NCBI RefSeq assembly: GCF_014842995.1
Contig: NZ_JACYXL010000001.1
Coordinates: forward strand, 807,183-871,182
Direction: 5' to 3'
Origin: Rhodanobacter sp. 7MK24
Lineage (GTDB): Bacteria; Pseudomonadota; Gammaproteobacteria; Xanthomonadales; Rhodanobacteraceae
Length of the DNA stretch: 64,000 nucleotides
The position numbers were made by a program, and so were the translations under genes. Shown here piece by piece: positions 1 through 64,000 of this stretch; position 1 is the stretch's first letter, and each line of letters opens with the position of its first letter. The notes under the pieces were generated by a model. That model ran no database searches. It had not been told where the DNA came from and saw only the letters and a program-made list of their open reading frames with translations.

Positions 1-2
1 GC

Positions 3-290
3 TTCGATCTCGAACCGCGTGCATCCGTCGATTACGTGGTGGCGAACCATTACGTCTCCACCTATCCCTCGTCGAACTTCGTGCAACACCTGATCGCGGC
101 GCGCACGACCCAGGATCGCCGGCTGACCCTGCGTGACCGCGAGTTCACCGTGCGCAGGCCGGGCATGGAGCCCGAGCGGCACACGCTCCCTGGCAGCGAG
201 GACATATGCCGGGTGCTGGAACAGGAGTTCCTGCTGCGATTGCCGGACCGTACCCGGTTGTTGCAGAAACTGGATGCGTTGCCGCAGTGA
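3..290 (+). CDS. Arylamine N-acetyltransferase, C-terminal part (5' truncated by window edge)
   Basis: The reading frame is open from base 3 and ends with TGA at 288-290, giving 95 visible residues. The stretch DYVVANHYVSTYPSSNF followed by L.AART..RR.TL matches the C-terminal region of bacterial arylamine N-acetyltransferases (NhoA/NAT family), where a VANHY.ST.P.S.F segment is conserved. These cytoplasmic enzymes move an acetyl group from acetyl-CoA to arylamines or hydrazines through a Cys-His-Asp triad. The triad lies upstream of the window, so activity cannot be judged. The internal GTG at 36 is not the real start, because the frame and the similarity continue upstream of it. Confidence 0.75.
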   Translation, partial: FDLEPRASVDYVVANHYVSTYPSSNFVQHLIAARTTQDRRLTLRDREFTVRRPGMEPERHTLPGSEDICRVLEQEFLLRLPDRTRLLQKLDALPQ

Positions 291-599
291 GCCCGCGTTG
301 CCAGGCGCGACCGGATTTTCAGGTCACTGCGAACGGGTACTCGAAGATCATTCTGCGATATCCGCATACTGGCCAGCTCCTGCCCGATGTGCCTTGGCTC
401 GCTGCACTACGGCAGCCAGCGCCAGGTGATCTACATCACCATCCGCAAGGACTACGTGCCGTTCTATTGCGCGACCGCACGTACCTAGAGCTGGATATCC
501 TCTACGCCGAATACGCCAATCCGATCGGCAAGCAGCGCCTGCCCGAGATGCGGCAGAAGGATGGAACTGCGAGCGCGGTGTACCGGCGCTGGCGGGAAC
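291..599 (+). pseudogene. Gene-poor stretch with a possible decayed, frameshifted reading frame
   Basis: No intact gene is recognised between the acetyltransferase stop and the S4 gene. Two pieces of protein-like sequence lie in different frames. One frame from ATG 387 reads through GSQRQVIYITIRKDYVPFYC to a stop at 486-488. A second frame picks up at about 484 with YLELDILYAEYANPIGKQR and stops at 608-610. Joining them needs one frameshift near 475-485, so this may be the remnant of a small gene. I do not recognise the family, and a chance pair of frames in GC-rich DNA is not excluded. Confidence 0.25.
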
Positions 600-845
600 T
601 CAAGGCGTAACGGGCTGGCGAGGATCGGCCAGTACGAGGATTTCCTCGTTGCCGACACGCACCACCTGTCCCGCGTGGATCTTGCAGGTCTTGCGCAGCT
701 CCTGCGCGCCGTCCACCGTCACCGCGCCGCTGGCGACCAGGTGCTTGCCGGCACCGCCGCTGTCGCAGATGCCCACCAGCTTGAGCAGGTTGTCGAGCTT
801 GACGTAGTCGCGGTCGAGTTCGAAGCGAAGAGGTGGCTTGCTCAT
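600..845 (-). CDS. S4-domain RNA-binding protein (YbcJ-like)
   Basis: An 81-residue protein. Residues from about 14 to 75 form a single S4 RNA-binding fold: DYVKLDNLLKLVGICDSGG, then AGKHLVASGAVTVDG and the basic stretch RKTCKIHAGQVVRVG. This is the pattern of the small YbcJ/YaaA S4 proteins, which bind structured RNA, probably in a ribosome-linked role that is poorly defined. The ATG at 845 overlaps the barstar stop by 4 bases (842-845), so the two are translationally coupled. It is the last gene of a three-gene minus-strand unit. The family call is firm; its link to the RNase pair is inferred from position only. Confidence 0.85.
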   Translation of the reverse strand: MSKPPLRFELDRDYVKLDNLLKLVGICDSGGAGKHLVASGAVTVDGAQELRKTCKIHAGQVVRVGNEEILVLADPRQPVTP

Positions 846-1270
846 GCGTTGTGGTGGCCAGGCAGGGAGAAAAAGGCGAAGAACGGACGCTCCGCGTCCT
901 GCGCGAAGGTGGCGGCGTCGTCGAGCATGCCCAGCAGCACGTCGAAATCCACGACGGCATCGCGTTGCAGATCGCCGGCATGGTCGAACAGCAGCACATG
1001 CCCCCACCCGGGCAGCCAAACTGGATCGCGCAGGCAATCGGCCAGCGCATCCCAGTTCTGGCCGAAGTCGGCGGGCAACGACAGCGAAGCGGCGAGCCGC
1101 TGCAGCAGTCCGGCCTTGTCGGCGCAGCCGGTGAGGTCGGTGCGGCACACGGCAAGCTCGTCGCGCCTGCCCGCGTCGGCAAGCCGGGCAAGATCGCCAT
1201 CGCCCACGAAATAGACGCCGTTCTGGCTGGGACGGGTGAGATCGGGATCGAGCGGATGCGCGCTGTTCAT
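842..1270 (-). CDS. Barstar-family ribonuclease inhibitor
   Basis: A 142-residue cytoplasmic protein of the barstar family. The core segment LPADFGQNWDALADCLRD matches the barstar helix that plugs the active site of barnase-type RNases (conserved FG.NWDAL.D). It is followed by a hydrophobic strand WGHVLLFD. There is no signal peptide, as expected for an intracellular immunity protein. Its ATG (1270) overlaps the end of the RNase gene by 4 bases and its stop overlaps the S4 gene by 4 bases. The predicted role is to neutralise the adjacent RNase before export. The pairing with an immediately upstream RNase makes the call strong. Confidence 0.9.
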   Translation of the reverse strand: MNSAHPLDPDLTRPSQNGVYFVGDGDLARLADAGRRDELAVCRTDLTGCADKAGLLQRLAASLSLPADFGQNWDALADCLRDPVWLPGWGHVLLFDHAGDLQRDAVVDFDVLLGMLDDAATFAQDAERPFFAFFSLPGHHNA

Positions 1271-1686
1271 CGGGACACCATGAACTGGCGGAAGCTGCGG
1301 TAATGGTCGTCCGTGTAGTAGTACACCGCAGGTGGTGTACCACCGGTGATGATGCGCCGCGTGCCCCGCGTACGTGCGCCGGGTGTCTCCACCGTGTACT
1401 CGTGGTAGTAGCCGCGCGGCTGCTCGGGCAGCAGGTGCTCGTAGTTGCCGAACACCACGCCGTCCTGGCTGTGCGGGAACGGCCCGTCATGCATGATCGA
1501 CGCCAGCGTGTCGCGCGCCTCGGGCGGCAGAAAGGCCGGCAACGCAGCAGAGGTCCCGGCACTTGCCACGGAAGCCGGCGCGGTGACCGGGGCGGACGAT
1601 GGAGGCGTGGTTGCAAAATGGCCCCACAGGGCGGCGACCAGAACGATCGCCAGGGCGAGCAGCGGCTTCCAGGAGCGCATGCGCAT
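1267..1686 (-). CDS. Exported or membrane-anchored barnase-like ribonuclease
   Basis: A 139-residue protein counted from ATG 1686; a longer frame opens at 1719. Residues 7-23 are one hydrophobic segment, a signal peptide or anchor, followed by a Pro/Ala/Ser linker to about 50. The C-terminal domain is of the guanyl-specific RNase N1/barnase type. Visible candidate catalytic residues are Glu96 (GYYHEYTVE), Arg110/Arg111 (GTRRIITGG) and His128 (TDDHYRSF), matching barnase Glu73, Arg87 and His102. It cleaves single-stranded RNA. The ATG at 1680 is another possible start. The next gene is barstar, so this is an RNase-inhibitor pair. Use as a scavenging enzyme or as an antibacterial toxin cannot be separated from sequence. 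Confidence 0.88.
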   Translation of the reverse strand: MRMRSWKPLLALAIVLVAALWGHFATTPPSSAPVTAPASVASAGTSAALPAFLPPEARDTLASIMHDGPFPHSQDGVVFGNYEHLLPEQPRGYYHEYTVETPGARTRGTRRIITGGTPPAVYYYTDDHYRSFRQFMVSR

Positions 1687-1725
1687 CACCGGTAGTTGGT
1701 CGAGGGGCAAGTCTAGCAAGTGCGG

Positions 1726-2505
1726 CTACGGCGCCCGTGTGTTTCGCCGCAGCTGTTCGGCCAGCGACACGCCCAGCACCAGCCAGAACGCAGCGAGGGC
1801 ATAGCCGGCCAGCACATCGCTGAGGTAATGCGCCTGCAGCATCACGCGGCTGATGCCGACGATGGTGATCAGCGCCACGGCGGTGGCAACGGTGGCGCGA
1901 TGGCGTGGGGGGCGGAATTGGCGTAACAGCAGGTAGGCCAGCATGCCGAAGAACACCATGCTCATCATGGCGTGGCCGCTGGGGAAGCTGTAGCCATTTC
2001 CTACGACGAAGCCGTGGCCGTCGAACGGGCGCACGCGCTTCACGAAGCGCTTTGCCAATTCACCACACGCCGCGGTGCCGCCCAGCGCCACGCACCACGG
2101 CACGAACAGCCGCCAACTGCGCTTCAGCGCCAGCAGCAGGGCCACTGCCGCACCAGCGACCATCAGCAGCATGGGGTCGCCGATGTTGGTGACGAGGGCG
2201 ACCATGCCCAGCACCTCCGGCGGGAGCTGTGCGCGCAATGCTTGCGCCAGCTCGGCATCGAAGCCGGTCAGCGCGGTATGCGCCCATACCGCCCAGGACA
2301 GCGAGGCGAACAACGCGCCGAACAGCATCAGCAGGATCGTGGCGGTGCGTGGTTGCAGCGAGAGGTAGTCGTTCCTGCCGGTGGCAGCCAGTTTGCGGCG
2401 GCGCGCCAGGCGCCAGAGCAGGTCGCCCGCGAGCAAGGCGAGGATCAGCACGGTGGCCCACAACGCCAGGGCGTGTTGGCCTATCCAGTGGGGGAGGGAT
2501 TCCAT
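1726..2505 (-). CDS. PAP2-family membrane phosphatase
   Basis: A 259-residue integral membrane protein with about six hydrophobic segments. All three phosphatase motifs of the type 2 phosphatidic acid phosphatase family are present: K.RFVKRVRP (K-x6-RP), SFPSGHAMMS (PSGH) and SRVMLQAHYLSD (SR-x5-H-x3-D). Such enzymes dephosphorylate lipid phosphates, undecaprenyl pyrophosphate or phosphatidylglycerophosphate on the outer face of the inner membrane. The substrate cannot be chosen from sequence. The start at 2505 places the ATG about 125 bases from the divergent serine hydrolase, so the promoter regions face each other. Confidence 0.9.
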   Translation of the reverse strand: MESLPHWIGQHALALWATVLILALLAGDLLWRLARRRKLAATGRNDYLSLQPRTATILLMLFGALFASLSWAVWAHTALTGFDAELAQALRAQLPPEVLGMVALVTNIGDPMLLMVAGAAVALLLALKRSWRLFVPWCVALGGTAACGELAKRFVKRVRPFDGHGFVVGNGYSFPSGHAMMSMVFFGMLAYLLLRQFRPPRHRATVATAVALITIVGISRVMLQAHYLSDVLAGYALAAFWLVLGVSLAEQLRRNTRAP

Positions 2506-2630
2506 GAAACTCGTTTCGTCCGCGTTCGATGAAACAGTGAAGCCTGCCGGAAGGCCGGCATGACTTCCAGCGCTGGCTCTGTCCGGGTTTTGCCGCGATA
2601 GTGGATCGATTCATGTTGCCGGAGCCTGCA

Positions 2631-4289
2631 ATGCCTCTGCGTCATCTTTCCCCGCGTCTGGCGGTGTGCGTCACGCTGCTTGCCTTCGCCGTCGCGGCGT
2701 CGGCACAGACCGCACCGGAGCAGGCGGCGTCCTCGTCATCGCTCGAACCTTCCGGCACGCAGGGTCTACTGCCGGTGCAACTGCAGGATTTCGATGCCTA
2801 CATGGCCGACACCCTGAAGACCTTCAAGGTGCCCGGCATCGCAGTGGCCATCGTCAAGGACGGCAAGGTGGTGCTGGCCAAGGGCTATGGCGTGCGCGAG
2901 GTGGGCAAGCCGGACCGCGTGGATGCCGACACGCTGTTCGCGATCGCCTCCAATACCAAGGCGTTCACCGCCGCGGCGCTGCAGATGCTGGCCGACGAGG
3001 GCAAGCTGGACATGGACGGCCGGGTGATCGATTACCTGCCCGGGTTCCGCATGTCCGACCCCTACGTGACGCACGAGATGCGCATCCGCGACCTGCTGGC
3101 GCATCGCAGCGGCCTCAGCCTCGGCGCGGGCGACCTGCTGTACTGGCCGCCGACCAGCTACACCACCGCGGACGTGGTTAAGCGCCTCGCCGACGTGCCG
3201 ATCAAGAACAGCTTCCGCGGCCACTACGCCTACGACAACATCCTGTTCGCGGTGGCCACGCAGGTGATCGAGAAGGTGTCCGGCCAGAGCTATGCCGACT
3301 TCATCCGCCAGCACATCTTCCGGCCGGTGGGCATGACCGAAACACTGGTGGACATGACCTACCTGAAACACGGCATGGATGCGGCTACCGGCCATGCGCC
3401 CTACAACTTCAAGGAGGTCAAGCCGGTGCCGCCGATGGCCTGGCTCAACGACCCTGGCGCGGGCGGCATCTACGCCAGCGTCAACGACCTTGCCAAATGG
3501 ATGAACGTGCAGCTCGCCGGCGGCAAGCTGCCCGACGGCAAGCAGTTGTTCTCCGAGAAGAGCCACCGCGAGATGTGGTCGATGCTCACGCCGATCCCGG
3601 TCGGCAAGCCGCCGATTCCCGAGCTGGCGCCGCTGACCCCGCAGTTCTCCGGCTACGGCGAGGGATGGTTCCTCAGCGACTACCAGGGCAGCAAGCTGGT
3701 GTGGCATACCGGCGGCTGGCCGGGCTTCGTTTCGCGCCTCACCCTGGTGCCCGGGCAGAACCTCGGCGTGGTGGTGCTCACCAACCAGCAGTCCGGCGCC
3801 GCGTTCAACGCGGTCACTTATCGCGTGCTCGACGCCTACCTCAACGCCGAACACAAGACCGACTGGGTGGCGGCGTACGACAAGGCGGTGAAGAAGGGCG
3901 AAGCCGATGCCGACAGCAGCTGGGCCAAGCACGAGGCCGCGCGCGACAAGGACAGCAAGCCCTCGCTGCCGCTGTCCGGCTACGCCGGTACCTACCGCGA
4001 TCCGTGGTACGGCGACATCGTGGTCAGCGAGGCGCAGGGCAAGTTGCGCCTGCGCTTCAGCAAGACCAGGCAACTGGTCGGCACGATGGCGCCGTGGCAG
4101 CACGATACCTTCATCGTGCGCTGGGACGACCGATCGCTCGACGCCGACGCCTTCGTCAATTTCGCGCTGGACGACGATGGCCACGTGCGGGAGATGCGCA
4201 TGCAGCCGATCTCGCCGCTCACCGACTTCAGTTTCGATTTCCAGGATCTGCGGCCGGTGCCGGTGAAGGCTGCCGAAAAGCAGGATTGA
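2631..4289 (+). CDS. Secreted serine hydrolase, beta-lactamase/penicillin-binding-protein fold
   Basis: A 552-residue protein from ATG 2631, chosen because MPLRHLSPRL and the following hydrophobic stretch ending ASAQ make a good signal peptide. An ATG at 2613 and one at 2601 lie upstream. The beta-lactamase (class C-like) domain has Ser107-x-x-Lys110 in ASNTKAF, Tyr201-Asp202-Asn203 in HYAYDNIL, and an HTGGWPGF segment in place of the KTG box. The last 100 residues form a separate beta-rich domain of the DUF3471 type (GYAGTYRDPWYGDI). Members are periplasmic peptidases or esterases and few are true beta-lactamases. The exact substrate is unknown. Confidence 0.88.
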   Translation: MPLRHLSPRLAVCVTLLAFAVAASAQTAPEQAASSSSLEPSGTQGLLPVQLQDFDAYMADTLKTFKVPGIAVAIVKDGKVVLAKGYGVREVGKPDRVDADTLFAIASNTKAFTAAALQMLADEGKLDMDGRVIDYLPGFRMSDPYVTHEMRIRDLLAHRSGLSLGAGDLLYWPPTSYTTADVVKRLADVPIKNSFRGHYAYDNILFAVATQVIEKVSGQSYADFIRQHIFRPVGMTETLVDMTYLKHGMDAATGHAPYNFKEVKPVPPMAWLNDPGAGGIYASVNDLAKWMNVQLAGGKLPDGKQLFSEKSHREMWSMLTPIPVGKPPIPELAPLTPQFSGYGEGWFLSDYQGSKLVWHTGGWPGFVSRLTLVPGQNLGVVVLTNQQSGAAFNAVTYRVLDAYLNAEHKTDWVAAYDKAVKKGEADADSSWAKHEAARDKDSKPSLPLSGYAGTYRDPWYGDIVVSEAQGKLRLRFSKTRQLVGTMAPWQHDTFIVRWDDRSLDADAFVNFALDDDGHVREMRMQPISPLTDFSFDFQDLRPVPVKAAEKQD

Positions 4290-4481
4290 ACCATCGCCTC
4301 TTCCCGCTGGATGCGGGAGGATTCGCGGGCGTCGTCGTCCCGGCACACAGGCAGGAGGTGCGAAGAGCCGGCCGAAGTGCGTTGCGTGACGGGGCCGAAC
4401 CTCCTCGCTTTTTCGGCGCTCCAGCTTGCGTAGGAAGAAAGAAATCGCTTCACCCACGTTGCCAGACCAAAGGGGATCACC

Positions 4482-6131
4482 ATGCGTCATCGTCATCTCA
4501 CTGCCGCGCTGCTCGGCTGCGGCCTGCTGCTTTCCGTCGCCGTGCAGGCGCGCGACGCGGCGCCGACCGTGCCGGCGCACAGCTTCTTTCATGTGCAACT
4601 GGGCAGCGCCGAAACGCAGCCGGTGTCGGGCCGGTTGCTGCTGTTTGCCATCGCCGCGAAGGATGCCGAGGCGGCGGCGAAGGAGCATGGCGGCGACGGC
4701 AAGGTGGAGGAGGTGGACACCAGTCCGTTCTTCCCCACCCAGACGGCGGTGGCGGCACGCGAGATGAGCCGGCTGGCGCCGGGCCAGGCGGTGGATGTCG
4801 ATGCCGATGAAATCGCCTTCCCGCAAGCCTGGTCGCGGCTGCCGGCGGGCGATTACTACGTGCAGGCCGTGCTCGACGTGCACCACGACTACAACTACCA
4901 CGGCCGCGACGGCGGCGATCTGGCGAGCAAGGTGGTGAAGCTGCATCTGCCGGCGGCCACCATGCCCGACCTGACGCTGACGGATACATTGCCGGAGCGC
5001 AAGGCGTGGGACATCCCGAAGCGCTACATGAGCGAGACTTCGCTCAAGCATTTCGACGAGGCGCGCCAGCACACGCAGGCCATCGACTTCGTCAGCCCCG
5101 CGCTGAGCGCGTTCTGGGGCCGGCCCATCCACATGCGCGGCTGGGTGATGCTGCCGCCGGGCTACGACCCGAAGGCCAAGGCGACCTATCCCACGGTGTA
5201 CTACACGCATGGCTACGGCGGCGACGCGGACACGCTGGCCGGCAGCGCCGCGATGGTCTACGGCGCCACGGCAGAAAAGCAGATGCCGCCGATGATCTGG
5301 GTATTCCTCGACCAGTCCAGTCCCACCGGCACCTCCGAGTTCGCCGACTCGGTGAACAACGGCCCATGGGGCGTGGCGCTCACCACCGAGCTGATCCCGC
5401 AGCTGGAGAAGACCTACCGCATGGACGCGAAGTCCAGCGGACGTTTCCTGCAGGGCCATTCCTCCGGCGGCTGGGCCACGCTGTGGTTGCAGACGCGCTA
5501 TCCGAAGATCTTCGGCGGCACCTGGTCCACCTCGCCCGATCCCAGCGACTTCCACGACTTCACCGGCGTGAATCTCTACGCAGAGCATGCCAACGTCTAC
5601 CGCAAGGCCGACGGCACGCCCTATCCGCTGGTGCGCGACCACGGCAAGGTGCTGGCCACCTACCAGCAGTTCGCCCAGCTTGAGCGCGTGATGGGTCCGT
5701 ACGGCGGCCAGATGGCCTCGTTCGAGTGGGTGTTCTCGCCCAAGGGCAAGGACGGCCGGCCCGAGCCGATGTTCGACCGCGACACCGGCGACGTCGATCC
5801 GGCCGTGGTGGATTACTGGCACGACCATTACGACATTGCCTATCGCCTCTCCCGCCATTGGCAAGAACTTGCGCCCGACCTCGACGGCAAGATCCACCTC
5901 TATGTCGGTACGGCCGATACGTTCTACCTGGACGGTGCCGCACACAAGCTCAAGGCGGTACTGGATGGCCTGCATGCGAAGTCCGACATCCGTTTCATCC
6001 CGGATCGCACCCATTTCGACCTCTACCGCATCGGCGACGATCGCCAGGGCCTGCTGAAGGACATCAGCTGGCAGATGTACGAGGTGGCGCGGCCGCATTC
6101 CGCATTGAAGCCCGAGGCGCAACACGGATGA
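4482..6131 (+). CDS. Secreted alpha/beta-hydrolase, putative esterase (EstD/Fes type)
   Basis: A 549-residue protein with a clear signal peptide (MRHRHLTAALLGCGLLLSVA, cut after VQA). The N-terminal 180 residues form a beta-rich domain of unknown function; after it comes an esterase-family alpha/beta-hydrolase. The nucleophile elbow is GHSSGG (in FLQGHSSGGWATLW), YPTVYYTHGYGG marks the first strand and loop, and HFDLYR near the end supplies a candidate catalytic histidine. It resembles the putative esterase (PF00756) family that includes enterochelin and feruloyl esterases. It follows the serine hydrolase in the same direction after 192 bases and has its own AAGGGGA ribosome site, so co-transcription is uncertain. 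The substrate is unknown. Confidence 0.8.
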   Translation: MRHRHLTAALLGCGLLLSVAVQARDAAPTVPAHSFFHVQLGSAETQPVSGRLLLFAIAAKDAEAAAKEHGGDGKVEEVDTSPFFPTQTAVAAREMSRLAPGQAVDVDADEIAFPQAWSRLPAGDYYVQAVLDVHHDYNYHGRDGGDLASKVVKLHLPAATMPDLTLTDTLPERKAWDIPKRYMSETSLKHFDEARQHTQAIDFVSPALSAFWGRPIHMRGWVMLPPGYDPKAKATYPTVYYTHGYGGDADTLAGSAAMVYGATAEKQMPPMIWVFLDQSSPTGTSEFADSVNNGPWGVALTTELIPQLEKTYRMDAKSSGRFLQGHSSGGWATLWLQTRYPKIFGGTWSTSPDPSDFHDFTGVNLYAEHANVYRKADGTPYPLVRDHGKVLATYQQFAQLERVMGPYGGQMASFEWVFSPKGKDGRPEPMFDRDTGDVDPAVVDYWHDHYDIAYRLSRHWQELAPDLDGKIHLYVGTADTFYLDGAAHKLKAVLDGLHAKSDIRFIPDRTHFDLYRIGDDRQGLLKDISWQMYEVARPHSALKPEAQHG

Positions 6132-6153
6132 TGAATGCGTCGCGCGCTTCGCG

Positions 6154-6181
6154 TTGTATCGACATGGTTTTGCGGCATAGT
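6154..6181 (+). promoter_or_regulatory. Weak candidate sigma-70 promoter for the DUF3761-like gene
   Basis: TTGTAT at 6154-6159 and CATAGT at 6176-6181 are 16 bases apart, upstream of the gene starting at 6343. Both boxes are only partial matches and the 5' leader would be about 155 bases, so this is tentative. Confidence 0.25.
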
Positions 6182-6342
6182 GGCGCCACCGACGCGGAGT
6201 TTCCCGCGTCCGGGCGCCACGATGCATGCAAGCGACTTCGCCATGCGGAGCGTTGCGTGCAAGGGGCGAGCGGCACGGCACACTGAGGCGAGGGCAGGGC
6301 CGGCCGCCACCGAGCAACCATCGCGCAAGAGGGAGTTTGAAG

Positions 6343-6840
6343 ATGAAAGCATCCACCGTGTTCGCCATGGCGTTCGGCTGCGTGCTGGCCGTGCCGGCTG
6401 TGTTCGCACAGTCTGCAACGCCGGCTGCGCCCGCAACCCCCGCAACTCCCGCCGCTGCCGCGCCTGCCGGTTCCACCGGCCAGTGCAAGGACGGCAGCTA
6501 CACCAGCACCGCCACCAAGAGCGGTGCCTGCAAGGGCCACAAGGGGGTGAAGACGTGGTACGCCGCCAGCGCTGCTTCGTCGTCGAAGATGGCCGCTGCC
6601 GCGCCTGCTGCTGCGGCGGCGCCTGCGACCCCGGCGAAGAAGGCGTCTGCTGCTGCTCCGGCCGCGGCGGCGGCTCCGGGCGGTGGCCCGGGTATGGTAT
6701 GGGTCAACGACAGCAGCAAGGTCTACCACTGCCAGGGCGACAAGTGGTACGGCAAGACCAAGCATGGCGAGTACATGAGCGAGGCCGACGCCAAGGCCAA
6801 GGGTAACCATGCCGAGCACGGCAAGGCCTGCACGCCGTAA
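6343..6840 (+). CDS. Small exported protein with DUF3761-like domain
   Basis: A 165-residue protein. ATG 6343 follows a GGGAG ribosome site; the hydrophobic N-terminus ending VFAQ is a signal peptide. Residues 45-75 (QCKDGSYTST...KSGACKGHKGVKTWY) match the short Cys-containing DUF3761 motif. Two Ala/Pro-rich linkers flank it. The last 50 residues (GMVWVNDSSKVYHCQGDKWYG and EYMSEADAKAKG) form a second small motif often found in proteobacterial exported proteins of unknown role. It is likely periplasmic. A strong terminator follows at 6859-6900. No function can be assigned. Confidence 0.75.
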   Translation: MKASTVFAMAFGCVLAVPAVFAQSATPAAPATPATPAAAAPAGSTGQCKDGSYTSTATKSGACKGHKGVKTWYAASAASSSKMAAAAPAAAAAPATPAKKASAAAPAAAAAPGGGPGMVWVNDSSKVYHCQGDKWYGKTKHGEYMSEADAKAKGNHAEHGKACTP

Positions 6841-6858
6841 TCCTGGCGCTGCATCACC

Positions 6859-6900
6859 GGACAAAACGAAGGCCGGCGCAAGCCGGCCTTCGTTTTGTCC
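6859..6900 (+). terminator. Strong intrinsic terminator
   Basis: Two perfectly complementary 19-base arms (GGACAAAACGAAGGCCGGC and its complement) flank a GCAA tetraloop. The right arm ends in CGTTTTGTCC. It sits 18 bases after the stop of the 6343 gene and can act in both directions. Confidence 0.85.
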
Positions 6901-6929
6901 GCGTGGCGAGTTCGCAGGCTTTTCGGCTC

Positions 6930-7043
6930 GTCATCCCGGCGAAGGCCGGGATCCGGTTTCACTTGCTGTGCGAAGCACTCAAAAAGATCTTGTGTCCTTC
7001 GGACGCGGTATTTGAACTGGACCCCGGCCTTCGCCGGGATGAC
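6930..7043. repeat. Dispersed palindromic element, copy 1 (intact)
   Basis: A 114-bp element bounded by near-perfect inverted arms: GTCATCCCGGCGAAGGCCGG at 6930 and its complement ending at 7043. The arms extend about 30 bases (TCCGGTTTCA against TGAACTGGA) around a 50-base core. Degenerate relatives occur at 13586, 17141 and 28301. In one frame it reads VIPAKAGI...LDPGLRRDD, a translation typical of dispersed repeats in xanthomonad-like genomes. Its position between convergent genes suggests it may also terminate or stabilise transcripts. Confidence 0.8.
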
Positions 7044-7057
7044 AAGCAAGTGAAGCG

Positions 7058-9484
7058 CTACCCCGACGATGGCGCCGCCGGACTGTCCTCCCCCAGCGGC
7101 CCCAGATTGCGCACCACCATGCTCGTCGGCGTGGACAGCGGCAGGTTCTCGGTGCGCAGGCGGGCAAGGATCTCGAACAGCATGTCGCTCTTCACCGCCG
7201 CCACATCGCGTGGGCTGCGCACGTAGGAGGTGATGCTGAAGGTCATCGAGCTGGCGTTGATGTTGTCCAGCCGCACCACCGGAGGCGGATTCTCCAGCGT
7301 GGAGGTATGCGCCTTTAGAACCTCCATCATCAGTTGGCGGGCGCGATCGGCGTCGGTGTCCAGCGGCATCGGCAGCATGATGCGCACGCGGCCCTGCGCG
7401 CTGCCGTGGGTCACGTTGCGCACGTTCTGGGTGATCAGTTGTGAGTTCGGCACGATCACGGTAGAGCGATCTCCCAGCTGGATCTCGGTGGCGCGCACGT
7501 TGATGCGGCGGATGTCGCCCTCTACGTCGCTGGACAGGCTGACCCAGTCGCCCACCTTCACCGGCCGCTCCACCAGCAGGATCAGACCGGAGATGAAGTT
7601 GGACACGATCTGCTGCAGGCCGAAGCCGATGCCTACCGACAACGCGCTGGCGATCCAGGCGATGCTCTGCAGGCTCACGTTCGCCGCGGCCAGCGCCAGC
7701 GCGAACACGAACACACCGCCCAGGTAACCGAGCAGGGTGACCACCGAATTGCGCATGCCCGCGTCCATCGACGTGGTGGGCAGCAACTGGTCCCGCAGCC
7801 AGTTCTTCAGTGCGCGCAACGCCACCAGGCCAAGTACGAACACGGAGATGGCGCCCATGATGGTGCCGGGGCTGATGGGCAATTGGCCCAGTTTGAGCCC
7901 GCTGAACAACTGCGACGTGCGTTGCGCCAACTCCGCCGGGCCGGCGTCGAATCGCGCCAGAACCATCGCCAGCGCAACCAGCGTCAGCAGCACGCGGGTG
8001 ACCCCGGTGAGTACGGTAGAGGCTTGTTGCAGCGTTTCGGAGGAGATGTCGAAACTGGCCTGCAGATGCTGGCTGCTGCGGCTCTGCGGCGACAGTAGGG
8101 TCTCGAACAGGTCGCGCACCAGCTGCAGCAGCAGGTAGAGGCTGGCCACCACCAGGCCAGTCCACAGCATCTGTATCGCCACGAAGAAGCCGAGTGCGAT
8201 GAAGCCCGTGCATACCGACAACCAGCACACCACGACGCCGAGGGCGGCGGCAAAGCCCAATGCACCGACCCACAGTGGCCGGCGCACCCTGCCGGCCTTC
8301 GCTTCGTCGGCTTCGTGCCGCGCATGGCGCAGGCGCAGCAGCGCTGAGCCGACCAGTCCGCTGATCAGCAGCGCCAGCAGCGCGTGCAGCAGCACCGTGG
8401 CCGGGAGGCTGGAGCCGATGCTGCGCACGATGTGCTCGGTGAGGCCGGTCAGCAGTGCCACGCCGCCCAGCAGCCACGGATGGCTGCGCAGCCGTTGCGC
8501 CGTGATGTCCGACAGTGGCGGCAGACGCCACGACGCACGTTTCGCGGAGAGCAGCGCACTGCCCAGCCCGGCCATCAGCGAGGAGATGATCACGACGCGC
8601 ATCGTCGACGTCGCCAGCTGGTCGAGGTCGGTGTCAAGCGTGTCGTTCCAGTTGATGCCCAGGTGCACCAGCTTCGCGGCCAGCCCGATCACCAGCGTGG
8701 TGGACAGCGCCATCACCGCCGCCATTGCGCTGCGGCGCAGATGACCATCCGGCAACCAGCGCGTTGCGATGAATTGCCACAAGTGTTGCAGTCCCCGCCG
8801 GCCACCAGCGAGGAGCAGCACGGCGGCGGCCACGCACAGCAGCAGCGGCGTGCGGTTCGGCGGCTGCCAGGCGTCGTTCAAGCCCTGGGCCCAGCTTGCG
8901 GCGAAGCGCTGGAGACGCGGCATGTCGTTCGGCAGCGAACGCACCTGGTCGACCCAGAACGCGTGGCCCAGCGGCGTGTCGGTGCGTTCAGCCAAGCGCG
9001 CCTGGAACTGGTCGCTGAGCAGGCCGCTGATCTGCTCCATCAGCTGCAGGGCATCGAGGCCCAACGACTTCGCCTGCACGATCTGTGCATTGAGGTTGGT
9101 CTGCGCCTTGTCCAGTTGTCGGCGCTGGGCGGCTACCTCGGGTGCCTCCGACGAAGCGCCCTTGGCCGGGGCTGGGCCGAGCACGGTGAGTTGCGCCTGC
9201 AATGTGGCCATCTGCGGCGCGAGGCCATCGACGACTTGCTGCGCACCGCTCTGCACCTGCATGGCGCGTGCGCGGAGGTCATTCAGCGTGGCGTTGTCGA
9301 GCTTGTCCTGCGGCGTATTCGACAACGCAGCCTTCACCGCGTTGAGCTGGTTGCTCAACTGCTGCAGAGTCTGCGCCGGCGTGGCGGCGGCGCCGGCATT
9401 CGCATCGGCACGTGCCCACGTGGGCGTGGCGACGAAGGCCAAGGCCAGCAGGAGGACCGGGAGCACGGGCAGGCGACGGATCAT
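7058..9484 (-). CDS. Large MscS-family mechanosensitive channel with DUF3772 N-terminus
   Basis: An 808-residue protein from ATG 9484 (an in-frame ATG at 9493 adds three residues). It has a signal peptide (LPVLPVLLLALAFVATPTWA), then a periplasmic helical domain of about 180 residues with coiled-coil character (DUF3772 type), then about ten membrane segments. The pore-lining and beta domain of MscS are evident in SVGIGFGLQQIVSNFISGL and LVERPVKVGDWVSL. The C-terminal cytoplasmic part contains VPNSQLITQNVRN. It is expected to open under membrane tension and release solutes. The gene is divergent from the ABC exporter, with 156 bases between them. Confidence 0.9.
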   Translation of the reverse strand: MIRRLPVLPVLLLALAFVATPTWARADANAGAAATPAQTLQQLSNQLNAVKAALSNTPQDKLDNATLNDLRARAMQVQSGAQQVVDGLAPQMATLQAQLTVLGPAPAKGASSEAPEVAAQRRQLDKAQTNLNAQIVQAKSLGLDALQLMEQISGLLSDQFQARLAERTDTPLGHAFWVDQVRSLPNDMPRLQRFAASWAQGLNDAWQPPNRTPLLLCVAAAVLLLAGGRRGLQHLWQFIATRWLPDGHLRRSAMAAVMALSTTLVIGLAAKLVHLGINWNDTLDTDLDQLATSTMRVVIISSLMAGLGSALLSAKRASWRLPPLSDITAQRLRSHPWLLGGVALLTGLTEHIVRSIGSSLPATVLLHALLALLISGLVGSALLRLRHARHEADEAKAGRVRRPLWVGALGFAAALGVVVCWLSVCTGFIALGFFVAIQMLWTGLVVASLYLLLQLVRDLFETLLSPQSRSSQHLQASFDISSETLQQASTVLTGVTRVLLTLVALAMVLARFDAGPAELAQRTSQLFSGLKLGQLPISPGTIMGAISVFVLGLVALRALKNWLRDQLLPTTSMDAGMRNSVVTLLGYLGGVFVFALALAAANVSLQSIAWIASALSVGIGFGLQQIVSNFISGLILLVERPVKVGDWVSLSSDVEGDIRRINVRATEIQLGDRSTVIVPNSQLITQNVRNVTHGSAQGRVRIMLPMPLDTDADRARQLMMEVLKAHTSTLENPPPVVRLDNINASSMTFSITSYVRSPRDVAAVKSDMLFEILARLRTENLPLSTPTSMVVRNLGPLGEDSPAAPSSG

Positions 9485-9640
9485 GGTAAGCATTCCGGCA
9501 TGATCCCGGCCGCGTCGCAGAGGGTCAACCGAGGCGCGTATCAAAGCAGAGCTGGCGTTCAGCCCATGTGCGTCCTGCCTCTTGTGCGCAAGCGGGTGTG
9601 CACCCACGCTAGGTGTCTCCCTGCATCTCGTGCGGCCGCC

Positions 9641-11485
9641 ATGATCTTCCGCTGGTTCGAATCCCTGATCGACGCTTTCAAGGAACCGGTCGACGGCATG
9701 CCGCCGCAGCCGGTGTGGCGTTTCTACGCGTTCTATCTGCGCCAGGTGTGGCCGGTGTTCGTGGCGGCCATCGTGGTCGGCTTCTGCGTGGCCGTGGTCG
9801 AGGTGTCGTTGTTCGGCTTCATCGGACGCATCGTGGACCTGGCCAAAGGTGTGCCCGCGGCGGATTTCTTCCACCGGCACGGGCGCGAGTTGCTGGGCAT
9901 GGCGCTGGTGGCGCTGGTCGCGCGGCCGGTATTCAACAGCCTGCACGACCTGTTGGTGAACCAGGCCATCGTGCCCAGCCTCACCAACCGCATCCGCTGG
10001 CAGAACCATCGCTACGTGATCCGCCAGAGCCTGGGCTTCTTCCAGAACGACTACGCCGGGCGCATCGCCAACCGCATCATGCAGACCGGCAGCGCGCTGC
10101 GCGAATCGGCGGTGCAGATCGTCGATGCGATCTGGTACGTGGTGATCTACACCGGCAGCGCCGTCGCGCTGTTTGCCCATGCCGACGTGTGGCTGGCCGT
10201 GCCGCTGGTGGTCTGGGTGTTCGCCTACATCGGCCTGCTGTGGATCTTCATACCGCGCATCAAGCAGCGCTCGTGGAAGGCGTCGGAGGCGCGTTCGAAA
10301 ATGATGGGGCGCATCGTGGACGGCTACAGCAACGTGCTCACGCTCAAGCTGTTCGCGCACACGCGTCGCGAGGAGGCCTACGTGGCCGAGGCGATGGGCG
10401 AGCAGACCGACAAGCTGCGCCGGATGACCCGCGTGACCACGGCGATGGATGCCAGCATCACCACGCTCAACGGTTTCCTCATCGCCGGCACGACGGGGCT
10501 GGCGTTGTGGCTGTGGAACGAAGGCCATGTCACGGTGGGCGCGATCGCGCTTTCGACCGGCCTGGTGATCCGCATCAACAACATGTCCGGCTGGATCATG
10601 TGGGTGGTCAACGGCATCTTCGAAAACGTGGGCACGGTGCAGGACGGCATCACCACCATCGCCCAGCCGCGTGCGGTGCAGGACCGCGAAGGTGCGATGC
10701 CGCTGGAAGTGACCAATGGCGCCGTGCACTTCCACGACATCCATTTCCACTATGGCAAGAAGGGCGGCGTGATCGCGGGGCTGGAGCTGGCCGTGCGTGC
10801 GGGCGAGAAGATCGGCCTGGTCGGGCCGAGCGGCGCGGGCAAGTCCACGATGGTGAACGTGCTGCTGCGCCTCTACGACCTGGAGGACGGCCGCATCACC
10901 ATCGACGGCCAGGACGTAGCGCAGGTGACCCAGGAAAGCCTGCGCTCGCAGATCGGCGTGGTGACCCAGGACACCTCGCTGCTGCATCGTTCGATCCGCG
11001 ACAACATCCTGTACGGTCGGCCCGACGCCAGCGAGGCGCAGATCGCCGAGGCCGTGCGCAAGGCGCGCGCCGACGAGTTCATCCCCACCCTGGTCGACGG
11101 CGAGGGCCGCACCGGCTACGAGGCGCTGGTGGGCGAGCGCGGCGTGAAGCTTTCCGGCGGCCAGCGCCAGCGCATCGCGATCGCCCGTGTGCTGCTCAAG
11201 GACGCACCCATCCTGGTGCTGGACGAAGCCACCAGCGCGCTGGATTCCGAGGCCGAGGCGGCGATCCAGGAGAGCCTGGATCTGCTGATGCAAGGCAAGA
11301 CGGTGATCGCCATCGCGCACCGCCTTTCCACCATCGCTCGCATGGATCGCCTCGTGGTACTGGACAAGGGCCACATCGTGGAAACCGGAACGCATGCCGA
11401 ACTGGTCGCGCGCGACGGCTTGTATGCGCGACTGTGGAAGCGGCAGACGGGCGGTTTCGTGGCGGCGGAGGATGAAACGGCTTGA
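9641..11485 (+). CDS. ABC exporter, fused membrane and ATP-binding domains
   Basis: A 614-residue half-transporter. Residues 1-340 hold six membrane segments of a type-1 exporter. The nucleotide-binding domain follows, with Walker A GPSGAGKST, Q-loop VVTQDTSLL, signature LSGGQRQR, Walker B ILVLDEATSALD and switch histidine AIAHRLS. It works as a homodimer in the inner membrane and couples ATP hydrolysis to export. It belongs to the broad MsbA/multidrug-like class and the cargo is not predictable. No accessory membrane-fusion gene is adjacent. The start at 9641 gives a standard MIFRWFESLIDAFK N-terminus. Confidence 0.92.
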   Translation: MIFRWFESLIDAFKEPVDGMPPQPVWRFYAFYLRQVWPVFVAAIVVGFCVAVVEVSLFGFIGRIVDLAKGVPAADFFHRHGRELLGMALVALVARPVFNSLHDLLVNQAIVPSLTNRIRWQNHRYVIRQSLGFFQNDYAGRIANRIMQTGSALRESAVQIVDAIWYVVIYTGSAVALFAHADVWLAVPLVVWVFAYIGLLWIFIPRIKQRSWKASEARSKMMGRIVDGYSNVLTLKLFAHTRREEAYVAEAMGEQTDKLRRMTRVTTAMDASITTLNGFLIAGTTGLALWLWNEGHVTVGAIALSTGLVIRINNMSGWIMWVVNGIFENVGTVQDGITTIAQPRAVQDREGAMPLEVTNGAVHFHDIHFHYGKKGGVIAGLELAVRAGEKIGLVGPSGAGKSTMVNVLLRLYDLEDGRITIDGQDVAQVTQESLRSQIGVVTQDTSLLHRSIRDNILYGRPDASEAQIAEAVRKARADEFIPTLVDGEGRTGYEALVGERGVKLSGGQRQRIAIARVLLKDAPILVLDEATSALDSEAEAAIQESLDLLMQGKTVIAIAHRLSTIARMDRLVVLDKGHIVETGTHAELVARDGLYARLWKRQTGGFVAAEDETA

Positions 11486-11512
11486 CGGGTCGCGCGCGCC
11501 GGCGTAGCCCGA

Positions 11513-13509
<1,997 letters not shown>

Positions 13510-13536
13510 TTGAGCCCGCGTTGGAGCGGTGCCAAC

Positions 13537-13566
13537 GAAAAGGCCAGGCGCGCGCCTGGCCTTTTC
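13537..13566 (+). terminator. Intrinsic terminator after the aldo/keto reductase
   Basis: A perfect 30-base palindrome, GAAAAGGCCAGGCGC followed by its exact complement, ending in CCTTTTC. It lies between convergent genes and may serve both strands. Confidence 0.75.
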
Positions 13567-13585
13567 TTCGATCCTTGGGTTTGTG

Positions 13586-13661
13586 TCGCCATTCCGGCGC
13601 AAGCCGGGATCTGGCGAGTCCTTCCATGCAATTCCCGGAATCCGGGTTCCAGCTTGACCGT
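13586..13661. repeat. Dispersed palindromic element, degenerate copy 2
   Basis: The left arm CGCCATTCCGGCGCAAGCCG and the right part TCCCGGAATCCGGGTTCCAG resemble the ends of the 6930 element, but the pairing is broken. It lies between convergent genes, just after a terminator. Confidence 0.45.
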
Positions 13662-13702
13662 CTTCGGTTGTCGAAAGGTTTCTCGCTGGAACGACGGACT
13701 GT

Positions 13703-14821
13703 TTACATCCCGATCGCCGTCTCTGCTTTCACGTACGGCAGGCCATGCGCTTCGGCCACCGGCTCGCAGGTCAGCTTGCCTTCGCACACGTTGAGGCCGT
13801 TGCGCAGGTGCGCGTCCTGCGCCAGCGCTTTCTTCCAGCCGTTGTTGGCCAGCGAGAGCGCGAAGGGCAGGGTGACGTTGTTGAGTGCGAAGGTGGAGGT
13901 GCGCGCCACGGCGCCCGGCATGTTGGCCACGCAGTAGTGCACCACGCCGTCCACCACGTAGGTCGGCTCGGCGTGGGTGGTAGCGTGCGAGGTCTCGACG
14001 CAACCGCCCTGGTCGATGGCGACGTCCACGATCACCGAGCCCGGCTTCATGGTCTTCAGCATGTCGCGGGTGACCAGTTTCGGCGCGGCGGCGCCCGGGA
14101 TCAGCACGGTGCCGATCAAGAGGTCGGCGCGGCGCACCAGTTCCTCGATCGCGGCGCGGGTGGAGAACACGGTGGAGATCGCGGTGCCGAACTGCGCGGC
14201 GAGGCGCTTCAGTGCGTCGGCCGAGCGGTCGACCACGGTGACCTTGGCGCCCATGCCCACGGCGATGGTCGCCGCGTGGGTGCCGGAGACGCCGCCGCCC
14301 AGGATCACCACTTCCGCCGCCGGCACGCCGGGCACGCCGCCCAGCAGCACGCCGCGGCCGCCCTGGGCCTTCTCCAGCGAATGCGCGCCCACCTGCGGAG
14401 CAAGGCGGCCGGCCACTTCGGACATCGGCGTCAGCAGCGGCAGCGTGCCGTTCGGCGCGGTCACCGTTTCATAGGCGACGCAGATGGCGCCGGAGTCGAT
14501 CAGGTCCTTGGTCTGTTCCAGGTCCGGGGCGAGGTGCAGATAGGTGAACAGGATCTGGCCCTTGCGGAGCTTCTTGCGCTCGACAGCCAGCGGCTCCTTC
14601 ACCTTCACGATCATGTCGGCCTCGGCAAAGATCGAGTCGGGGCCGCTCGCGATGGTGGCGCCGGCGGCGACATAGTCGGCATCGCTGATGCCCGCACCGA
14701 GGCCCGCGCCGGTTTCCACCGTCACCTGATGGCCGTTGTGCACCAGTTCCTGCACGGACGAAGGGATGAGGCCCACGCGGTATTCGTGGTTCTTGATTTC
14801 TTTCGGCACACCGATGCGCAT
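13703..14821 (-). CDS. ald: Alanine dehydrogenase
   Basis: A 372-residue enzyme that interconverts L-alanine with pyruvate and ammonia using [21 protein letters not shown] is the family N-terminus. Lys75 (VKVKEP) and His96 (YLHLAPD) match the known substrate-binding residues. The Rossmann motif is [12 protein letters not shown]. Length and motifs are those of an intact homohexameric Ald. An Lrp/AsnC regulator is divergently encoded 162 bases away, the arrangement seen for Ald and its alanine-responsive regulator in other bacteria. The role is alanine catabolism, or nitrogen and redox balance. Confidence 0.95.
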
Positions 14822-14942
14822 GGCGATGACTCTCTGATTTGGAGTGAAAGGCGGATCGGCGTGTTGCCTGCCGATGGGGCGGCAGTATGACGACTGTGTT
14901 GCGCAATTACTCGCCAATTTCGGTGGTGCTCCGGCCATCATG

Positions 14943-14948
14943 TAGAAT
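14943..14948 (+). promoter_or_regulatory. Candidate -10 box for the Lrp-type regulator gene
   Basis: TAGAAT lies 35 bases before ATG 14984, in an A/T-richer part of the ald-lrp gap that is a likely Lrp binding region. No convincing -35 box is visible, which would fit an activator-dependent or weak promoter. Confidence 0.3.
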
Positions 14949-14983
14949 TTGTCACGTGAAAAATCCCCATGGATTGAAATTTC

Positions 14984-15457
14984 ATGCTGCATCCTGATCC
15001 CGCCCTCGACGAACGTGACCGCGCCATCCTCAAACTGCTGCAGCAGGACGGTCGCCTGACCAATCTGGAATTGGCCCAGCAGATCAATCTTTCGCCTTCG
15101 GCCTGCCTGCGCCGGGTGAAGCTGCTGGAGGAGCGCGGGCTGATTTCACGCTACGTGATGCTGCTGGACGAGAAGGCGGTGGGCCTGCCGGGCACGGCCT
15201 TCGTGCTGGTCACGCTGGACCAGCAGGGGCGCACCGCGCTCGACGCATTCGAGGCGGCGATCCAGCGCCATCCGGAAGTCACCGAATGCTGCCTGCTCGC
15301 GGGTGCGGCGGATTACATGGTGCGCGTGGCCTATGCCGACTCCGCCGACTTCGAGCGCATCCATACCGACATCCTTACCCAACTGCCCGGCGTGGTGCGC
15401 GTGCAGTCCACGCTGGCGTTGCGCACGGTGAAGCGGACGACGGAGCTGCCGGTGTAA
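14984..15457 (+). CDS. Lrp/AsnC-family regulator, probable regulator of ald
   Basis: A 157-residue protein with an N-terminal helix-turn-helix (ILKLLQQDGRLTNLELAQQI and SACLRRVKLLEERGLI) and a C-terminal RAM ligand-binding domain (VTECCLLAGAADYMVRV). Such regulators form octamers and respond to amino acids. The divergent position opposite alanine dehydrogenase suggests control of alanine use with alanine as ligand; this is inference from context. The length is normal for the family. Confidence 0.92.
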   Translation: MLHPDPALDERDRAILKLLQQDGRLTNLELAQQINLSPSACLRRVKLLEERGLISRYVMLLDEKAVGLPGTAFVLVTLDQQGRTALDAFEAAIQRHPEVTECCLLAGAADYMVRVAYADSADFERIHTDILTQLPGVVRVQSTLALRTVKRTTELPV

Positions 15458-15482
15458 GGGCGTGCGCGGCGCAGCGCTGGCG

Positions 15483-16355
15483 CTAGAAGTGGTATTCCAT
15501 CCGCAGCATCGGCGTATTGGCGACGTAGCCTTGCCCGTCGGTGCCGATGCGGGTATTGCCGAACTTGTTGCGCCAGTACTGGTATTCCACGCCGGCGAGA
15601 AAGCGATGTTTGCGGGCGCCCAATAACTCACCCGCATCCAGCAAGATGCGCATGTCGACATCGGTTTCCGGACCGGTGGCTTGGCCGATCTCGTTGATGC
15701 CCTTGGCGGCGATGTAGTTGGCGTAACCCTCGAACGACCAGTGCGCGCCCAGCGGTATGCCCCAGTCCATCGCCAGCATCGGATGGGCCTTGTAGTAATA
15801 GCGACCCTGCACTTCGGAAATGGGCGGATACGGGCCGTGCGGCGCGTTGCTCTCCCACGCCATCAGCACGGCGGTGTTGAAGTGGCCGGGCACGTTCCAC
15901 AGCAGACTGGGGCCCAGCACCAGCATGCGCTTGCGCGAGTTGTAGTCGACATCGTGCTTCATGTTCCAGTCGAAGCCGCCGGTGAGGCCCAGCCCGCGCA
16001 CCGGGCCGAAACCGAGGTCGCGGTCGGCCACCTTGCCCAGATCCAGCGTGTAGCGGTAAGTGGCGTAGGTCTCCACCGCACCGTTGCGGCTTCCGGGCGA
16101 GGCCGGGTCGCTGTGGTCGGACTTGAGCACGTCGAGATCGAAGAACTGGGTGCCGTAGCGATAGCCGCTGACCCAGGTCAGCGAAAGGATGTTCTTGTGG
16201 ATCTCGCTGCTGTTGTACGGCTCGCGGAAACGCTCGCCGCCGCTCCAGTCGATGGCCACGTCGCTCCAGTCGGCGGCCTGGTTGATGCCGGCAACCAGGG
16301 CGAGCATCAGGAAGGTGCAACAACGGGCTATTTGGCGGGTGCGCGATGGGCTCAT
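15483..16355 (-). CDS. Tsx-like outer membrane channel (nucleoside-specific porin family)
   Basis: A 290-residue protein with a signal peptide (LMLALVAGINQAA) and alternating beta-strand pattern throughout. It ends in the aromatic residue Phe (RMEYHF), the usual outer membrane beta-barrel signature. The mature N-terminus (DWSDVAIDWSGGERFREPYN) and the WVSGYRYGTQFFDLDVLKSD region match the Tsx-like outer envelope proteins common in xanthomonads. Tsx itself passes nucleosides; whether this one does is not shown by the sequence. It is the first gene leftward from the gap shared with the metal-resistance pair and looks monocistronic. Confidence 0.75.
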   Translation of the reverse strand: MSPSRTRQIARCCTFLMLALVAGINQAADWSDVAIDWSGGERFREPYNSSEIHKNILSLTWVSGYRYGTQFFDLDVLKSDHSDPASPGSRNGAVETYATYRYTLDLGKVADRDLGFGPVRGLGLTGGFDWNMKHDVDYNSRKRMLVLGPSLLWNVPGHFNTAVLMAWESNAPHGPYPPISEVQGRYYYKAHPMLAMDWGIPLGAHWSFEGYANYIAAKGINEIGQATGPETDVDMRILLDAGELLGARKHRFLAGVEYQYWRNKFGNTRIGTDGQGYVANTPMLRMEYHF

Positions 16356-16444
16356 GAGGTGTCCGGCTGGATGCTGGGCATCGGATGGGTGTCGCCCCGC
16401 TATCGGCGATCGCGCAGGCTGCTGAAGTTTCTGCCATCCACGGC

Positions 16445-16476
16445 TTGACTCTGGACCTAGATCAAAGCTCTAGACT
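16445..16476 (+). promoter_or_regulatory. MerR-type promoter with 20-bp spacer and dyad operator
   Basis: TTGACT (16445-16450) and TAGACT (16471-16476) are 20 bases apart, the over-long spacing that MerR-family activators correct by twisting DNA. An imperfect dyad (8 of 11 positions) spans 16448-16458 and 16466-16476 around centre 16462. The ATG of the regulator starts at 16483, about where transcription should begin, so the mRNA would be leaderless or nearly so. Confidence 0.75.
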
Positions 16477-16482
16477 TGGTTC

Positions 16483-16908
16483 ATGAGCACGCAAACCACA
16501 CCCCTCAGCATCGGTGCCGTCGCCAAGCGCGCCGGCGTGGCCATCGACACCATCCGCTACTACGAGCGCGAAGGCCTGCTGCCCGAGCCGTCGCGGCGAG
16601 CTTCCGGCTATCGCAGCTACGGCGAAAGCGCCGTAGCGCAGTTGCGCTTCATTCGGCGCGCCAAGGACATGGGTTTCACGCTGGAGGAAATCCGCGACCT
16701 GCTGGCGCTGTCGGCGGATCGCCAGCGCGGCGTGAAGGCGGTGAAGAAGCGCGCCGAGCAGCGGCTAGCGGCCATCGAGCAACGCATCGCGGAACTGCAG
16801 CGCGTGCGCGACGGGCTGGCGCAACTGGTGTCCTCCTGCCCCGGTCACGGCAAGCCGGAGGAGTGCCCGATCCTGCGCGCGTTGAGCGACGAGGAGGCGC
16901 GCGCATGA
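16483..16908 (+). CDS. MerR-family metal-responsive regulator (CueR/CadR type)
   Basis: A 141-residue regulator. Residues 8-75 are the winged helix-turn-helix ([20 protein letters not shown] and [16 protein letters not shown]), followed by the long dimerisation helix. Near the end [10 protein letters not shown] forms a metal-binding loop like that of CueR, ZntR and CadR. It overlaps the ATPase start by 4 bases, so the two are one operon under the MerR-type promoter at 16445. Because the pump is of the copper/silver class, monovalent copper, silver or gold is the likely signal. No Shine-Dalgarno sequence precedes the ATG. Confidence 0.9.
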
Positions 16909-19514
16909 GCGGCCAGGGCAATTGCTGTGCGTCGTCAGGCAGCGCGAACGTCGCGGCGCGCGATCCGGTGTGCGGGATGACGGTCGATCCGGCGACCTCG
17001 CAGCATCGCAGCGTGCATGCGGGCAGCGAGGTGCATTTCTGCTGCGCCGAATGCAAGGCGAAGTTCGAGGCGGAGCCGGGGCGTTATCCCGGTGGCGGGA
17101 CGGGAGTGGCGGGCGGCTGCTGCTCGTCCGAGGCGATGCCGTCCTTCCCGCGAAAGCTGGAGTCCAACGACTTCGGTTCAAAAGCCGCCGAGTCGCTGGA
17201 CTCCGACCTTCGCCGGGACGACGAGCCAGGGCATGCGCTGGCGAAAGACCCGGTGTGCGGCATGGCCGTTGATCCGCAAACCACGGCGCACCATGCCACG
17301 CACGACGGCCACGACTACCACTTCTGCGCCGCACGCTGTCGCGAGAAATTCGTGGCCGATCCCTCGGCTTACCTCGGTGGGCGCCGACCTTCGTCGCCGG
17401 TACAAGCCGATGCCGTCTACACCTGTCCGATGCATCCCGAGGTGCAGCAAATCGGCCCCGGCGATTGCCCCAGGTGCGGCATGGCGCTGGAGCCGATGGT
17501 GCCTGCGCTGGACGAGGGCGACGGTGGCGAGCTGTGCACCATGGCGCGGCGCTTCTGGACGCTTTTTGCATTGACCCTGCCGGTATTCCTACTGGCGATG
17601 GGGCCGCACGTGTTCGGTTGGCACTTGCCTGTGCCGGCCGGCTGGGTCGAGGCGCTGTTTTCCAGCGTAGTGGTGCTGTGGGGCGGCGCGCCGTTCTTCG
17701 CGCGCGGCTGGCGTTCGCTCAAGCCATGGTCGCCCAACATGTACACGCTGATTGCGCTGGGCACCGGCGTGGCATGGGCGTTCAGTGCGGTGGCCTTTCT
17801 CGCGCCGGGTCTGTTCCCGGCGGGTTTGCGCGACGCGCACGGTCGCATGGGCGTGTATTTCGAATCGGCGGCAGTGATCGTCACCCTGGTGACGTTGGGC
17901 GATTTCCTCGAACTGCGTGCGCGCCGTCGTACCGGCTCGGCGCTCAAGGCGCTGCTTGGGCTGGCGCCGAAGACGGCGCGGCGCGTTGCCGCCGACGGCA
18001 GCGAATCCGACGTGCCGCTGGACGAGGTACGCGTGGGTGACACCCTGCGCGTGCGCCCCGGCGAGAAGGTGCCGGTGGACGGCGAGGTGATCGAGGGCGG
18101 CAGCCACGTGGACGAGTCGATGCTCACCGGCGAAGCCATGCCGGTGGCGAAGGGCAAGGGCGACATGCTGGCCGGCGGCACCTTGAACCGCGAAGGCGCA
18201 TTGCTGATGCGTGCGCACAAGGTCGGCAGCGAAACCCTGCTGGCGCAGATCGTCGGCCTCGTCGCGCAGGCCCAGCGCAGCAAGGCGCCATTGCAGCGCA
18301 TGGCCGACAAGGTGGCCGCATGGTTCGTGCCCGCGGTGGCGGCGGTGGCCGGGCTGGCGTTCGCTGCATGGATGATGCTCGGGCCGCCGCCGCCATTCGC
18401 GCATGCGCTGGTCGCGGCGGTGTCGGTGCTCATCATTGCCTGCCCCTGTGCGCTGGGCTTGGCCACGCCGATCTCCATCATGGTGGCCAGCGGGCGCGGC
18501 GCGCAGCTCGGCGTGTTGTTCAAGGACGCCGGTGCCATCGAGGCGCTGCGGGGCATCGATACCCTGGTGCTGGACAAGACCGGCACGCTCACCGAAGGCA
18601 GGCCCGCGCTCACCGAAGTGGTGGCGCTGAACGGCCAGCCGCGTGAACGGCTGCTGGCGCTGGCCGCCGCACTGGAGCGTCGCAGCGAGCACCCGCTGGC
18701 ACATGCCATCGTGGACGCGGCAGACAACGAAGGCGTGGCGTCGCTGGATGCGGCCGAATTCCATGCGCTCGCCGGCCGCGGCGTCGTCGCCACGGTGGAT
18801 GGCGCCAGCGTGGCACTGGGCAATGCGAAGCTGCTTGGAGAAATCGGGGTCGCGATCGAGCCGGGGGCAAGCCAGCGCGCGGGTGCGCTGCGTGCGCAGG
18901 GCGCCACGGTGGTGCATCTCGTCGTGGACGGTTCGCTGGTTGCGCTGTTCGCGGTGGCGGATCGCGTCAAGCCCGAGGCGCGGCGGATCGTGGGGGCGCT
19001 CAAGGCGTCAGGCGTGCGCGTCGTGATGCTCACCGGCGACAACGCCACCACCGCGCAGGCGGTGGCGCAGGAACTGGATATTGGCGAGGTGCACGCCGAG
19101 GTTTCGCCGGCCGACAAGGCGGCAGCGGTAAACGCCTTGCGTGCGCAAGGCCGCAAGGTGGCGATGGCTGGCGACGGCGTCAACGACGCGCCCGCGCTGG
19201 CGGCTGCCGATGTCGGCATCGCGATGGGCAACGGCAGCGACGTGGCGATGGAGAGTGCGCAAGTCACCCTCGTGAAGGGCGATCTGGCTGCGATCCTGCG
19301 TGCCCGCTCGCTGTCGCGCGCTACGGTGCGCAATATCCGCCAGAACCTGTTCTTCGCTTTCGCCTACAACGGTATCGGCGTCCCGCTGGCGGCCGGCCTG
19401 CTGTATCCGGTGTTCGGCATCACGCTCTCGCCGATGATCGCCGCGCTGGCGATGAGCCTGAGCTCGGTGTCGGTGGTGGGCAATGCGCTGCGTCTGCGTG
19501 GCACACGGCTATGA
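16905..19514 (+). CDS. P1B-1 copper/silver-exporting ATPase with YHS and metal-binding N-terminus
   Basis: An 869-residue inner membrane pump. In place of HMA domains the N-terminus carries two YHS domains (about 20-60 and 114-157, each with DPVCGM and paired cysteines) and a CPMH...CPRCGM zinc-ribbon-like metal-binding domain (171-197). The core has the TGEAMP actuator loop, Cys513-Pro-Cys515 in membrane helix 6, phosphorylated Asp557 (DKTGT), SEHPL, MLTGDN and [20 protein letters not shown] and [11 protein letters not shown] are the helix 7 and 8 signatures of Cu(I)/Ag(I) pumps. Residues 79-107, between the YHS domains, are encoded by a palindromic repeat (17141-17222). It is co-transcribed with the overlapping merR gene. 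Confidence 0.93.
17141..17222. repeat. Dispersed palindromic element, copy 3, inside the copper ATPase gene
   Basis: An 82-bp element with 32-base inverted arms: 25 of 32 positions match between the start at 17141 and the complement of the end at 17222. It is read in frame as [14 protein letters not shown]...DLRRDDE (residues 80-107), a linker between two YHS domains. The same family occurs outside genes at 6930, 13586 and 28301. Confidence 0.8.
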
Positions 19515-19588
19515 GCGGCCTGCCGTGACGGCTGTCACTTCCGATCGCTGACGATAGCGCCTGCCGCGAAGCGGGCCATTGGCGGAGC

Positions 19589-19622
19589 ATCTCCTTCACC
19601 ACCAACGCGGATCGAAGGAGAT
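19589..19622 (+). promoter_or_regulatory. Hairpin that sequesters the ribosome site of the 43-residue ORF
   Basis: ATCTCCTTC (19589-19597) is perfectly complementary to GAAGGAGAT (19614-19622), which contains the Shine-Dalgarno sequence of the ORF starting at 19627. The loop is 16 bases. In RNA the 9-bp stem would hide the ribosome site, as in RNA thermometers or antisense-controlled leaders. Confidence 0.55.
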
Positions 19623-19626
19623 CCCA

Positions 19627-19758
19627 ATGAATACGTTCGCCGCAGCTCGCCATGCCATGAACCGCCACGCGCCAGTGATGCTGGCGCTGCTTTCCAGCTT
19701 GTCCATTGCTTTCGGTTTCCTCTGGTCGCTGCATGCGGCCATCCACACGCTCGCCTGA
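19627..19758 (+). CDS. Small membrane protein (43 aa), unrecognised
   Basis: A 43-residue ORF, MNTFAAARHAMNR followed by one hydrophobic helix (APVMLALLSSLSIAFGFLW) and a short tail. An optimal GAAGGAG ribosome site lies five bases before the ATG, which makes translation credible despite the length. The preceding bases can fold over that site (19589-19622). It lies 112 bases after the copper ATPase and 82 bases before folC, on the same strand. The family is not recognised. A small membrane protein that modulates a partner, or a toxin-like peptide, are both possible; neither is supported beyond the shape. Confidence 0.6.
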   Translation: MNTFAAARHAMNRHAPVMLALLSSLSIAFGFLWSLHAAIHTLA

Positions 19759-19840
19759 GCAGCACATGCGCGCGGGCTATGCGCAGGCTTCGGACAGGTT
19801 CTAAGCTGCGCGCTTTTCCGAAGCACGTGAAGCCCCGCGC

Positions 19841-21121
19841 ATGTCCCGCACCCTTGCCGAATGGCTGGCATACCAGGAACGCGTCCACCCGCGCAGCATC
19901 GAACTGGGCCTGGAACGCGTGCGCGGCGTCTGGCAACGGATGGGCGCGACTGCGCCGGCGCAGCGCGTAGTCATCGTGGGCGGTACCAACGGCAAGGGCT
20001 CCACGGTGGCGTTGCTGGAGGCGATGGCGCATGCCGCAGGCTTGCGCACCGGCGCGTTCACCTCGCCGCACCTGCTGGCGTACAACGAGCGTGTGCGCAT
20101 CGATGGCCATGATGTGGACGATGCCGCGCTGGTCGCGAGCTTCGAGCGTATTGAAACCGCGCGCGGAGACATTCCTCTCACGTATTTCGAATACGGCACG
20201 CTGGCGGCGCTGGATCTCTTCGCCCGCGCGAAGCTCGATCTGGCGATCCTCGAAGTCGGCCTTGGCGGCCGGCTGGACGCGGTGAACATCGTCGACGCCG
20301 ACGTGGCTGTGGTCACCACGGTGGACCTCGACCACATGGACTGGCTGGGTCCGGATCGCGACAGCATCGGCCGCGAGAAAGCCGGCATCGCACGCGCTGG
20401 CCGGCCAGTGATCGTGGGCGAACTCGAGCCGCCGCAAGGCCTGCTCGATGCACTGGCATCCTGCGGCGCGAACGTCGAACGCGCAGGTGCGGACTTCACT
20501 GCGGAGCGGCTGGCGGCTGGCTGGCGCTGGCGGCATCGCGACGGCACCGCGATGGAATTGCCGTTGCCTGCGCTTGCGGCACCGGTGCAGATCGCCAATG
20601 CGGCGGCGGCCATTGCCGCGTTGCATGCACTGTGGGCGGTGGGCGACTTGCTGGCGGCGGAGGACGCCTATGCCGCGGTCTGCCGAGGCCTGCGGGATGC
20701 GCGGGTGGCCGCACGCTTGCAAGTGTTGGGCGGTGATCCGCCGCTGGTCGTGGACGTGGGCCACAACCCACAGGCCGCGCGTGCGCTGGCCGCATGGCTG
20801 GATGCGCAGCCGCCAGCACGCACCCATGCGGTGTACGGCGCATTGGCGGACAAGGACGTGGCCGGCGTGATCGCCGCGCTCGGGACGCGCATCGCCACCT
20901 GGCATCTCGCCGGGCTGGATGGCGTGACCTCGCGTGGACTGGCGGCGGATGCACTGGCGGACATCCTGCGGCAGATCTTGCCCGGGTCGGATTTCGACCG
21001 GCACGCCGACGTGGCGGGCGCCTTGGCCGCGGCGCGCGCCATGGCGAAGCCGGGCGAACGCATCCTCGTGTTTGGTTCGTTCTTCGTTGCCGCAGCGGCG
21101 ATGGCTGAACGCGGCGGGTGA
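19841..21121 (+). CDS. folC: Bifunctional dihydrofolate/folylpolyglutamate synthase
   Basis: A 426-residue cytoplasmic ligase of the Mur-ligase fold. It joins glutamate to dihydropteroate and extends folate polyglutamate tails using ATP. The P-loop is VGGTNGKGST, and the FolC signatures TSPHLLAYNERVRI, LEVGLGGRLDAVN and DHMDWLG are present, with DVGHNPQAA in the C-terminal domain. The length is normal. It heads the folC-SPOR-cvpA-purF run common to gammaproteobacteria and complements pabB and pabC near 54-56 kb. Confidence 0.96.
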   Translation: MSRTLAEWLAYQERVHPRSIELGLERVRGVWQRMGATAPAQRVVIVGGTNGKGSTVALLEAMAHAAGLRTGAFTSPHLLAYNERVRIDGHDVDDAALVASFERIETARGDIPLTYFEYGTLAALDLFARAKLDLAILEVGLGGRLDAVNIVDADVAVVTTVDLDHMDWLGPDRDSIGREKAGIARAGRPVIVGELEPPQGLLDALASCGANVERAGADFTAERLAAGWRWRHRDGTAMELPLPALAAPVQIANAAAAIAALHALWAVGDLLAAEDAYAAVCRGLRDARVAARLQVLGGDPPLVVDVGHNPQAARALAAWLDAQPPARTHAVYGALADKDVAGVIAALGTRIATWHLAGLDGVTSRGLAADALADILRQILPGSDFDRHADVAGALAAARAMAKPGERILVFGSFFVAAAAMAERGG

Positions 21122-21149
21122 AGGCGGGCGGTGCGCGGGGCAGGGCAGG

Positions 21150-21155
21150 TATAAT
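21150..21155 (+). promoter_or_regulatory. Perfect TATAAT box before the SPOR gene
   Basis: TATAAT, preceded by GG, lies 42 bases before the TTG start of the SPOR-domain gene in the short folC gap. No good -35 box is seen, so it may be a weak internal promoter of the folC-purF unit. Confidence 0.35.
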
Positions 21156-21196
21156 CGCCGGATCGCAGGCCGCGCCGGCCGCCTCGGAGCGAACTC

Positions 21197-22351
21197 TTGA
21201 AAACACGTCTGCTGGGGGCCTTCGTACTGGTAGCCCTGCTTGTCATCTTCGTGCCGATGTTTTTCTCCAGCAATCCGTCGTCGGCCCCGGCCGGCGACCA
21301 GTCGGTGAGCCTGACGATTCCGCCCGTGCAGGACAGCAACCTGCAGACGCGCACCATGAGTCTCGCGCCAGGGGCGCCGGCGGCTTCCGGCACGGCGGCT
21401 CCGGTGGCCAACGCAGCCAGCGCAGCCACGACGGCGCAGGCATCGGCAAGCAGCAGCCAGCTTGCCTCGGTGGACATTCCCTCGAATCGCCCCACCGACG
21501 TGGGCACCGATGCCGCCGCCCCGAAGGCGCAGCCGAACGGGCCGACGATGGGCTCCGGCGCTTCGCCGTCGCAGCCGGTGATTCCACTGCAGGGCGGTTC
21601 CTCGGGCGTATCGAAGGGCGCGGTCGCGGCGGGTGCTGCGATGACGGGGGCGGCCGTGGTGGCCGCCGCGACGCATGATTCGTCGCCGACCAAGAGCCCG
21701 GTCGCTGCGCCGGTTGCGGCCACGCCGGCAGCCACGCCGCCGGCGCCGTCTGCAGCGGCGGACCGTTCGATTTACGTGCTCAACCTCAGTGCCTATGCCA
21801 ATGCGGACAGCGTGGATCGCCTGGTGCGCCGCGTGCGCGGCTTCGGTTACCCCGTGCTCACCCGCATCATCACGCAGGCGGGCAAACAGCTCACCCTGGT
21901 GACCGCCGGCCCGTTCGATTCGCGTACCAGTGCCGAGGCGGCGCGCCTGAAGATCACCCAGGCGATCCCCAGCGTGCCGGCGAAGCTGGTGGAGGGCCTG
22001 GGCCACGCCGACTCCAATATCGCGTCGGCGCCGGTGGCGACGACGATGGCCGCCAATGCGCCGCGCACCGCGGCGGTCGCCGCAAGCCCGACAACTGCCG
22101 CTGCCGCGCCGCGCACCGGCGGCTATGCCGTGCAACTGGCTGCGATGGGCAGCCAGGCCGACGCCAATGCACTGCGCGACAAGCTGCGTGCCGCTGGTTT
22201 CGACGGTTACGTGGATACCGTCAGCGTGAACGGCAAGCAGCTGTGGCGCGTGCGCGCCGGACCGCAGACGCAGCGCGCCGATGCCGAGCGCGTGCGCGAC
22301 CAGATCCAGGCGAAGCTGAGCGTTGGCGGCAACGTGGTTCGCGTTCCATGA
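21197..22351 (+). CDS. SPOR-domain membrane protein (DedD-like)
   Basis: A 384-residue protein with a TTG start, chosen because it begins MKTRLLGAFVLVALLVIF, a single membrane anchor, behind a GGAGCGA ribosome site. A long Ala/Ser/Pro-rich periplasmic linker follows. Two SPOR repeats are visible at about 195-265 (IYVLNLSAYANADSVDRLV) and 310-384 (YAVQLAAMGSQADANALRDK). SPOR domains bind denuded septal peptidoglycan, so a role at the division site is likely, as for DedD, which occupies the same folC-cvpA position in E. coli. Confidence 0.88.
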   Translation: MKTRLLGAFVLVALLVIFVPMFFSSNPSSAPAGDQSVSLTIPPVQDSNLQTRTMSLAPGAPAASGTAAPVANAASAATTAQASASSSQLASVDIPSNRPTDVGTDAAAPKAQPNGPTMGSGASPSQPVIPLQGGSSGVSKGAVAAGAAMTGAAVVAAATHDSSPTKSPVAAPVAATPAATPPAPSAAADRSIYVLNLSAYANADSVDRLVRRVRGFGYPVLTRIITQAGKQLTLVTAGPFDSRTSAEAARLKITQAIPSVPAKLVEGLGHADSNIASAPVATTMAANAPRTAAVAASPTTAAAAPRTGGYAVQLAAMGSQADANALRDKLRAAGFDGYVDTVSVNGKQLWRVRAGPQTQRADAERVRDQIQAKLSVGGNVVRVP

Positions 22352-22375
22352 ACCGCGGACTAGCCTGAGTTGCCC

Positions 22376-23080
22376 ATGAACTGGATCGACTTCACCATCC
22401 TTGGCGTGCTGGGCGTGTCGGTGCTGATCGGCCTGTTCCGCGGCCTCGTCTCCGAGGTGCTGGCGTTGGCGATCTGGATCGCCGCGTTCTGGGTGGCGTG
22501 GCTGTTCGGGCCGATGGTGTCCGCGCACCTTGGGATGATCACCATGCCCATGTTGCGGGAGGCAGCCGGCTACGCGTTGTGCTTCGTGCTGGTGCTGGTG
22601 CTGGGGGCGTTCCTGCGCTTCTTCGTGCAGCGTTTGCTGGTGAGCACGGGCCTGTCGGGCACCGATCGCCTGCTCGGCATGGTTTTCGGATTCGTGCGCG
22701 GTGCGCTGATCGTGTGCGTACTGGTATTCCTGTGCCAGCTCACCGGCTTCACCCGCGAGCCGATGTGGCGGCAGTCGATGCTGCTGCCGCCGTTCCAGAG
22801 CGCCACCATCTGGCTGGGCCAGCAGGTACCGCCCAGTGTGCGCCAACACCTCAATGCAACGGCGGCGACAAATTCGTTGCGCGACCATCTGAATCCCGCA
22901 TCGGTGTCGAGTACCTTGCGTGGACAGTTGAATTCGCCTGCGTGGTCGAACGCCTTGCGCGGCCACCTGGATCCTTCGGCCTTGCCCGAGGCATTGCGCA
23001 GCCAGCTGCCAGCCACCATATCCACGCCAGGTGCGGCGCCCGCGCCGGCCGCCACCGTTTCTCCTTCGAATCACCCTTAG
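22376..23080 (+). CDS. cvpA: CvpA-family membrane protein
   Basis: A 234-residue protein from ATG 22376; a TTG six bases upstream is less likely. The first 130 residues carry four membrane segments matching CvpA (MNWIDFTILGVLGVSVLIGL, then RGLVSEVLALAIWIAAF and GTDRLLGMVFGFVRGALI). The C-terminal 90 residues are a polar tail with a loose repeat of the form SLRDHLNPASVSSTLRGQLN, which is not part of the core family. The gene lies directly before purF, as in E. coli. The function is linked to envelope stress and colicin V production and remains unclear. Confidence 0.88.
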   Translation: MNWIDFTILGVLGVSVLIGLFRGLVSEVLALAIWIAAFWVAWLFGPMVSAHLGMITMPMLREAAGYALCFVLVLVLGAFLRFFVQRLLVSTGLSGTDRLLGMVFGFVRGALIVCVLVFLCQLTGFTREPMWRQSMLLPPFQSATIWLGQQVPPSVRQHLNATAATNSLRDHLNPASVSSTLRGQLNSPAWSNALRGHLDPSALPEALRSQLPATISTPGAAPAPAATVSPSNHP

Positions 23081-23092
23081 CAGGTCTCCATC

Positions 23093-24568
<1,476 letters not shown>

Positions 24569-24572
24569 CTGC

Positions 24573-24950
24573 TCAGCGCGTGTTGTGGCCGATGTGCCAC
24601 AACACGCCGGTGGGGTCGATGAGGTGGAAGTCGCGCATGCCCCATGGGCGATCACCGGGTGCGTTCATGCGTACGCCGTGCGTGGCGTATCTGCCCACGA
24701 TGTCCTGCTCGGTCAGTCGTTGGTGCCAGGCGTCCACATCGTCCACCAGCAAATGCATCATGAAATTGTCGGCGTGCATCTGCCGGTAGAAATGCTGCAG
24801 CAGGAAGCTGCACCCGCCGAGCGCGAAGTAGGCGACGCCTTCGAACTCCGATTTTTCCGTGAAGCCGAGATCGGCGTAGAAGCGCCGCGACAGCTCATAG
24901 TCGCGTGCGGGAACAAAGGTCTTGATTTCGATCGCGCCGAGCCCGGTCAT
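24573..24950 (-). CDS. VOC-family protein (glyoxalase/bleomycin-resistance fold)
   Basis: A 125-residue single VOC module pair: IEIKTFVPARDYELSRRFYADLGF at the start and a C-terminal half ending in FHLIDPTGVLWHIG, the typical strand with a candidate metal ligand. Such proteins are dimeric metalloenzymes, or binding proteins for antibiotics such as bleomycin. Nothing in the sequence fixes the substrate. It is convergent with purF. Confidence 0.85.
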   Translation of the reverse strand: MTGLGAIEIKTFVPARDYELSRRFYADLGFTEKSEFEGVAYFALGGCSFLLQHFYRQMHADNFMMHLLVDDVDAWHQRLTEQDIVGRYATHGVRMNAPGDRPWGMRDFHLIDPTGVLWHIGHNTR

Positions 24951-25045
24951 GGTCCATTCCTTGCGAGGATCCGCGGCTGACTATGCATGCCGCGCATGAC
25001 GGCGGCAATTCGGCCTGGCACCCAGTGGTCGCTACACTGCGCGCC

Positions 25046-25864
25046 ATGAACGATCTGCACCAAGCCGCCAAGCGTTGCCTTGACGCCAGCGATCCGGCCG
25101 AGAAATTGCGCCTCACCCATGAAACCTGGCAAGCCCTGCAGATCGGCGATTTGCGGCCCGGCGATCCGGCATCCGCGGCAGCCCCCATCGGCGCCCCCGG
25201 TCGCCCCGCCAAGCCGCAATTGGTCAGCGCTCGTCAGGTGCCGCAGCGCGGCCTTGGCAGTGCCGAAGGCCGCGCCGCCCTGGTGCATGCGGTGGCACAC
25301 ATCGAGTTCAACGCGATCAATCTCGCCTGGGACGCCGTCTATCGTTTCCGCGGCATGCCTGATGCCTACTACCGCGACTGGGCCAGTTGCGCTCACGACG
25401 AAGCCCGCCACTTCGCGTTGCTTTCTACGCGGCTGGCGGAGTTGGGCCATGCCTACGGCGACTTCGATGCGCACAACGGCCTGTGGGAAATGGCCGAGAA
25501 AACCGCGCACTCCGACACCGCACGCATGGCCCTGGTGCCGCGCGTGCTGGAGGCGCGCGGACTGGACGTGACGCCCGGCATGATCGAACGCCTGCGCCAT
25601 GCAGGCGACGAACGCACCATTGCCGTATTGGAAGTGATCCTGCGCGAAGAGGTGGCCCATGTCGCCGCCGGCACGCGTTGGTACCGCTGGTGCTGCGAAC
25701 GGGACGGCATCGATCCTTTCGACACCTTTTTCGACTTGCTGCGCGACTATCTCGGCGTCAGCTTGCGCGGTCCGTTCAACCGTCCGGCGCGATTGGAAGC
25801 CGGTTTTGTCGAGGCCGAGTTGGATCGGTTGACGACGCTCGCCACCGCGGATCGGAACCCCTGA
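25046..25864 (+). CDS. Ferritin-like DUF455 protein
   Basis: A 272-residue protein from ATG 25046, chosen because an upstream frame start at 24983 adds non-conserved residues. The core is a four-helix bundle with ferritin-like metal ligands: AHIEFNAINLAWD, CAHDEARHFALLS, and ILREEVAHVAAGTRWY (Glu, His and ExxH patterns). This is the DUF455 family, which is widespread, usually a single gene, and of unknown reaction. A di-iron oxidase or hydroxylase role is plausible from the ligand set. No operon partner is seen. Confidence 0.82.
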   Translation: MNDLHQAAKRCLDASDPAEKLRLTHETWQALQIGDLRPGDPASAAAPIGAPGRPAKPQLVSARQVPQRGLGSAEGRAALVHAVAHIEFNAINLAWDAVYRFRGMPDAYYRDWASCAHDEARHFALLSTRLAELGHAYGDFDAHNGLWEMAEKTAHSDTARMALVPRVLEARGLDVTPGMIERLRHAGDERTIAVLEVILREEVAHVAAGTRWYRWCCERDGIDPFDTFFDLLRDYLGVSLRGPFNRPARLEAGFVEAELDRLTTLATADRNP

Positions 25865-25913
25865 TTCGCGGACACTGAATGCTCACGTTGCTGAACGCCA
25901 GCGTCGCGCGGGT

Positions 25914-25919
25914 TTGACA
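25914..25919 (+). promoter_or_regulatory. Candidate -35 box for the 26086 gene
   Basis: A perfect TTGACA followed 17 bases later by GAGGAT, a weak -10. It lies about 165 bases before the ATG at 26086. Only the -35 half is convincing. Confidence 0.3.
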
Positions 25920-26085
25920 GAGCCATCCCTGCTCACGAGGATGGGGACGCGCTGCATCGACGGCGCTCTCTTCGCGACGGCCTTGGCTACTTCGTCGTCA
26001 GCATCCTTCGGCGCTTCGGCGTGATGTGATTCCCCTGCTGACAGGTTTGCCGTCGCGCTCCCATTCCCCCCGAGGAGGAGACGAC

Positions 26086-26586
26086 ATGAAACAGGCCACG
26101 CATTTCATTTTCCCGGCCATGCTGCTGGTTTTCGGTAGCGCATCCGCTCAGCAGAGGGCTCCCGCGCCGCAAGCCCCGCAACCACAGCAGCAATCACAGC
26201 CTGCACAGCAGGAGCAGCCTTCGCAGCAGGCACCCTTGCAGGTTTCGGCGGCGCAGATGGCAAGTTGCGGTGGCGTTGCGAACAAGGCAATCACGGCTAT
26301 GGACAAGGGCGACTTCGATGGAGCGACGCAGGCGTTCGCTCCGCAGCAGAAACCTTCAACAGACAAGCTGCAGCAGGCTTGGGGGTCGCTGACCAAGCAG
26401 TACGGCAATCCCAAGTCGATCGGCAACGCGGACAAGGGCCAGTTGATGCAAGGCGACGTCATCGTGCTTGTCCCGATGAAGTTCGACAAAGGACAGGTGG
26501 GAGCAGAAGCCGCCTGCAGCCCTGGCGGCCAATTGGTGATGCTGCGTTTCGGGCAAATGCCGGACGCGACAGGTTCGAAATCCTGA
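26086..26586 (+). CDS. Exported small protein, DUF3887-like fold (tentative)
   Basis: A 166-residue protein with a strong GAGGAGGAG ribosome site and a signal peptide (FIFPAMLLVFGSASAQ). Residues 22-52 are a Gln/Pro-rich linker. The folded part has two cysteines (MASCGGVANKAITAMDKGDFDGAT and AEAACSPGG) and the pattern of a small alpha+beta domain in which a helix pair is followed by paired strands, like DUF3887 proteins. Function is unknown and the location is probably periplasmic. Two hairpins follow the stop. Confidence 0.7.
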   Translation: MKQATHFIFPAMLLVFGSASAQQRAPAPQAPQPQQQSQPAQQEQPSQQAPLQVSAAQMASCGGVANKAITAMDKGDFDGATQAFAPQQKPSTDKLQQAWGSLTKQYGNPKSIGNADKGQLMQGDVIVLVPMKFDKGQVGAEAACSPGGQLVMLRFGQMPDATGSKS

Positions 26587-26591
26587 CGTCG

Positions 26592-26665
26592 ATCCCTTGT
26601 GCAGGCCGCACGGTTTGCGCAAGGGATGCCGGAAACAAGAAAGCCGCCTTGGAGGGCGGCTTTTC
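26592..26665 (+). terminator. Double hairpin terminator
   Basis: The first stem pairs ATCCCTTG (26592-26599) with CAAGGGAT (26620-26627). The second pairs AAGCCGCC (26641-26648) with GGCGGCTT (26655-26662) and runs into TTTTC. It separates the 26086 gene from the convergent tRNA-Pro. Confidence 0.7.
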
Positions 26666-26700
26666 CGTTCTCGAGACCGAGGGACTCGGGAGTTCGAACT

Positions 26701-26777
26701 TGGTCGGGGAGACAGGATTTGAACCTGCGACTTCTACGTCCCGAACGTAGCGCTCTACCAGGCTGAGCTACACCCCG
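26701..26777 (-). tRNA. tRNA-Pro (anticodon CGG)
   Basis: A 77-base cloverleaf with encoded CCA. Acceptor CGGGGTG pairs with CTCCCCG, the D arm is GCTC...GAGC, the anticodon stem is CTACG/CGTAG with loop TTCGGGA giving CGG, and the T arm is GCAGG TTCAAAT CCTGT. C1-G72 with A73 is the proline identity pattern. Position 6-67 is a T-T mismatch, which is unusual. Confidence 0.95.
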
Positions 26778-26911
26778 TGGGAGCCGCGTATCTTAATGAC
26801 GGCGGCAGGCCTTGGCAACAGGTCTTCGCCGGCTGCGGAGGCCGGGGGGCCATCTGTTAATCTTGGCGGCTATCGCCGTGCGGCGATTCCATCCCCGTCA
26901 CAGAGGTTTCC

Positions 26912-28285
26912 ATGGCGCTTACCCCGGCCCGCACCATGCCTGGCGTGCTCGAGCTGCTGCCGCTCGACCAGATCGCGTTCCAGCGCATGCTCGACACCAT
27001 CCGCCGCAACTACGAGCGCTTCGGCTTCCTGCCGGTGGAAACGCCGGCGATCGAATACGCCGACGTGCTGCTGACCAAGACCGGCGGCGAGACCGAGCGG
27101 CAGGTGTATTTCGTGCAGTCGACCGGCGCGCTGGAGCAGGGCGAGAAGCCCGATCTCGCGCTGCGCTTCGACCTCACCGTGCCGCTGGCGCGCTACGTGG
27201 CCGAGCACGAGCGCGATCTGAACTTCCCGTTCCGCCGCTACCAGATGCAGCGCGTGTACCGCGGCGAGCGCGCCCAGCGCGGCCGCTTCCGCGAGTTCTA
27301 CCAGTGCGACATCGACGTGATCGGCAAGGACAGCCTGTCGATCCGTTACGACGCCGAGTTGCCGGCAGTGATCTACAGCGTGTTCCGCGAGCTCGCCATC
27401 GGCCCGTTCACCATCCAGCTCAACAACCGTAAGCTGATGCGCGGTTATTTCGAGAGCCTGGGTGTGGCCGATGCGGAGCAGCAGATGCTGGTGCTGCGCG
27501 AGGTGGACAAGCTGGACAAGCGCGGGGCCGATTACGTGCGCGACACGCTCACCGGCGAAGGCTTCGGCCTGGCGGCCGCGGCGGTGGAGAAAATCCTGGC
27601 CTTCGTGCAGGTGCGTTCCACATCGCTGCAGGATGCCTTCGACAAGCTCGACGCGCTGGGTGCCGGTCCGGAAGCGCTGGAACAGGGGCGCGCCGAGCTG
27701 AAGGAAGTGCTCGGCCTGATCCATGCGCTCGGCGTGCCGGAAACGCATTACGCGCTGAACCTGTCGATCGCGCGCGGCCTCGACTACTACACGGGCATCG
27801 TCTACGAGACCACGCTCAACGAGCATCCGCAGATCGGTTCGATCTGCTCCGGTGGCCGTTACGAAAATCTTGCCGCCCAGTACACCAAGTCACACCTGCC
27901 GGGCGTGGGCATCTCCATCGGCCTCAGCCGCCTGTATTGGCAATTGCGCGAGGCCGGCCTCGTCGGCACGGCGCAGAGCACGGTGGACGTGCTGGTCACG
28001 CAGATGGACGAGGCGCAGCTGCCAGCTTATCTCGCGCTGGCCGGCGAGCTGCGTGCCGCCGGCATCGCCACCGAGGCGGTGCTGGAAGCAGGCAAGCTGG
28101 GCAAGCAATTCAAATACGCCGACCGCGCCGGCATCCGCTTCGCCGTGGTGCTGGGCGAGGACGAGCTCGCCAAGGGCGTGGTCACCGTGAAGGACCTGCG
28201 CCGAGGCGACCAGTTCGAGGTTGCGCGTGCCGAGCTGGTCAAGACGTTGCGGGTGGAGCTGGAGCAGGCGGCGGCAATGGGCTGA
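26912..28285 (+). CDS. hisS: Histidyl-tRNA synthetase
   Basis: A 457-residue class II aminoacyl-tRNA synthetase. Motif 2 reads [20 protein letters not shown] and continues to [11 protein letters not shown]. The histidine-specific loop is [13 protein letters not shown], and motif 3 lies in [13 protein letters not shown]. The C-terminal anticodon domain ([20 protein letters not shown]) is complete. It charges tRNA-His using ATP. It is separated from the convergently transcribed tRNA-Pro by 134 bases that hold its promoter, and is followed by a palindromic repeat and an ammonia-lyase gene. Confidence 0.97.
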
Positions 28286-28300
28286 AGCGGCTCTTTGCTT

Positions 28301-28390
28301 GTCATCCCAGCAAAAGCTGGGAACCAGTGCCTGCAGACCGTTTCGCATTGCAGGAAATGCACTGGATTCCTGCTTTCGCAGAAACGGCGA
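28301..28390. repeat. Dispersed palindromic element, copy 4
   Basis: The left arm GTCATCCCAGCAAAAGCTGG...CCAGTGC at 28301 pairs imperfectly with the complement of GCACTGG...GAAACGGCG ending at 28390. It is in the same family as the 6930 copy. It sits between hisS and the ammonia-lyase, and the lyase frame stays open through it for 47 codons, though a better start lies downstream. Confidence 0.65.
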
Positions 28391-28435
28391 GCAAAGTCGG
28401 AATTTCCTTGGCCGTACGGATATTTTGGAGCATTT

Positions 28436-30337
28436 GTGAGCAAAACCATTCTTCTCGACGGCAGCAGTCTTACGCGGGCGCAGCTGGTGGCAGTGGCTCG
28501 TGATGGCGCCAAGGTGGCGCTGGATGCGAAGCAGTTGGAGCGAGTGCAGCACGCAGCGGATTTCCTTGCCGACAAGGTCAACTGCGGTGAGCCGACCTAC
28601 GGCGTCACCACCGGCTTCGGCAGCAATGCCGACAAGTTGCTGGGTGCGCATCGCATACGCGACGAGCTGCCCGACAGCCGCACGCATACGCCGGAAGGCA
28701 CGCTGCTGGAAGAGCTGCAGCACAACCTCATCACCACCCATGCCGTATGCGTGGGCAAGCCGTTCGGCGCCGACGTGGTGCGCGCGATGCTGGCCATCCG
28801 CATCAACACCCTGATGCGCGGACATTCGGGCATCCGCGTGTGCACGCTGGAAGCGTTGGCTGCCATGCTCAATGCCGGCGTGGTGCCGGTGGTGCCGGAG
28901 AAGGGTTCGGTGGGCGCAAGCGGCGACCTCGCGCCGCTCTCGCATCTGGCCATCGTGCTGCTCGGCGGTGGCGAAGCGTTCTACGAAGGCGAGCGTCTGT
29001 CAGGTAGCGAGGCGCTGAAGCGCGCGGGGCTGCAGCCCGTGCGCCTGTCGTTCAAGGAAGGCCTCGCGCTCAACAACGGCACCGCGCAGATGCTGGCTAC
29101 CGGCACGCTGGCGCTGCACGACCTGGAACGCCTGCTCGACGCCGCCGACCTCGCCGCTGCGATGACGCTGGACGCCTTCGCCGGCCGTAGCGGTGCGCTG
29201 CGCCCCGAAGTGCACGAGCTGCGTCCGCACCCGGGGCAGGTTGCGGTGGCCGCGCATGTGCGCGAGCTGCTGCAAGGCTCGACCCTGCTCGACATTCCCT
29301 ATCATCTCGTGCCGCGCTTCAAGCCGTGGACGACCGAGGCGTGGAGCGAGCCGGACGACCAGGCGCTCAGCTTCGACATCGGCTGGGACTGGGTGCCGGC
29401 CAACCAGCGCCACGGCCGCGAGGCGTTCTATGCGCGCTTCCTGCCGTTCAAGGGCGGCAAGAAGCACCAACCGCAGGACGCGTACTGCCTGCGTTGCATG
29501 CCGCAAGTGCACGGTGCGGTACGTGACGCGTGGGCACAGGCCTGCCGCGTGTTCGACATCGAATTGAATGCGGTTACCGACAATCCGCTGATCTTCCCCG
29601 ATGCCGAAGGCGCGCGTTTCATCGAGGAGCAGGTGATCTCCGCCGGCCACTTCCACGGCATGCCGCTGGCGCTGGCGATGAGCTACGTGAAGGCGGCGAT
29701 TCCGGTGCTGGCTTCGATTTCCGAGCGCCGCCTCAACAAGCTGGTCGACCCGGCCACCAACGACGGCCTGCCGGCCTTCCTCAGCGGCAACGAGGACGGC
29801 ACCGACTCCGGGTTCATGATCGTGCAGTACACCGCCGCGGCGCTGGTCAACGACCTCGCCACCCGCGCGCATCCGGCCAGCGTGTATTCGGTGCCGACCA
29901 GTGCGAACGCCGAGGACCACGTCTCGATGGGCGCCAACGAGGCACGCCACGTGCTGGAGATGATCGAAGACCTCGGTCACGTGATCGCGCTGGAGCTGTA
30001 CACCGCCGCGCAGGCGCTGGATTACCGCCAGGAAATGCTCAACGCGGCACGCCGCCTCGCGCAGCGCGGCGGCTGGCAGGCACTGGCGGCCAAGGTGTCC
30101 AATGCACCGCGCGAAGGCCAGCCGCATCACGAACAGTTCGTCGCCGAGGCGCGCCAGCTGGCCGAGGCGTTGGCCGGAAGCAGCGATTTCCACGCTGGCA
30201 CCGACGTGCAGCGTGCCCACGCCACTTTGCGCAAGAACATAGCCTTCCTGCACCGCGACCGCGCGCTGGACGGCGATGTGCGCAGCATCTGCGAACTCGT
30301 GCGGCAGGGTGCTTTCCACCCCGCACATGCGGCCTGA
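28436..30337 (+). CDS. Enlarged histidine ammonia-lyase-like enzyme (MIO family)
   Basis: A 633-residue protein from GTG 28436, preceded by TTGGAG; the frame is open back to 28295 through a palindromic repeat. Ala161-Ser162-Gly163 in GSVGASGDLAPLSH forms the MIO cofactor. Tyr55 (PTYGVTTGFG) and the NLITTHAVCVG motif, whose Thr-His aligns with the Ser-His of HutH, favour histidine as substrate over Tyr or Phe. The product would be urocanate and ammonia. Bacterial HutH is about 510 residues. Here about 60 extra residues (286-346, WTTEAWSEPDDQALSFDIGW onward) and a longer C-terminus are inserted. No other hut genes are adjacent. Confidence 0.82.
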   Translation: MSKTILLDGSSLTRAQLVAVARDGAKVALDAKQLERVQHAADFLADKVNCGEPTYGVTTGFGSNADKLLGAHRIRDELPDSRTHTPEGTLLEELQHNLITTHAVCVGKPFGADVVRAMLAIRINTLMRGHSGIRVCTLEALAAMLNAGVVPVVPEKGSVGASGDLAPLSHLAIVLLGGGEAFYEGERLSGSEALKRAGLQPVRLSFKEGLALNNGTAQMLATGTLALHDLERLLDAADLAAAMTLDAFAGRSGALRPEVHELRPHPGQVAVAAHVRELLQGSTLLDIPYHLVPRFKPWTTEAWSEPDDQALSFDIGWDWVPANQRHGREAFYARFLPFKGGKKHQPQDAYCLRCMPQVHGAVRDAWAQACRVFDIELNAVTDNPLIFPDAEGARFIEEQVISAGHFHGMPLALAMSYVKAAIPVLASISERRLNKLVDPATNDGLPAFLSGNEDGTDSGFMIVQYTAAALVNDLATRAHPASVYSVPTSANAEDHVSMGANEARHVLEMIEDLGHVIALELYTAAQALDYRQEMLNAARRLAQRGGWQALAAKVSNAPREGQPHHEQFVAEARQLAEALAGSSDFHAGTDVQRAHATLRKNIAFLHRDRALDGDVRSICELVRQGAFHPAHAA

Positions 30338-30352
30338 CCTTAGGAGTTATCC

Positions 30353-30751
30353 ATGAGCCTGATCCAGACCCCGGTGTCCTACGGCGAGCTGATCGACAAG
30401 ATCACCATCCTCGAAATCAAGTCGCAACGCATCGGCGATCCCGCCAAGCTGGCCAATGTGCGCACCGAGCTCGACCTGCTCAACGCCACCTGGGCCGCGC
30501 ACCCCGCCTCGAAAGCCGACATCCGTGACGAACGCGCGCGCCTGCTCGCGGTGAACGAAGCGCTGTGGGTGATCGAGGACGATATCCGCCTCAAGGAAAA
30601 GGCGCAGGCTTTCGATGCCGAGTTCATCGAGCTGGCGCGCTCGGTGTATTTCAGGAACGACGAGCGCGCTGCAGTGAAGCGCGAGATCAACGTGAAGCTC
30701 GGCTCGCAGCTGGTCGAGGAAAAGTCCTATCAGGACTATCGCGCCGTCTGA
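30353..30751 (+). CDS. DUF6165-family protein
   Basis: A 132-residue soluble, helix-rich protein with the family start VSYGELIDKITILEIKS and the pattern LNATWAA...I.DER..LLAVNEALW. Members are found in LPS and glycosyltransferase neighbourhoods, with no known activity. The ATG is 15 bases after the lyase stop behind a TTAGGAG ribosome site, so the two are co-transcribed. Heptosyltransferase and Kdo-kinase genes lie 4 kb downstream. No signal peptide or membrane segment is present. Confidence 0.75.
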   Translation: MSLIQTPVSYGELIDKITILEIKSQRIGDPAKLANVRTELDLLNATWAAHPASKADIRDERARLLAVNEALWVIEDDIRLKEKAQAFDAEFIELARSVYFRNDERAAVKREINVKLGSQLVEEKSYQDYRAV

Positions 30752-30760
30752 TGACGGAAG

Positions 30761-30861
30761 CCCTCTCTCCGGGAGAGGGTGTCAATAGGCGGGTGCAAGT
30801 GGAGCGTGGCGCAGAGGTTTTGCCCCACCTTTACCCCAATCCCTCTCTGGGGGGATTGGGG
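30761..30861. repeat. Pair of C-rich/G-rich hairpins
   Basis: CCCTCTC (30761-30767) pairs with GAGAGGG (30773-30779). CCCCAATCCC (30834-30843) pairs perfectly with GGGATTGGGG (30852-30861). Both have the look of short dispersed proteobacterial repeats. The first may terminate the lyase-DUF6165 transcript, although no T-run follows. Confidence 0.5.
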
Positions 30862-31253
30862 CATTCAAACCGGATCTTGGCGAGTGCAGCAGCCTCGCAT
30901 CGCTGGACGCGTCATCGACACCGATCAAATCCATCACACCCGTCTTCTCGATTTTGATACTCCCACCCAGCTCGCCATGGCTTGCCGAGGCGGCTGTGCG
31001 CGGGTTCGTGATGCTTGTCCATGCTCAAGCGACGTGGTTCGCGCTCCCTCTCGCCGGACCAATGGCGAATCGATAGCCTTGATGTTTTTTTGGCCAGTTT
31101 CCGCACGATTCTTGGAGATCTGGCCATACGGTTGATGCTGTTTGCGCGCCCTGCGACTGCGGTTGGTAGTGACGTGCCCGGCATCCATGACCCCGTGCTT
31201 CCGTTTGCCTGCATAGCTGCGATGTTGCTGTGCAACTCGATTCATGGTGCGGC

Positions 31254-31282
31254 TTGGGCTAGATTCCTGTTCTCGATTTAGA
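31254..31282 (+). promoter_or_regulatory. Candidate promoter for the GH92 gene
   Basis: TTGGGC (31254-31259) and TTTAGA (31277-31282) are separated by 17 bases, about 40 bases before ATG 31322. The region is locally A/T-rich. Both boxes are imperfect. Confidence 0.4.
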
Positions 31283-31321
31283 TCGATCCAAAATCACAAT
31301 CACTCAGAGGGATACCTGTCC

Positions 31322-33760
31322 ATGCCCGTGTGCAAACGGAATCCGAGTGGTACCAGGCACAAGTTCTTCTCCCTCGCATGCCTGTTCGTGTCGGGTGGTC
31401 TGCTTTCTTTGGCGGCGGCATGCGCGACGGCGGCAGATATGCAGCCGGCCGATGCAGTCAACCCATTGATCGGCAGCAGCAACGGCGGCAATACCTATCC
31501 TGGCGCCGTCATGCCGTTCGGCATGTTGCAGTGGAGCCCGGAGAACACGCGCGGACATCACGTACGCACGGCCTCGCCCAGCGGCTACCAGTTCGATGCG
31601 CAGCGTATCCGAGGCTTCAGCCTCACCCATTTGTCGGGTGCGGGTTGTGCGGGGGCGAGCGGCGACATTCCCGTGCTGCCGGTCACCGAGCCGCTCACTG
31701 CCTCGCCTTCGATGGACACCGACGACTCGCGGTATGCCGTCGATTTCCGCCATGCCGACGAGCGGGCGACACCGGGCGACTACCGGCTGGCACTGGCCAA
31801 CGGCGTGCAACTGGAACTGGCGGCGGCGATGCACAGCGGCATGGCCAGTTTCGCCTTTCCCATGGGCAAGCCGGCGAACCTGTTGTTCCGCACCTCGGAT
31901 TCGGAAGTGGGCAGCAGTGCGGCCGAAGCGCGGATCGATCCGGCACAGCGGACAGTCAGCGGTTCGGTCACCAGCGGCAACTTCTGCGGCTACCTGGCCA
32001 AGGCCGACCAGCGCAGCTATTACACGCTTTATTTCGTGGCGCGCTTCGACCAGCCGTTCACCGCTACCGGTGCCTGGCGGGATGCGGTGGTGCGCGGTGG
32101 TGCGAACACCGAACAGGGCGGCACCGGCTATGACGCCAAGGGTTTCCCGGCCGCAGGCAAGGGTTCGGGCGTGTGGGTGTCGTTCGATCCAGCCAAGGGG
32201 CCGGTCGGGATGCGCGTGGGCATTTCCTACGTGAGCCTGGCGAATGCGCGCGCCAATCTCGATGCCGAGATTCCACAAGGTGCCACGCTGGCGCAGGTGC
32301 GGGGGCGCGCACGCGATGCCTGGAACAGGGCGCTGGCCAGCATCCAGGTGCATGGGGACAGCGCCGACCAGCGCACGGTGTTCTACACGGCGCTTTACCA
32401 CAGCTTGTTGCATCCCAACGTGTTCAGCGACGTCGACGGCGAATACCGCGGCTTCGACCAGAAGATCCATCGCGTGCAGGGCAACCAGCAGGCGCAGTAC
32501 GCCAACTTCTCCGGCTGGGACGTGTATCGCTCGCAACTGCAACTGGTGACCTGGCTGATGCCGAAAGTCGGCAGCGACATCGCGCAATCCCTCTACAACC
32601 AGGCGCAACAGAACCACGGCGAATGGGATCGCTGGACGCACAACAGCGGCGGCACCCACGTGATGAGCGGGGATCCCGCGGTGCCCGCATTGGCGGACAT
32701 CTACGCCTTCGGCGGGCGCGACTTCGATCTGCATGGTGCCTACGCTTCGCTGGTCCGCGCCGCCACCGTGCCGACCGCGCACGACGGATCGGACGACGGT
32801 TGCAACGTGGAATGCGTGGGCCAGCGGCCCTCGCTGGACCAGTGGCTGAAGCTGCACTACATCGCCACCCAGTCGCACGCATGGGGCGGCGCCGCCGAGA
32901 CGCTGGAGGATGCGACGGCGGACTTCGCGCTGTCCGAACTCGCCGCCGACGTGGGCGACAAGGAAGGGGAGCGACGCTTCCGTGCGCGCGCCGGCTACTG
33001 GCGCAACCTGTTCAACCCCAAGGCCGCGCCCGATGGCGGCTACATCCAGAACCGCAATGCCGATGGCAGCTGGCCCGCCTTCACGCCATCCACCGATGAC
33101 GGCTTCGTCGAAGGCAGCGCGGCGGTGTATGTGTGGATGGTGCCGTTCGACCTGCACGACCTGTTCGATGCGATGGGCGGCGCCGACAAGGCCGTGGCGC
33201 GGCTGGACCGCTTCTTCCGCGACGCCGACGGGCACTGGGCTTTCACCAACGCCGGGCCGCTGCATGCGGAACTCAACAACGAGCCGTCGGTGGAGACGCC
33301 CTGGCTCTACGATTTCGCCGGCCAGCCATACAAGACCCAGGAGACTGTGCGCGCGGTGGTGAACACGCTGTGGAAGAACACGCCCGACGGCATCCCGGGC
33401 AACGATGATCTGGGCGAGATGTCCTCCTGGTACGTGTGGTCGGCGCTGGGGCTGTATCCCGAGATTCCCGGCAGCGCGGACCTGGTCATGGGCAGCCCGT
33501 TGTTCGACCGCGCCGTCGTCCATCGCAGCGGCGGCGACGTGGTGATCGATGCGCCCGGCGCTTCGGCCGACACCCCCTACGTGCACGCTCTGCAGGTCGA
33601 CGGCAAGCCGTACACGCAGCCCTGGTTGCCGGCGACCTTCGCCACGCATGGCGGCCAGTTGCGCTTCTCGCTGCAGGCGACACCGGACAAGGCCTGGGGC
33701 ACCGACCCGCGCGTCGCACCGCCTTCCTTCCCGCCCGCCGCCGGGCACGCCGGTTCCTGA
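31322..33760 (+). CDS. Exported GH92-family alpha-mannosidase
   Basis: An 812-residue protein with a lipoprotein-like or Sec signal (FFSLACLFVSGGLLSLAAACATAA; the Ala-Ala-Cys could be a weak lipobox). GH92 signatures are DAVNPLIGSSNGGNTYPGAV, MPFGMLQWSPE, HLSGAGC, the HAELNNEPS segment leading into TPWLYDFAGQPYKTQ, and GIPGNDDLGEMSSWYVWSAL. These enzymes are calcium-dependent inverting exo-alpha-mannosidases acting on mannans or N-glycans in the periplasm or outside the cell. The catalytic Glu lies in HAELNNEPS and candidate bases in NDDLGE. The next gene encodes a secreted sugar-binding-fold protein, so they probably act together. No SusC/SusD pair is present. Confidence 0.93.
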   Translation: MPVCKRNPSGTRHKFFSLACLFVSGGLLSLAAACATAADMQPADAVNPLIGSSNGGNTYPGAVMPFGMLQWSPENTRGHHVRTASPSGYQFDAQRIRGFSLTHLSGAGCAGASGDIPVLPVTEPLTASPSMDTDDSRYAVDFRHADERATPGDYRLALANGVQLELAAAMHSGMASFAFPMGKPANLLFRTSDSEVGSSAAEARIDPAQRTVSGSVTSGNFCGYLAKADQRSYYTLYFVARFDQPFTATGAWRDAVVRGGANTEQGGTGYDAKGFPAAGKGSGVWVSFDPAKGPVGMRVGISYVSLANARANLDAEIPQGATLAQVRGRARDAWNRALASIQVHGDSADQRTVFYTALYHSLLHPNVFSDVDGEYRGFDQKIHRVQGNQQAQYANFSGWDVYRSQLQLVTWLMPKVGSDIAQSLYNQAQQNHGEWDRWTHNSGGTHVMSGDPAVPALADIYAFGGRDFDLHGAYASLVRAATVPTAHDGSDDGCNVECVGQRPSLDQWLKLHYIATQSHAWGGAAETLEDATADFALSELAADVGDKEGERRFRARAGYWRNLFNPKAAPDGGYIQNRNADGSWPAFTPSTDDGFVEGSAAVYVWMVPFDLHDLFDAMGGADKAVARLDRFFRDADGHWAFTNAGPLHAELNNEPSVETPWLYDFAGQPYKTQETVRAVVNTLWKNTPDGIPGNDDLGEMSSWYVWSALGLYPEIPGSADLVMGSPLFDRAVVHRSGGDVVIDAPGASADTPYVHALQVDGKPYTQPWLPATFATHGGQLRFSLQATPDKAWGTDPRVAPPSFPPAAGHAGS

Positions 33761-33810
33761 TCGACGCCGCACGACGACCACGCACGCAACCGACGCCAAG
33801 AGGCCACGAC

Positions 33811-34554
33811 ATGTCCGCGAGACAACGCATGCTGTTCATGGCGTGGGCCTGCCTGGCCTGCGGATTCGCCAATGCGCAGGCGCCCAATACACTTACTCCG
33901 CAGGAGAAGGCGCAAGGCTGGAAACTATTGTTCAACGGCCGCAACCTCGATGGCTGGCATTCCTACCTGCAGAAGACGCCGGGGAAGGACTGGTCGGTCC
34001 ACGACGGCAGCATCGAACTGCAACGCGGAAGAACCGGTCGCGACGAGGATTTCGCCGACCTGGTCACCGATGGCGAATACGCCGATTTCGACCTGAAGCT
34101 GGAATGGCGGATGACGCCGTGTGCCGACAGCGGAGTCATGTTCTACGTGAACGAGTCGCCGAAATATGCGCAGACCTACGAGACCGGACCGGAGATGCAG
34201 ATCGCCGACCTGGCCTGCACGCAGCCGGACAGCCGCGTGTTGAACGAGCGCTCGGGCGATCTGTTCGACCTGATCTCCTCGCCGGTGGAATGGGTCAACC
34301 AGGCGCCGCAGTGGAATCGCTTCGAGATCGTCGCCGACCACGGGCACCTGCAGTTCTTCCAGAACGGCCACAAGGTGCTCGACACCTGGCTGTGGACGGA
34401 CGAGTGGAAGAGGCTGGTCGCCTCCACCAAGTTCAAGGCGTGGCCGGACTTCGGCACTTTCCACAAGGGACATGTTTCCCTGCAGGGCACCGAGGACAAG
34501 GGCACGACGCCGATCCGGCTGCAGTTCCGCGATATCAAGCTGCGCGAGTTGTAG
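33811..34554 (+). CDS. Secreted DUF1080 protein (3-keto-disaccharide hydrolase family)
   Basis: A 247-residue protein with a signal peptide (MLFMAWACLACGFANAQ). The rest is one concanavalin-like beta-sandwich of the DUF1080 type: WKLLFNGRNLDGWHSY, then DGEYADFDLKLEWRM, SGVMFYVNESP, WNRFEIVADHGHLQFFQNG and IRLQFRDIKLREL. Some members hydrolyse 3-keto-glycosides and others bind glycans. It lies 50 bases after the GH92 gene in the same direction, so a joint role in processing extracellular glycans is likely. It ends 15 bases from a convergent LPS gene. Confidence 0.88.
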   Translation: MSARQRMLFMAWACLACGFANAQAPNTLTPQEKAQGWKLLFNGRNLDGWHSYLQKTPGKDWSVHDGSIELQRGRTGRDEDFADLVTDGEYADFDLKLEWRMTPCADSGVMFYVNESPKYAQTYETGPEMQIADLACTQPDSRVLNERSGDLFDLISSPVEWVNQAPQWNRFEIVADHGHLQFFQNGHKVLDTWLWTDEWKRLVASTKFKAWPDFGTFHKGHVSLQGTEDKGTTPIRLQFRDIKLREL

Positions 34555-34569
34555 AGGCTGCCTGCGGCT

Positions 34570-35613
34570 TCAGCCGATTCCGAGATGGGCGCTGGCGGCA
34601 TCGAAGCGTTCGATCGCGTCGTCGATCTCGATCAGGTCCATCACGCCGGAGTGCTCGATCTTGGTGCCCCAGGCCAGTTCGCTGGCCGGCTTGCCGAGGT
34701 ATTTGCGCGCGGCCTCGTCGTACTTGTCCACGCACCAGCGGCGATCGGAGTAGGGGCCGGAGCGGTTCGGATTGCTTGCTGCGTGCAGGCCCAGCACCTT
34801 GGTGCCGACGGCGTTGGCCATATGCATGGGGCCGGAGTCCGGCGTCAGCAGCAGCTGCGCGCGGGAAAGCAGCGCGAGCAATTTCTTCAACGTGTCCTTG
34901 CCAGTGAGGTCGAGTGGTGCATGCGTGCATGCGGCGAGCACCGCGTCTGCCATCGCGCGCTCGCTGGCCGAAGGTCCACCCACCAGCGCCACGCGCCAGC
35001 CACGGGCGGTGGCATGTTCCATCACCGCCGCATAACGCTCCGGCCGCCAGTTGCGCAGCGCGTGGCTGGAGCTGGGACTGACCAGCAGGGTGGGCATGTC
35101 GCCGGGCAGTTGTTCCGAGGCCCAGGCATGTGCTTCGTCGGGAATCGGAAGGTCCCAGCGCACCGTGGTCTGCTTCAGCCCCAGCGGTTCGCAGAAGCTG
35201 CCGATGGCGTCCAGTACGTGTTCGCCGTTGCGTGCGGGGATGCGTTCGTTGACGACGAGGCCGTGCAGGTCCTTGGCGCGCGCAGCGTCGTAACCGATGC
35301 GTCGATCCGCCTTGATGCCCAAGCTCAACAGGTTGGAACGCAAGGCCACCTGCATCTGCAATAAGGCATCGAAACGCTGGCCGCGCAGCGCCGCGCGCAC
35401 TTCGCGCATGCCGGCCCAGCCCGCGGCCTTGTCGAAGGTGACGAAGTCCACGCCGGGCAGCTCGCCGACCAGCCTGCGCTCCAGCTTGCCCACGATCCAT
35501 GTCAGCCGAGTCTGTGGCCACGCCGCCTGCAGCGTGCGTACCAGCGGCACGACATGGGTGACGTCGCCGATGGCCGAGGTACGCAGCAGGCAAAGCGAGG
35601 AGGGAGCGGACAT
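34570..35613 (-). CDS. Glycosyltransferase family 9 (heptosyltransferase-like)
   Basis: A 347-residue cytoplasmic, membrane-associated GT-B enzyme. The N-terminal LCLLRTSAIGDVTHVVPLVR and C-terminal LLTPDSGPMHMANAVGTKVL are the GT9 signatures; SPSSSHALRNWRPERYAAVM covers the nucleotide-sugar site. It would transfer a heptose from ADP-heptose to the LPS inner core. Which heptosyltransferase it is (WaaC or WaaF) is not clear. It is divergent from the Kdo kinase gene with only 39 bases between starts; ATG 35613 is chosen because upstream frame extensions run antisense to kdkA. Confidence 0.88.
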   Translation of the reverse strand: MSAPSSLCLLRTSAIGDVTHVVPLVRTLQAAWPQTRLTWIVGKLERRLVGELPGVDFVTFDKAAGWAGMREVRAALRGQRFDALLQMQVALRSNLLSLGIKADRRIGYDAARAKDLHGLVVNERIPARNGEHVLDAIGSFCEPLGLKQTTVRWDLPIPDEAHAWASEQLPGDMPTLLVSPSSSHALRNWRPERYAAVMEHATARGWRVALVGGPSASERAMADAVLAACTHAPLDLTGKDTLKKLLALLSRAQLLLTPDSGPMHMANAVGTKVLGLHAASNPNRSGPYSDRRWCVDKYDEAARKYLGKPASELAWGTKIEHSGVMDLIEIDDAIERFDAASAHLGIG

Positions 35614-35652
35614 GTAGAATCGCCGAGGGTTAACGAAGACGCGCCAGCACCG

Positions 35653-36378
35653 ATGCAAGAGCAACTGCGCGAAGACGCCGAAGGCGCGATTCTGTTCGAC
35701 GCCGCGGCATCGCCACAAGTCGACAACGACTGGTTCGAGCCGGAACGCTGGCGCGAGCGCGGCGCGTTGCGCTCGCAGGCGGGCGGGCGCGGCGGTGTGC
35801 AGATCATCGCCACGCCGGCCGGCGAATGCGTGCTGCGACATTACCGTCGCGGGGGCATGGTGGCAAAGCTGATGGGGGATCGCTACCTGTGGCGCGGCGC
35901 GGATGCCACGCGTTGCTTCGCCGAATTCCGTCTATTGGCCAGGATCGCGCGCTTGGGGTTGCCGGGACCGGCTCCCGTGGCTGCGCGCTATCGCCGGCAC
36001 GGTTTGTTTTATCGCGCCGATCTCATCACCCGCCGCATCGCGGGGGCGCAGACCTTGGCCGAATGCCTTGCTTCCGGCAGCCTCGATGCGGAGTTGGCGC
36101 GCGAAGTCGGTGCGCTGGTGGCGCGCTTCCATCGCGCAGGCATCTGGCATGCGGATCTCAACGCGCATAACGTGCTGGTGACGCCTGCGGTGCTGCACCT
36201 GATCGACTTCGATCGTGGCCGGATGCGCGATCCGGCGCAAGATTGGAGACTTGCCAACCTTGCGCGGCTGCATCGCTCGCTGGTCAAACTCGGCGCAGCC
36301 GCGCAGGGCGAAGCGGCGTTTCGCGCGACCGTGTGGACACCCCTCACCGAAGCCTATGAGGCGACGTTCGGCGCATGA
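35653..36378 (+). CDS. kdkA: 3-deoxy-D-manno-octulosonic acid (Kdo) kinase
   Basis: A 241-residue kinase-like enzyme that phosphorylates Kdo at O4 in organisms whose lipid A carries a single Kdo. Family features are the VLRHYRRGGMVAKL loop, YLWRGADATRCFAEFRLL, the catalytic Asp in GIWHADLNAHNVLV and the metal-binding Asp in HLIDFDRGR. The length is normal. It is divergent from the heptosyltransferase and overlaps the MBL-fold gene by 4 bases. Together with GT9 this is an LPS-core locus. Confidence 0.93.
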   Translation: MQEQLREDAEGAILFDAAASPQVDNDWFEPERWRERGALRSQAGGRGGVQIIATPAGECVLRHYRRGGMVAKLMGDRYLWRGADATRCFAEFRLLARIARLGLPGPAPVAARYRRHGLFYRADLITRRIAGAQTLAECLASGSLDAELAREVGALVARFHRAGIWHADLNAHNVLVTPAVLHLIDFDRGRMRDPAQDWRLANLARLHRSLVKLGAAAQGEAAFRATVWTPLTEAYEATFGA

Positions 36379-37133
36379 ACTGGCATCTTCATTTTCTTGG
36401 CACGGGCGCCGCGCATGCGGTCGAGCTGGGCTCGTCGGCGGTCGTGCTGGAACGCGACGGCGAGCCACTGCTGCTGATCGACTGCGGGCCGGACACGCTC
36501 GATCGCTACCGCGCCGCCTACGGCAGTCTGCCTCGAGCGCTGTACATCACGCACACGCACATGGATCACATCGGGGGCATGGAGCGCCTGTTCACCCGCG
36601 TGTGGTTCGACGAGGCGCTGCGCGGCACCATCCGCGTGTTCTGCCACGCCGTCCTGGTGCCGTGGCTGCAGGCGCGCGTGGCCGATTACCCCGGCGTGCT
36701 CGCCGAAGGCGGCGTGAACTACTGGGAGGCATTCCGCCTCTTGCCGTGCACGCGCGGCTTCTGGCTGGACGGTCTGTGGTTCGACGTGTTCGCCACGCGC
36801 CACCACCGCCCCGACACCTCGTTCGGCCTGGCGCTTGCGGGCAGCTTTGCCTACACCGGGGATACGCGGCCGATCCCGGAAGTCCTGGAGCGATACGCGG
36901 GCAACGAGGAGTTGGTCGCGCACGACTGCAGCCTGCACGGAAACCCTTCGCACACCGGTATCGACGATATCGAACGCGAGTACGCCACCGCGTTGCGTGA
37001 CCGCCTGCTGCTTTACCACTACGGCAGCGCGGCCGATGGCGTGGCGCTGTCGGCACGTGGCTACCGGGTCGCCGCGACAGGGCAGCGCATCGCCTTGCGG
37101 ATGCCGACACCACCGCGTGCGGATGCCGGTTGA
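36375..37133 (+). CDS. MBL-fold metallo-hydrolase
   Basis: A 252-residue protein with the metallo-beta-lactamase motif [13 protein letters not shown] (HxHxDH), further His in [10 protein letters not shown] and GNPSHTG, Asp in AYTGDTRP and a late His in LLYHYGS. It resembles the RNase Z/phosphodiesterase-like branch of the superfamily rather than lactamases. It starts within the end of kdkA (ATGA overlap), so it is co-translated with it. The substrate is unknown. Confidence 0.85.
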
Positions 37134-37146
37134 GCATCGCCGTCCC

Positions 37147-37175
37147 TTGTCAGTGGCCGTGGTGCCCGGTATCCT
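37147..37175 (+). promoter_or_regulatory. Promoter for tRNA-Ser
   Basis: TTGTCA (37147-37152) and TATCCT (37170-37175) are 17 bases apart and lie about 48 bases before the tRNA-Ser gene. The 4.5S RNA gene 41 bases further on could share the transcript. Confidence 0.6.
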
Positions 37176-37223
37176 TCCGCGTCTTCACCTGCCGCTGTTC
37201 GGGTCGGTGGGAAGGTTGCGTGC

Positions 37224-37316
37224 GGAGAGGTGTCCGAGTGGTTGAAGGAGCACGCCTGGAAAGTGTGTATACGGCTTATCCCCGTATCGCGGGTTCGAAT
37301 CCCGCCCTCTCCGCCA
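37224..37316 (+). tRNA. tRNA-Ser (anticodon GGA)
   Basis: A 93-base class II tRNA with encoded GCCA end. Acceptor GGAGAGG pairs with CCTCTCC. The anticodon stem CACGC/GTGTG holds loop CTGGAAA (anticodon GGA). The long variable arm is ATACGG...CCGTAT, and the T arm is GCGGG TTCGAAT CCCGC. Confidence 0.97.
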
Positions 37317-37357
37317 GTTTCTAGTCAGTCACGACCAAACCTCGTGCGACGTCTTAT

Positions 37358-37467
37358 GGTGGCCCCGTCGGTCCCCCCGCGACGATAGTCCGCAAATCCC
37401 GCCAGGTCCGGAAGGAAGCAACGGTAGTGGATGATTCGGGTGCCGGGGTGTGGCTGGCGGGGCCGCC
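37358..37467 (+). ncRNA. ffs: 4.5S signal recognition particle RNA
   Basis: About 110 bases. The conserved apical segment CAGGTCCGGAAGGAAGCAAC, including the GGAA tetraloop and the asymmetric loop bound by Ffh, lies in the middle. The ends GGTGGCCCCG and CGGGGCCGCC pair to close a long hairpin. No Alu domain is present, as in the small gammaproteobacterial form. The exact ends are estimated from the pairing. Confidence 0.93.
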
Positions 37468-37673
37468 GCCCATCCGGAGCAGGCCTTGACCGCAGCCTGA
37501 GACCATCCGGCTGCCGGGGGCTGGCAAGACTCGCACGGCAGGTTCGCCCCTTCTCCCCGCCGGGAAGCACGCGGGGAAGCCTCATGGATCGCGCCGGCCT
37601 TGCCGGGTGAGGAAGGTGGGGATGACGGGCGGGGCTCGCATCAATCCGCGCATGTTTTACTGACTTGCCGCCC

Positions 37674-37708
37674 CCACCTTGGCACAATCGACGTTCGTTC
37701 CAAGGTGG
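37674..37708. promoter_or_regulatory. Inverted repeat spanning the dnaX -10 box and ribosome site
   Basis: CCACCTTGG (37674-37682) and CCAAGGTGG (37700-37708) are perfect inverted arms 17 bases apart. The right arm holds AAGG, the ribosome site of dnaX (ATG 37715). Between the arms lies CACAAT (37683-37688), a possible -10 paired with CTGACT 17 bases upstream. The repeat could be a protein operator, or could hide the ribosome site on transcripts that start further upstream. Confidence 0.5.
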
Positions 37709-37714
37709 CTGCGC

Positions 37715-39376
37715 ATGTCCTATCAAGTTCTTGCCCGCAAATGGCGCCCGCGCAAGTTCGCTGAACTGGTGGGGCAGGAGCATGTGGTGCGCGCGCTCAC
37801 CAATGCGCTGGACACCGGGCGCATGCACCACGCCTATCTGTTCACCGGCACGCGAGGCGTGGGTAAGACCACCATCGCGCGCATCTTCGCCAAGTCGCTG
37901 AATTGCGAGCGTGGCGAGTCGGCCGATCCCTGCGGCGAATGCGCGGTATGCGTGGCGGTGGACCAGGGCCGCTTCGTGGACCTGCTCGAAATCGATGCGG
38001 CCAGCAACACCGGCGTGGACGACGTGCGCGAAGTGATCGAGAACGCGCAGTACGCGCCTTCGCGCGGCCGCTTCAAGGTGTACCTGGTGGACGAGGTGCA
38101 CATGCTCTCCAAGCCGGCCTTCAATGCGCTGTTGAAGACGCTGGAGGAGCCGCCGCCGCACGTGAAATTCCTGCTCGCCACCACCGATCCGCAAAAACTG
38201 CCGGTGACGGTGCTGTCGCGCTGCCTGAAGTTCAACCTGAAGCGCCTGCTGCCCGAACAGATCGCGGGCCAGATGCGGCACATCCTCGGCGCCGAGAACA
38301 TCGCCTACGAAGACGCCGCGATCGAGGAACTGGCGCGAGGCGCCGACGGCTCGCTGCGCGACGGCCTCTCGTTGCTCGACCAGGCCATCGCCTATGGCGG
38401 CGGAGCGCTGCATGCCGACGACGTGCGCACCATGCTGGGCAGCGTGGCACGTGGCCAGGTGCTGGGCGTACTCGATGCGCTGGCCGACGGCGACGGTGCA
38501 CGTTTGCTTGCCGAATGTGCGCAGATCGCCTCGTATTCGCCCGATTTCGGTGGTGTACTGGACGATCTTGCCGGCGTGTTGCACCGCCTGCAGTTGATCC
38601 AGCTGGTTCCCGGCTATCGGCTCGACGACGATTCCGACGGCGAGGCCTTGCATGTGCTGGCGGTGCGCATTGCGCCGGAAGACGTGCAGCTCTATTACCA
38701 GATTGCCATCGGCGGCCGTCGCGATCTCGCATTGGCGCCCGACGCGCGTACCGGTTTCGAGATGGCGTTGCTGCGCATGCTGGCGTTCCGCCCAGGTGGC
38801 GAAGCGGCACGCCCGGCCATGGAACGCGCGGCACCCGTTCCTCGAGCTGCGGCTGCGCCCGCGCATGGTGCAGCGCCGGCGGCGCCCCCGGCTTCGGCCT
38901 ATCGTGCTGCGCCACCCGTCGCCGCGCCGGCACCCGCCGAGCGCGAGTCGGCCCCGGCCACGGCCGCACCGTTGCGCGATGCCGGTGGCTTGCCGCATTG
39001 GGAAAGCCTGATCGAGCAAGCCGGCCTGCGTGGCCCGTTCGGAGTGCTGGCGCAAAACGCCGTGTTGCGCGAACGCGAAGGCAACACCCTGGTGCTGGCC
39101 TTGCAGCCGGCGCACATGGGCATGGCGGTGGAACCGATGCTCAGCCAGATGGAGGAGCGCATCAGCCATGCGCTGGGAGAACGCATCAAACTGCGCTTCG
39201 TCGACATCGACAAGTCGGCGGCCTCCGCCACCCCTGCTGCGCGCGCCGCGCAATCGCGCGACGCGGCACAGGCGGCGGCGGAGCAATCCATCGCCGAGGA
39301 TCCCTTCGTGCAGTCCATGAAACGCGACTTCGGCGCCCGCGTGGTGCCGCAGTCGGTGAAACCCTTTGGCAGTTGA
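37715..39376 (+). CDS. dnaX: DNA polymerase III tau/gamma subunit
   Basis: A 553-residue clamp-loader ATPase from ATG 37715 (MSYQVLARKWRPRKFAELVG is the family start). Walker A is GTRGVGKT (45-52), the zinc cysteines are Cys64, Cys73, Cys76 and Cys79, Walker B is YLVDEVHM and sensor 1 is LATTDPQKLP. After about residue 365 a Pro/Ala-rich linker leads to the tau-specific C-terminal domain (HWESLIEQAGLRGPFGVLAQ). I did not find the A6-type slippery site that makes gamma in E. coli. holB at 57.7 kb encodes a partner subunit. It is followed by ybaB after 15 bases. Confidence 0.96.
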   Translation: MSYQVLARKWRPRKFAELVGQEHVVRALTNALDTGRMHHAYLFTGTRGVGKTTIARIFAKSLNCERGESADPCGECAVCVAVDQGRFVDLLEIDAASNTGVDDVREVIENAQYAPSRGRFKVYLVDEVHMLSKPAFNALLKTLEEPPPHVKFLLATTDPQKLPVTVLSRCLKFNLKRLLPEQIAGQMRHILGAENIAYEDAAIEELARGADGSLRDGLSLLDQAIAYGGGALHADDVRTMLGSVARGQVLGVLDALADGDGARLLAECAQIASYSPDFGGVLDDLAGVLHRLQLIQLVPGYRLDDDSDGEALHVLAVRIAPEDVQLYYQIAIGGRRDLALAPDARTGFEMALLRMLAFRPGGEAARPAMERAAPVPRAAAAPAHGAAPAAPPASAYRAAPPVAAPAPAERESAPATAAPLRDAGGLPHWESLIEQAGLRGPFGVLAQNAVLREREGNTLVLALQPAHMGMAVEPMLSQMEERISHALGERIKLRFVDIDKSAASATPAARAAQSRDAAQAAAEQSIAEDPFVQSMKRDFGARVVPQSVKPFGS

Positions 39377-39391
39377 TGACGGAGTAGTGCG

Positions 39392-39715
39392 ATGAGAGGT
39401 CAGATCGGCCAGCTGATGCAGCAGGCCCAGCGCATGCAGGAAGACATGAAGCGCGCGCAGGAAGAGATCGCCAAGCTGGAAGTCACCGGCAGCGCCGGCG
39501 GCGGCCTGGTGAGCGTGACGATGAGCGGCGCGCACGAGGTGCGCAAGGTGGTGATCGACCGCCAGACCTTTGCCGACGACCCGGAAATGGCCGAGGACCT
39601 GGTCGCCGCCGCGATCAACGACGCAGTGAACAAAGTGGCCCAGGCCGGCCGCGACAAGATGGGCAATGTCACCGCCGGCATGAACCTGCCACCGGGCTTC
39701 AAGATGCCATTTTGA
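39392..39715 (+). CDS. YbaB/EbfC nucleoid-associated protein
   Basis: A 107-residue DNA-binding protein that forms a tweezer-like dimer. MRGQIGQLMQQAQRMQEDMK and the SGAHEVRKVVIDRQTFADDP segment are typical. It is 15 bases after dnaX and precedes recR, the conserved dnaX-ybaB-recR order. It ends in a Gly/Pro-rich tail (GMNLPPGFKMPF) like other members. Confidence 0.95.
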   Translation: MRGQIGQLMQQAQRMQEDMKRAQEEIAKLEVTGSAGGGLVSVTMSGAHEVRKVVIDRQTFADDPEMAEDLVAAAINDAVNKVAQAGRDKMGNVTAGMNLPPGFKMPF

Positions 39716-39738
39716 GATGCCGATCCCTCGGCAAAACC

Positions 39739-39756
39739 CCGGCCATCCCTGGCCGG
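39739..39756. repeat. Single palindrome related to the recR-HIT repeat
   Basis: CCGGCCA and TGGCCGG flank TCCC, followed by ACTTTTCAA. The same GGCCATCCCTGGCC core and TTCAA tail recur at 40482-40510. It lies in the ybaB-recR gap. Confidence 0.6.
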
Positions 39757-39791
39757 ACTTTTCAACAACGACCGCTTCGTAGCGAAGGCTC

Positions 39792-40382
39792 ATGAGCAAG
39801 CTGCTCACCGACCTGATCGAGGCGCTGCGCTGCCTGCCCGGCGTGGGCGGCAAGAGTGCGCAGCGGATGGCCTTTCATCTGCTGGAGCGCGACCGCGAGC
39901 GCGGGCTGAAGCTGGCCGATGCGTTGCGCGAGGCGATGCAGCGCATCGGGCACTGCGCGCGTTGCCGCAACTTCAGCGAGGGGCCGCTGTGCGCGCTCTG
40001 CGCTAGCAGCAGTCGCGACCGTCATTTGCTGTGCGTGGTGGAGTCGCCGGTCGATCTCGCGGCCATCGAGCAGGCCACCGGTTATCGCGGGCACTACTTC
40101 GTGCTGCATGGCCGGCTTTCGCCGCTGGACGGCCTGGGGCCGGAGGAACTGGGCTTGGCGCAACTCGCGCAACGCCTCGGCGAAGGCGAGGTGGAGGAAC
40201 TCATCATCGCCACCAATCCCACTGTGGAAGGCGAGGCCACCGCGCATTATCTGGCGCAACTGGCGCACGCCGGAGGCGTGCGGCCAACGCGGCTGGCGCA
40301 CGGTGTGCCGCTGGGCGGCGAACTGGAATACGTGGATCGTGGCACTTTGGCGCATGCGTTTGGTGGTCGCCAACAGCTCTGA
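39792..40382 (+). CDS. recR: Recombination mediator RecR
   Basis: A 196-residue protein acting with RecF and RecO to load RecA at gaps. It has a helix-hairpin-helix ([20 protein letters not shown]), a C4 zinc finger ([16 protein letters not shown]) and a Toprim domain ([20 protein letters not shown] and [20 protein letters not shown]). The length is normal and it completes the dnaX-ybaB-recR group. Confidence 0.96.
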
Positions 40383-40385
40383 GCC

Positions 40386-40512
40386 TTGCGATCATCACTG
40401 ATCGCGGGGATCAAGCAGGCGGGTCGTCCGTGGCCGCAGGCTTCAAGTATTGCGATCATCCATGATCGCGAAAATCAAATGGGCGGCCATCCCTGGCCGC
40501 ACTCTTCAATCA
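40386..40512. repeat. Tandem pair of about 64-bp palindrome-bearing units
   Basis: Unit 1 (40386-40449) and unit 2 (40450-40512) both start TTGCGATCATC, contain a GATCA/TGATC stem, then ATCAA, then GCGG..GTCC/ATCC..TGGCCGCA and end CTTCAA. They match over most of their length. They fill almost the whole gap between recR and the HIT gene and may stabilise or punctuate the transcript. Confidence 0.7.
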
Positions 40513-40522
40513 GGGCGACGAC

Positions 40523-40867
40523 ATGGCCGACACCATTTTCGACAAGATCATCCGGCGTGAAATTCCGGCGGACATCGTCTACGAAGACGACGAAGTGCTG
40601 GCGTTCCGTGACTTGAACCCGCAGGCGCCGGTCCATGTGCTTTTCATCCCGAAGAAGGCCATTCCCACGCTGGACGACGCGAAGCCGGAGGACGCTGCAT
40701 TGCTGGGCCGCCTGTTGTTGGCCATTGCCGAATACGCGCGACGCGAGGGTTTCGCCGAGCAGGGTTATCGCGCGGTGAGCAACTGTCGCGAATACGGCGG
40801 TCAGACGGTGTACCACCTGCACGTCCATTTGCTGGCAGGGCGTCATTTGAAATGGCCGCCGGGTTGA
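40523..40867 (+). CDS. HIT-family nucleotide phosphoramidase (HinT-like)
   Basis: A 114-residue protein with the histidine triad HLHVHLLAG near the C-terminus and FIPKKAIPTLDD and REYGGQTVYHLHVH surrounding it. The start MADTIFDKIIRREIPADIVY is typical of the PKCI/HinT branch, which hydrolyses adenosine phosphoramidates and lysyl-AMP. A strong bidirectional terminator follows. Confidence 0.93.
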   Translation: MADTIFDKIIRREIPADIVYEDDEVLAFRDLNPQAPVHVLFIPKKAIPTLDDAKPEDAALLGRLLLAIAEYARREGFAEQGYRAVSNCREYGGQTVYHLHVHLLAGRHLKWPPG

Positions 40868-40884
40868 CTGTTGCTGGCATCGAC

Positions 40885-40927
40885 GCACACGAAAAAGCCG
40901 GCCACATGGGCCGGCTTTTTCGTGTGC
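40885..40927. terminator. Bidirectional intrinsic terminator
   Basis: Nineteen perfectly paired bases (GCACACGAAAAAGCCGGCC and its complement) with a five-base loop. Runs of A and T inside the arms place a T-tract on both strands. It sits between the convergent HIT and Slp genes. Confidence 0.9.
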
Positions 40928-40934
40928 GTGCAGA

Positions 40935-41513
40935 TTACCTGGGCGGCGGCGCCGGACGCACCACGATCACGCGCGGACCACCCCAGCCCCAGTACGGGCC
41001 GTAACCCCACGGACCCCACGGGCCCCAGTACGGATCGTAGAAACCAGGCGGGTAGGGCGCGCCCACGTAGGCCTGGCGCTTCGGCCACAGGTACACCACG
41101 TCCGCTTCCACGCGCGGATAGGGATAGCTGTATTCACCCACCTTCTTCGACACCGTGCCGTTGATGGTGCCGGTCACGGTCATCTCGCGGCCGCGGGTGA
41201 ATACTTCGGGATCGTAGAAGCCGCTGTGGCAGGCGACGAAGCGGCCCTGGCCTTCGCTTGCGTTGCCCAGCTCAGGGCGGGCCTGTTCGTCCAGCGGGCG
41301 AGCCAGAATGTAGAAACAGGTTTCCTGCGCTCCCGGTTCGGTCTTGATGATCTCGCCGCCCCAGCGTACACGGGTGCCGCCGGCGCTGCCCTGCTGCACG
41401 GAGGTGCTGGTGACGTTGGCGTAGTTGCCTTGCAGCGGTTGCGGCATGGTCGCGCAGCCGCCGAGCAGGGCGATGCCTGCGACTAGTGCGAGAGGGCGAT
41501 ACAGGGAAGACAT
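40935..41513 (-). CDS. Slp-family outer membrane lipoprotein
   Basis: A 192-residue lipoprotein: signal peptide and lipobox LLGGCATMP (Cys20). The Slp core is seen in VRWGGEIIKTEPG and TCFYILARPLDEQARP, then GRFVACHSGFYDPEVFTRGR. The last 40 residues are Trp/Gly/Pro/Tyr-rich (GFYDPYWGPWGPWGYGPYWG), an addition common in xanthomonad members. Slp is a starvation- or acid-linked lipoprotein without a known enzyme activity. It may be the last gene of, or separate from, the TgpA cluster upstream, with a 44-base gap. Confidence 0.9.
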   Translation of the reverse strand: MSSLYRPLALVAGIALLGGCATMPQPLQGNYANVTSTSVQQGSAGGTRVRWGGEIIKTEPGAQETCFYILARPLDEQARPELGNASEGQGRFVACHSGFYDPEVFTRGREMTVTGTINGTVSKKVGEYSYPYPRVEADVVYLWPKRQAYVGAPYPPGFYDPYWGPWGPWGYGPYWGWGGPRVIVVRPAPPPR

Positions 41514-41557
41514 GGCGGTTTCTCCATCACGTGATAGTGGTGCTACCCGGTTAACGC

Positions 41558-43516
41558 TTATTTGACCACGCGGCTGACAGGAAAATCCCGCACGGCGCGT
41601 TGCAGTGCCCGGAGGGATTCAGCGGCCGCTTCGTTATGGGCATAGCGCAGTTCGAGGTAGTGGTGCATCAGTTTGATCAGCCTCTCGCGTTGCGTCGGCA
41701 GCACGCGGGCGGCGCGTTGCAGGAAATCGCGCGGCCCTTCGCCTCTCGCTCGCACCACGCCCATCCGCGCCAGCTTGTGTTCCAAGCCGCGCAAAGCCGC
41801 GCGTACGGCGTCTTCCGGTTCGCGCCGCCGCCATACCCATGCCAGTCCGATCAGCATGGCCAGCACGCAGGATGCGGCGAGCAATCCGACGAGTGTGGAC
41901 GTCTCCGTCTCGCTGACGCCGAATGGCTTGAGCAGGCTGCGCTGCCGCAGCGCGTCGAAGCCATTAACGCCCAGGTTCCACCAACGGTTGACGATGTCCC
42001 AGCGATTGCGCATCGATTGCAGCCAGCCGCTTTGGTACCAGGGCAGCTGGCCGCCAGGAGCCGCGGCGGCGGCACCGAAATCGATGCGTTGCGGACGCAC
42101 GGCGGCGGTGGGATCCACGCGCACCCAGCCGCGGCCTGTCAGCCACACCTCGCTCCACGCATGCGCATCGGAATTGCGCACCAGCAGGTAGCTGCCCATC
42201 GCGTTCCAGTAGCCACCCTGGTAGCCGGTGACCACACGGGCGGGGATGCCGGCGGCGCGCATCAGCACGGTGAAGGCGGATGAGTAGTGCTCGCAGAAGC
42301 CCTCGTGCGTGTCGAACAGGAAATCGTCCATCGCATCGCGGCCCAGCGGCGCGGGCGCCAGCGTGTAGCGGAAGCCGCCGTCGTGGAACAACGCCAGGGC
42401 GGCCTGCACGATGGCGGCATCGTCGCTGCCATATTGCTTGCGCCATGACTGGCCCAGCGCCAGCGTGCGCGGGTTGAAGCCATCGGGCAGTTCCAGCCAG
42501 CGTGCCTGGTCGCCGCCTGGTTGTGGTTCCAGCCGGTAGGCAGTGGCGGAGGTCAATGTGTAGTCGAGCAGCTTGTCCACCGGCTTGTCGGCAACCACCA
42601 CACGATCGCGGCGCAGGCTGGCGTCGGGCGGGGCGGACAGCGGCACATCCAACGTTGGCAGCACGCGTTGCCGGGTCGGCTCCAGGTTGATGCGGTAACG
42701 GATGCCGTGTGCGGCCTCAAGGGCCGCCGGCGGTTCGTCGGCCGCGTCGCGATATGCCCAGCTGACGCCGTCGTATTGGTCCATCACGTAGGCGCGGAAG
42801 TAGCGTTGGTCCGGCGGTGGCGGTGGGCCTTCGAAGCTCACGCGCAGCGCGGGACTGTTGTCGACCAGCAGTTGGGTGAAGCCGGATGGCGTCATGTTGT
42901 CGGCGAGGCCGCTGCGCTGTTCAGCGCTGTTCGGCGCCCCCCATAGCGGCGAACTGAGGCGCGGTACGAGCAGGAAAGCCAGCATTGCCAGCGGGAGCGC
43001 AACCGCCAGCAGGCCCATGCCGGGCAGCAGTTCACGCCACAGTGGGGCGGGTACACGCCGTCCCGGCTCCAGTGAGCGCAACGCGGCCAGTGGCGGCAGC
43101 AGGCCCAGCGCCACAGCGATGGTGGCGACGAGGCTGTGGTCGGAGAGCAGCGCGGCCATCAAGGTGAAACAGGCGAAGCTCATGCCCACGCGGGCATCGC
43201 GCACGGTTTCGGTTTCCAGCAGCTTCATCACCAGCAGGCCGATGGCCAGCATGGTGCCTGGCCCTTGACCGAACACATTGCCGTAGCGGCCTACGACCGC
43301 CAGCACCAGCAATGCCAGCAGCGGCAGCTTCAGCCATGTGGAAGTGCGCGCGTGCTGGCTGCGACGTTGCCACCAGCGCAGGCCAAGGACCAGCAGCAAG
43401 GGGGCGGTCAACCACCAGGGCAGATGAGGCGCATGCAGTGCGATCACCGCGACGACGGAGAGTGCGGCGAGGTCGAAGCCGCGTTCGCCCAGCGGCGCGG
43501 CAGTGGCTGCGTTCAT
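41558..43516 (-). CDS. Membrane transglutaminase-like protein (TgpA; DUF3488-transglutaminase-DUF4129)
   Basis: A 652-residue protein with five to six N-terminal membrane helices, a periplasmic domain with a papain-like transglutaminase core, one more helix (LVGLLAASCVLAMLIGLAWV) and a C-terminal cytoplasmic DUF4129-like segment. The triad is visible as Cys in THEGFCEHYSSAF, His in NSDAHAWSEVWL and Asp in WVRVDPTAA. Pseudomonas TgpA of this architecture is essential and is thought to act in the periplasm, possibly on peptidoglycan or proteins. It overlaps the DUF58 gene by 4 bases, forming the MoxR-DUF58-TgpA unit. Confidence 0.92.
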   Translation of the reverse strand: MNAATAAPLGERGFDLAALSVVAVIALHAPHLPWWLTAPLLLVLGLRWWQRRSQHARTSTWLKLPLLALLVLAVVGRYGNVFGQGPGTMLAIGLLVMKLLETETVRDARVGMSFACFTLMAALLSDHSLVATIAVALGLLPPLAALRSLEPGRRVPAPLWRELLPGMGLLAVALPLAMLAFLLVPRLSSPLWGAPNSAEQRSGLADNMTPSGFTQLLVDNSPALRVSFEGPPPPPDQRYFRAYVMDQYDGVSWAYRDAADEPPAALEAAHGIRYRINLEPTRQRVLPTLDVPLSAPPDASLRRDRVVVADKPVDKLLDYTLTSATAYRLEPQPGGDQARWLELPDGFNPRTLALGQSWRKQYGSDDAAIVQAALALFHDGGFRYTLAPAPLGRDAMDDFLFDTHEGFCEHYSSAFTVLMRAAGIPARVVTGYQGGYWNAMGSYLLVRNSDAHAWSEVWLTGRGWVRVDPTAAVRPQRIDFGAAAAAPGGQLPWYQSGWLQSMRNRWDIVNRWWNLGVNGFDALRQRSLLKPFGVSETETSTLVGLLAASCVLAMLIGLAWVWRRREPEDAVRAALRGLEHKLARMGVVRARGEGPRDFLQRAARVLPTQRERLIKLMHHYLELRYAHNEAAAESLRALQRAVRDFPVSRVVK

Positions 43517-44460
43517 GGCAACAACGCCAGCGCACTCATGCAGCGCGCGTAATGCGTTGGCCCGCAGCCGGCGGTGATGGACCCGCTCGGCAATTTCAGG
43601 CTATAGCGGCGGCCCTGAGCCTCTGCCTCACCCAGCCAGCGGGCCAGGCGGGCGATGCGTGTCTCGCTGTCGAACGAGCGCAGGGCATCCCAGTCCAACA
43701 GCCAGGTTTCACGCGGCTCAGGGCGGTCGAAGTCTTTCACCAGCAGGTCGTGATGGCGGGCGCTGGCCTTCCAGGCGATGTGGCGCGGCGCGTCGCCGCG
43801 ACGGTAGTCGCGAAGCGCGGCCAATTCCTCACCCGGTTGCGGGCGGAGCCGTTCTTGCGCGTCGGCGGGCAGGAAGGGCGGCGGGCCGCCCACTTCCGGC
43901 CGCGGCCACACCAGGACAGATTGCTGCGGATGCAACCAGCTCCATGCGCGGAACAGTCCCAGCGGCCAGGTGCTCCAGATGCGTAACCGCGGCAGTTCCT
44001 GCCAGCCGCGCCAAACGGTGGGCAGGTACACCTTCAATTCGGTGACGCCGTCCACGGGGAAGGCGTGCGTTTCGTCCGCGCAGTCCAGTCGCACGGCTTC
44101 GCGCAGGCGCGATGCGAAAAAGGACAGGGTCAGTTCCAGCGGCTCGCCGGCGGTGGCGTGACCTGCGCGGATGTCGCGCAAGCGCAGGCCGTCCAGTGCG
44201 CGGAAAGCCAGCAGCATGCTGGACGCACAGGCCGCGCCGAGCATGCAGGTCAGCAGTAACGCGGCATTGTTCGCATAGTTCAGCGCCCCTACCAGCATCA
44301 CCATCAACAGCACGCTGAAGGCAATGCCGAACGCGCTGGGCACGATGTAGATGCGCCGCCGGTCCAGTTCGATCGGCAACGGCTCGGGTTGGCGCAGGCG
44401 GGTGAGCGCGGGCAGGCGGCGTTCGGCGTGTTGCGCGAGCTTGCGCAGGAGCCCGTTCAT
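43513..44460 (-). CDS. DUF58 membrane protein
   Basis: A 315-residue protein from ATG 44460 with two membrane helices (SAFGIAFSVLLMVMLVGAL and NNAALLLTCMLGAACASSML) and the DUF58 signature ALRDYRRGDAPRHIAWKASA. Members occur almost always with MoxR ATPases and are thought to be chaperone clients or VWA-like partners in envelope assembly. Its stop overlaps the TgpA start. A 193-base gap without a gene separates it from MoxR, longer than usual for this pair. Confidence 0.9.
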   Translation of the reverse strand: MNGLLRKLAQHAERRLPALTRLRQPEPLPIELDRRRIYIVPSAFGIAFSVLLMVMLVGALNYANNAALLLTCMLGAACASSMLLAFRALDGLRLRDIRAGHATAGEPLELTLSFFASRLREAVRLDCADETHAFPVDGVTELKVYLPTVWRGWQELPRLRIWSTWPLGLFRAWSWLHPQQSVLVWPRPEVGGPPPFLPADAQERLRPQPGEELAALRDYRRGDAPRHIAWKASARHHDLLVKDFDRPEPRETWLLDWDALRSFDSETRIARLARWLGEAEAQGRRYSLKLPSGSITAGCGPTHYARCMSALALLP

Positions 44461-44653
44461 GGTCTCCGGGTGCCCATCGGTGGGAGCGGTACGCACGCGG
44501 GCCACGCAGGAACGGGGGCACGCGGCGAGAGTTCAGGGAGAAGCCCGGCTCCGGGGAGCGGGGAGTGGACATCCCTCCATGCCCGAATGACGCCACCGGG
44601 ATGCGGGCAAGCCGACCCGGCGCGGGACGCCAGGGAGCCGCGGACGGGTGCCA

Positions 44654-45597
<944 letters not shown>

Positions 45598-45601
<4 letters not shown>

Positions 45602-46794
45602 TGCTGTTGGGGCTCGCGGCAGTTCATCGGCAAGGTACGGGCCGGTAGTTCGGAACTGCAACGCCAGGTTGGGGCGATGCCGCTACCTTTGTCCATCGTC
45701 AGCCAGACGCGTTTACCGTCGAGCATGGACTGGCCCGGCGCGTGCAGGGTGAGTTCCAGCGCACAGCTGCCGTCTGCCTTCATGCTGCCGACCGTGATCG
45801 ACTGCAGTTGCTTGCTGGCATAGCTGTCGGCGTCGCGGATGCCCGCTTCGCCGTTGCTCGGGCATTTCCCGTTGGTCTGCCATGCCTGAACCACTTGCGC
45901 TTCCAGCGGTTCGGCCTGCGCGATGGCGGTGACGACCTGCGTGCGCTGCAGGTAGTTTTGGTAAGCGGGAATCGCGATAGCCGCGAGTATCGCGATCACC
46001 GGCACGATCAGGAGCACGCCGATCAGCAGCACGATGAGGCAGCCGGACGTCTGCCGGTTTTGCCTCTCCGGGTGGTCGGTGAAGGCCCAACGGTCCGTCA
46101 CCAGCGTGCTTGCCACCATGTCGTGCAGGGCTTGCTTGCGTTCGGTGAAAGCGGCCATCAGGAAGCCGATATCCATCGTGAGATGGGACAGCGCCGCAGC
46201 GAACCAGCGGCCGACGGCGTGCTTCCAGCTGATCCTCCGACCTTCCAGGTCGGTGACCTTGATGCCCAGCGCGCGCTTGCCCAGCGTGGCTTGGTGCACG
46301 GAGCTTTCCTGCAGCGAGTAGTACAGCAATGACACGCCGAAGACGATTGGGTAGATCAGCAGGATCAAGGCGGCATGGGCGGGATCGGGCTCGTGGCCTT
46401 GCCCCAGGGCTAACGACAGGCCGAGCACCAGCGCGAACGCGAAGATCAGCACGAAGGTGATCGCGCCGAGAATCAACCCGTCTATCAGGTAGGCTGCCCA
46501 ACGGCGGACGAAGCCGGCGTAGACCACGTCCACGGACGTCGCCGCGAACGGAGCCGGTGCGCTGAAACGCGGCGCTGGCGGAATGGTCGGTGGCGGTTGC
46601 GGTGGCGCGGTGGGCAGGCCCAGTTCATCGGCCAGCGAAGACAGCGGCTGCCATTGCGCCAGTCCGTCGCGCCAGACCAGTGTGTCGGGGGACAGCCGTT
46701 CGCGTTCGATCACACGAAGGAAGTCTTCCCGCGATACCGGCCCCTGCTGCTGGCCATGGCGATCTGCGTAATACCAGGTCGTTTCCGTGCTCAT
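45598..46794 (-). CDS. DUF4339 (GYF_2)-RDD-pilin-like fusion membrane protein
   Basis: A 398-residue protein with three parts. Residues 6-55 are a DUF4339/GYF_2 module (WYYADRHGQQQGPVSREDF and LVWRDGLAQWQPL). Residues 92-235 are an RDD membrane domain with its Arg and Asp residues (FVRRWAAYLIDGLILG). Residues 251-398 begin with a helix ending AILAAIAIPAYQNYL, the hallmark of type IV pilins, followed by a soluble domain with Cys311, Cys344, Cys379 and Cys392. No prepilin peptidase site precedes that helix, so it is not a normal pilin. It is the first gene of the MoxR-DUF58-TgpA operon. Function is unknown. Confidence 0.85.
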
Positions 46795-46849
46795 GTTGTC
46801 CCCTGAAGTCCATGTGCAGAGTAGCGGCAGCTTGCGTGAACTGTCACCG

Positions 46850-47440
46850 CTATGGGATGGCCGCGCCGGCCGAACGCAGCATCCCAGCCAGTGCGATCAA
46901 GGGCAGGCCGATCAGCGCAGTGGGATCTTCGCTGTCGATACGCTCGAACAGGCTGATGCCCAGTCCCTCGCACTTGAAGCTGCCGGCGCAGTCCAGCGGC
47001 TGCTCGCGCGCCACGTAGCGTTCGATTTCCTGGGCTTCCAGTGCGCGAAAATGCACGCGGGTGTGATCGACGTGGAGTTGACGACAGCCATCGCGCGTGT
47101 CGAGCAGGCACAGCGCGGTATGGAAATGCACCACGCGGCCGGAGCTGGCGGTGAGCTGGGCGCAGGCATGGGCGGCGGTGCCGGGCTTGCCCAGGGTTTT
47201 GCCATCCAGCTCCGCGACCTGGTCGGAGCCGATCACCAGTGCATTGGCGAGATCGTCCGCGGCTGCCATGGCCTTGGCGATGGCGAGCCGTGCCGCGCGG
47301 GTGCCTGGCGCTTCGTCGGGCAGCGCCGTTTCGTCGGTGCCGGGTGCGCGCTGTTCGAAATCAGGCAGCAAACGGCGCAACAAATCGGCGCGGTAGTGCG
47401 AGGTGGAAGCAAGCACGATGCGGGGCGGCGTGTCGCTCAT
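46850..47440 (-). CDS. Maf/YceF nucleotide pyrophosphatase
   Basis: A 196-residue hydrolase of the Maf family: LASTSHYRADLLRRL at the start, GTDETAL, LVIGSDQVAELDGKTLGKPG and CEGLGISLFERIDSEDPTAL. The SDQV-type active site and F-rich C-terminal motif are like YceF, which hydrolyses 7-methyl-GTP and other modified nucleotides, rather than the dTTP/UTP-specific group. It overlaps the next gene by 4 bases. In E. coli yceF is also next to yceD-rpmF, with the same divergent layout. Confidence 0.92.
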   Translation of the reverse strand: MSDTPPRIVLASTSHYRADLLRRLLPDFEQRAPGTDETALPDEAPGTRAARLAIAKAMAAADDLANALVIGSDQVAELDGKTLGKPGTAAHACAQLTASSGRVVHFHTALCLLDTRDGCRQLHVDHTRVHFRALEAQEIERYVAREQPLDCAGSFKCEGLGISLFERIDSEDPTALIGLPLIALAGMLRSAGAAIP

Positions 47441-47886
47441 TCGGCGTCGCGATGGATGTGTTCGCGCATGGCGCTGTCGAGGTCGCGCTGGGCGGCGTCC
47501 AGGGCCTGTAGCAGCGGCTGCAGGCGGTCGCGGCTGGCGCGCATGGCGGCGGCGGTTTCGGCCAGCTCCTGTTGACTGGCGCGTGCGGCGCGGTCGCGGA
47601 TCCAGATGCGCTGGCGCAGCAGCGCCTGCAAGCCGGCATCGACCGCGTGGCGAGCATCCTGTTCGCTGGCGGCGGGCAGGTCGGGATTGGTCGCCATGAC
47701 CGCGTGTGCCTGCTGCAGGCCGGCGCGGCAGCTTTTCAGGTCGGTTTCCAGCCGGTCGGCAAGATCGAGCAATTGCTGAAGGTCGGTGGCACGCCGGTTC
47801 TGCCAGCGACGCGAGGTGAGCGCCCAGATCGACGCGACGACCAGTATCAGCAGCGCGAGCACGCCGAGCGACAGGGAAAGGTTCAC
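47437..47886 (-). CDS. Small membrane-anchored coiled-coil protein, unrecognised
   Basis: A 149-residue protein if the GTG at 47886 is used; the frame opens at 47952. One N-terminal membrane helix (SLGVLALLILVVASIWALT) is followed by a long, mostly helical, Gln/Leu/Arg-rich region with coiled-coil character (LQQLLDLADRLETDLKSCRA). The orientation would place the coiled coil in the cytoplasm. It is coupled to maf by a 4-base overlap. I recognise no family. Confidence 0.6.
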   Translation of the reverse strand: MNLSLSLGVLALLILVVASIWALTSRRWQNRRATDLQQLLDLADRLETDLKSCRAGLQQAHAVMATNPDLPAASEQDARHAVDAGLQALLRQRIWIRDRAARASQQELAETAAAMRASRDRLQPLLQALDAAQRDLDSAMREHIHRDAE

Positions 47887-47981
47887 GTGGACAGATGATT
47901 GAGGTGGGCGTGCAGTCTGCCGCAAGCGGGGTGGATCAGGCAAAATACGCAAAACGGATGACGCAAGCGCTTGATTGTCGG

Positions 47982-48010
47982 TTGACTTCGGCCGTCCGCG
48001 AACTTACCAT
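47982..48010 (+). promoter_or_regulatory. Promoter for yceD-rpmF
   Basis: TTGACT (47982-47987) and TACCAT (48005-48010) have a 17-base spacer. The ATG of yceD is at 48020, about where transcription should start, so the message would be leaderless or have only two or three leading bases. Confidence 0.6.
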
Positions 48011-48019
48011 TTGCCGATT

Positions 48020-48538
48020 ATGTCCGTGACATTGCCAGAGTCTGTGGACGCTTGGCGCATGGTTTCGGCGCGGCGTTCGTTCGAAGGATCGATGCCTGTT
48101 GCTGCTCTGGAGCGCCTGTGCGGTGCACTGGCCGGCAGCGAGGGCGAGGTGCGTTACCGGCTGGATTTCGGCCGTGACGAGCTGGGTACGGACTATGTGG
48201 ATGTCCATGCGCAGGCGCCGCTGACGATGACCTGCCAGCGTACGCTTGAGCCGTTCCTGTTGCCGGTGACGGTGGACAGCCGGCTCGGCCTGATCCGGCA
48301 GGAGCGCGACGAGGCGGGTTTGCCGCCGGGTTGCGAGCCGTTGCTGGTGGCCGAAGACGGCCGCCTGCATCCGGCTGACGTGGTTGAGGACGAGTTGTTG
48401 CTGGCCTTGCCGCTGGTGCCGGTGAATCCGGACAGCAGCCTGCCCGATGCGCTGGTGGATCCTGGCGAGCTGGAGCAGGACGAGGCGCAGTTACAAGAAA
48501 ACAATCCGTTCGCGGTGTTGCGCGAGCTGAAGAAGTAA
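48020..48538 (+). CDS. yceD: YceD/DUF177 protein
   Basis: A 172-residue protein. The core CQRTLEPFLLPVTVD and DEAGLPPGCEPLLVAEDGRL with DVVEDELLLALPLVP are typical of DUF177 (YceD), linked to 23S rRNA accumulation in E. coli and plants. The usual CxxC near the start of the conserved block is reduced to a single Cys (MTCQRTL). It is followed by rpmF, the conserved pair. The start at 48020 fits the near-leaderless promoter; an alternative start at 47975 would overlap the -35 box. Confidence 0.9.
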   Translation: MSVTLPESVDAWRMVSARRSFEGSMPVAALERLCGALAGSEGEVRYRLDFGRDELGTDYVDVHAQAPLTMTCQRTLEPFLLPVTVDSRLGLIRQERDEAGLPPGCEPLLVAEDGRLHPADVVEDELLLALPLVPVNPDSSLPDALVDPGELEQDEAQLQENNPFAVLRELKK

Positions 48539-48601
48539 ACCGGTCGGGGCATGCAGCTCCGATCATGTGAACATCGAAACAGGTTCAGTTGGAGAACTAC
48601 C

Positions 48602-48796
48602 ATGGCCGTTGCCAAGAGCCGCCGTACCCCGTCCACCCGCGGCATGCGTCGCGCACACGACAAGCTGAAGACCGTGCAGCTGTCCACCGACCCGACCAGC
48701 GGCGAGGTGCACCTGCGCCACCACGTCACTGCCGACGGTTTCTACCGCGGCAAGAAGGTCATCGAGACCAAGGGCGCCGTGTCGGTCGAAGACTGA
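48602..48796 (+). CDS. rpmF: Ribosomal protein bL32
   Basis: A 64-residue basic protein: [20 protein letters not shown] is the standard bL32 start, then [18 protein letters not shown]. It lacks the zinc cysteines, so it is the C-minus, zinc-independent form. A TTGGAGAA ribosome site precedes it. It belongs to the 50S subunit and is coupled to yceD. Confidence 0.97.
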
Positions 48797-48845
48797 TCGC
48801 GCTTGCGGACTCTCTTCGCGGAGTCCGCCTGCAAGCATCGAACGG

Positions 48846-48867
48846 AACGGCGCGGCGACGCGCCGTT
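48846..48867 (+). terminator. Hairpin terminator after rpmF
   Basis: AACGGCGCG and CGCGCCGTT flank GCGA, followed by TTCGCGTTT. A second, larger hairpin (GCGGACTC/GAGTCCGC, 48805-48828, extended by GCTTGC/GCAAGC) lies just before it. Together they probably reduce read-through into fabH. Confidence 0.6.
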
Positions 48868-48980
48868 TCGCGTTTGAGCATGCCGGGCGGTTCACGTCGC
48901 CCGGATTCCCGATGTCCGAACGGTTGCGCATGCACCGCACAGGGCGTTCAATGCACGGTTTGCGTCCCACGGAAAACGGA

Positions 48981-49955
48981 ATGGCCTCGATCTACTCCCG
49001 CATCATCGCTACCGGCAGCGCACTGCCCGAGCGCGCCGTCAGCAACGCCGATCTGGAGAAGATCGTCGACACCAGCGACGAATGGATCCGCAGCCGTACC
49101 GGCATCCGTCAGCGCCACATCGCCGCCGATGGCGAGACCACGGGCGACCTCGCTTTCCTTGCTGCGCAACGCGCGCTGGAAACTGCCGGGGTGAAGGCTG
49201 CCGAGATCGACCTGATCGTGGTGGGTACCACTACGCCCGACATCATCTTTCCGTCTACCGCCTGCCTCGTGCAGCAGCGCCTCGGCGCCAATGGTTGCGC
49301 GGCGTTCGACGTCAACGCCGCCTGCTCGGGCTTCATGTACGCGCTGGGCATCGCGGACAAGTTCATCAAGAGCGGCCAGTCGAAGAAGGTGCTGGTGATC
49401 GGCGCCGAGACGCTGACCCGCATGATCGACTGGAACGAGCGCGAGACCTGCGTGCTGTTTGGCGATGGCGCAGGCGCGGTAGTGCTCGAAGCCTCCAGCG
49501 AGCCCGGCGTTTACGCCACCTGCATGCATGCCGATGGCGGCTACAAGGAATTGCTGTGGAACCCGGTCGGCGTGTCCGTCGGCTTCAAGGACGAACCCAA
49601 CCATGGCGTGCGCATCAAGATGGCCGGCCGCGAAGTGTTCAAGGTCGCGGTGAAGACGCTGGATTCGCTGGTCGGCGAGACGCTGGAGGCGGCCGGGATG
49701 CACGAGGCCGACATCGACTGGCTGATTCCGCACCAGGCCAACCTGCGCATCATCGAAGCCACCGCGAAACGGCTGGAAATGCCGATGGATCGCGTGATCG
49801 TCACCGTCGACCAGCACGCCAACACCTCGTCCGGCTCGGTGCCGCTGGCACTGGATTACGCGGTGCGCTCGGGCAAGGTGCAGCGCGGCCAGAACCTGCT
49901 GCTGGAGGCTTTCGGCGGCGGCTTCACCTGGGCTTCGGCGCTGCTGCGCTACTGA
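48981..49955 (+). CDS. fabH: Beta-ketoacyl-ACP synthase III
   Basis: A 324-residue condensing enzyme that starts fatty acid synthesis from acyl-CoA and malonyl-ACP. The catalytic triad is Cys115 (NAACSGFMY), His251 (IPHQANLRI) and Asn281 (DQHANTSSGS). ATG 48981 is chosen because MASIYSRIIATGSALPERAV is the family start; the frame begins at 48912. In E. coli plsX lies between rpmF and fabH, and here it is absent. Confidence 0.96.
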   Translation: MASIYSRIIATGSALPERAVSNADLEKIVDTSDEWIRSRTGIRQRHIAADGETTGDLAFLAAQRALETAGVKAAEIDLIVVGTTTPDIIFPSTACLVQQRLGANGCAAFDVNAACSGFMYALGIADKFIKSGQSKKVLVIGAETLTRMIDWNERETCVLFGDGAGAVVLEASSEPGVYATCMHADGGYKELLWNPVGVSVGFKDEPNHGVRIKMAGREVFKVAVKTLDSLVGETLEAAGMHEADIDWLIPHQANLRIIEATAKRLEMPMDRVIVTVDQHANTSSGSVPLALDYAVRSGKVQRGQNLLLEAFGGGFTWASALLRY

Positions 49956-50062
49956 TCGACTCGCGATTCGTCCGAAGCCTCCAGCCCGAGTTTCCCCATC
50001 TCCAGCAATGTGGGTGCGGACCCGGAGCGGAGGCCTTGAGCTTTTCCGTTGGAGAAACCTGC

Positions 50063-51016
50063 ATGACTGCCACCCATTCCCATCTCGCCTTCGTCTTCCC
50101 CGGCCAGGGTTCGCAATCGGTCGGCATGCTGGCCGAACTGGCCGCCGCGCATGGCGAGGTGAAGGCGAGCTTCGACGAGGCTTCGCAGGGCGCGGGCGTG
50201 GATCTGTGGGAGCTCAGCCAGCAGGGGCCGGAGGACCAGCTCAACCGCACCGAAAACACGCAGCCCGCGCTGCTCGCCGCAAGCGTGGCGGTGTGGCGCG
50301 TGTGGCAGAAGCTCGGTGGCGCGCAGCCTGCGCAGTTGTCCGGCCACAGCCTCGGCGAGTACAGCGCGCTGGTCTGCGCGAATGTCCTGTCGCTGCACGA
50401 CGCGGCAGCGCTGGTGGCTGAACGCGGTCGCCTGATGCAGGCGGCGGTGCCGGCGGGCACCGGCGCGATGGCGGCCATCCTCGGTGGCGACGACGCGCAG
50501 ATCGCGCAGGTGTGCGACGAGGTTGCGCAAGGCCAGGTGGTGGCGCCGGCCAACTACAACTCGCCGGGCCAGCTGGTGATCGCGGGCAACGCCGAGGCGG
50601 TGGATCGCGCGCTGGCCAGGCTCGCCGAGCTGGGCGTGAAGAAGGCGGTGAAGCTCTCCGTGTCGGTGCCTTCGCACTGCATGCTGATGCGCGATGCCGC
50701 CGACAGGCTGGGCGAGCGCATGGCTGCGCTGTCGTGGCATTTGCCGGCGATTCCGGTGGTGCAGAACGCCGAGGCGAAGCGTTACGACAGCATCGAAGAC
50801 ATCCGCGGTGCGTTGCAGCGCCAGCTCTACCTGCCGGTGCGCTGGACCGAATGCGTGCAGGCGCTGGCCGCCGGCGGCGCCACGCGCATCGCCGAGTGCG
50901 GCCCGGGCAAGGTGCTGGCCGGCCTGGTCAAGCGCATCGACAAATCGCTGGAAGCGCGCGCCATCGGTATGCCTGCCGAACTTGCCCAGACGCAAGGCGA
51001 GTGGCAGAACCCCTGA
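50063..51016 (+). CDS. fabD: Malonyl-CoA:ACP transacylase
   Basis: A 317-residue enzyme that loads malonyl groups onto ACP. Ser96 lies in GHSLGEY and His205 in SVPSHCMLM; FVFPGQGSQSVGM is the N-terminal signature. A TTGGAGA ribosome site precedes the ATG. It is followed after 15 bases by a small DUF1737 gene and then fabG. Confidence 0.96.
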   Translation: MTATHSHLAFVFPGQGSQSVGMLAELAAAHGEVKASFDEASQGAGVDLWELSQQGPEDQLNRTENTQPALLAASVAVWRVWQKLGGAQPAQLSGHSLGEYSALVCANVLSLHDAAALVAERGRLMQAAVPAGTGAMAAILGGDDAQIAQVCDEVAQGQVVAPANYNSPGQLVIAGNAEAVDRALARLAELGVKKAVKLSVSVPSHCMLMRDAADRLGERMAALSWHLPAIPVVQNAEAKRYDSIEDIRGALQRQLYLPVRWTECVQALAAGGATRIAECGPGKVLAGLVKRIDKSLEARAIGMPAELAQTQGEWQNP

Positions 51017-51031
51017 TCCGGAGTCGTACGC

Positions 51032-51235
51032 GTGAAATCATCGCCACCCGAGGGGCTGCCTGCATACCGATTGCTTACCGGCCCGGACGACTCCGCGTTC
51101 TGCCGGAGGGTGAGCGAAGCATTGGCGCTGGGCTATACGCTGTACGGATCCCCTGCCGCAACCTTCGACGGCAAGTCGGTCATTGTCGCGCAGGCCGTGG
51201 TCTGGCCGTCGCATCACACAACCCACGAGAACTGA
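51032..51235 (+). CDS. DUF1737 small protein inserted in the fab cluster
   Basis: A 67-residue protein with a GTG start. YRLLTGPDDSAFCRRVSEAL and GYTLYGSPAATFDG match the compact DUF1737 fold, a single small alpha+beta domain found singly in many proteobacteria. Function is unknown. It sits tightly between fabD (15-base gap) and fabG (1-base gap), so it is made with the fatty-acid enzymes, but this is not its usual place in E. coli. Confidence 0.82.
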   Translation: MKSSPPEGLPAYRLLTGPDDSAFCRRVSEALALGYTLYGSPAATFDGKSVIVAQAVVWPSHHTTHEN

Positions 51236-51236
51236 C

Positions 51237-51980
51237 ATGAGTGCAATTCTGCAAGGTGAAATCGCGCTGGTCACCGGCGCCAGCCGCGGCATCGGCGCGG
51301 CGATCGCGGACGAGCTGGCGGCGATGGGCGCCACCGTGATCGGCACGGCCACCAGCGAAGGTGGCGCGGCTGCCATCGGCGAGCGGCTGGCCGCGCTCGG
51401 CGGCCATGGCCGCGTGCTGGATGTGGCCGACACCGCCGCAGTGGAGTCGCTGATCGACGGCATCGCCAAGGAGTTCGGCGCGGTGAGCATCCTGGTCAAC
51501 AACGCAGGCATCACCCGTGACCAGTTGCTGATGCGCATGCCCGAGGCGGACTGGCAGGCCATCCTCGACACCAACCTCAGCTCGGTGTTCCGCACCAGCA
51601 AGGCGGTGATGCGCGGCATGATGAAGGCGCGCAAGGGGCGCATCATCTCCATCGCCTCGGTGATCGGCTTGACCGGCAATCCCGGCCAGTCCAATTACGC
51701 GGCGGCCAAGGCAGGCATCATCGCGTTCTCCAAGTCGCTGGCGCGCGAGATCGGTTCGCGCGGCATCACCGTGAACGTAGTGGCGCCTGGCTTCATCGAT
51801 ACCGACATGACGCGTGCGCTGCCGGAGTCCGCGAAAGAGGGCTTGCTGAACCAGATCGCGCTGGGCCGACTGGGCGAGGCCAGCGACATTGCCAAGGCGG
51901 TGGGTTTCCTCGCATCGCCCGCTGCCGCCTACATCACTGGCGAAACCCTGCACGTCAACGGCGGCATGTACATGCCCTGA
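51237..51980 (+). CDS. fabG: 3-oxoacyl-ACP reductase
   Basis: A 247-residue short-chain dehydrogenase using NADPH. The Rossmann motif is TGASRGIG, the NNAG motif is NNAGITRDQL, and the catalytic residues are Ser141, Tyr154 and Lys158 (SNYAAAKAG). The C-terminus VNGGMYMP is the FabG ending. It reduces beta-ketoacyl-ACP in each elongation round. Confidence 0.97.
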   Translation: MSAILQGEIALVTGASRGIGAAIADELAAMGATVIGTATSEGGAAAIGERLAALGGHGRVLDVADTAAVESLIDGIAKEFGAVSILVNNAGITRDQLLMRMPEADWQAILDTNLSSVFRTSKAVMRGMMKARKGRIISIASVIGLTGNPGQSNYAAAKAGIIAFSKSLAREIGSRGITVNVVAPGFIDTDMTRALPESAKEGLLNQIALGRLGEASDIAKAVGFLASPAAAYITGETLHVNGGMYMP

Positions 51981-52050
51981 GCGCTTGGCGCAGCAGTTTC
52001 AAACGGTGCCGAGTCCATACGGCAACGCATGCCAAACCTGTCGCACAGGG

Positions 52051-52079
52051 TCGCGTTTTCGGCGACAATCGCGTTTTCG
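52051..52079 (+). promoter_or_regulatory. Direct repeats upstream of acpP
   Basis: TCGCGTTTTCG occurs at 52051-52061 and 52069-52079, an 18-base period. GACAAT between them could serve as a -10 box. A further TACAAT at 52143-52148 lies 60 bases before acpP. The repeats could be a regulator site; this is inference. Confidence 0.35.
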
Positions 52080-52207
52080 CATCGGCCGCGAGGCTGGCAC
52101 AGCAACACTGGCAGGTGCATGGCGGCCTTGCGGTTTAGCCACTACAATCCGCCGGTCTTTGCCGGCCGCAAGCCGGCGCACAACACATTCCCCGTGGGAG
52201 ATTTGCA

Positions 52208-52447
52208 ATGAGCACCATCGAAGAGCGCGTCAAGAAGATCGTCGTGGAGCAGCTGGGCGTGAAGGAAGATGAAGTCACGGCGAACGCTTCGTTCGTGGAC
52301 GATCTGGGCGCCGATTCGCTCGATACCGTCGAGCTGGTGATGGCGCTGGAAGAAGAGTTCGAGACCGAAATTCCGGACGAAGACGCCGAGAAGATCACCA
52401 CCGTGCAGCAAGCCGTGGACTACATCAAGGCCCACTCCAAGGATTGA
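52208..52447 (+). CDS. acpP: Acyl carrier protein
   Basis: A 79-residue acidic protein; Ser37 in [10 protein letters not shown] carries the phosphopantetheine arm. It shuttles acyl chains between the Fab enzymes and to lipid A, phospholipid and lipoate synthesis. A GGGAGA ribosome site precedes the ATG. A terminator follows before fabF, consistent with separate high expression. Confidence 0.98.
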
Positions 52448-52501
52448 TCAAGCGACGCAGGCAGGCGCAATGCGCCATTGCTTCGCGAGCGGTACCGGAA
52501 G

Positions 52502-52524
52502 CTGCGCCGACTGGCGCAGTTTTC
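52502..52524 (+). terminator. Terminator between acpP and fabF
   Basis: CTGCGCC and GGCGCAG flank GACT and are followed by TTTTCGTTT. It probably lets acpP be expressed above fabF. Confidence 0.75.
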
Positions 52525-52635
52525 GTTTCTGTAATCCGTAACGTCCGATCCCGTATGGTGCGCCATGGCCATGGGCATCCGCGAACGAAGGGTGCCGGCC
52601 ACGCGCCGGCTCCCCGCAACACGAAGGAAAAGAGC

Positions 52636-53874
52636 ATGAGCAAGCGACGCGTGGTAGTGACCGGCATGGGCATCATCTCGCCGGTCGGCAACGACCTGTC
52701 CACGGCTTGGGACAACATCCTCAAGGGTGCCAGCGGCATCGGCCCGGTAACCCATTTCGATGCGACCACTTATGCCACGCGCATCGCCGGCCAGGTGAAG
52801 GATTTCGATCCGGCGCAGTGGATCGCGCCGAAAGAGATCAAGAAGATGGATCCCTTCATCCACTACGGCATCGCCGCGGGCACGCAGGCCCTGAAGGATT
52901 CCGGACTGGAAGTGACGGAGGCCAACGCGCCGCGCATCGGCGTGGCGGTGGCGGCCGGCATCGGCGGCCTGCACACCATCGAACACACCTCGATCGAGCT
53001 GCACGAGAAAGGCCCGCGCCGCGTATCGCCGTTCTTCGTGCCTTCGTCGATCATCAACATGGTGTCCGGGCATCTGTCGATCATGTACGGCCTGAAGGGT
53101 CCGAACATCGCTTGCGTCACTGCCTGCACCACCGGCACGCACAACATCGGCCTGGCCGCGCGCATGATCCAGTACGGCGATGCCGACGTGATGATCGCCG
53201 GCGGCGCCGAGTTCGCCACCACCGGCACGGCGATGGCGGGCTTCTGTTCGGCCAAGGCCATGTCTACCCGCAACGACGAGCCGACCAAGGCCAGCCGGCC
53301 GTGGGACAAGGATCGCGACGGCTTCGTGCTGTCCGACGGCGCCGGCGTGCTGGTGCTGGAGGAATACGAGCATGCCAAGGCGCGTGGCGCGAAGATCTAC
53401 GCAGAACTCGTGGGCTTCGGCATGAGCGGCGATGCGTTCCACATCACCGCCCCCAGCGAGGGCGGCGAGGGCGCGGCACGCAGCATGGATACCGCGCTGA
53501 AGGACGCGGGCCTCAATACGACTGACGTGCAGTACGTCAACGCGCACGGCACCTCGACGCCGCTGGGCGACCTGGGCGAAGTGCTGGCTGCCAAGCGCGT
53601 GTTCGGCGATTACGCCTACAAGCTCGCGATGAGCTCGACCAAGTCGGCGACCGGCCATCTGCTGGGTGCCGCTGGCGGCGTGGAGGCGATCTTCACCATC
53701 CTGGCGCTGCGCGACCAGGTGCTGCCGCCGACCATCAACCTCGACGAGCCGGGCGAAGGCTGCGACCTAGACTTCGTGCCGCACACCGCACGCGAAACGA
53801 AGCTGGACGTGGCGATCTCCAACTCCTTCGGCTTCGGGGGCACCAACGGCACGCTGGCGTTCCGTCGCGTTTAA
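52636..53874 (+). CDS. fabF: Beta-ketoacyl-ACP synthase II
   Basis: A 412-residue elongation enzyme. The Cys-His-His triad is Cys164 ([10 protein letters not shown]), His304 ([11 protein letters not shown]) and His341 ([11 protein letters not shown]). The start [20 protein letters not shown] and AAGG ribosome site support ATG 52636. It also controls temperature-dependent chain elongation (cis-vaccenate). It is followed by pabB after 14 bases. Confidence 0.97.
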
Positions 53875-53888
53875 TAAGCCGCTGCGCT

Positions 53889-55241
53889 GTGACACATTGT
53901 CGAACCTTGCACGGCCGGCGCGACTTGCTCGCGCCGGCCGCTGCATTTCCGCAGCGCTATCCCTGCCTGCTCGAAAGCGTGCTGCATGGCACGCCGCAGG
54001 CGCGCTACGACATCTTGTTCGCGTTTCCGCAGGGTAGCCTCACGCTGACTGCCGACGGTGTCGTGCGCGATGCTTCCGGCGATGCGGTGGGCGCGCGCTT
54101 CCTGGACGCACTGGATTCCGCCTGGCGGGCCGAGCGCCTGCCGCGCGAAGAGGATGGCCTCCCGTTCCACGGCGGCTGGGCGCTGCTGCTCGGCTACGAG
54201 CTGGCCAGCGAAATCGAGCCGAAGCTGCGCTTGCGCACCGATGCCGTGCTGCCGGTGGCACTGGCCTTGCGCTGCCCGGCCGCCGTCATCGTCGACCATG
54301 CGCGCGGTTGCACCGTGCTGGTAGCCGAGGCCGGCAGCGAGCACCTGCTCGACGTGCTGGAAGCCGATCTGGCAACGGCGCCCGCGACGTCCGCGCCGAC
54401 GTTGCCTTTGCCGGTACGACTGGCCGAGGACGAGCCAAAGCTTTTCCTCGACGGCGTGGCGCGCATCCACGAACACCTTTCCGCGGGCGACATCTTTCAG
54501 GTGAACCTGTCGCGCGCATGGCGTGCGCACTACGCCGAGCCGCCGACCGCGGCGGCGCTGCACCTGGCCTTGCGGCGCGCCAATCCCGCGCCGTTCGCGG
54601 GCCTGCTGCAGCAGCCGGGCTGGGCAATCGCCAGCTCCTCGCCCGAACGGCTGGTGGAAGTGCGCGACGGCATCGCGCAGACGCGTCCCATCGCCGGTAC
54701 CCGCCCACGCACGGTCGGCGACGACGACGTTGCGCGCATCCGCGAACTCGCCGCGCATCCCAAGGAACGCGCCGAGCACGTGATGCTGATCGATCTCGAG
54801 CGCAACGACCTTGGTCGTGTCTGCGTGCCGGGCACCGTCGAGGTGGACGAGCTGATGACGGTGGAGAGCTATGCCCACGTGCACCACATCGTCTCCAACG
54901 TGCGCGGGCGCCTGCGCGAAGGCGTGACGCCGGGGCAGGCGATAGCAGCGGTGTTCCCGGGCGGCACCATCACCGGCTGCCCCAAGGTGCGCTGCATGCA
55001 GATCATCGCCGCGCTGGAGGATGCGCCACGCGGCGCCTATACCGGTGCGCTGGGCTATCTCGACCGCAATGGCGATCTCGACCTCAACATCCTGATCCGC
55101 ACGCTGACGCTGACCGGCGACACGGTGTGCCTGCGCGCGGGTGCCGGCATCGTGGCCGACTCGGAGGCGGAGAAGGAGCTCGACGAAACCCGCGCCAAGG
55201 CGCGCGGCCTGTTGCGCGCATTGGGGGCAGGGGACACATGA
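53889..55241 (+). CDS. pabB: Aminodeoxychorismate synthase component I, PIAGT type
   Basis: A 450-residue chorismate-binding enzyme with a GTG start. It makes 4-amino-4-deoxychorismate for pABA and folate. VFPGGTITGCPKVRCM and GAYTGALGYLDRNGDLDLNI are the family motifs. The active-site motif is Pro267-Ile-Ala269-Gly-Thr271, where E. coli PabB has PIKGT with a covalent Lys. The PIAGT form is that of anthranilate synthase and of a known PabB subclass described from Stenotrophomonas. No amidotransferase pabA is adjacent. The overlap with pabC (ATGA at 55238) supports PabB rather than TrpE. Confidence 0.9.
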   Translation: MTHCRTLHGRRDLLAPAAAFPQRYPCLLESVLHGTPQARYDILFAFPQGSLTLTADGVVRDASGDAVGARFLDALDSAWRAERLPREEDGLPFHGGWALLLGYELASEIEPKLRLRTDAVLPVALALRCPAAVIVDHARGCTVLVAEAGSEHLLDVLEADLATAPATSAPTLPLPVRLAEDEPKLFLDGVARIHEHLSAGDIFQVNLSRAWRAHYAEPPTAAALHLALRRANPAPFAGLLQQPGWAIASSSPERLVEVRDGIAQTRPIAGTRPRTVGDDDVARIRELAAHPKERAEHVMLIDLERNDLGRVCVPGTVEVDELMTVESYAHVHHIVSNVRGRLREGVTPGQAIAAVFPGGTITGCPKVRCMQIIAALEDAPRGAYTGALGYLDRNGDLDLNILIRTLTLTGDTVCLRAGAGIVADSEAEKELDETRAKARGLLRALGAGDT

Positions 55242-56053
55242 TGCTCGTCGATGGCCAGTCGCAGGACACGGTCGCCGCGCTGGATCGCGGCCTGCTGTAT
55301 GGCGATGGCCTGTTCGAGACGATCCGTTTCGTGGGCGGCAACGCGCCGCTGTGGGCGCGTCACATGCAGCGGCTTGCACATGGCTGCGAGCGGCTGCGTT
55401 TGCCTGCGCCCGATCCCGTATTGCTATGGCGCGAGGCGCTGGCGGTAACTCAGGGCATCGTGGATGCCGTGCTGCGCATCACGCTCACCCGCGGCATCGG
55501 TGCACGCGGGTACGCGATGCCCGCGGTACCGCATGTCACCCGCATCGTGGCGGCGTTCTCGCTGCCGGAGATCGATGCGACGGCGTACCGCGACGGCGTG
55601 CGCCTGCACCTGTGTGAAACGCGTCTGGCCGAGCAGCCACTGCTTGCCGGCATCAAGCACCTCAACCGGCTGGAACAGGTGCTGGCGCGCGCCGAGTGGA
55701 GCGATCCCGCGATCGCCGAAGGAGTGCTGTGCGATCCGCACGGCAATGCGATCTCGGCTACCGCGGCCAATCTGTTTGCGGTGATCGGCGACGTGCCGGT
55801 GACGCCGCGCGTGGACCGCTGCGGCGTGGCCGGCGTATTGCGTGCCGAGCTGCTGGCTGCATTGCCGCAGGCGCAAGTGCGCGATCTGCCGCTGGCCGAA
55901 TGCCTTGTCGCCGGCGAACTCTTCCTATGCTCCAGCGTTCGCGGCATCCTGCCCGTTCAGGCCGTGGGCGATAGGGTGTTCGCTCCCGGCCCGGTGGCCC
56001 GCGCGATGCAGGCGCATTGGCGCGGGCTTGGCTTCACTTGGGAGCAGGCATGA
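55238..56053 (+). CDS. pabC: Aminodeoxychorismate lyase
   Basis: A 271-residue PLP enzyme of fold type IV (branched-chain aminotransferase-like). The cofactor lysine is Lys140 in LLAGIKHLNRLEQV; ALDRGLLYGDGLFETIR is the N-terminal signature and CSSVRGILPV the C-terminal one. It removes pyruvate from aminodeoxychorismate to give pABA. It starts within pabB (ATG 55238; ATG 55241 is also possible) and overlaps mltG by 4 bases. Confidence 0.94.
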   Translation: MMLVDGQSQDTVAALDRGLLYGDGLFETIRFVGGNAPLWARHMQRLAHGCERLRLPAPDPVLLWREALAVTQGIVDAVLRITLTRGIGARGYAMPAVPHVTRIVAAFSLPEIDATAYRDGVRLHLCETRLAEQPLLAGIKHLNRLEQVLARAEWSDPAIAEGVLCDPHGNAISATAANLFAVIGDVPVTPRVDRCGVAGVLRAELLAALPQAQVRDLPLAECLVAGELFLCSSVRGILPVQAVGDRVFAPGPVARAMQAHWRGLGFTWEQA

Positions 56054-57093
56054 CTGGCAAGACCTCGCGCGGACGTGTTTTCTGGCGCAATGCGATCCTG
56101 GTGCTGTTGCTGGCGCTGATCGGTGTCGCGGTGTGGAGCTGGCGCGATTTCAGCCGCTTCGGCAATGCGCCGCTGCACGTTTCGGCGCAGGGCGAGAGCA
56201 TCGATATCGGTCGCGGCAGCAGCTTCAAGGAAATCGTGAGACAGCTGCGCAGTCAGCAGCTAAGCGGCGCGTCGCCGCTGTACTGGCGCCTGCTGGCAAT
56301 GCAGATGCGCGCCGCAGGCAAGCTGCATGCCGGCGAATACGCCACGCCCGTCGGCATCACTCCGCGCCAGCTGCTCGCCAATATGGCCGCGGGCAAGGTG
56401 CTGCAGCGCAACTTCACCATTGTCGACGGCTGGACTTTCCGCGACGTGCTCGCGGCGCTGGCCAAGGCGGAGAAGCTCAAACACGACACCGCCGGTCTGG
56501 ATGATGCCGCGATCATGCAGAAGATCGGCGCGACGGGCGAACAGCCGGAAGGCCGTTTCCTGCCCGAGAGCTACGCCTACGTGAAGGGCGACAGCGATCT
56601 CGACATCCTCAAGCGTGCGCATGTGGCGATGGCAAAGATGCTGGACCAGCTGTGGCCGGGGCGCGACAAGGATCTGCCGCTGGCCACGCCCTACGATGCG
56701 CTGATTCTTGCCTCCATCGTGGAGAAGGAAACCGGCCGCGCCGACGAGCGCGCGAAGATCGCCGGCGTATTCGTGCGCCGCCTTGAGGATCACATGCTGC
56801 TGCAGACCGACCCCACCGTGATCTACGGCATGGGCGACAGCTACCAGGGCAAGATCCACAAGGTCGACCTCACCACCGATACGCCCTACAACACCTACAC
56901 CCGCCCGGGCTTGCCGCCCACGCCCATCGCGATGCCGGGCAAGCCGGCGATCATGGCGGCCTTGCATCCGGAACCCGGCACCGCGCTGTATTTCGTGGCG
57001 CGTGGCGACGGCACGCACGTGTTTGCCGACACCCTCGACCAGCAGAGCCGCAACGTGGCCTGCTACCAGCTGAAGCATTGCGGCAATGATTGA
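56050..57093 (+). CDS. mltG: Endolytic peptidoglycan transglycosylase MltG
   Basis: A 347-residue protein with one N-terminal membrane helix (AILVLLLALIGVAVWSW), a LysM-like region and the YceG catalytic domain. The catalytic Glu is Glu225 in ASIVEKETG; the LQTDPTVIYGMG and GLPPTPIAMPGKPAI motifs complete it. It cuts nascent glycan strands and sets their length. The order pabC-mltG-tmk-holB is as in E. coli. Confidence 0.95.
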   Translation: MTGKTSRGRVFWRNAILVLLLALIGVAVWSWRDFSRFGNAPLHVSAQGESIDIGRGSSFKEIVRQLRSQQLSGASPLYWRLLAMQMRAAGKLHAGEYATPVGITPRQLLANMAAGKVLQRNFTIVDGWTFRDVLAALAKAEKLKHDTAGLDDAAIMQKIGATGEQPEGRFLPESYAYVKGDSDLDILKRAHVAMAKMLDQLWPGRDKDLPLATPYDALILASIVEKETGRADERAKIAGVFVRRLEDHMLLQTDPTVIYGMGDSYQGKIHKVDLTTDTPYNTYTRPGLPPTPIAMPGKPAIMAALHPEPGTALYFVARGDGTHVFADTLDQQSRNVACYQLKHCGND

Positions 57094-57721
57094 GCGCGGC
57101 CGACTCATCACGCTGGAAGGCGGCGAAGGCGCAGGCAAGAGCACCTTGCTGGAGGGTTTGCGTGCGCACCTGGAAAGCCACGGTGTCGATCCGTTGCTGG
57201 CGCGCGAGCCAGGCGGCACTGCGCTGGGCGAACAGGTGCGCACCATCCTGCTGGATCCCGCGCAGCGCTCGATGTGTGCAGAGAGCGAACTGCTGTTGAT
57301 GTTCGCCTCGCGTGCGCAGCTGGTGCGCGAAACGCTGGAACCCGCGCTGGCGGCAGGCCGCTGGGTGCTGTGCGACCGTTACGTGGATGCCAGCTATGCC
57401 TACCAGGGCGGTGGCCGCGGCCAGCCGGTCGAGCGCATCGCCGCGCTGGAACGGTGGGCCTGTGCCGGACTGAAGCCCGACCTCACCCTGTTGCTCGACC
57501 TGCCCGTGGCCGACGGGCGCGCGCGCGCAGCCGGTCGTGGCGAGGCGGATCGCATCGAGGTCGAGGCGGATGGTTTTTTCGAGCGCGTACGTACTGCGTA
57601 TCGCGCGCGCGCGGTGGACGAGCCGCATCGCTTCCGCGTGATCGACGCCGGCCAACCGCCCGAGGCGGTGCTGCGCGCCGCCATTGCGGCCACCGCGCAT
57701 TTGTTCGGAGCGACAGCATGA
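57086..57721 (+). CDS. tmk: Thymidylate kinase
   Basis: A 211-residue P-loop kinase that converts dTMP to dTDP. The P-loop is EGGEGAGKST (11-20), the DR motif is CDRYVDASYAYQGGGR, and the lid AAGRGEADRIEVEADGFF follows. It overlaps the end of mltG by 8 bases and the start of holB by 4. Confidence 0.96.
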   Translation: MIERGRLITLEGGEGAGKSTLLEGLRAHLESHGVDPLLAREPGGTALGEQVRTILLDPAQRSMCAESELLLMFASRAQLVRETLEPALAAGRWVLCDRYVDASYAYQGGGRGQPVERIAALERWACAGLKPDLTLLLDLPVADGRARAAGRGEADRIEVEADGFFERVRTAYRARAVDEPHRFRVIDAGQPPEAVLRAAIAATAHLFGATA

Positions 57722-58653
57722 GCGCAATGCCCTGGCACGCAGCGGACTGGGCACGCCTGCAGGCGCGCCGCCAGCGCGACGCCTTGCCGCATGCCTTGTT
57801 GCTGTGCGGTCCCGCCGGACTGGGCAAGCGTGCCTTCGCGCAGCGCTTCGTGCGTGGCTTGCTGTGCGAGCGTGCACAGGATGGCGAAGCCTGCGGGCAA
57901 TGCCGCAGCTGCCTGCTGATGGCTGCGGGCACGCACCCCGACGTGGTGACGCTCAGCTTCGGCCTGCGCAAAGACGGCACGCCGCGCACCGAGATCGTGG
58001 TCGAGCAGATCCGCGACCTGTCCGCGCGATTGGCGATGAGCAGCCAGTTTGGCGGTTGGCAGGTGGCGCTGATCGATCCGGCCGATGCGATGAACGCGGC
58101 GGCCGCGAACGCGCTGTTGAAGACGCTGGAAGAACCAGCCACGCGCACCATGCTGGTCCTTCTTGCCGATGCACCGTGGCGCTTGCCGCAGACCATACGC
58201 AGCCGCTGCCAGCGCATCGAATTCAACGTGCCGCCACCCGCGGAGGCGCAATCCTGGCTGCAGGGGCAGGGCGTGGCACAACCTCAGAAGGCGCTCGAAG
58301 CGGCGCTGGGTAATCCGGGCCTGGCGTTGGCATGGACGCAGGAAGGCGCACTGGAGCGTCGCGCCGAAGTACGCCGCGACCTGGCTGCGCTGGCCGCCGG
58401 CCGCGGACAGGCGGCCGATATGGCCCGTCGCTGGCTGGACGACGAAGCCGCGCAGCGCCTGTGGTTTGCCGCGCAGGCGGTGGCCGACGAATGTCGTGCG
58501 CAGGCGTCGCAGGCCGCGTCGCCGCTCGTCAGCGTGATGGATGGCGAAGCGCTGGCGCGCTGGTACGACGCCGCCAACCGCACCCGGGATGCCTTGCGCG
58601 GCCCCTTGCGCGGCGACCTGCTGTTGCTGGAACTGCTGGCGCAATGGCGCTGA
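57718..58653 (+). CDS. holB: DNA polymerase III delta' subunit
   Basis: A 311-residue clamp-loader subunit. The P-loop is altered (GPAGLGKRA, Arg in place of Ser/Thr), which fits delta', which does not hydrolyse ATP. Zinc cysteines lie in LCERAQDGEACGQCRSC, and SRC in TIRSRCQRIEF is the conserved sensor-1-like motif. ATG 57718 overlaps the tmk stop. It works with dnaX products at the replication fork. Confidence 0.93.
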   Translation: MSAMPWHAADWARLQARRQRDALPHALLLCGPAGLGKRAFAQRFVRGLLCERAQDGEACGQCRSCLLMAAGTHPDVVTLSFGLRKDGTPRTEIVVEQIRDLSARLAMSSQFGGWQVALIDPADAMNAAAANALLKTLEEPATRTMLVLLADAPWRLPQTIRSRCQRIEFNVPPPAEAQSWLQGQGVAQPQKALEAALGNPGLALAWTQEGALERRAEVRRDLAALAAGRGQAADMARRWLDDEAAQRLWFAAQAVADECRAQASQAASPLVSVMDGEALARWYDAANRTRDALRGPLRGDLLLLELLAQWR

Positions 58654-59585
58654 GTGCGCCGACGCCACCGAGCATCACGGCGCAAACCCGCCTGCTGGTG
58701 GTGGCGCCGCACCCCGACGACGAAACCCTTGCCAATGGCCTGTTGATCCAGCGCGTGCTAGCGGTCGGCGGTGCGGTGCGCGTACTGCTGCTCACCGATG
58801 GCGACAACAATCCATGGCCGCAGCGCTGGCTGGAACGGCGCTGGTTCATCGGCGCGGCCGGGCGGGCGCGCTGGGGATCCCGCCGCCGCGCCGAATGCGG
58901 AGAGGCGCTGTATCGATTAGGCGTGCCGCCCTCGGCGCTGCAACCGCTGAGCTGGCCGGACATGGGTGTGCTTGACCGCCTGTTGCAGCCGGATCGTCAG
59001 GCACCAGCCGAACTGGCGGTGACGTTGGCGGATTTCGCCCCCGACCTGATCGCCATGCCGGCGCTGACCGATCGCCATCCTGATCACGGCGCAGCGCATG
59101 TGCTGGTGCGCATGGCGTTGGCACGGCTGGGATATGCGCCGACCTTGCTCGGTTATCTGATACACGGGCCTGGTGATGCCGCTCCGGAGCCCGGATCGAT
59201 CGGTACCGACGCGGAGCAGACCGCCAAAGAAGAAGCGCTGGCCGCTTATGGCACCCAACTGGCCCTGAGTGGCGAGCGGTTTCGCCGGTTGGCCCGGCGC
59301 CCCGAACGCCATGCGTCGATCGCGTCCGTTTCGTCCGCTGCGGATCGGGGACTGCCGTGGCGCCCGTCGCCGTTGCTATGGCCGTGCCTGCGCCTGACCG
59401 TAGCGACCACCTCCGGCGAAGTGAGGCAATGGCCATGGCGTGACGCGCCGTTGCGGCGCGACGGGCATGGGGGCTGGCAGCTGGATTGGCCGGCTGCGCA
59501 GGCAAACGAAGTCTGCTTCGCGCGCTTGTCGTTGGCGCTGCCATCGCCATGGATCTTCGACCATTGGGGTTGGCGCGAGATCTGA
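58644..59585 (+). CDS. PIG-L-family deacetylase
   Basis: A 313-residue protein with the LmbE/PIG-L zinc site: VVAPHPDDETLANG (HPDDE) near the start and DRHPDHGAAH later. The family removes acetyl groups from N-acetylglucosaminyl-type substrates, such as in LPS, lipids or small thiols. The C-terminal 60 residues (WPCLRLTVATTSGEVRQWPW) add a small beta domain. It overlaps holB by 10 bases, an unusual insertion between holB and pilZ. It might modify cell-surface sugars; no direct evidence shows which. Confidence 0.85.
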   Translation: MALSAPTPPSITAQTRLLVVAPHPDDETLANGLLIQRVLAVGGAVRVLLLTDGDNNPWPQRWLERRWFIGAAGRARWGSRRRAECGEALYRLGVPPSALQPLSWPDMGVLDRLLQPDRQAPAELAVTLADFAPDLIAMPALTDRHPDHGAAHVLVRMALARLGYAPTLLGYLIHGPGDAAPEPGSIGTDAEQTAKEEALAAYGTQLALSGERFRRLARRPERHASIASVSSAADRGLPWRPSPLLWPCLRLTVATTSGEVRQWPWRDAPLRRDGHGGWQLDWPAAQANEVCFARLSLALPSPWIFDHWGWREI

Positions 59586-59930
59586 TGGCCTGTTCACGAT
59601 TTCCCCGTAGCCCGCGTTGTCTTGCCATGGGCGTCATGCGGTAGCGCGCGGCTTGACCTGCCGGCCAGGTAAACGCTGCGCCGCGCAATACCGCCTGACG
59701 GTCGCGGCAAGACAACCCGAAGGGCCGGGTCTGTTTGCCAGCGTCCCTGCTTCATCACTCGGTCGTGGATGGGCATCCACTCCCTGGTTTTCCCTAGGGC
59801 TGCGTGCAAACAGCTCCCGGCGCGAGACGTGGAGAGATCGTGAACAAGCTCTCAGAGCTTTGCGCGGCGAGCGACCCTCGCTAGCATGGGCGTCGTCGCA
59901 TCGACAGCCGAGAGTCGTCCAGGAGCCCGC
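59586..59930. other. 345-bp gap with small palindromes; no supported gene
   Basis: ORF-like frames run on both strands (59617-59934 plus, 59594-59809 minus), but neither has a ribosome site or known domain. Features seen are the palindromes ACCTG-CCGGC-CAGGT (59656-59670) and AAGCTCT-C-AGAGCTT (59846-59860). The composition resembles dispersed intergenic repeats. It breaks the holB-pilZ operon, so pilZ probably has its own promoter here. Confidence 0.5.
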
Positions 59931-60290
59931 ATGAATCCCGTTGCCGCTGCCGCCCGCCAGGGCATCATCTCGCTGAAGATCAAGGACGTCGCCGCGCTCT
60001 ACAACGCCTACATGCCCTTCCTGCGCAACGGCGGCCTGTTCGCACCTACCGCACAGGCGTATTCGCTGGGCGACGAGGTGGTACTGCTGGTGAGCCTGGC
60101 CGACGAAAGCGAGCGACTGTCCGTGGTGGGCAAGGTGGCGTGGATCTGCCCGACTGGTGCCCAGGGCAATCGCACCGCGGGCATCGGCATCCATTTCAAC
60201 GAGACGCCGGACGCCGAAGTGGCGCGTCAACGGATCGAGAACATGCTGGCCGGCGTGCTCAATTCCGAGCGGCCCACGCACACGATGTGA
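59931..60290 (+). CDS. pilZ: PilZ-domain protein, type IV pilus type
   Basis: A 119-residue single PilZ domain: [20 protein letters not shown] at the start and [20 protein letters not shown] at the core. The RxxxR and DxSxxG residues of cyclic-di-GMP-binding PilZ proteins are absent, as in the PilZ proteins that instead bind FimX and PilB. It is the usual neighbour of holB in Pseudomonas and Xanthomonas, where it is needed for type IV pilus assembly and twitching. Confidence 0.9.
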
Positions 60291-60354
60291 CCATCGGCTT
60301 CCAGCGCATGCGCACCTAGGGGTTGTTTTCGCGCATCCGACGAACGTCAAGCTG

Positions 60355-60382
60355 TTGTGGTGTCGGCATGCGCTGATACAAT
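60355..60382 (+). promoter_or_regulatory. Promoter of the nuo operon
   Basis: TTGTGG (60355-60360) and TACAAT (60377-60382) are 16 bases apart. The first good promoter match upstream of nuoA, it would give a 5' leader of about 135 bases. Confidence 0.6.
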
Positions 60383-60391
60383 GCGTCGGTT

Positions 60392-60523
60392 CACGACCTG
60401 GATCGTGGAGAGTCGGGCGCCCGTGGTTGTCACCAGACGGGAGCGTGGTTGCCCGAAATGCATTGCCGGACCGTTTCCCCGCGGTCGCTGATGCGCCCCG
60501 ATGGCGCGGAGGTAGGTTGCACC
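60392..60523 (+). ncRNA. Structured 5' leader of the nuo operon (candidate)
   Basis: Three stems can form: CACGA/TCGTG (60392-60407), CGGGC/GCCCG closing 60414-60455, and within it CCCGTGGT (60420-60427) with ACCA and CGGG (60432-60441). It ends before a GGAGG ribosome site 11 bases from the GTG start. I do not recognise a riboswitch class. It may be a regulatory or stabilising leader. Confidence 0.35.
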
Positions 60524-60870
60524 GTGATTGCCGAATATTGGCCTGTATTACTTTTCATCGCCGTGGCCGCCGGCCTGGGCATCGTCCTGCTGGTGATCGG
60601 CATGCTGGCCGGCAAGCACCGGCCCAGTGCGGAAAAACTTGCGCCCTACGAGTGCGGCTTCGAAGCCTTCGAGGATGCCCGAGCGCGTTTCGACGTGCGC
60701 TACTACCTGCTGGCCATCCTCTTCATCATTTTCGATCTGGAAATCGCCTTCCTGTTTCCCTGGGCGGTGGTGTTCAAGCAGATCGGCATCGTGGCGCTGA
60801 TCGAGATGGCGCTGTTCCTGCTGCTGCTGGTGATCGGTTTCGCCTACGTCTGGAAGAAGGGAGCACTGGA

Positions 60871-60880
<10 letters not shown>
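60524..60880 (+). CDS. nuoA: NADH-quinone oxidoreductase subunit A
   Basis: A 118-residue membrane subunit with three helices and the conserved [13 protein letters not shown] loop and [23 protein letters not shown] 60524 is chosen because it gives the normal length and [12 protein letters not shown] start; a longer frame opens at 60449. It belongs to the membrane arm of complex I near the quinone site. Its end overlaps nuoB by 10 bases. Confidence 0.95.
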
Positions 60881-61428
<548 letters not shown>

Positions 61429-61438
61429 AGGCAGAGCC

Positions 61439-62170
61439 ATGACCGATACGCAAAAGACCTCGCTGGCCGAGCGGCTCGCCGCACGGTTCGGCGACACGCT
61501 GAAGATCAGCGTCGTGCGCAACGAAACCACCGCCGAACTGGCGGCTGCCGACCTGCTTGCCGTGGCCACCGCGCTGCGCGATGAGCCGGGCTTCCGCTTC
61601 GGCGAGCTGGTCGACCTGTGTGGCGTCGACTACCTCGGCTACGGCCAGAACGAATGGGACACGTCCGACGTCTCGTGGACCGGCTTCTCGCGTGGTGTGG
61701 AAGGCGAAGCCGTGGGCCGTTTCGACTGGGCCGACCGCCCGCGCGACGTGAACCGCCCCCGCCGTTTCGCCTCCGTGATGCACCTGCTCTCGATCGAGCA
61801 CAACCAGCGCCTGCGCCTGCGCGTGTTCTGCGAGGACGACAGCCTGCCGCTGGTGCCGTCCGTCTGCGGCATCTGGCCGGGCGTGAACTGGTTCGAGCGC
61901 GAGTCGTTCGACCTCTACGGCATCATCTACGACGGCCACCCGGACCTGCGCCGTATCCTCACCGACTACGGCTTTGTGGGGCATCCGTTCCGCAAGGATT
62001 TCCCGCTGATCGGCAACGTCGAGGTGCGTTACGACCCCGAGCAGCAGCGCGTGGTGTACGAACCCGTGACGTCGGTAGTGCCGCGCGTGCTGGTGCCGCG
62101 CGTGATCCGCGACGACGCCGACCTCATGCAGGCCAAGGCCGAAGCCGCCGACGACTGGCGCAGGAACTGA
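61439..62170 (+). CDS. nuoC: NADH-quinone oxidoreductase subunit C
   Basis: A 243-residue 30-kDa-type subunit of the peripheral arm: [20 protein letters not shown] and the signature [20 protein letters not shown] are present. It is separate from nuoD, unlike the fused NuoCD of E. coli. Confidence 0.96.
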
Positions 62171-62174
62171 TTCG

Positions 62175-63431
62175 ATGGCCCAGGAAATCCGCAACTACAC
62201 GATGAACTTCGGCCCGCAGCATCCCGCTGCGCACGGCGTGCTGCGCCTGGTGCTGGAGATGGACGGCGAGACCATCGTCCGCGCCGACCCGCACATCGGC
62301 CTGCTGCACCGTGGCACCGAGAAGCTGGCCGAGTCCAAGCCGTTCAACCAGTCGATCGGCTACATGGACCGCCTCGACTACGTGTCGATGATGTGCAACG
62401 AGCACGCCTATGTGCGCGCCATCGAGAACCTGCTGGGGATAGCGGCGCCGGAGCGTGCGCAGTACATCCGCACCATGTTCGACGAGATCACGCGCATCCT
62501 GAACCACCTGATGTGGGTGGGCTCGAACGCGCTCGACCTCGGCGCGATGGCGGTGTTCCTCTACGCGTTCCGCGAACGCGAGGAGCTGATGGACGTCTAC
62601 GAGGCGGTGTCGGGCGCGCGCATGCACGCCACGTACTACCGCCCGGGCGGCGTCTACCGCGACCTGCCCGACCACATGTCGCAGTACCGCGAATCGCCGT
62701 GGCACAAGGGCAAGGACCTCAAGCGCCTCAACAGCTGGCGCGAAGGCTCCATGCTGGATTACCTCGACGCCTTCACCGACGACTTCCCGAAGAAGGTGGA
62801 CGAGTACGAGGAGCTGCTCACCGGCAACCGCATCTGGAAGCAGCGCACCGTCGGCATCGGCGTGATCTCGCCGGAACAGGCGCAGGCCTGGGGCATGACC
62901 GGTGCGATGCTGCGCGGCTCGGGAGTCGCCTGGGACCTGCGCAAGAAGCAGCCGTATGCGAAGTACGCCGAGATGGACTTCGACATTCCGGTGGGCGTCA
63001 ACGGCGACTGCTACGACCGCTATCTCGTGCGCGTCGAGGAAATGCGCCAGGCCAACCGCATCATCAAGCAATGCGTGAAGTGGCTGAAGGCCAATCCCGG
63101 CCCGGTGATGGTGGAGAACTACAAGGTCGCCCCGCCGAAGCGCGCGGAGATGAAGGAGAGCATGGAAGCGCTCATCCATCACTTCAAGTTGTTCACCGAA
63201 GGCTACGGCGTGCCGGCCGGCGAGACGTATGCCGCGGTCGAGGCGCCCAAGGGCGAGTTCGGCTGCTACCTCGTCTCCGACGGCGCCAACAAGCCATTCC
63301 GCGTGCACCTGCGCGCGCCGGGCTTCGCCCATCTGTCGTCGATCGATGCCATCGTGCGCGGCCACCTGCTGGCCGACGTGGTGGCGATGATCGGCACCTA
63401 CGACCTCGTGTTCGGCGAAGTGGATCGCTGA
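62175..63431 (+). CDS. nuoD: NADH-quinone oxidoreductase subunit D
   Basis: A 418-residue 49-kDa-type subunit lining the quinone cavity. [15 protein letters not shown] and [12 protein letters not shown] at the start, and [20 protein letters not shown] to the end at DLVFGEVDR, are diagnostic. It is 4 bases after nuoC. Confidence 0.97.
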
Positions 63432-63452
63432 GCCGGCACGACGGAGAAACGC

Positions 63453-63980
63453 ATGAAAGCCACCGGACATTACGACCAGGTCAAGAACGTCGATGCGCTC
63501 GCCGTGCTCAACGAGCACACGCGCCAGCACATCGACCACTGGCTGACCAAGTTCCCGCCGGACCGCAAGCGTTCGGCGCTGATCCAGGCGCTGTTCGCCG
63601 CGCAGGAACAGAACCAGGGCTTCCTCACCGACGAGCTGATCGCCGCCGTGGCGAAATACCTCGACCTGCCCGCCGTGTGGGCCTACGAGGTGGCCAGCTT
63701 CTACTCGATGCTGGAGACCAAGCCGGTCGGCCGCAACAACGTGGCGATCTGCACCAACATCTCGTGCTGGCTCAACGGCGGCGTGGACCTGGTGAAGCAT
63801 TGCGAGCGGAAGCTCGGCATCAAGCTGGGCGAGAGCACCGCGGACGGCCGCATCTACCTCAAGCGCGAGGAAGAGTGCATCGCTGCCTGCGTGTACGCGC
63901 CGGCGATGACCGTGAACGGCCACTACCACGAGCGGATCACCATCGAGAAGCTCGACCAGATTCTGGACGGGTTGGAGTAA
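63453..63980 (+). CDS. nuoE: NADH-quinone oxidoreductase subunit E
   Basis: A 175-residue subunit with a thioredoxin-like fold and a [2Fe-2S] cluster; the four ligands are in CTNISC (CxxxxC) and EECIAACVYAP (CxxxC). GGAGAAACGC upstream provides the ribosome site for ATG 63453. It works with NuoF to take electrons from NADH. Confidence 0.96.
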   Translation: MKATGHYDQVKNVDALAVLNEHTRQHIDHWLTKFPPDRKRSALIQALFAAQEQNQGFLTDELIAAVAKYLDLPAVWAYEVASFYSMLETKPVGRNNVAICTNISCWLNGGVDLVKHCERKLGIKLGESTADGRIYLKREEECIAACVYAPAMTVNGHYHERITIEKLDQILDGLE

Positions 63981-63987
63981 GCACGAC

Positions 63988-64000
63988 ATGGCAAGCACTA
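63988..64000 (+). CDS. Start of probable nuoF (3' truncated by window edge)
   Basis: ATG 63988 lies 7 bases after the nuoE stop and begins Met-Ala-Ser-Thr before the window ends. The call rests only on the conserved nuoE-nuoF order. Confidence 0.45.

Follow-up and report, generated by a model that had tools for sequence, protein, structure and literature searches.

Palindromic repeat within a copper-type ATPase gene

The DNA analysed here, called the window, is a stretch of 64,000 nucleotides from Rhodanobacter sp. 7MK24 (G000:C11:807183-871182, G000 being the source genome), and it carries on the plus strand a gene for a P1B copper-type ATPase (16905-19514) recognized from its open reading frame, domain models, and translation. 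The frame is open over 869 aa, encodes two YHS stretches together with HMBD, E1-E2 ATPase, and hydrolase domains, and retains the DKTGT, TGE, CPC, and GDGVND motifs intact. The protein scored 599.9 bits against TIGR01511, the model for copper P-type ATPases (cut-off 397), and the family models point to copper as the probable substrate of the pump. Its start is overlapped by 4 nt by the gene of a MerR-family, CueR-like regulator (16483-16908, plus strand), for which the best model was CueR at 133.7 bits, just below the cut-off of 147.4. The first YHS domain spans approximately residues 19-63 (16959-17093, plus strand), with limits judged from the predicted fold, and the second spans residues 114-159 (17244-17381, plus strand). 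The number of YHS domains varies among orthologs, with one in G013 and three in G017 (L037, L253).

Between the two YHS domains lies an imperfect palindrome of 84 bp (17140-17223, plus strand), read in frame as ATPase codons 79-106, with the left arm translated as PSFPRKLES. An earlier note on this DNA had placed the palindrome at 17141-17222 (82 bp) and at residues 79-107; its 28 residues between two YHS domains were confirmed, while the ends and the residue range had to be redrawn as given here. The two arms, at 17140-17172 and 17191-17223, measure 33 nt each and show 79% complementarity. Folded as single-strand DNA, the palindrome reaches −26.8 kcal/mol compared to −19.1 ± 2.6 kcal/mol for shuffled sequences (z = −3.0), and none of 200 shuffles folded as low. 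AlphaFold2 gave pLDDT values below 50 for residues 65-107 and of 92-97 for the YHS domains, so that the insert falls within a predicted disordered linker.

Further copies were gathered by pattern, BLAST, and covariance searches. BLAST within the same genome returned other copies of the ATPase palindrome, the best at 74% over 86 bp (E 2e-6), and the best full-length relative in the genome is 73% identical. A degenerate pattern of the arms matched 111 times in the genome, compared to 0 times for a reversed-pattern control. From the source genome 46 dimers were extracted, single units being present too, and an alignment of 27 copies (24 from the source genome and 3 from G002) was used to build a covariance model, which found ~80 sites in the genome (155 matches with both strands counted). 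The ATPase copy scored 65 bits against this model, a value that is partly circular because the copy is in the training set, while the BLAST match is not circular. The arms, the fold, the BLAST matches, the ~80 model sites, and the intact 869-aa frame bear out what the earlier note had proposed, namely that a palindrome of a dispersed family lies inside the P1B ATPase gene without breaking its frame. Rfam offered nothing beyond a microRNA match below threshold (23 bits vs 100).

Two other full copies are present in the window, both intergenic and neither assigned to a strand: one of 116 bp (6929-7044), 13 bp beyond the 3′ end of ORF 7058-11395 (minus strand), and one of 90 bp (28300-28389), 14 bp beyond the 3′ end of ORF 26912-28285 (plus strand). 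A lone degenerate arm-like sequence at 13587-13614 (20/28 matches) is possibly a decayed unit or a chance resemblance.

Structure of the repeat and its relation to CGTC repeats

The family unit comprises a CGTC tag, a stem of 8 bp with a 4-nt loop, and a tail of CCA. In the ATPase copy, the left unit (17140-17167, plus strand) has the CGTC tag, a degenerate 8-bp stem around a GAAA loop, and the CCA tail; it is followed by a 28-nt spacer (17168-17195, plus strand), whose ends CGACT/AGTCG pair too, and by the right unit, an inverted copy (17196-17223, minus strand). Among the 27 aligned copies the terminal tag begins with C in 22 and with T in 5, the left GTC is invariant, and in the tail CC is invariant and A is present in most; each end of the ATPase copy carries CGTC. 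The unit hairpins covary, with 42 cells changed on both sides compared to 12.3 ± 3.2 after shuffling (above all shuffles), and 94% of stem cells are paired in register vs 23-47% after sliding. The ATPase copy has lost stem pairs in both its left and right units, and this degeneracy makes its age and mode of arrival uncertain.

CGTC-tagged REPs have been divided into families CGTC-1 to CGTC-4, and the published traits of CGTC-1 are an unpaired CGTC or TGTC, an 8-bp stem, a 4-nt loop, a CCA tail, and head-to-head dimers (Di Nocera et al. 2013, PMC3733652). According to the same paper, CGTC repeats are typically intergenic, close to gene 3′ ends, and apparently without a dedicated transposase. 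The family described here likewise has terminal CGTC (TGTC in some copies), AT in the first two stem pairs, and a CCA-like tail, and it forms head-to-head dimers that are mostly intergenic and without a tyrosine transposase. The position of the two other full window copies 13-14 bp past ORF ends also matches the CGTC-1 location near gene 3′ ends, a comparison that covers these two copies. Judged by its sequence, the palindrome has all the tested structural features of a CGTC-type REP head-to-head dimer. The Y1 transposase model (PF01797) had no match in the source genome and is represented in 8 of the 15 congeneric genomes. An outer motif near TTTGCT precedes CGTC in many dimers of the source genome; the mobile unit may thus be longer than the tagged palindrome, and the right end of the ATPase copy may extend a few bp further.

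Recurrence of inserts in the same linker

An ortholog of the ATPase is present in 14 of the 15 congeneric genomes, and most of these proteins have a linker of variable, often His-rich sequence between two YHS domains. Palindromic repeats were found in this linker in 3 of the 14 orthologs (G000, G002, and G008), and no recognizable repeat in the remaining 11. The earlier note had reasoned that a linker shared by all orthologs, with no likeness to intergenic palindromes, would point to chance or to an old resemblance; the comparison went the other way, since most congeneric orthologs lack a recognizable repeat and those of G002 and G008 have repeats of other kinds. In the G002 linker lies a CGTC dimer belonging to a different subfamily; it shares 62% identity with the G000 copy and up to 88% with other copies from G002. 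The G008 linker holds an 86-bp in-frame insert of an unrelated palindrome family, with 46 matches in G008, the best of them 95% identical. This second repeat family of ~86 bp, CCCTCTCCC...GGGAGAGGGG (L026, G008:C21:570813-570901), also has 42 matches in G002 and 9 in the source genome.

A tree of the ATPase core joined G000 and G008 as sisters (98/97) and placed G002 outside the clade of G000, G008, and the insert-free G009. The G002 copy is translated in the VIPAQAG frame, whereas the left arm of the G000 copy uses the SFPRK frame, and no one peptide is therefore conserved. On these sequences the three linker inserts are of distinct origin, and three independent insertions would be the simplest reading. 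No palindrome was recognizable by eye in the linkers of 19 orthologs from genera elsewhere in the family, and the variability of the linker among orthologs precludes reconstruction of the empty site at the ATPase insert. Since the ATPase gene was picked for its first insert, the recurrence suggests, but does not prove, a permissive or preferred site.

Reading frames and gene residence of the family

The earlier note had described one long open frame, VIPAKAG...LDPGLRRDD, as kept by the other copies as well, and had suggested that the element may be selected for tolerance in genes. The left arm of the ATPase copy reads PSFPRKLES instead, and among 66 readings of the 33 dimers no longer than 100 bp, the three frames are about equally free of stops (43 open in frame 0, 33 in frame 1, and 31 in frame 2). 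The total of 107 open readings compares to 92.6 ± 6.8 for whole-sequence shuffles (14/500 as high), to 100.4 ± 4.9 when only the spacer was shuffled (57/500), and to 98.8 ± 5.0 when the phase of shuffled spacers was varied too (26/500), and the excess is at most slight and mainly due to the arms. In the consensus, one arm is free of stops in three frames and the other in two, and the commonest dimer length, 88 bp, is not divisible by three. The search for in-frame copies across the source genome that the earlier note called for found the ATPase copy alone, among 125 arm sites, to have coding-like composition on both sides and an open frame, by a composition heuristic that could overlook copies lying in genes of atypical make-up. 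With openness scarcely above shuffles and 1 of 125 arm sites found in a gene, selection for tolerance is unsupported, and permissiveness of the linker accounts for the insertion better than design of the element.

Two kinds of candidate were rejected as further intragenic copies. An apparent second case, preceding an endonuclease III domain (L006), in fact lies before the true nth start, in the gap after the upstream gene, and the other long ORFs that cross copies have no Pfam domain and have shadow-frame composition. The CGTC dimer upstream of nth (G000:C5:55342-55421; L233-L238) is an unusually stable intergenic copy: G000, G005, and G014 share it in the same position, and G008 lacks it. The empty site in G008 was set aside as a guide to the insertion ends, given near-repeat flanks (CCATGAAACG) that make deletion as likely as original absence.

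Probable insertion, toleration, and drift

That the ATPase palindrome belongs to a dispersed family, is read in frame, and occupies a site that differs in relatives is a matter of observation. We hold it highly probable (roughly 0.87) that a CGTC-type REP dimer inserted in frame into the YHS-YHS linker, was tolerated there, and then decayed and drifted, the inserts of the relatives being independent. By this account, a short, non-autonomous, and normally intergenic dimer would have entered the stretch coding for the linker, preserving the frame and adding no stop, and the protein would tolerate it because the linker is long, disordered, and variable between species. The copy would then have persisted as 28 translated residues, decaying from the family consensus and drifting toward GC-rich third codon positions, while in two relatives the linker would have gained other palindromic repeats by separate events. 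We infer that a mobile process made the insertion, that toleration was the cause of its retention, and that its effect is near neutral; rare insertions, retained where the linker permits, followed by drift toward host codon usage, make the simplest account. The GC content at third positions of the frame used is 0.81 in the ATPase copy vs 0.67 ± 0.07 for the family, with 2 of 22 readings as high, as computed on the small sample of 28 codons and, for the family, on members whose length is a multiple of three and which were read in this frame, the ATPase copy included. This value agrees with long residence in a translated gene.

That the likeness of the linker to the palindrome family is due to chance or to ancient descent instead of insertion is hardly credible. 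The best full-length relative is only 73% identical, as this explanation would have it, but the BLAST E value of 2e-6 to another copy, the DNA fold at z = −3, and the 65 bits to the model, even with the copy in the training set, all stand against it, as does the finding that no other congeneric ortholog shares the linker sequence. Selection of the element itself for harmlessness inside genes, through one long frame kept open, we judge very improbable: openness slightly above whole-sequence shuffles (14/500 as high) and consensus arms free of stops in three and in two frames, respectively, would suit it, but no frame is clearly favored, spacer shuffles are almost as open, 88 bp, the commonest length, does not divide by three, and a single arm site of 125 was found in a gene. 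It is also improbable, though less so, that the insert was kept as a useful linker whose spacing or charge tunes metal delivery by the YHS domains. Three independent palindromes in one linker among 14 congeneric orthologs, the host-like third positions of the ATPase copy, and the place of the G000 insert where relatives have a His-rich stretch would all fit a useful peptide; against this, the three species have inserted peptides unlike one another in both frame and sequence, so that no common property is conserved, and the linker is predicted to be disordered and is freely variable elsewhere.

An unlikely explanation, though less so than these, is that the linker DNA attracts palindromes through its sequence or structure, beyond mere permissiveness. 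Three separate inserts from two unrelated families in one linker, set beside one intragenic case found among ~80 copies, would agree with such a hot spot, as would the different REPs described near the same recB site in two Xanthomonas species (PMC3733652); yet no common target motif was identified, the inserts enter at different points with respect to the PLALQV segment, and the gene was chosen after one insert was seen. The stronger form, in which unrelated palindromes repeatedly enter a true hot spot, displace the His-rich stretch, and remodel metal handling between species, seems to us slightly more doubtful.

With insertion and toleration as the preferred reading, the ATPase gene would offer a clear case, with comparative evidence, of a selfish palindrome turned protein sequence, and three independent inserts in one linker would amount to a natural experiment on mobile palindromes as raw material for interdomain linkers.

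Relation to other palindromic repeats

The family shares with published CGTC REPs the tag, the lengths of stem and loop, the CCA tail, the head-to-head arrangement of dimers, a location near gene 3′ ends, and the apparent lack of a dedicated transposase, and occasional intragenic in-frame CGTC copies encoding 20-30 residues have already been reported (PMC3733652). It differs in the target, here a copper ATPase linker entered independently by two unrelated families, which goes beyond what the passages of PMC3733652 consulted here describe, although its recB case, with different REPs at about one site, comes near. The case itself is well documented and of a known kind; what is new is the repeated occurrence of unrelated palindromes in a single linker.

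The earlier note had likened the insert to the palindromic elements (RPEs) of Rickettsia, and the comparison was apt, as R. conorii RPE-6 and RPE-4 have been classed as CGTC-1 and CGTC-4 repeats (PMC3733652); kinship with them would rest on that classification. RPEs, as first reported by Ogata et al., are ~150 bp with nearly half in genes, and they too occur as palindromes in frame inside protein genes, affecting unrelated proteins (PMC10969869); gene residence is frequent there, whereas here the search located 1 of ~80 copies, of 84 bp, within a gene. Short palindromic dimers regarded as mobile DNA also include the GTAG REPs with RAYT transposases, from which the present family departs in that its tag is CGTC and no Y1 transposase gene was found in the source genome. 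Neisseria dRS3 is likewise classed as CGTC-1 (PMC3733652) but occurs mostly in large clusters, whereas the dimers described here are dispersed.
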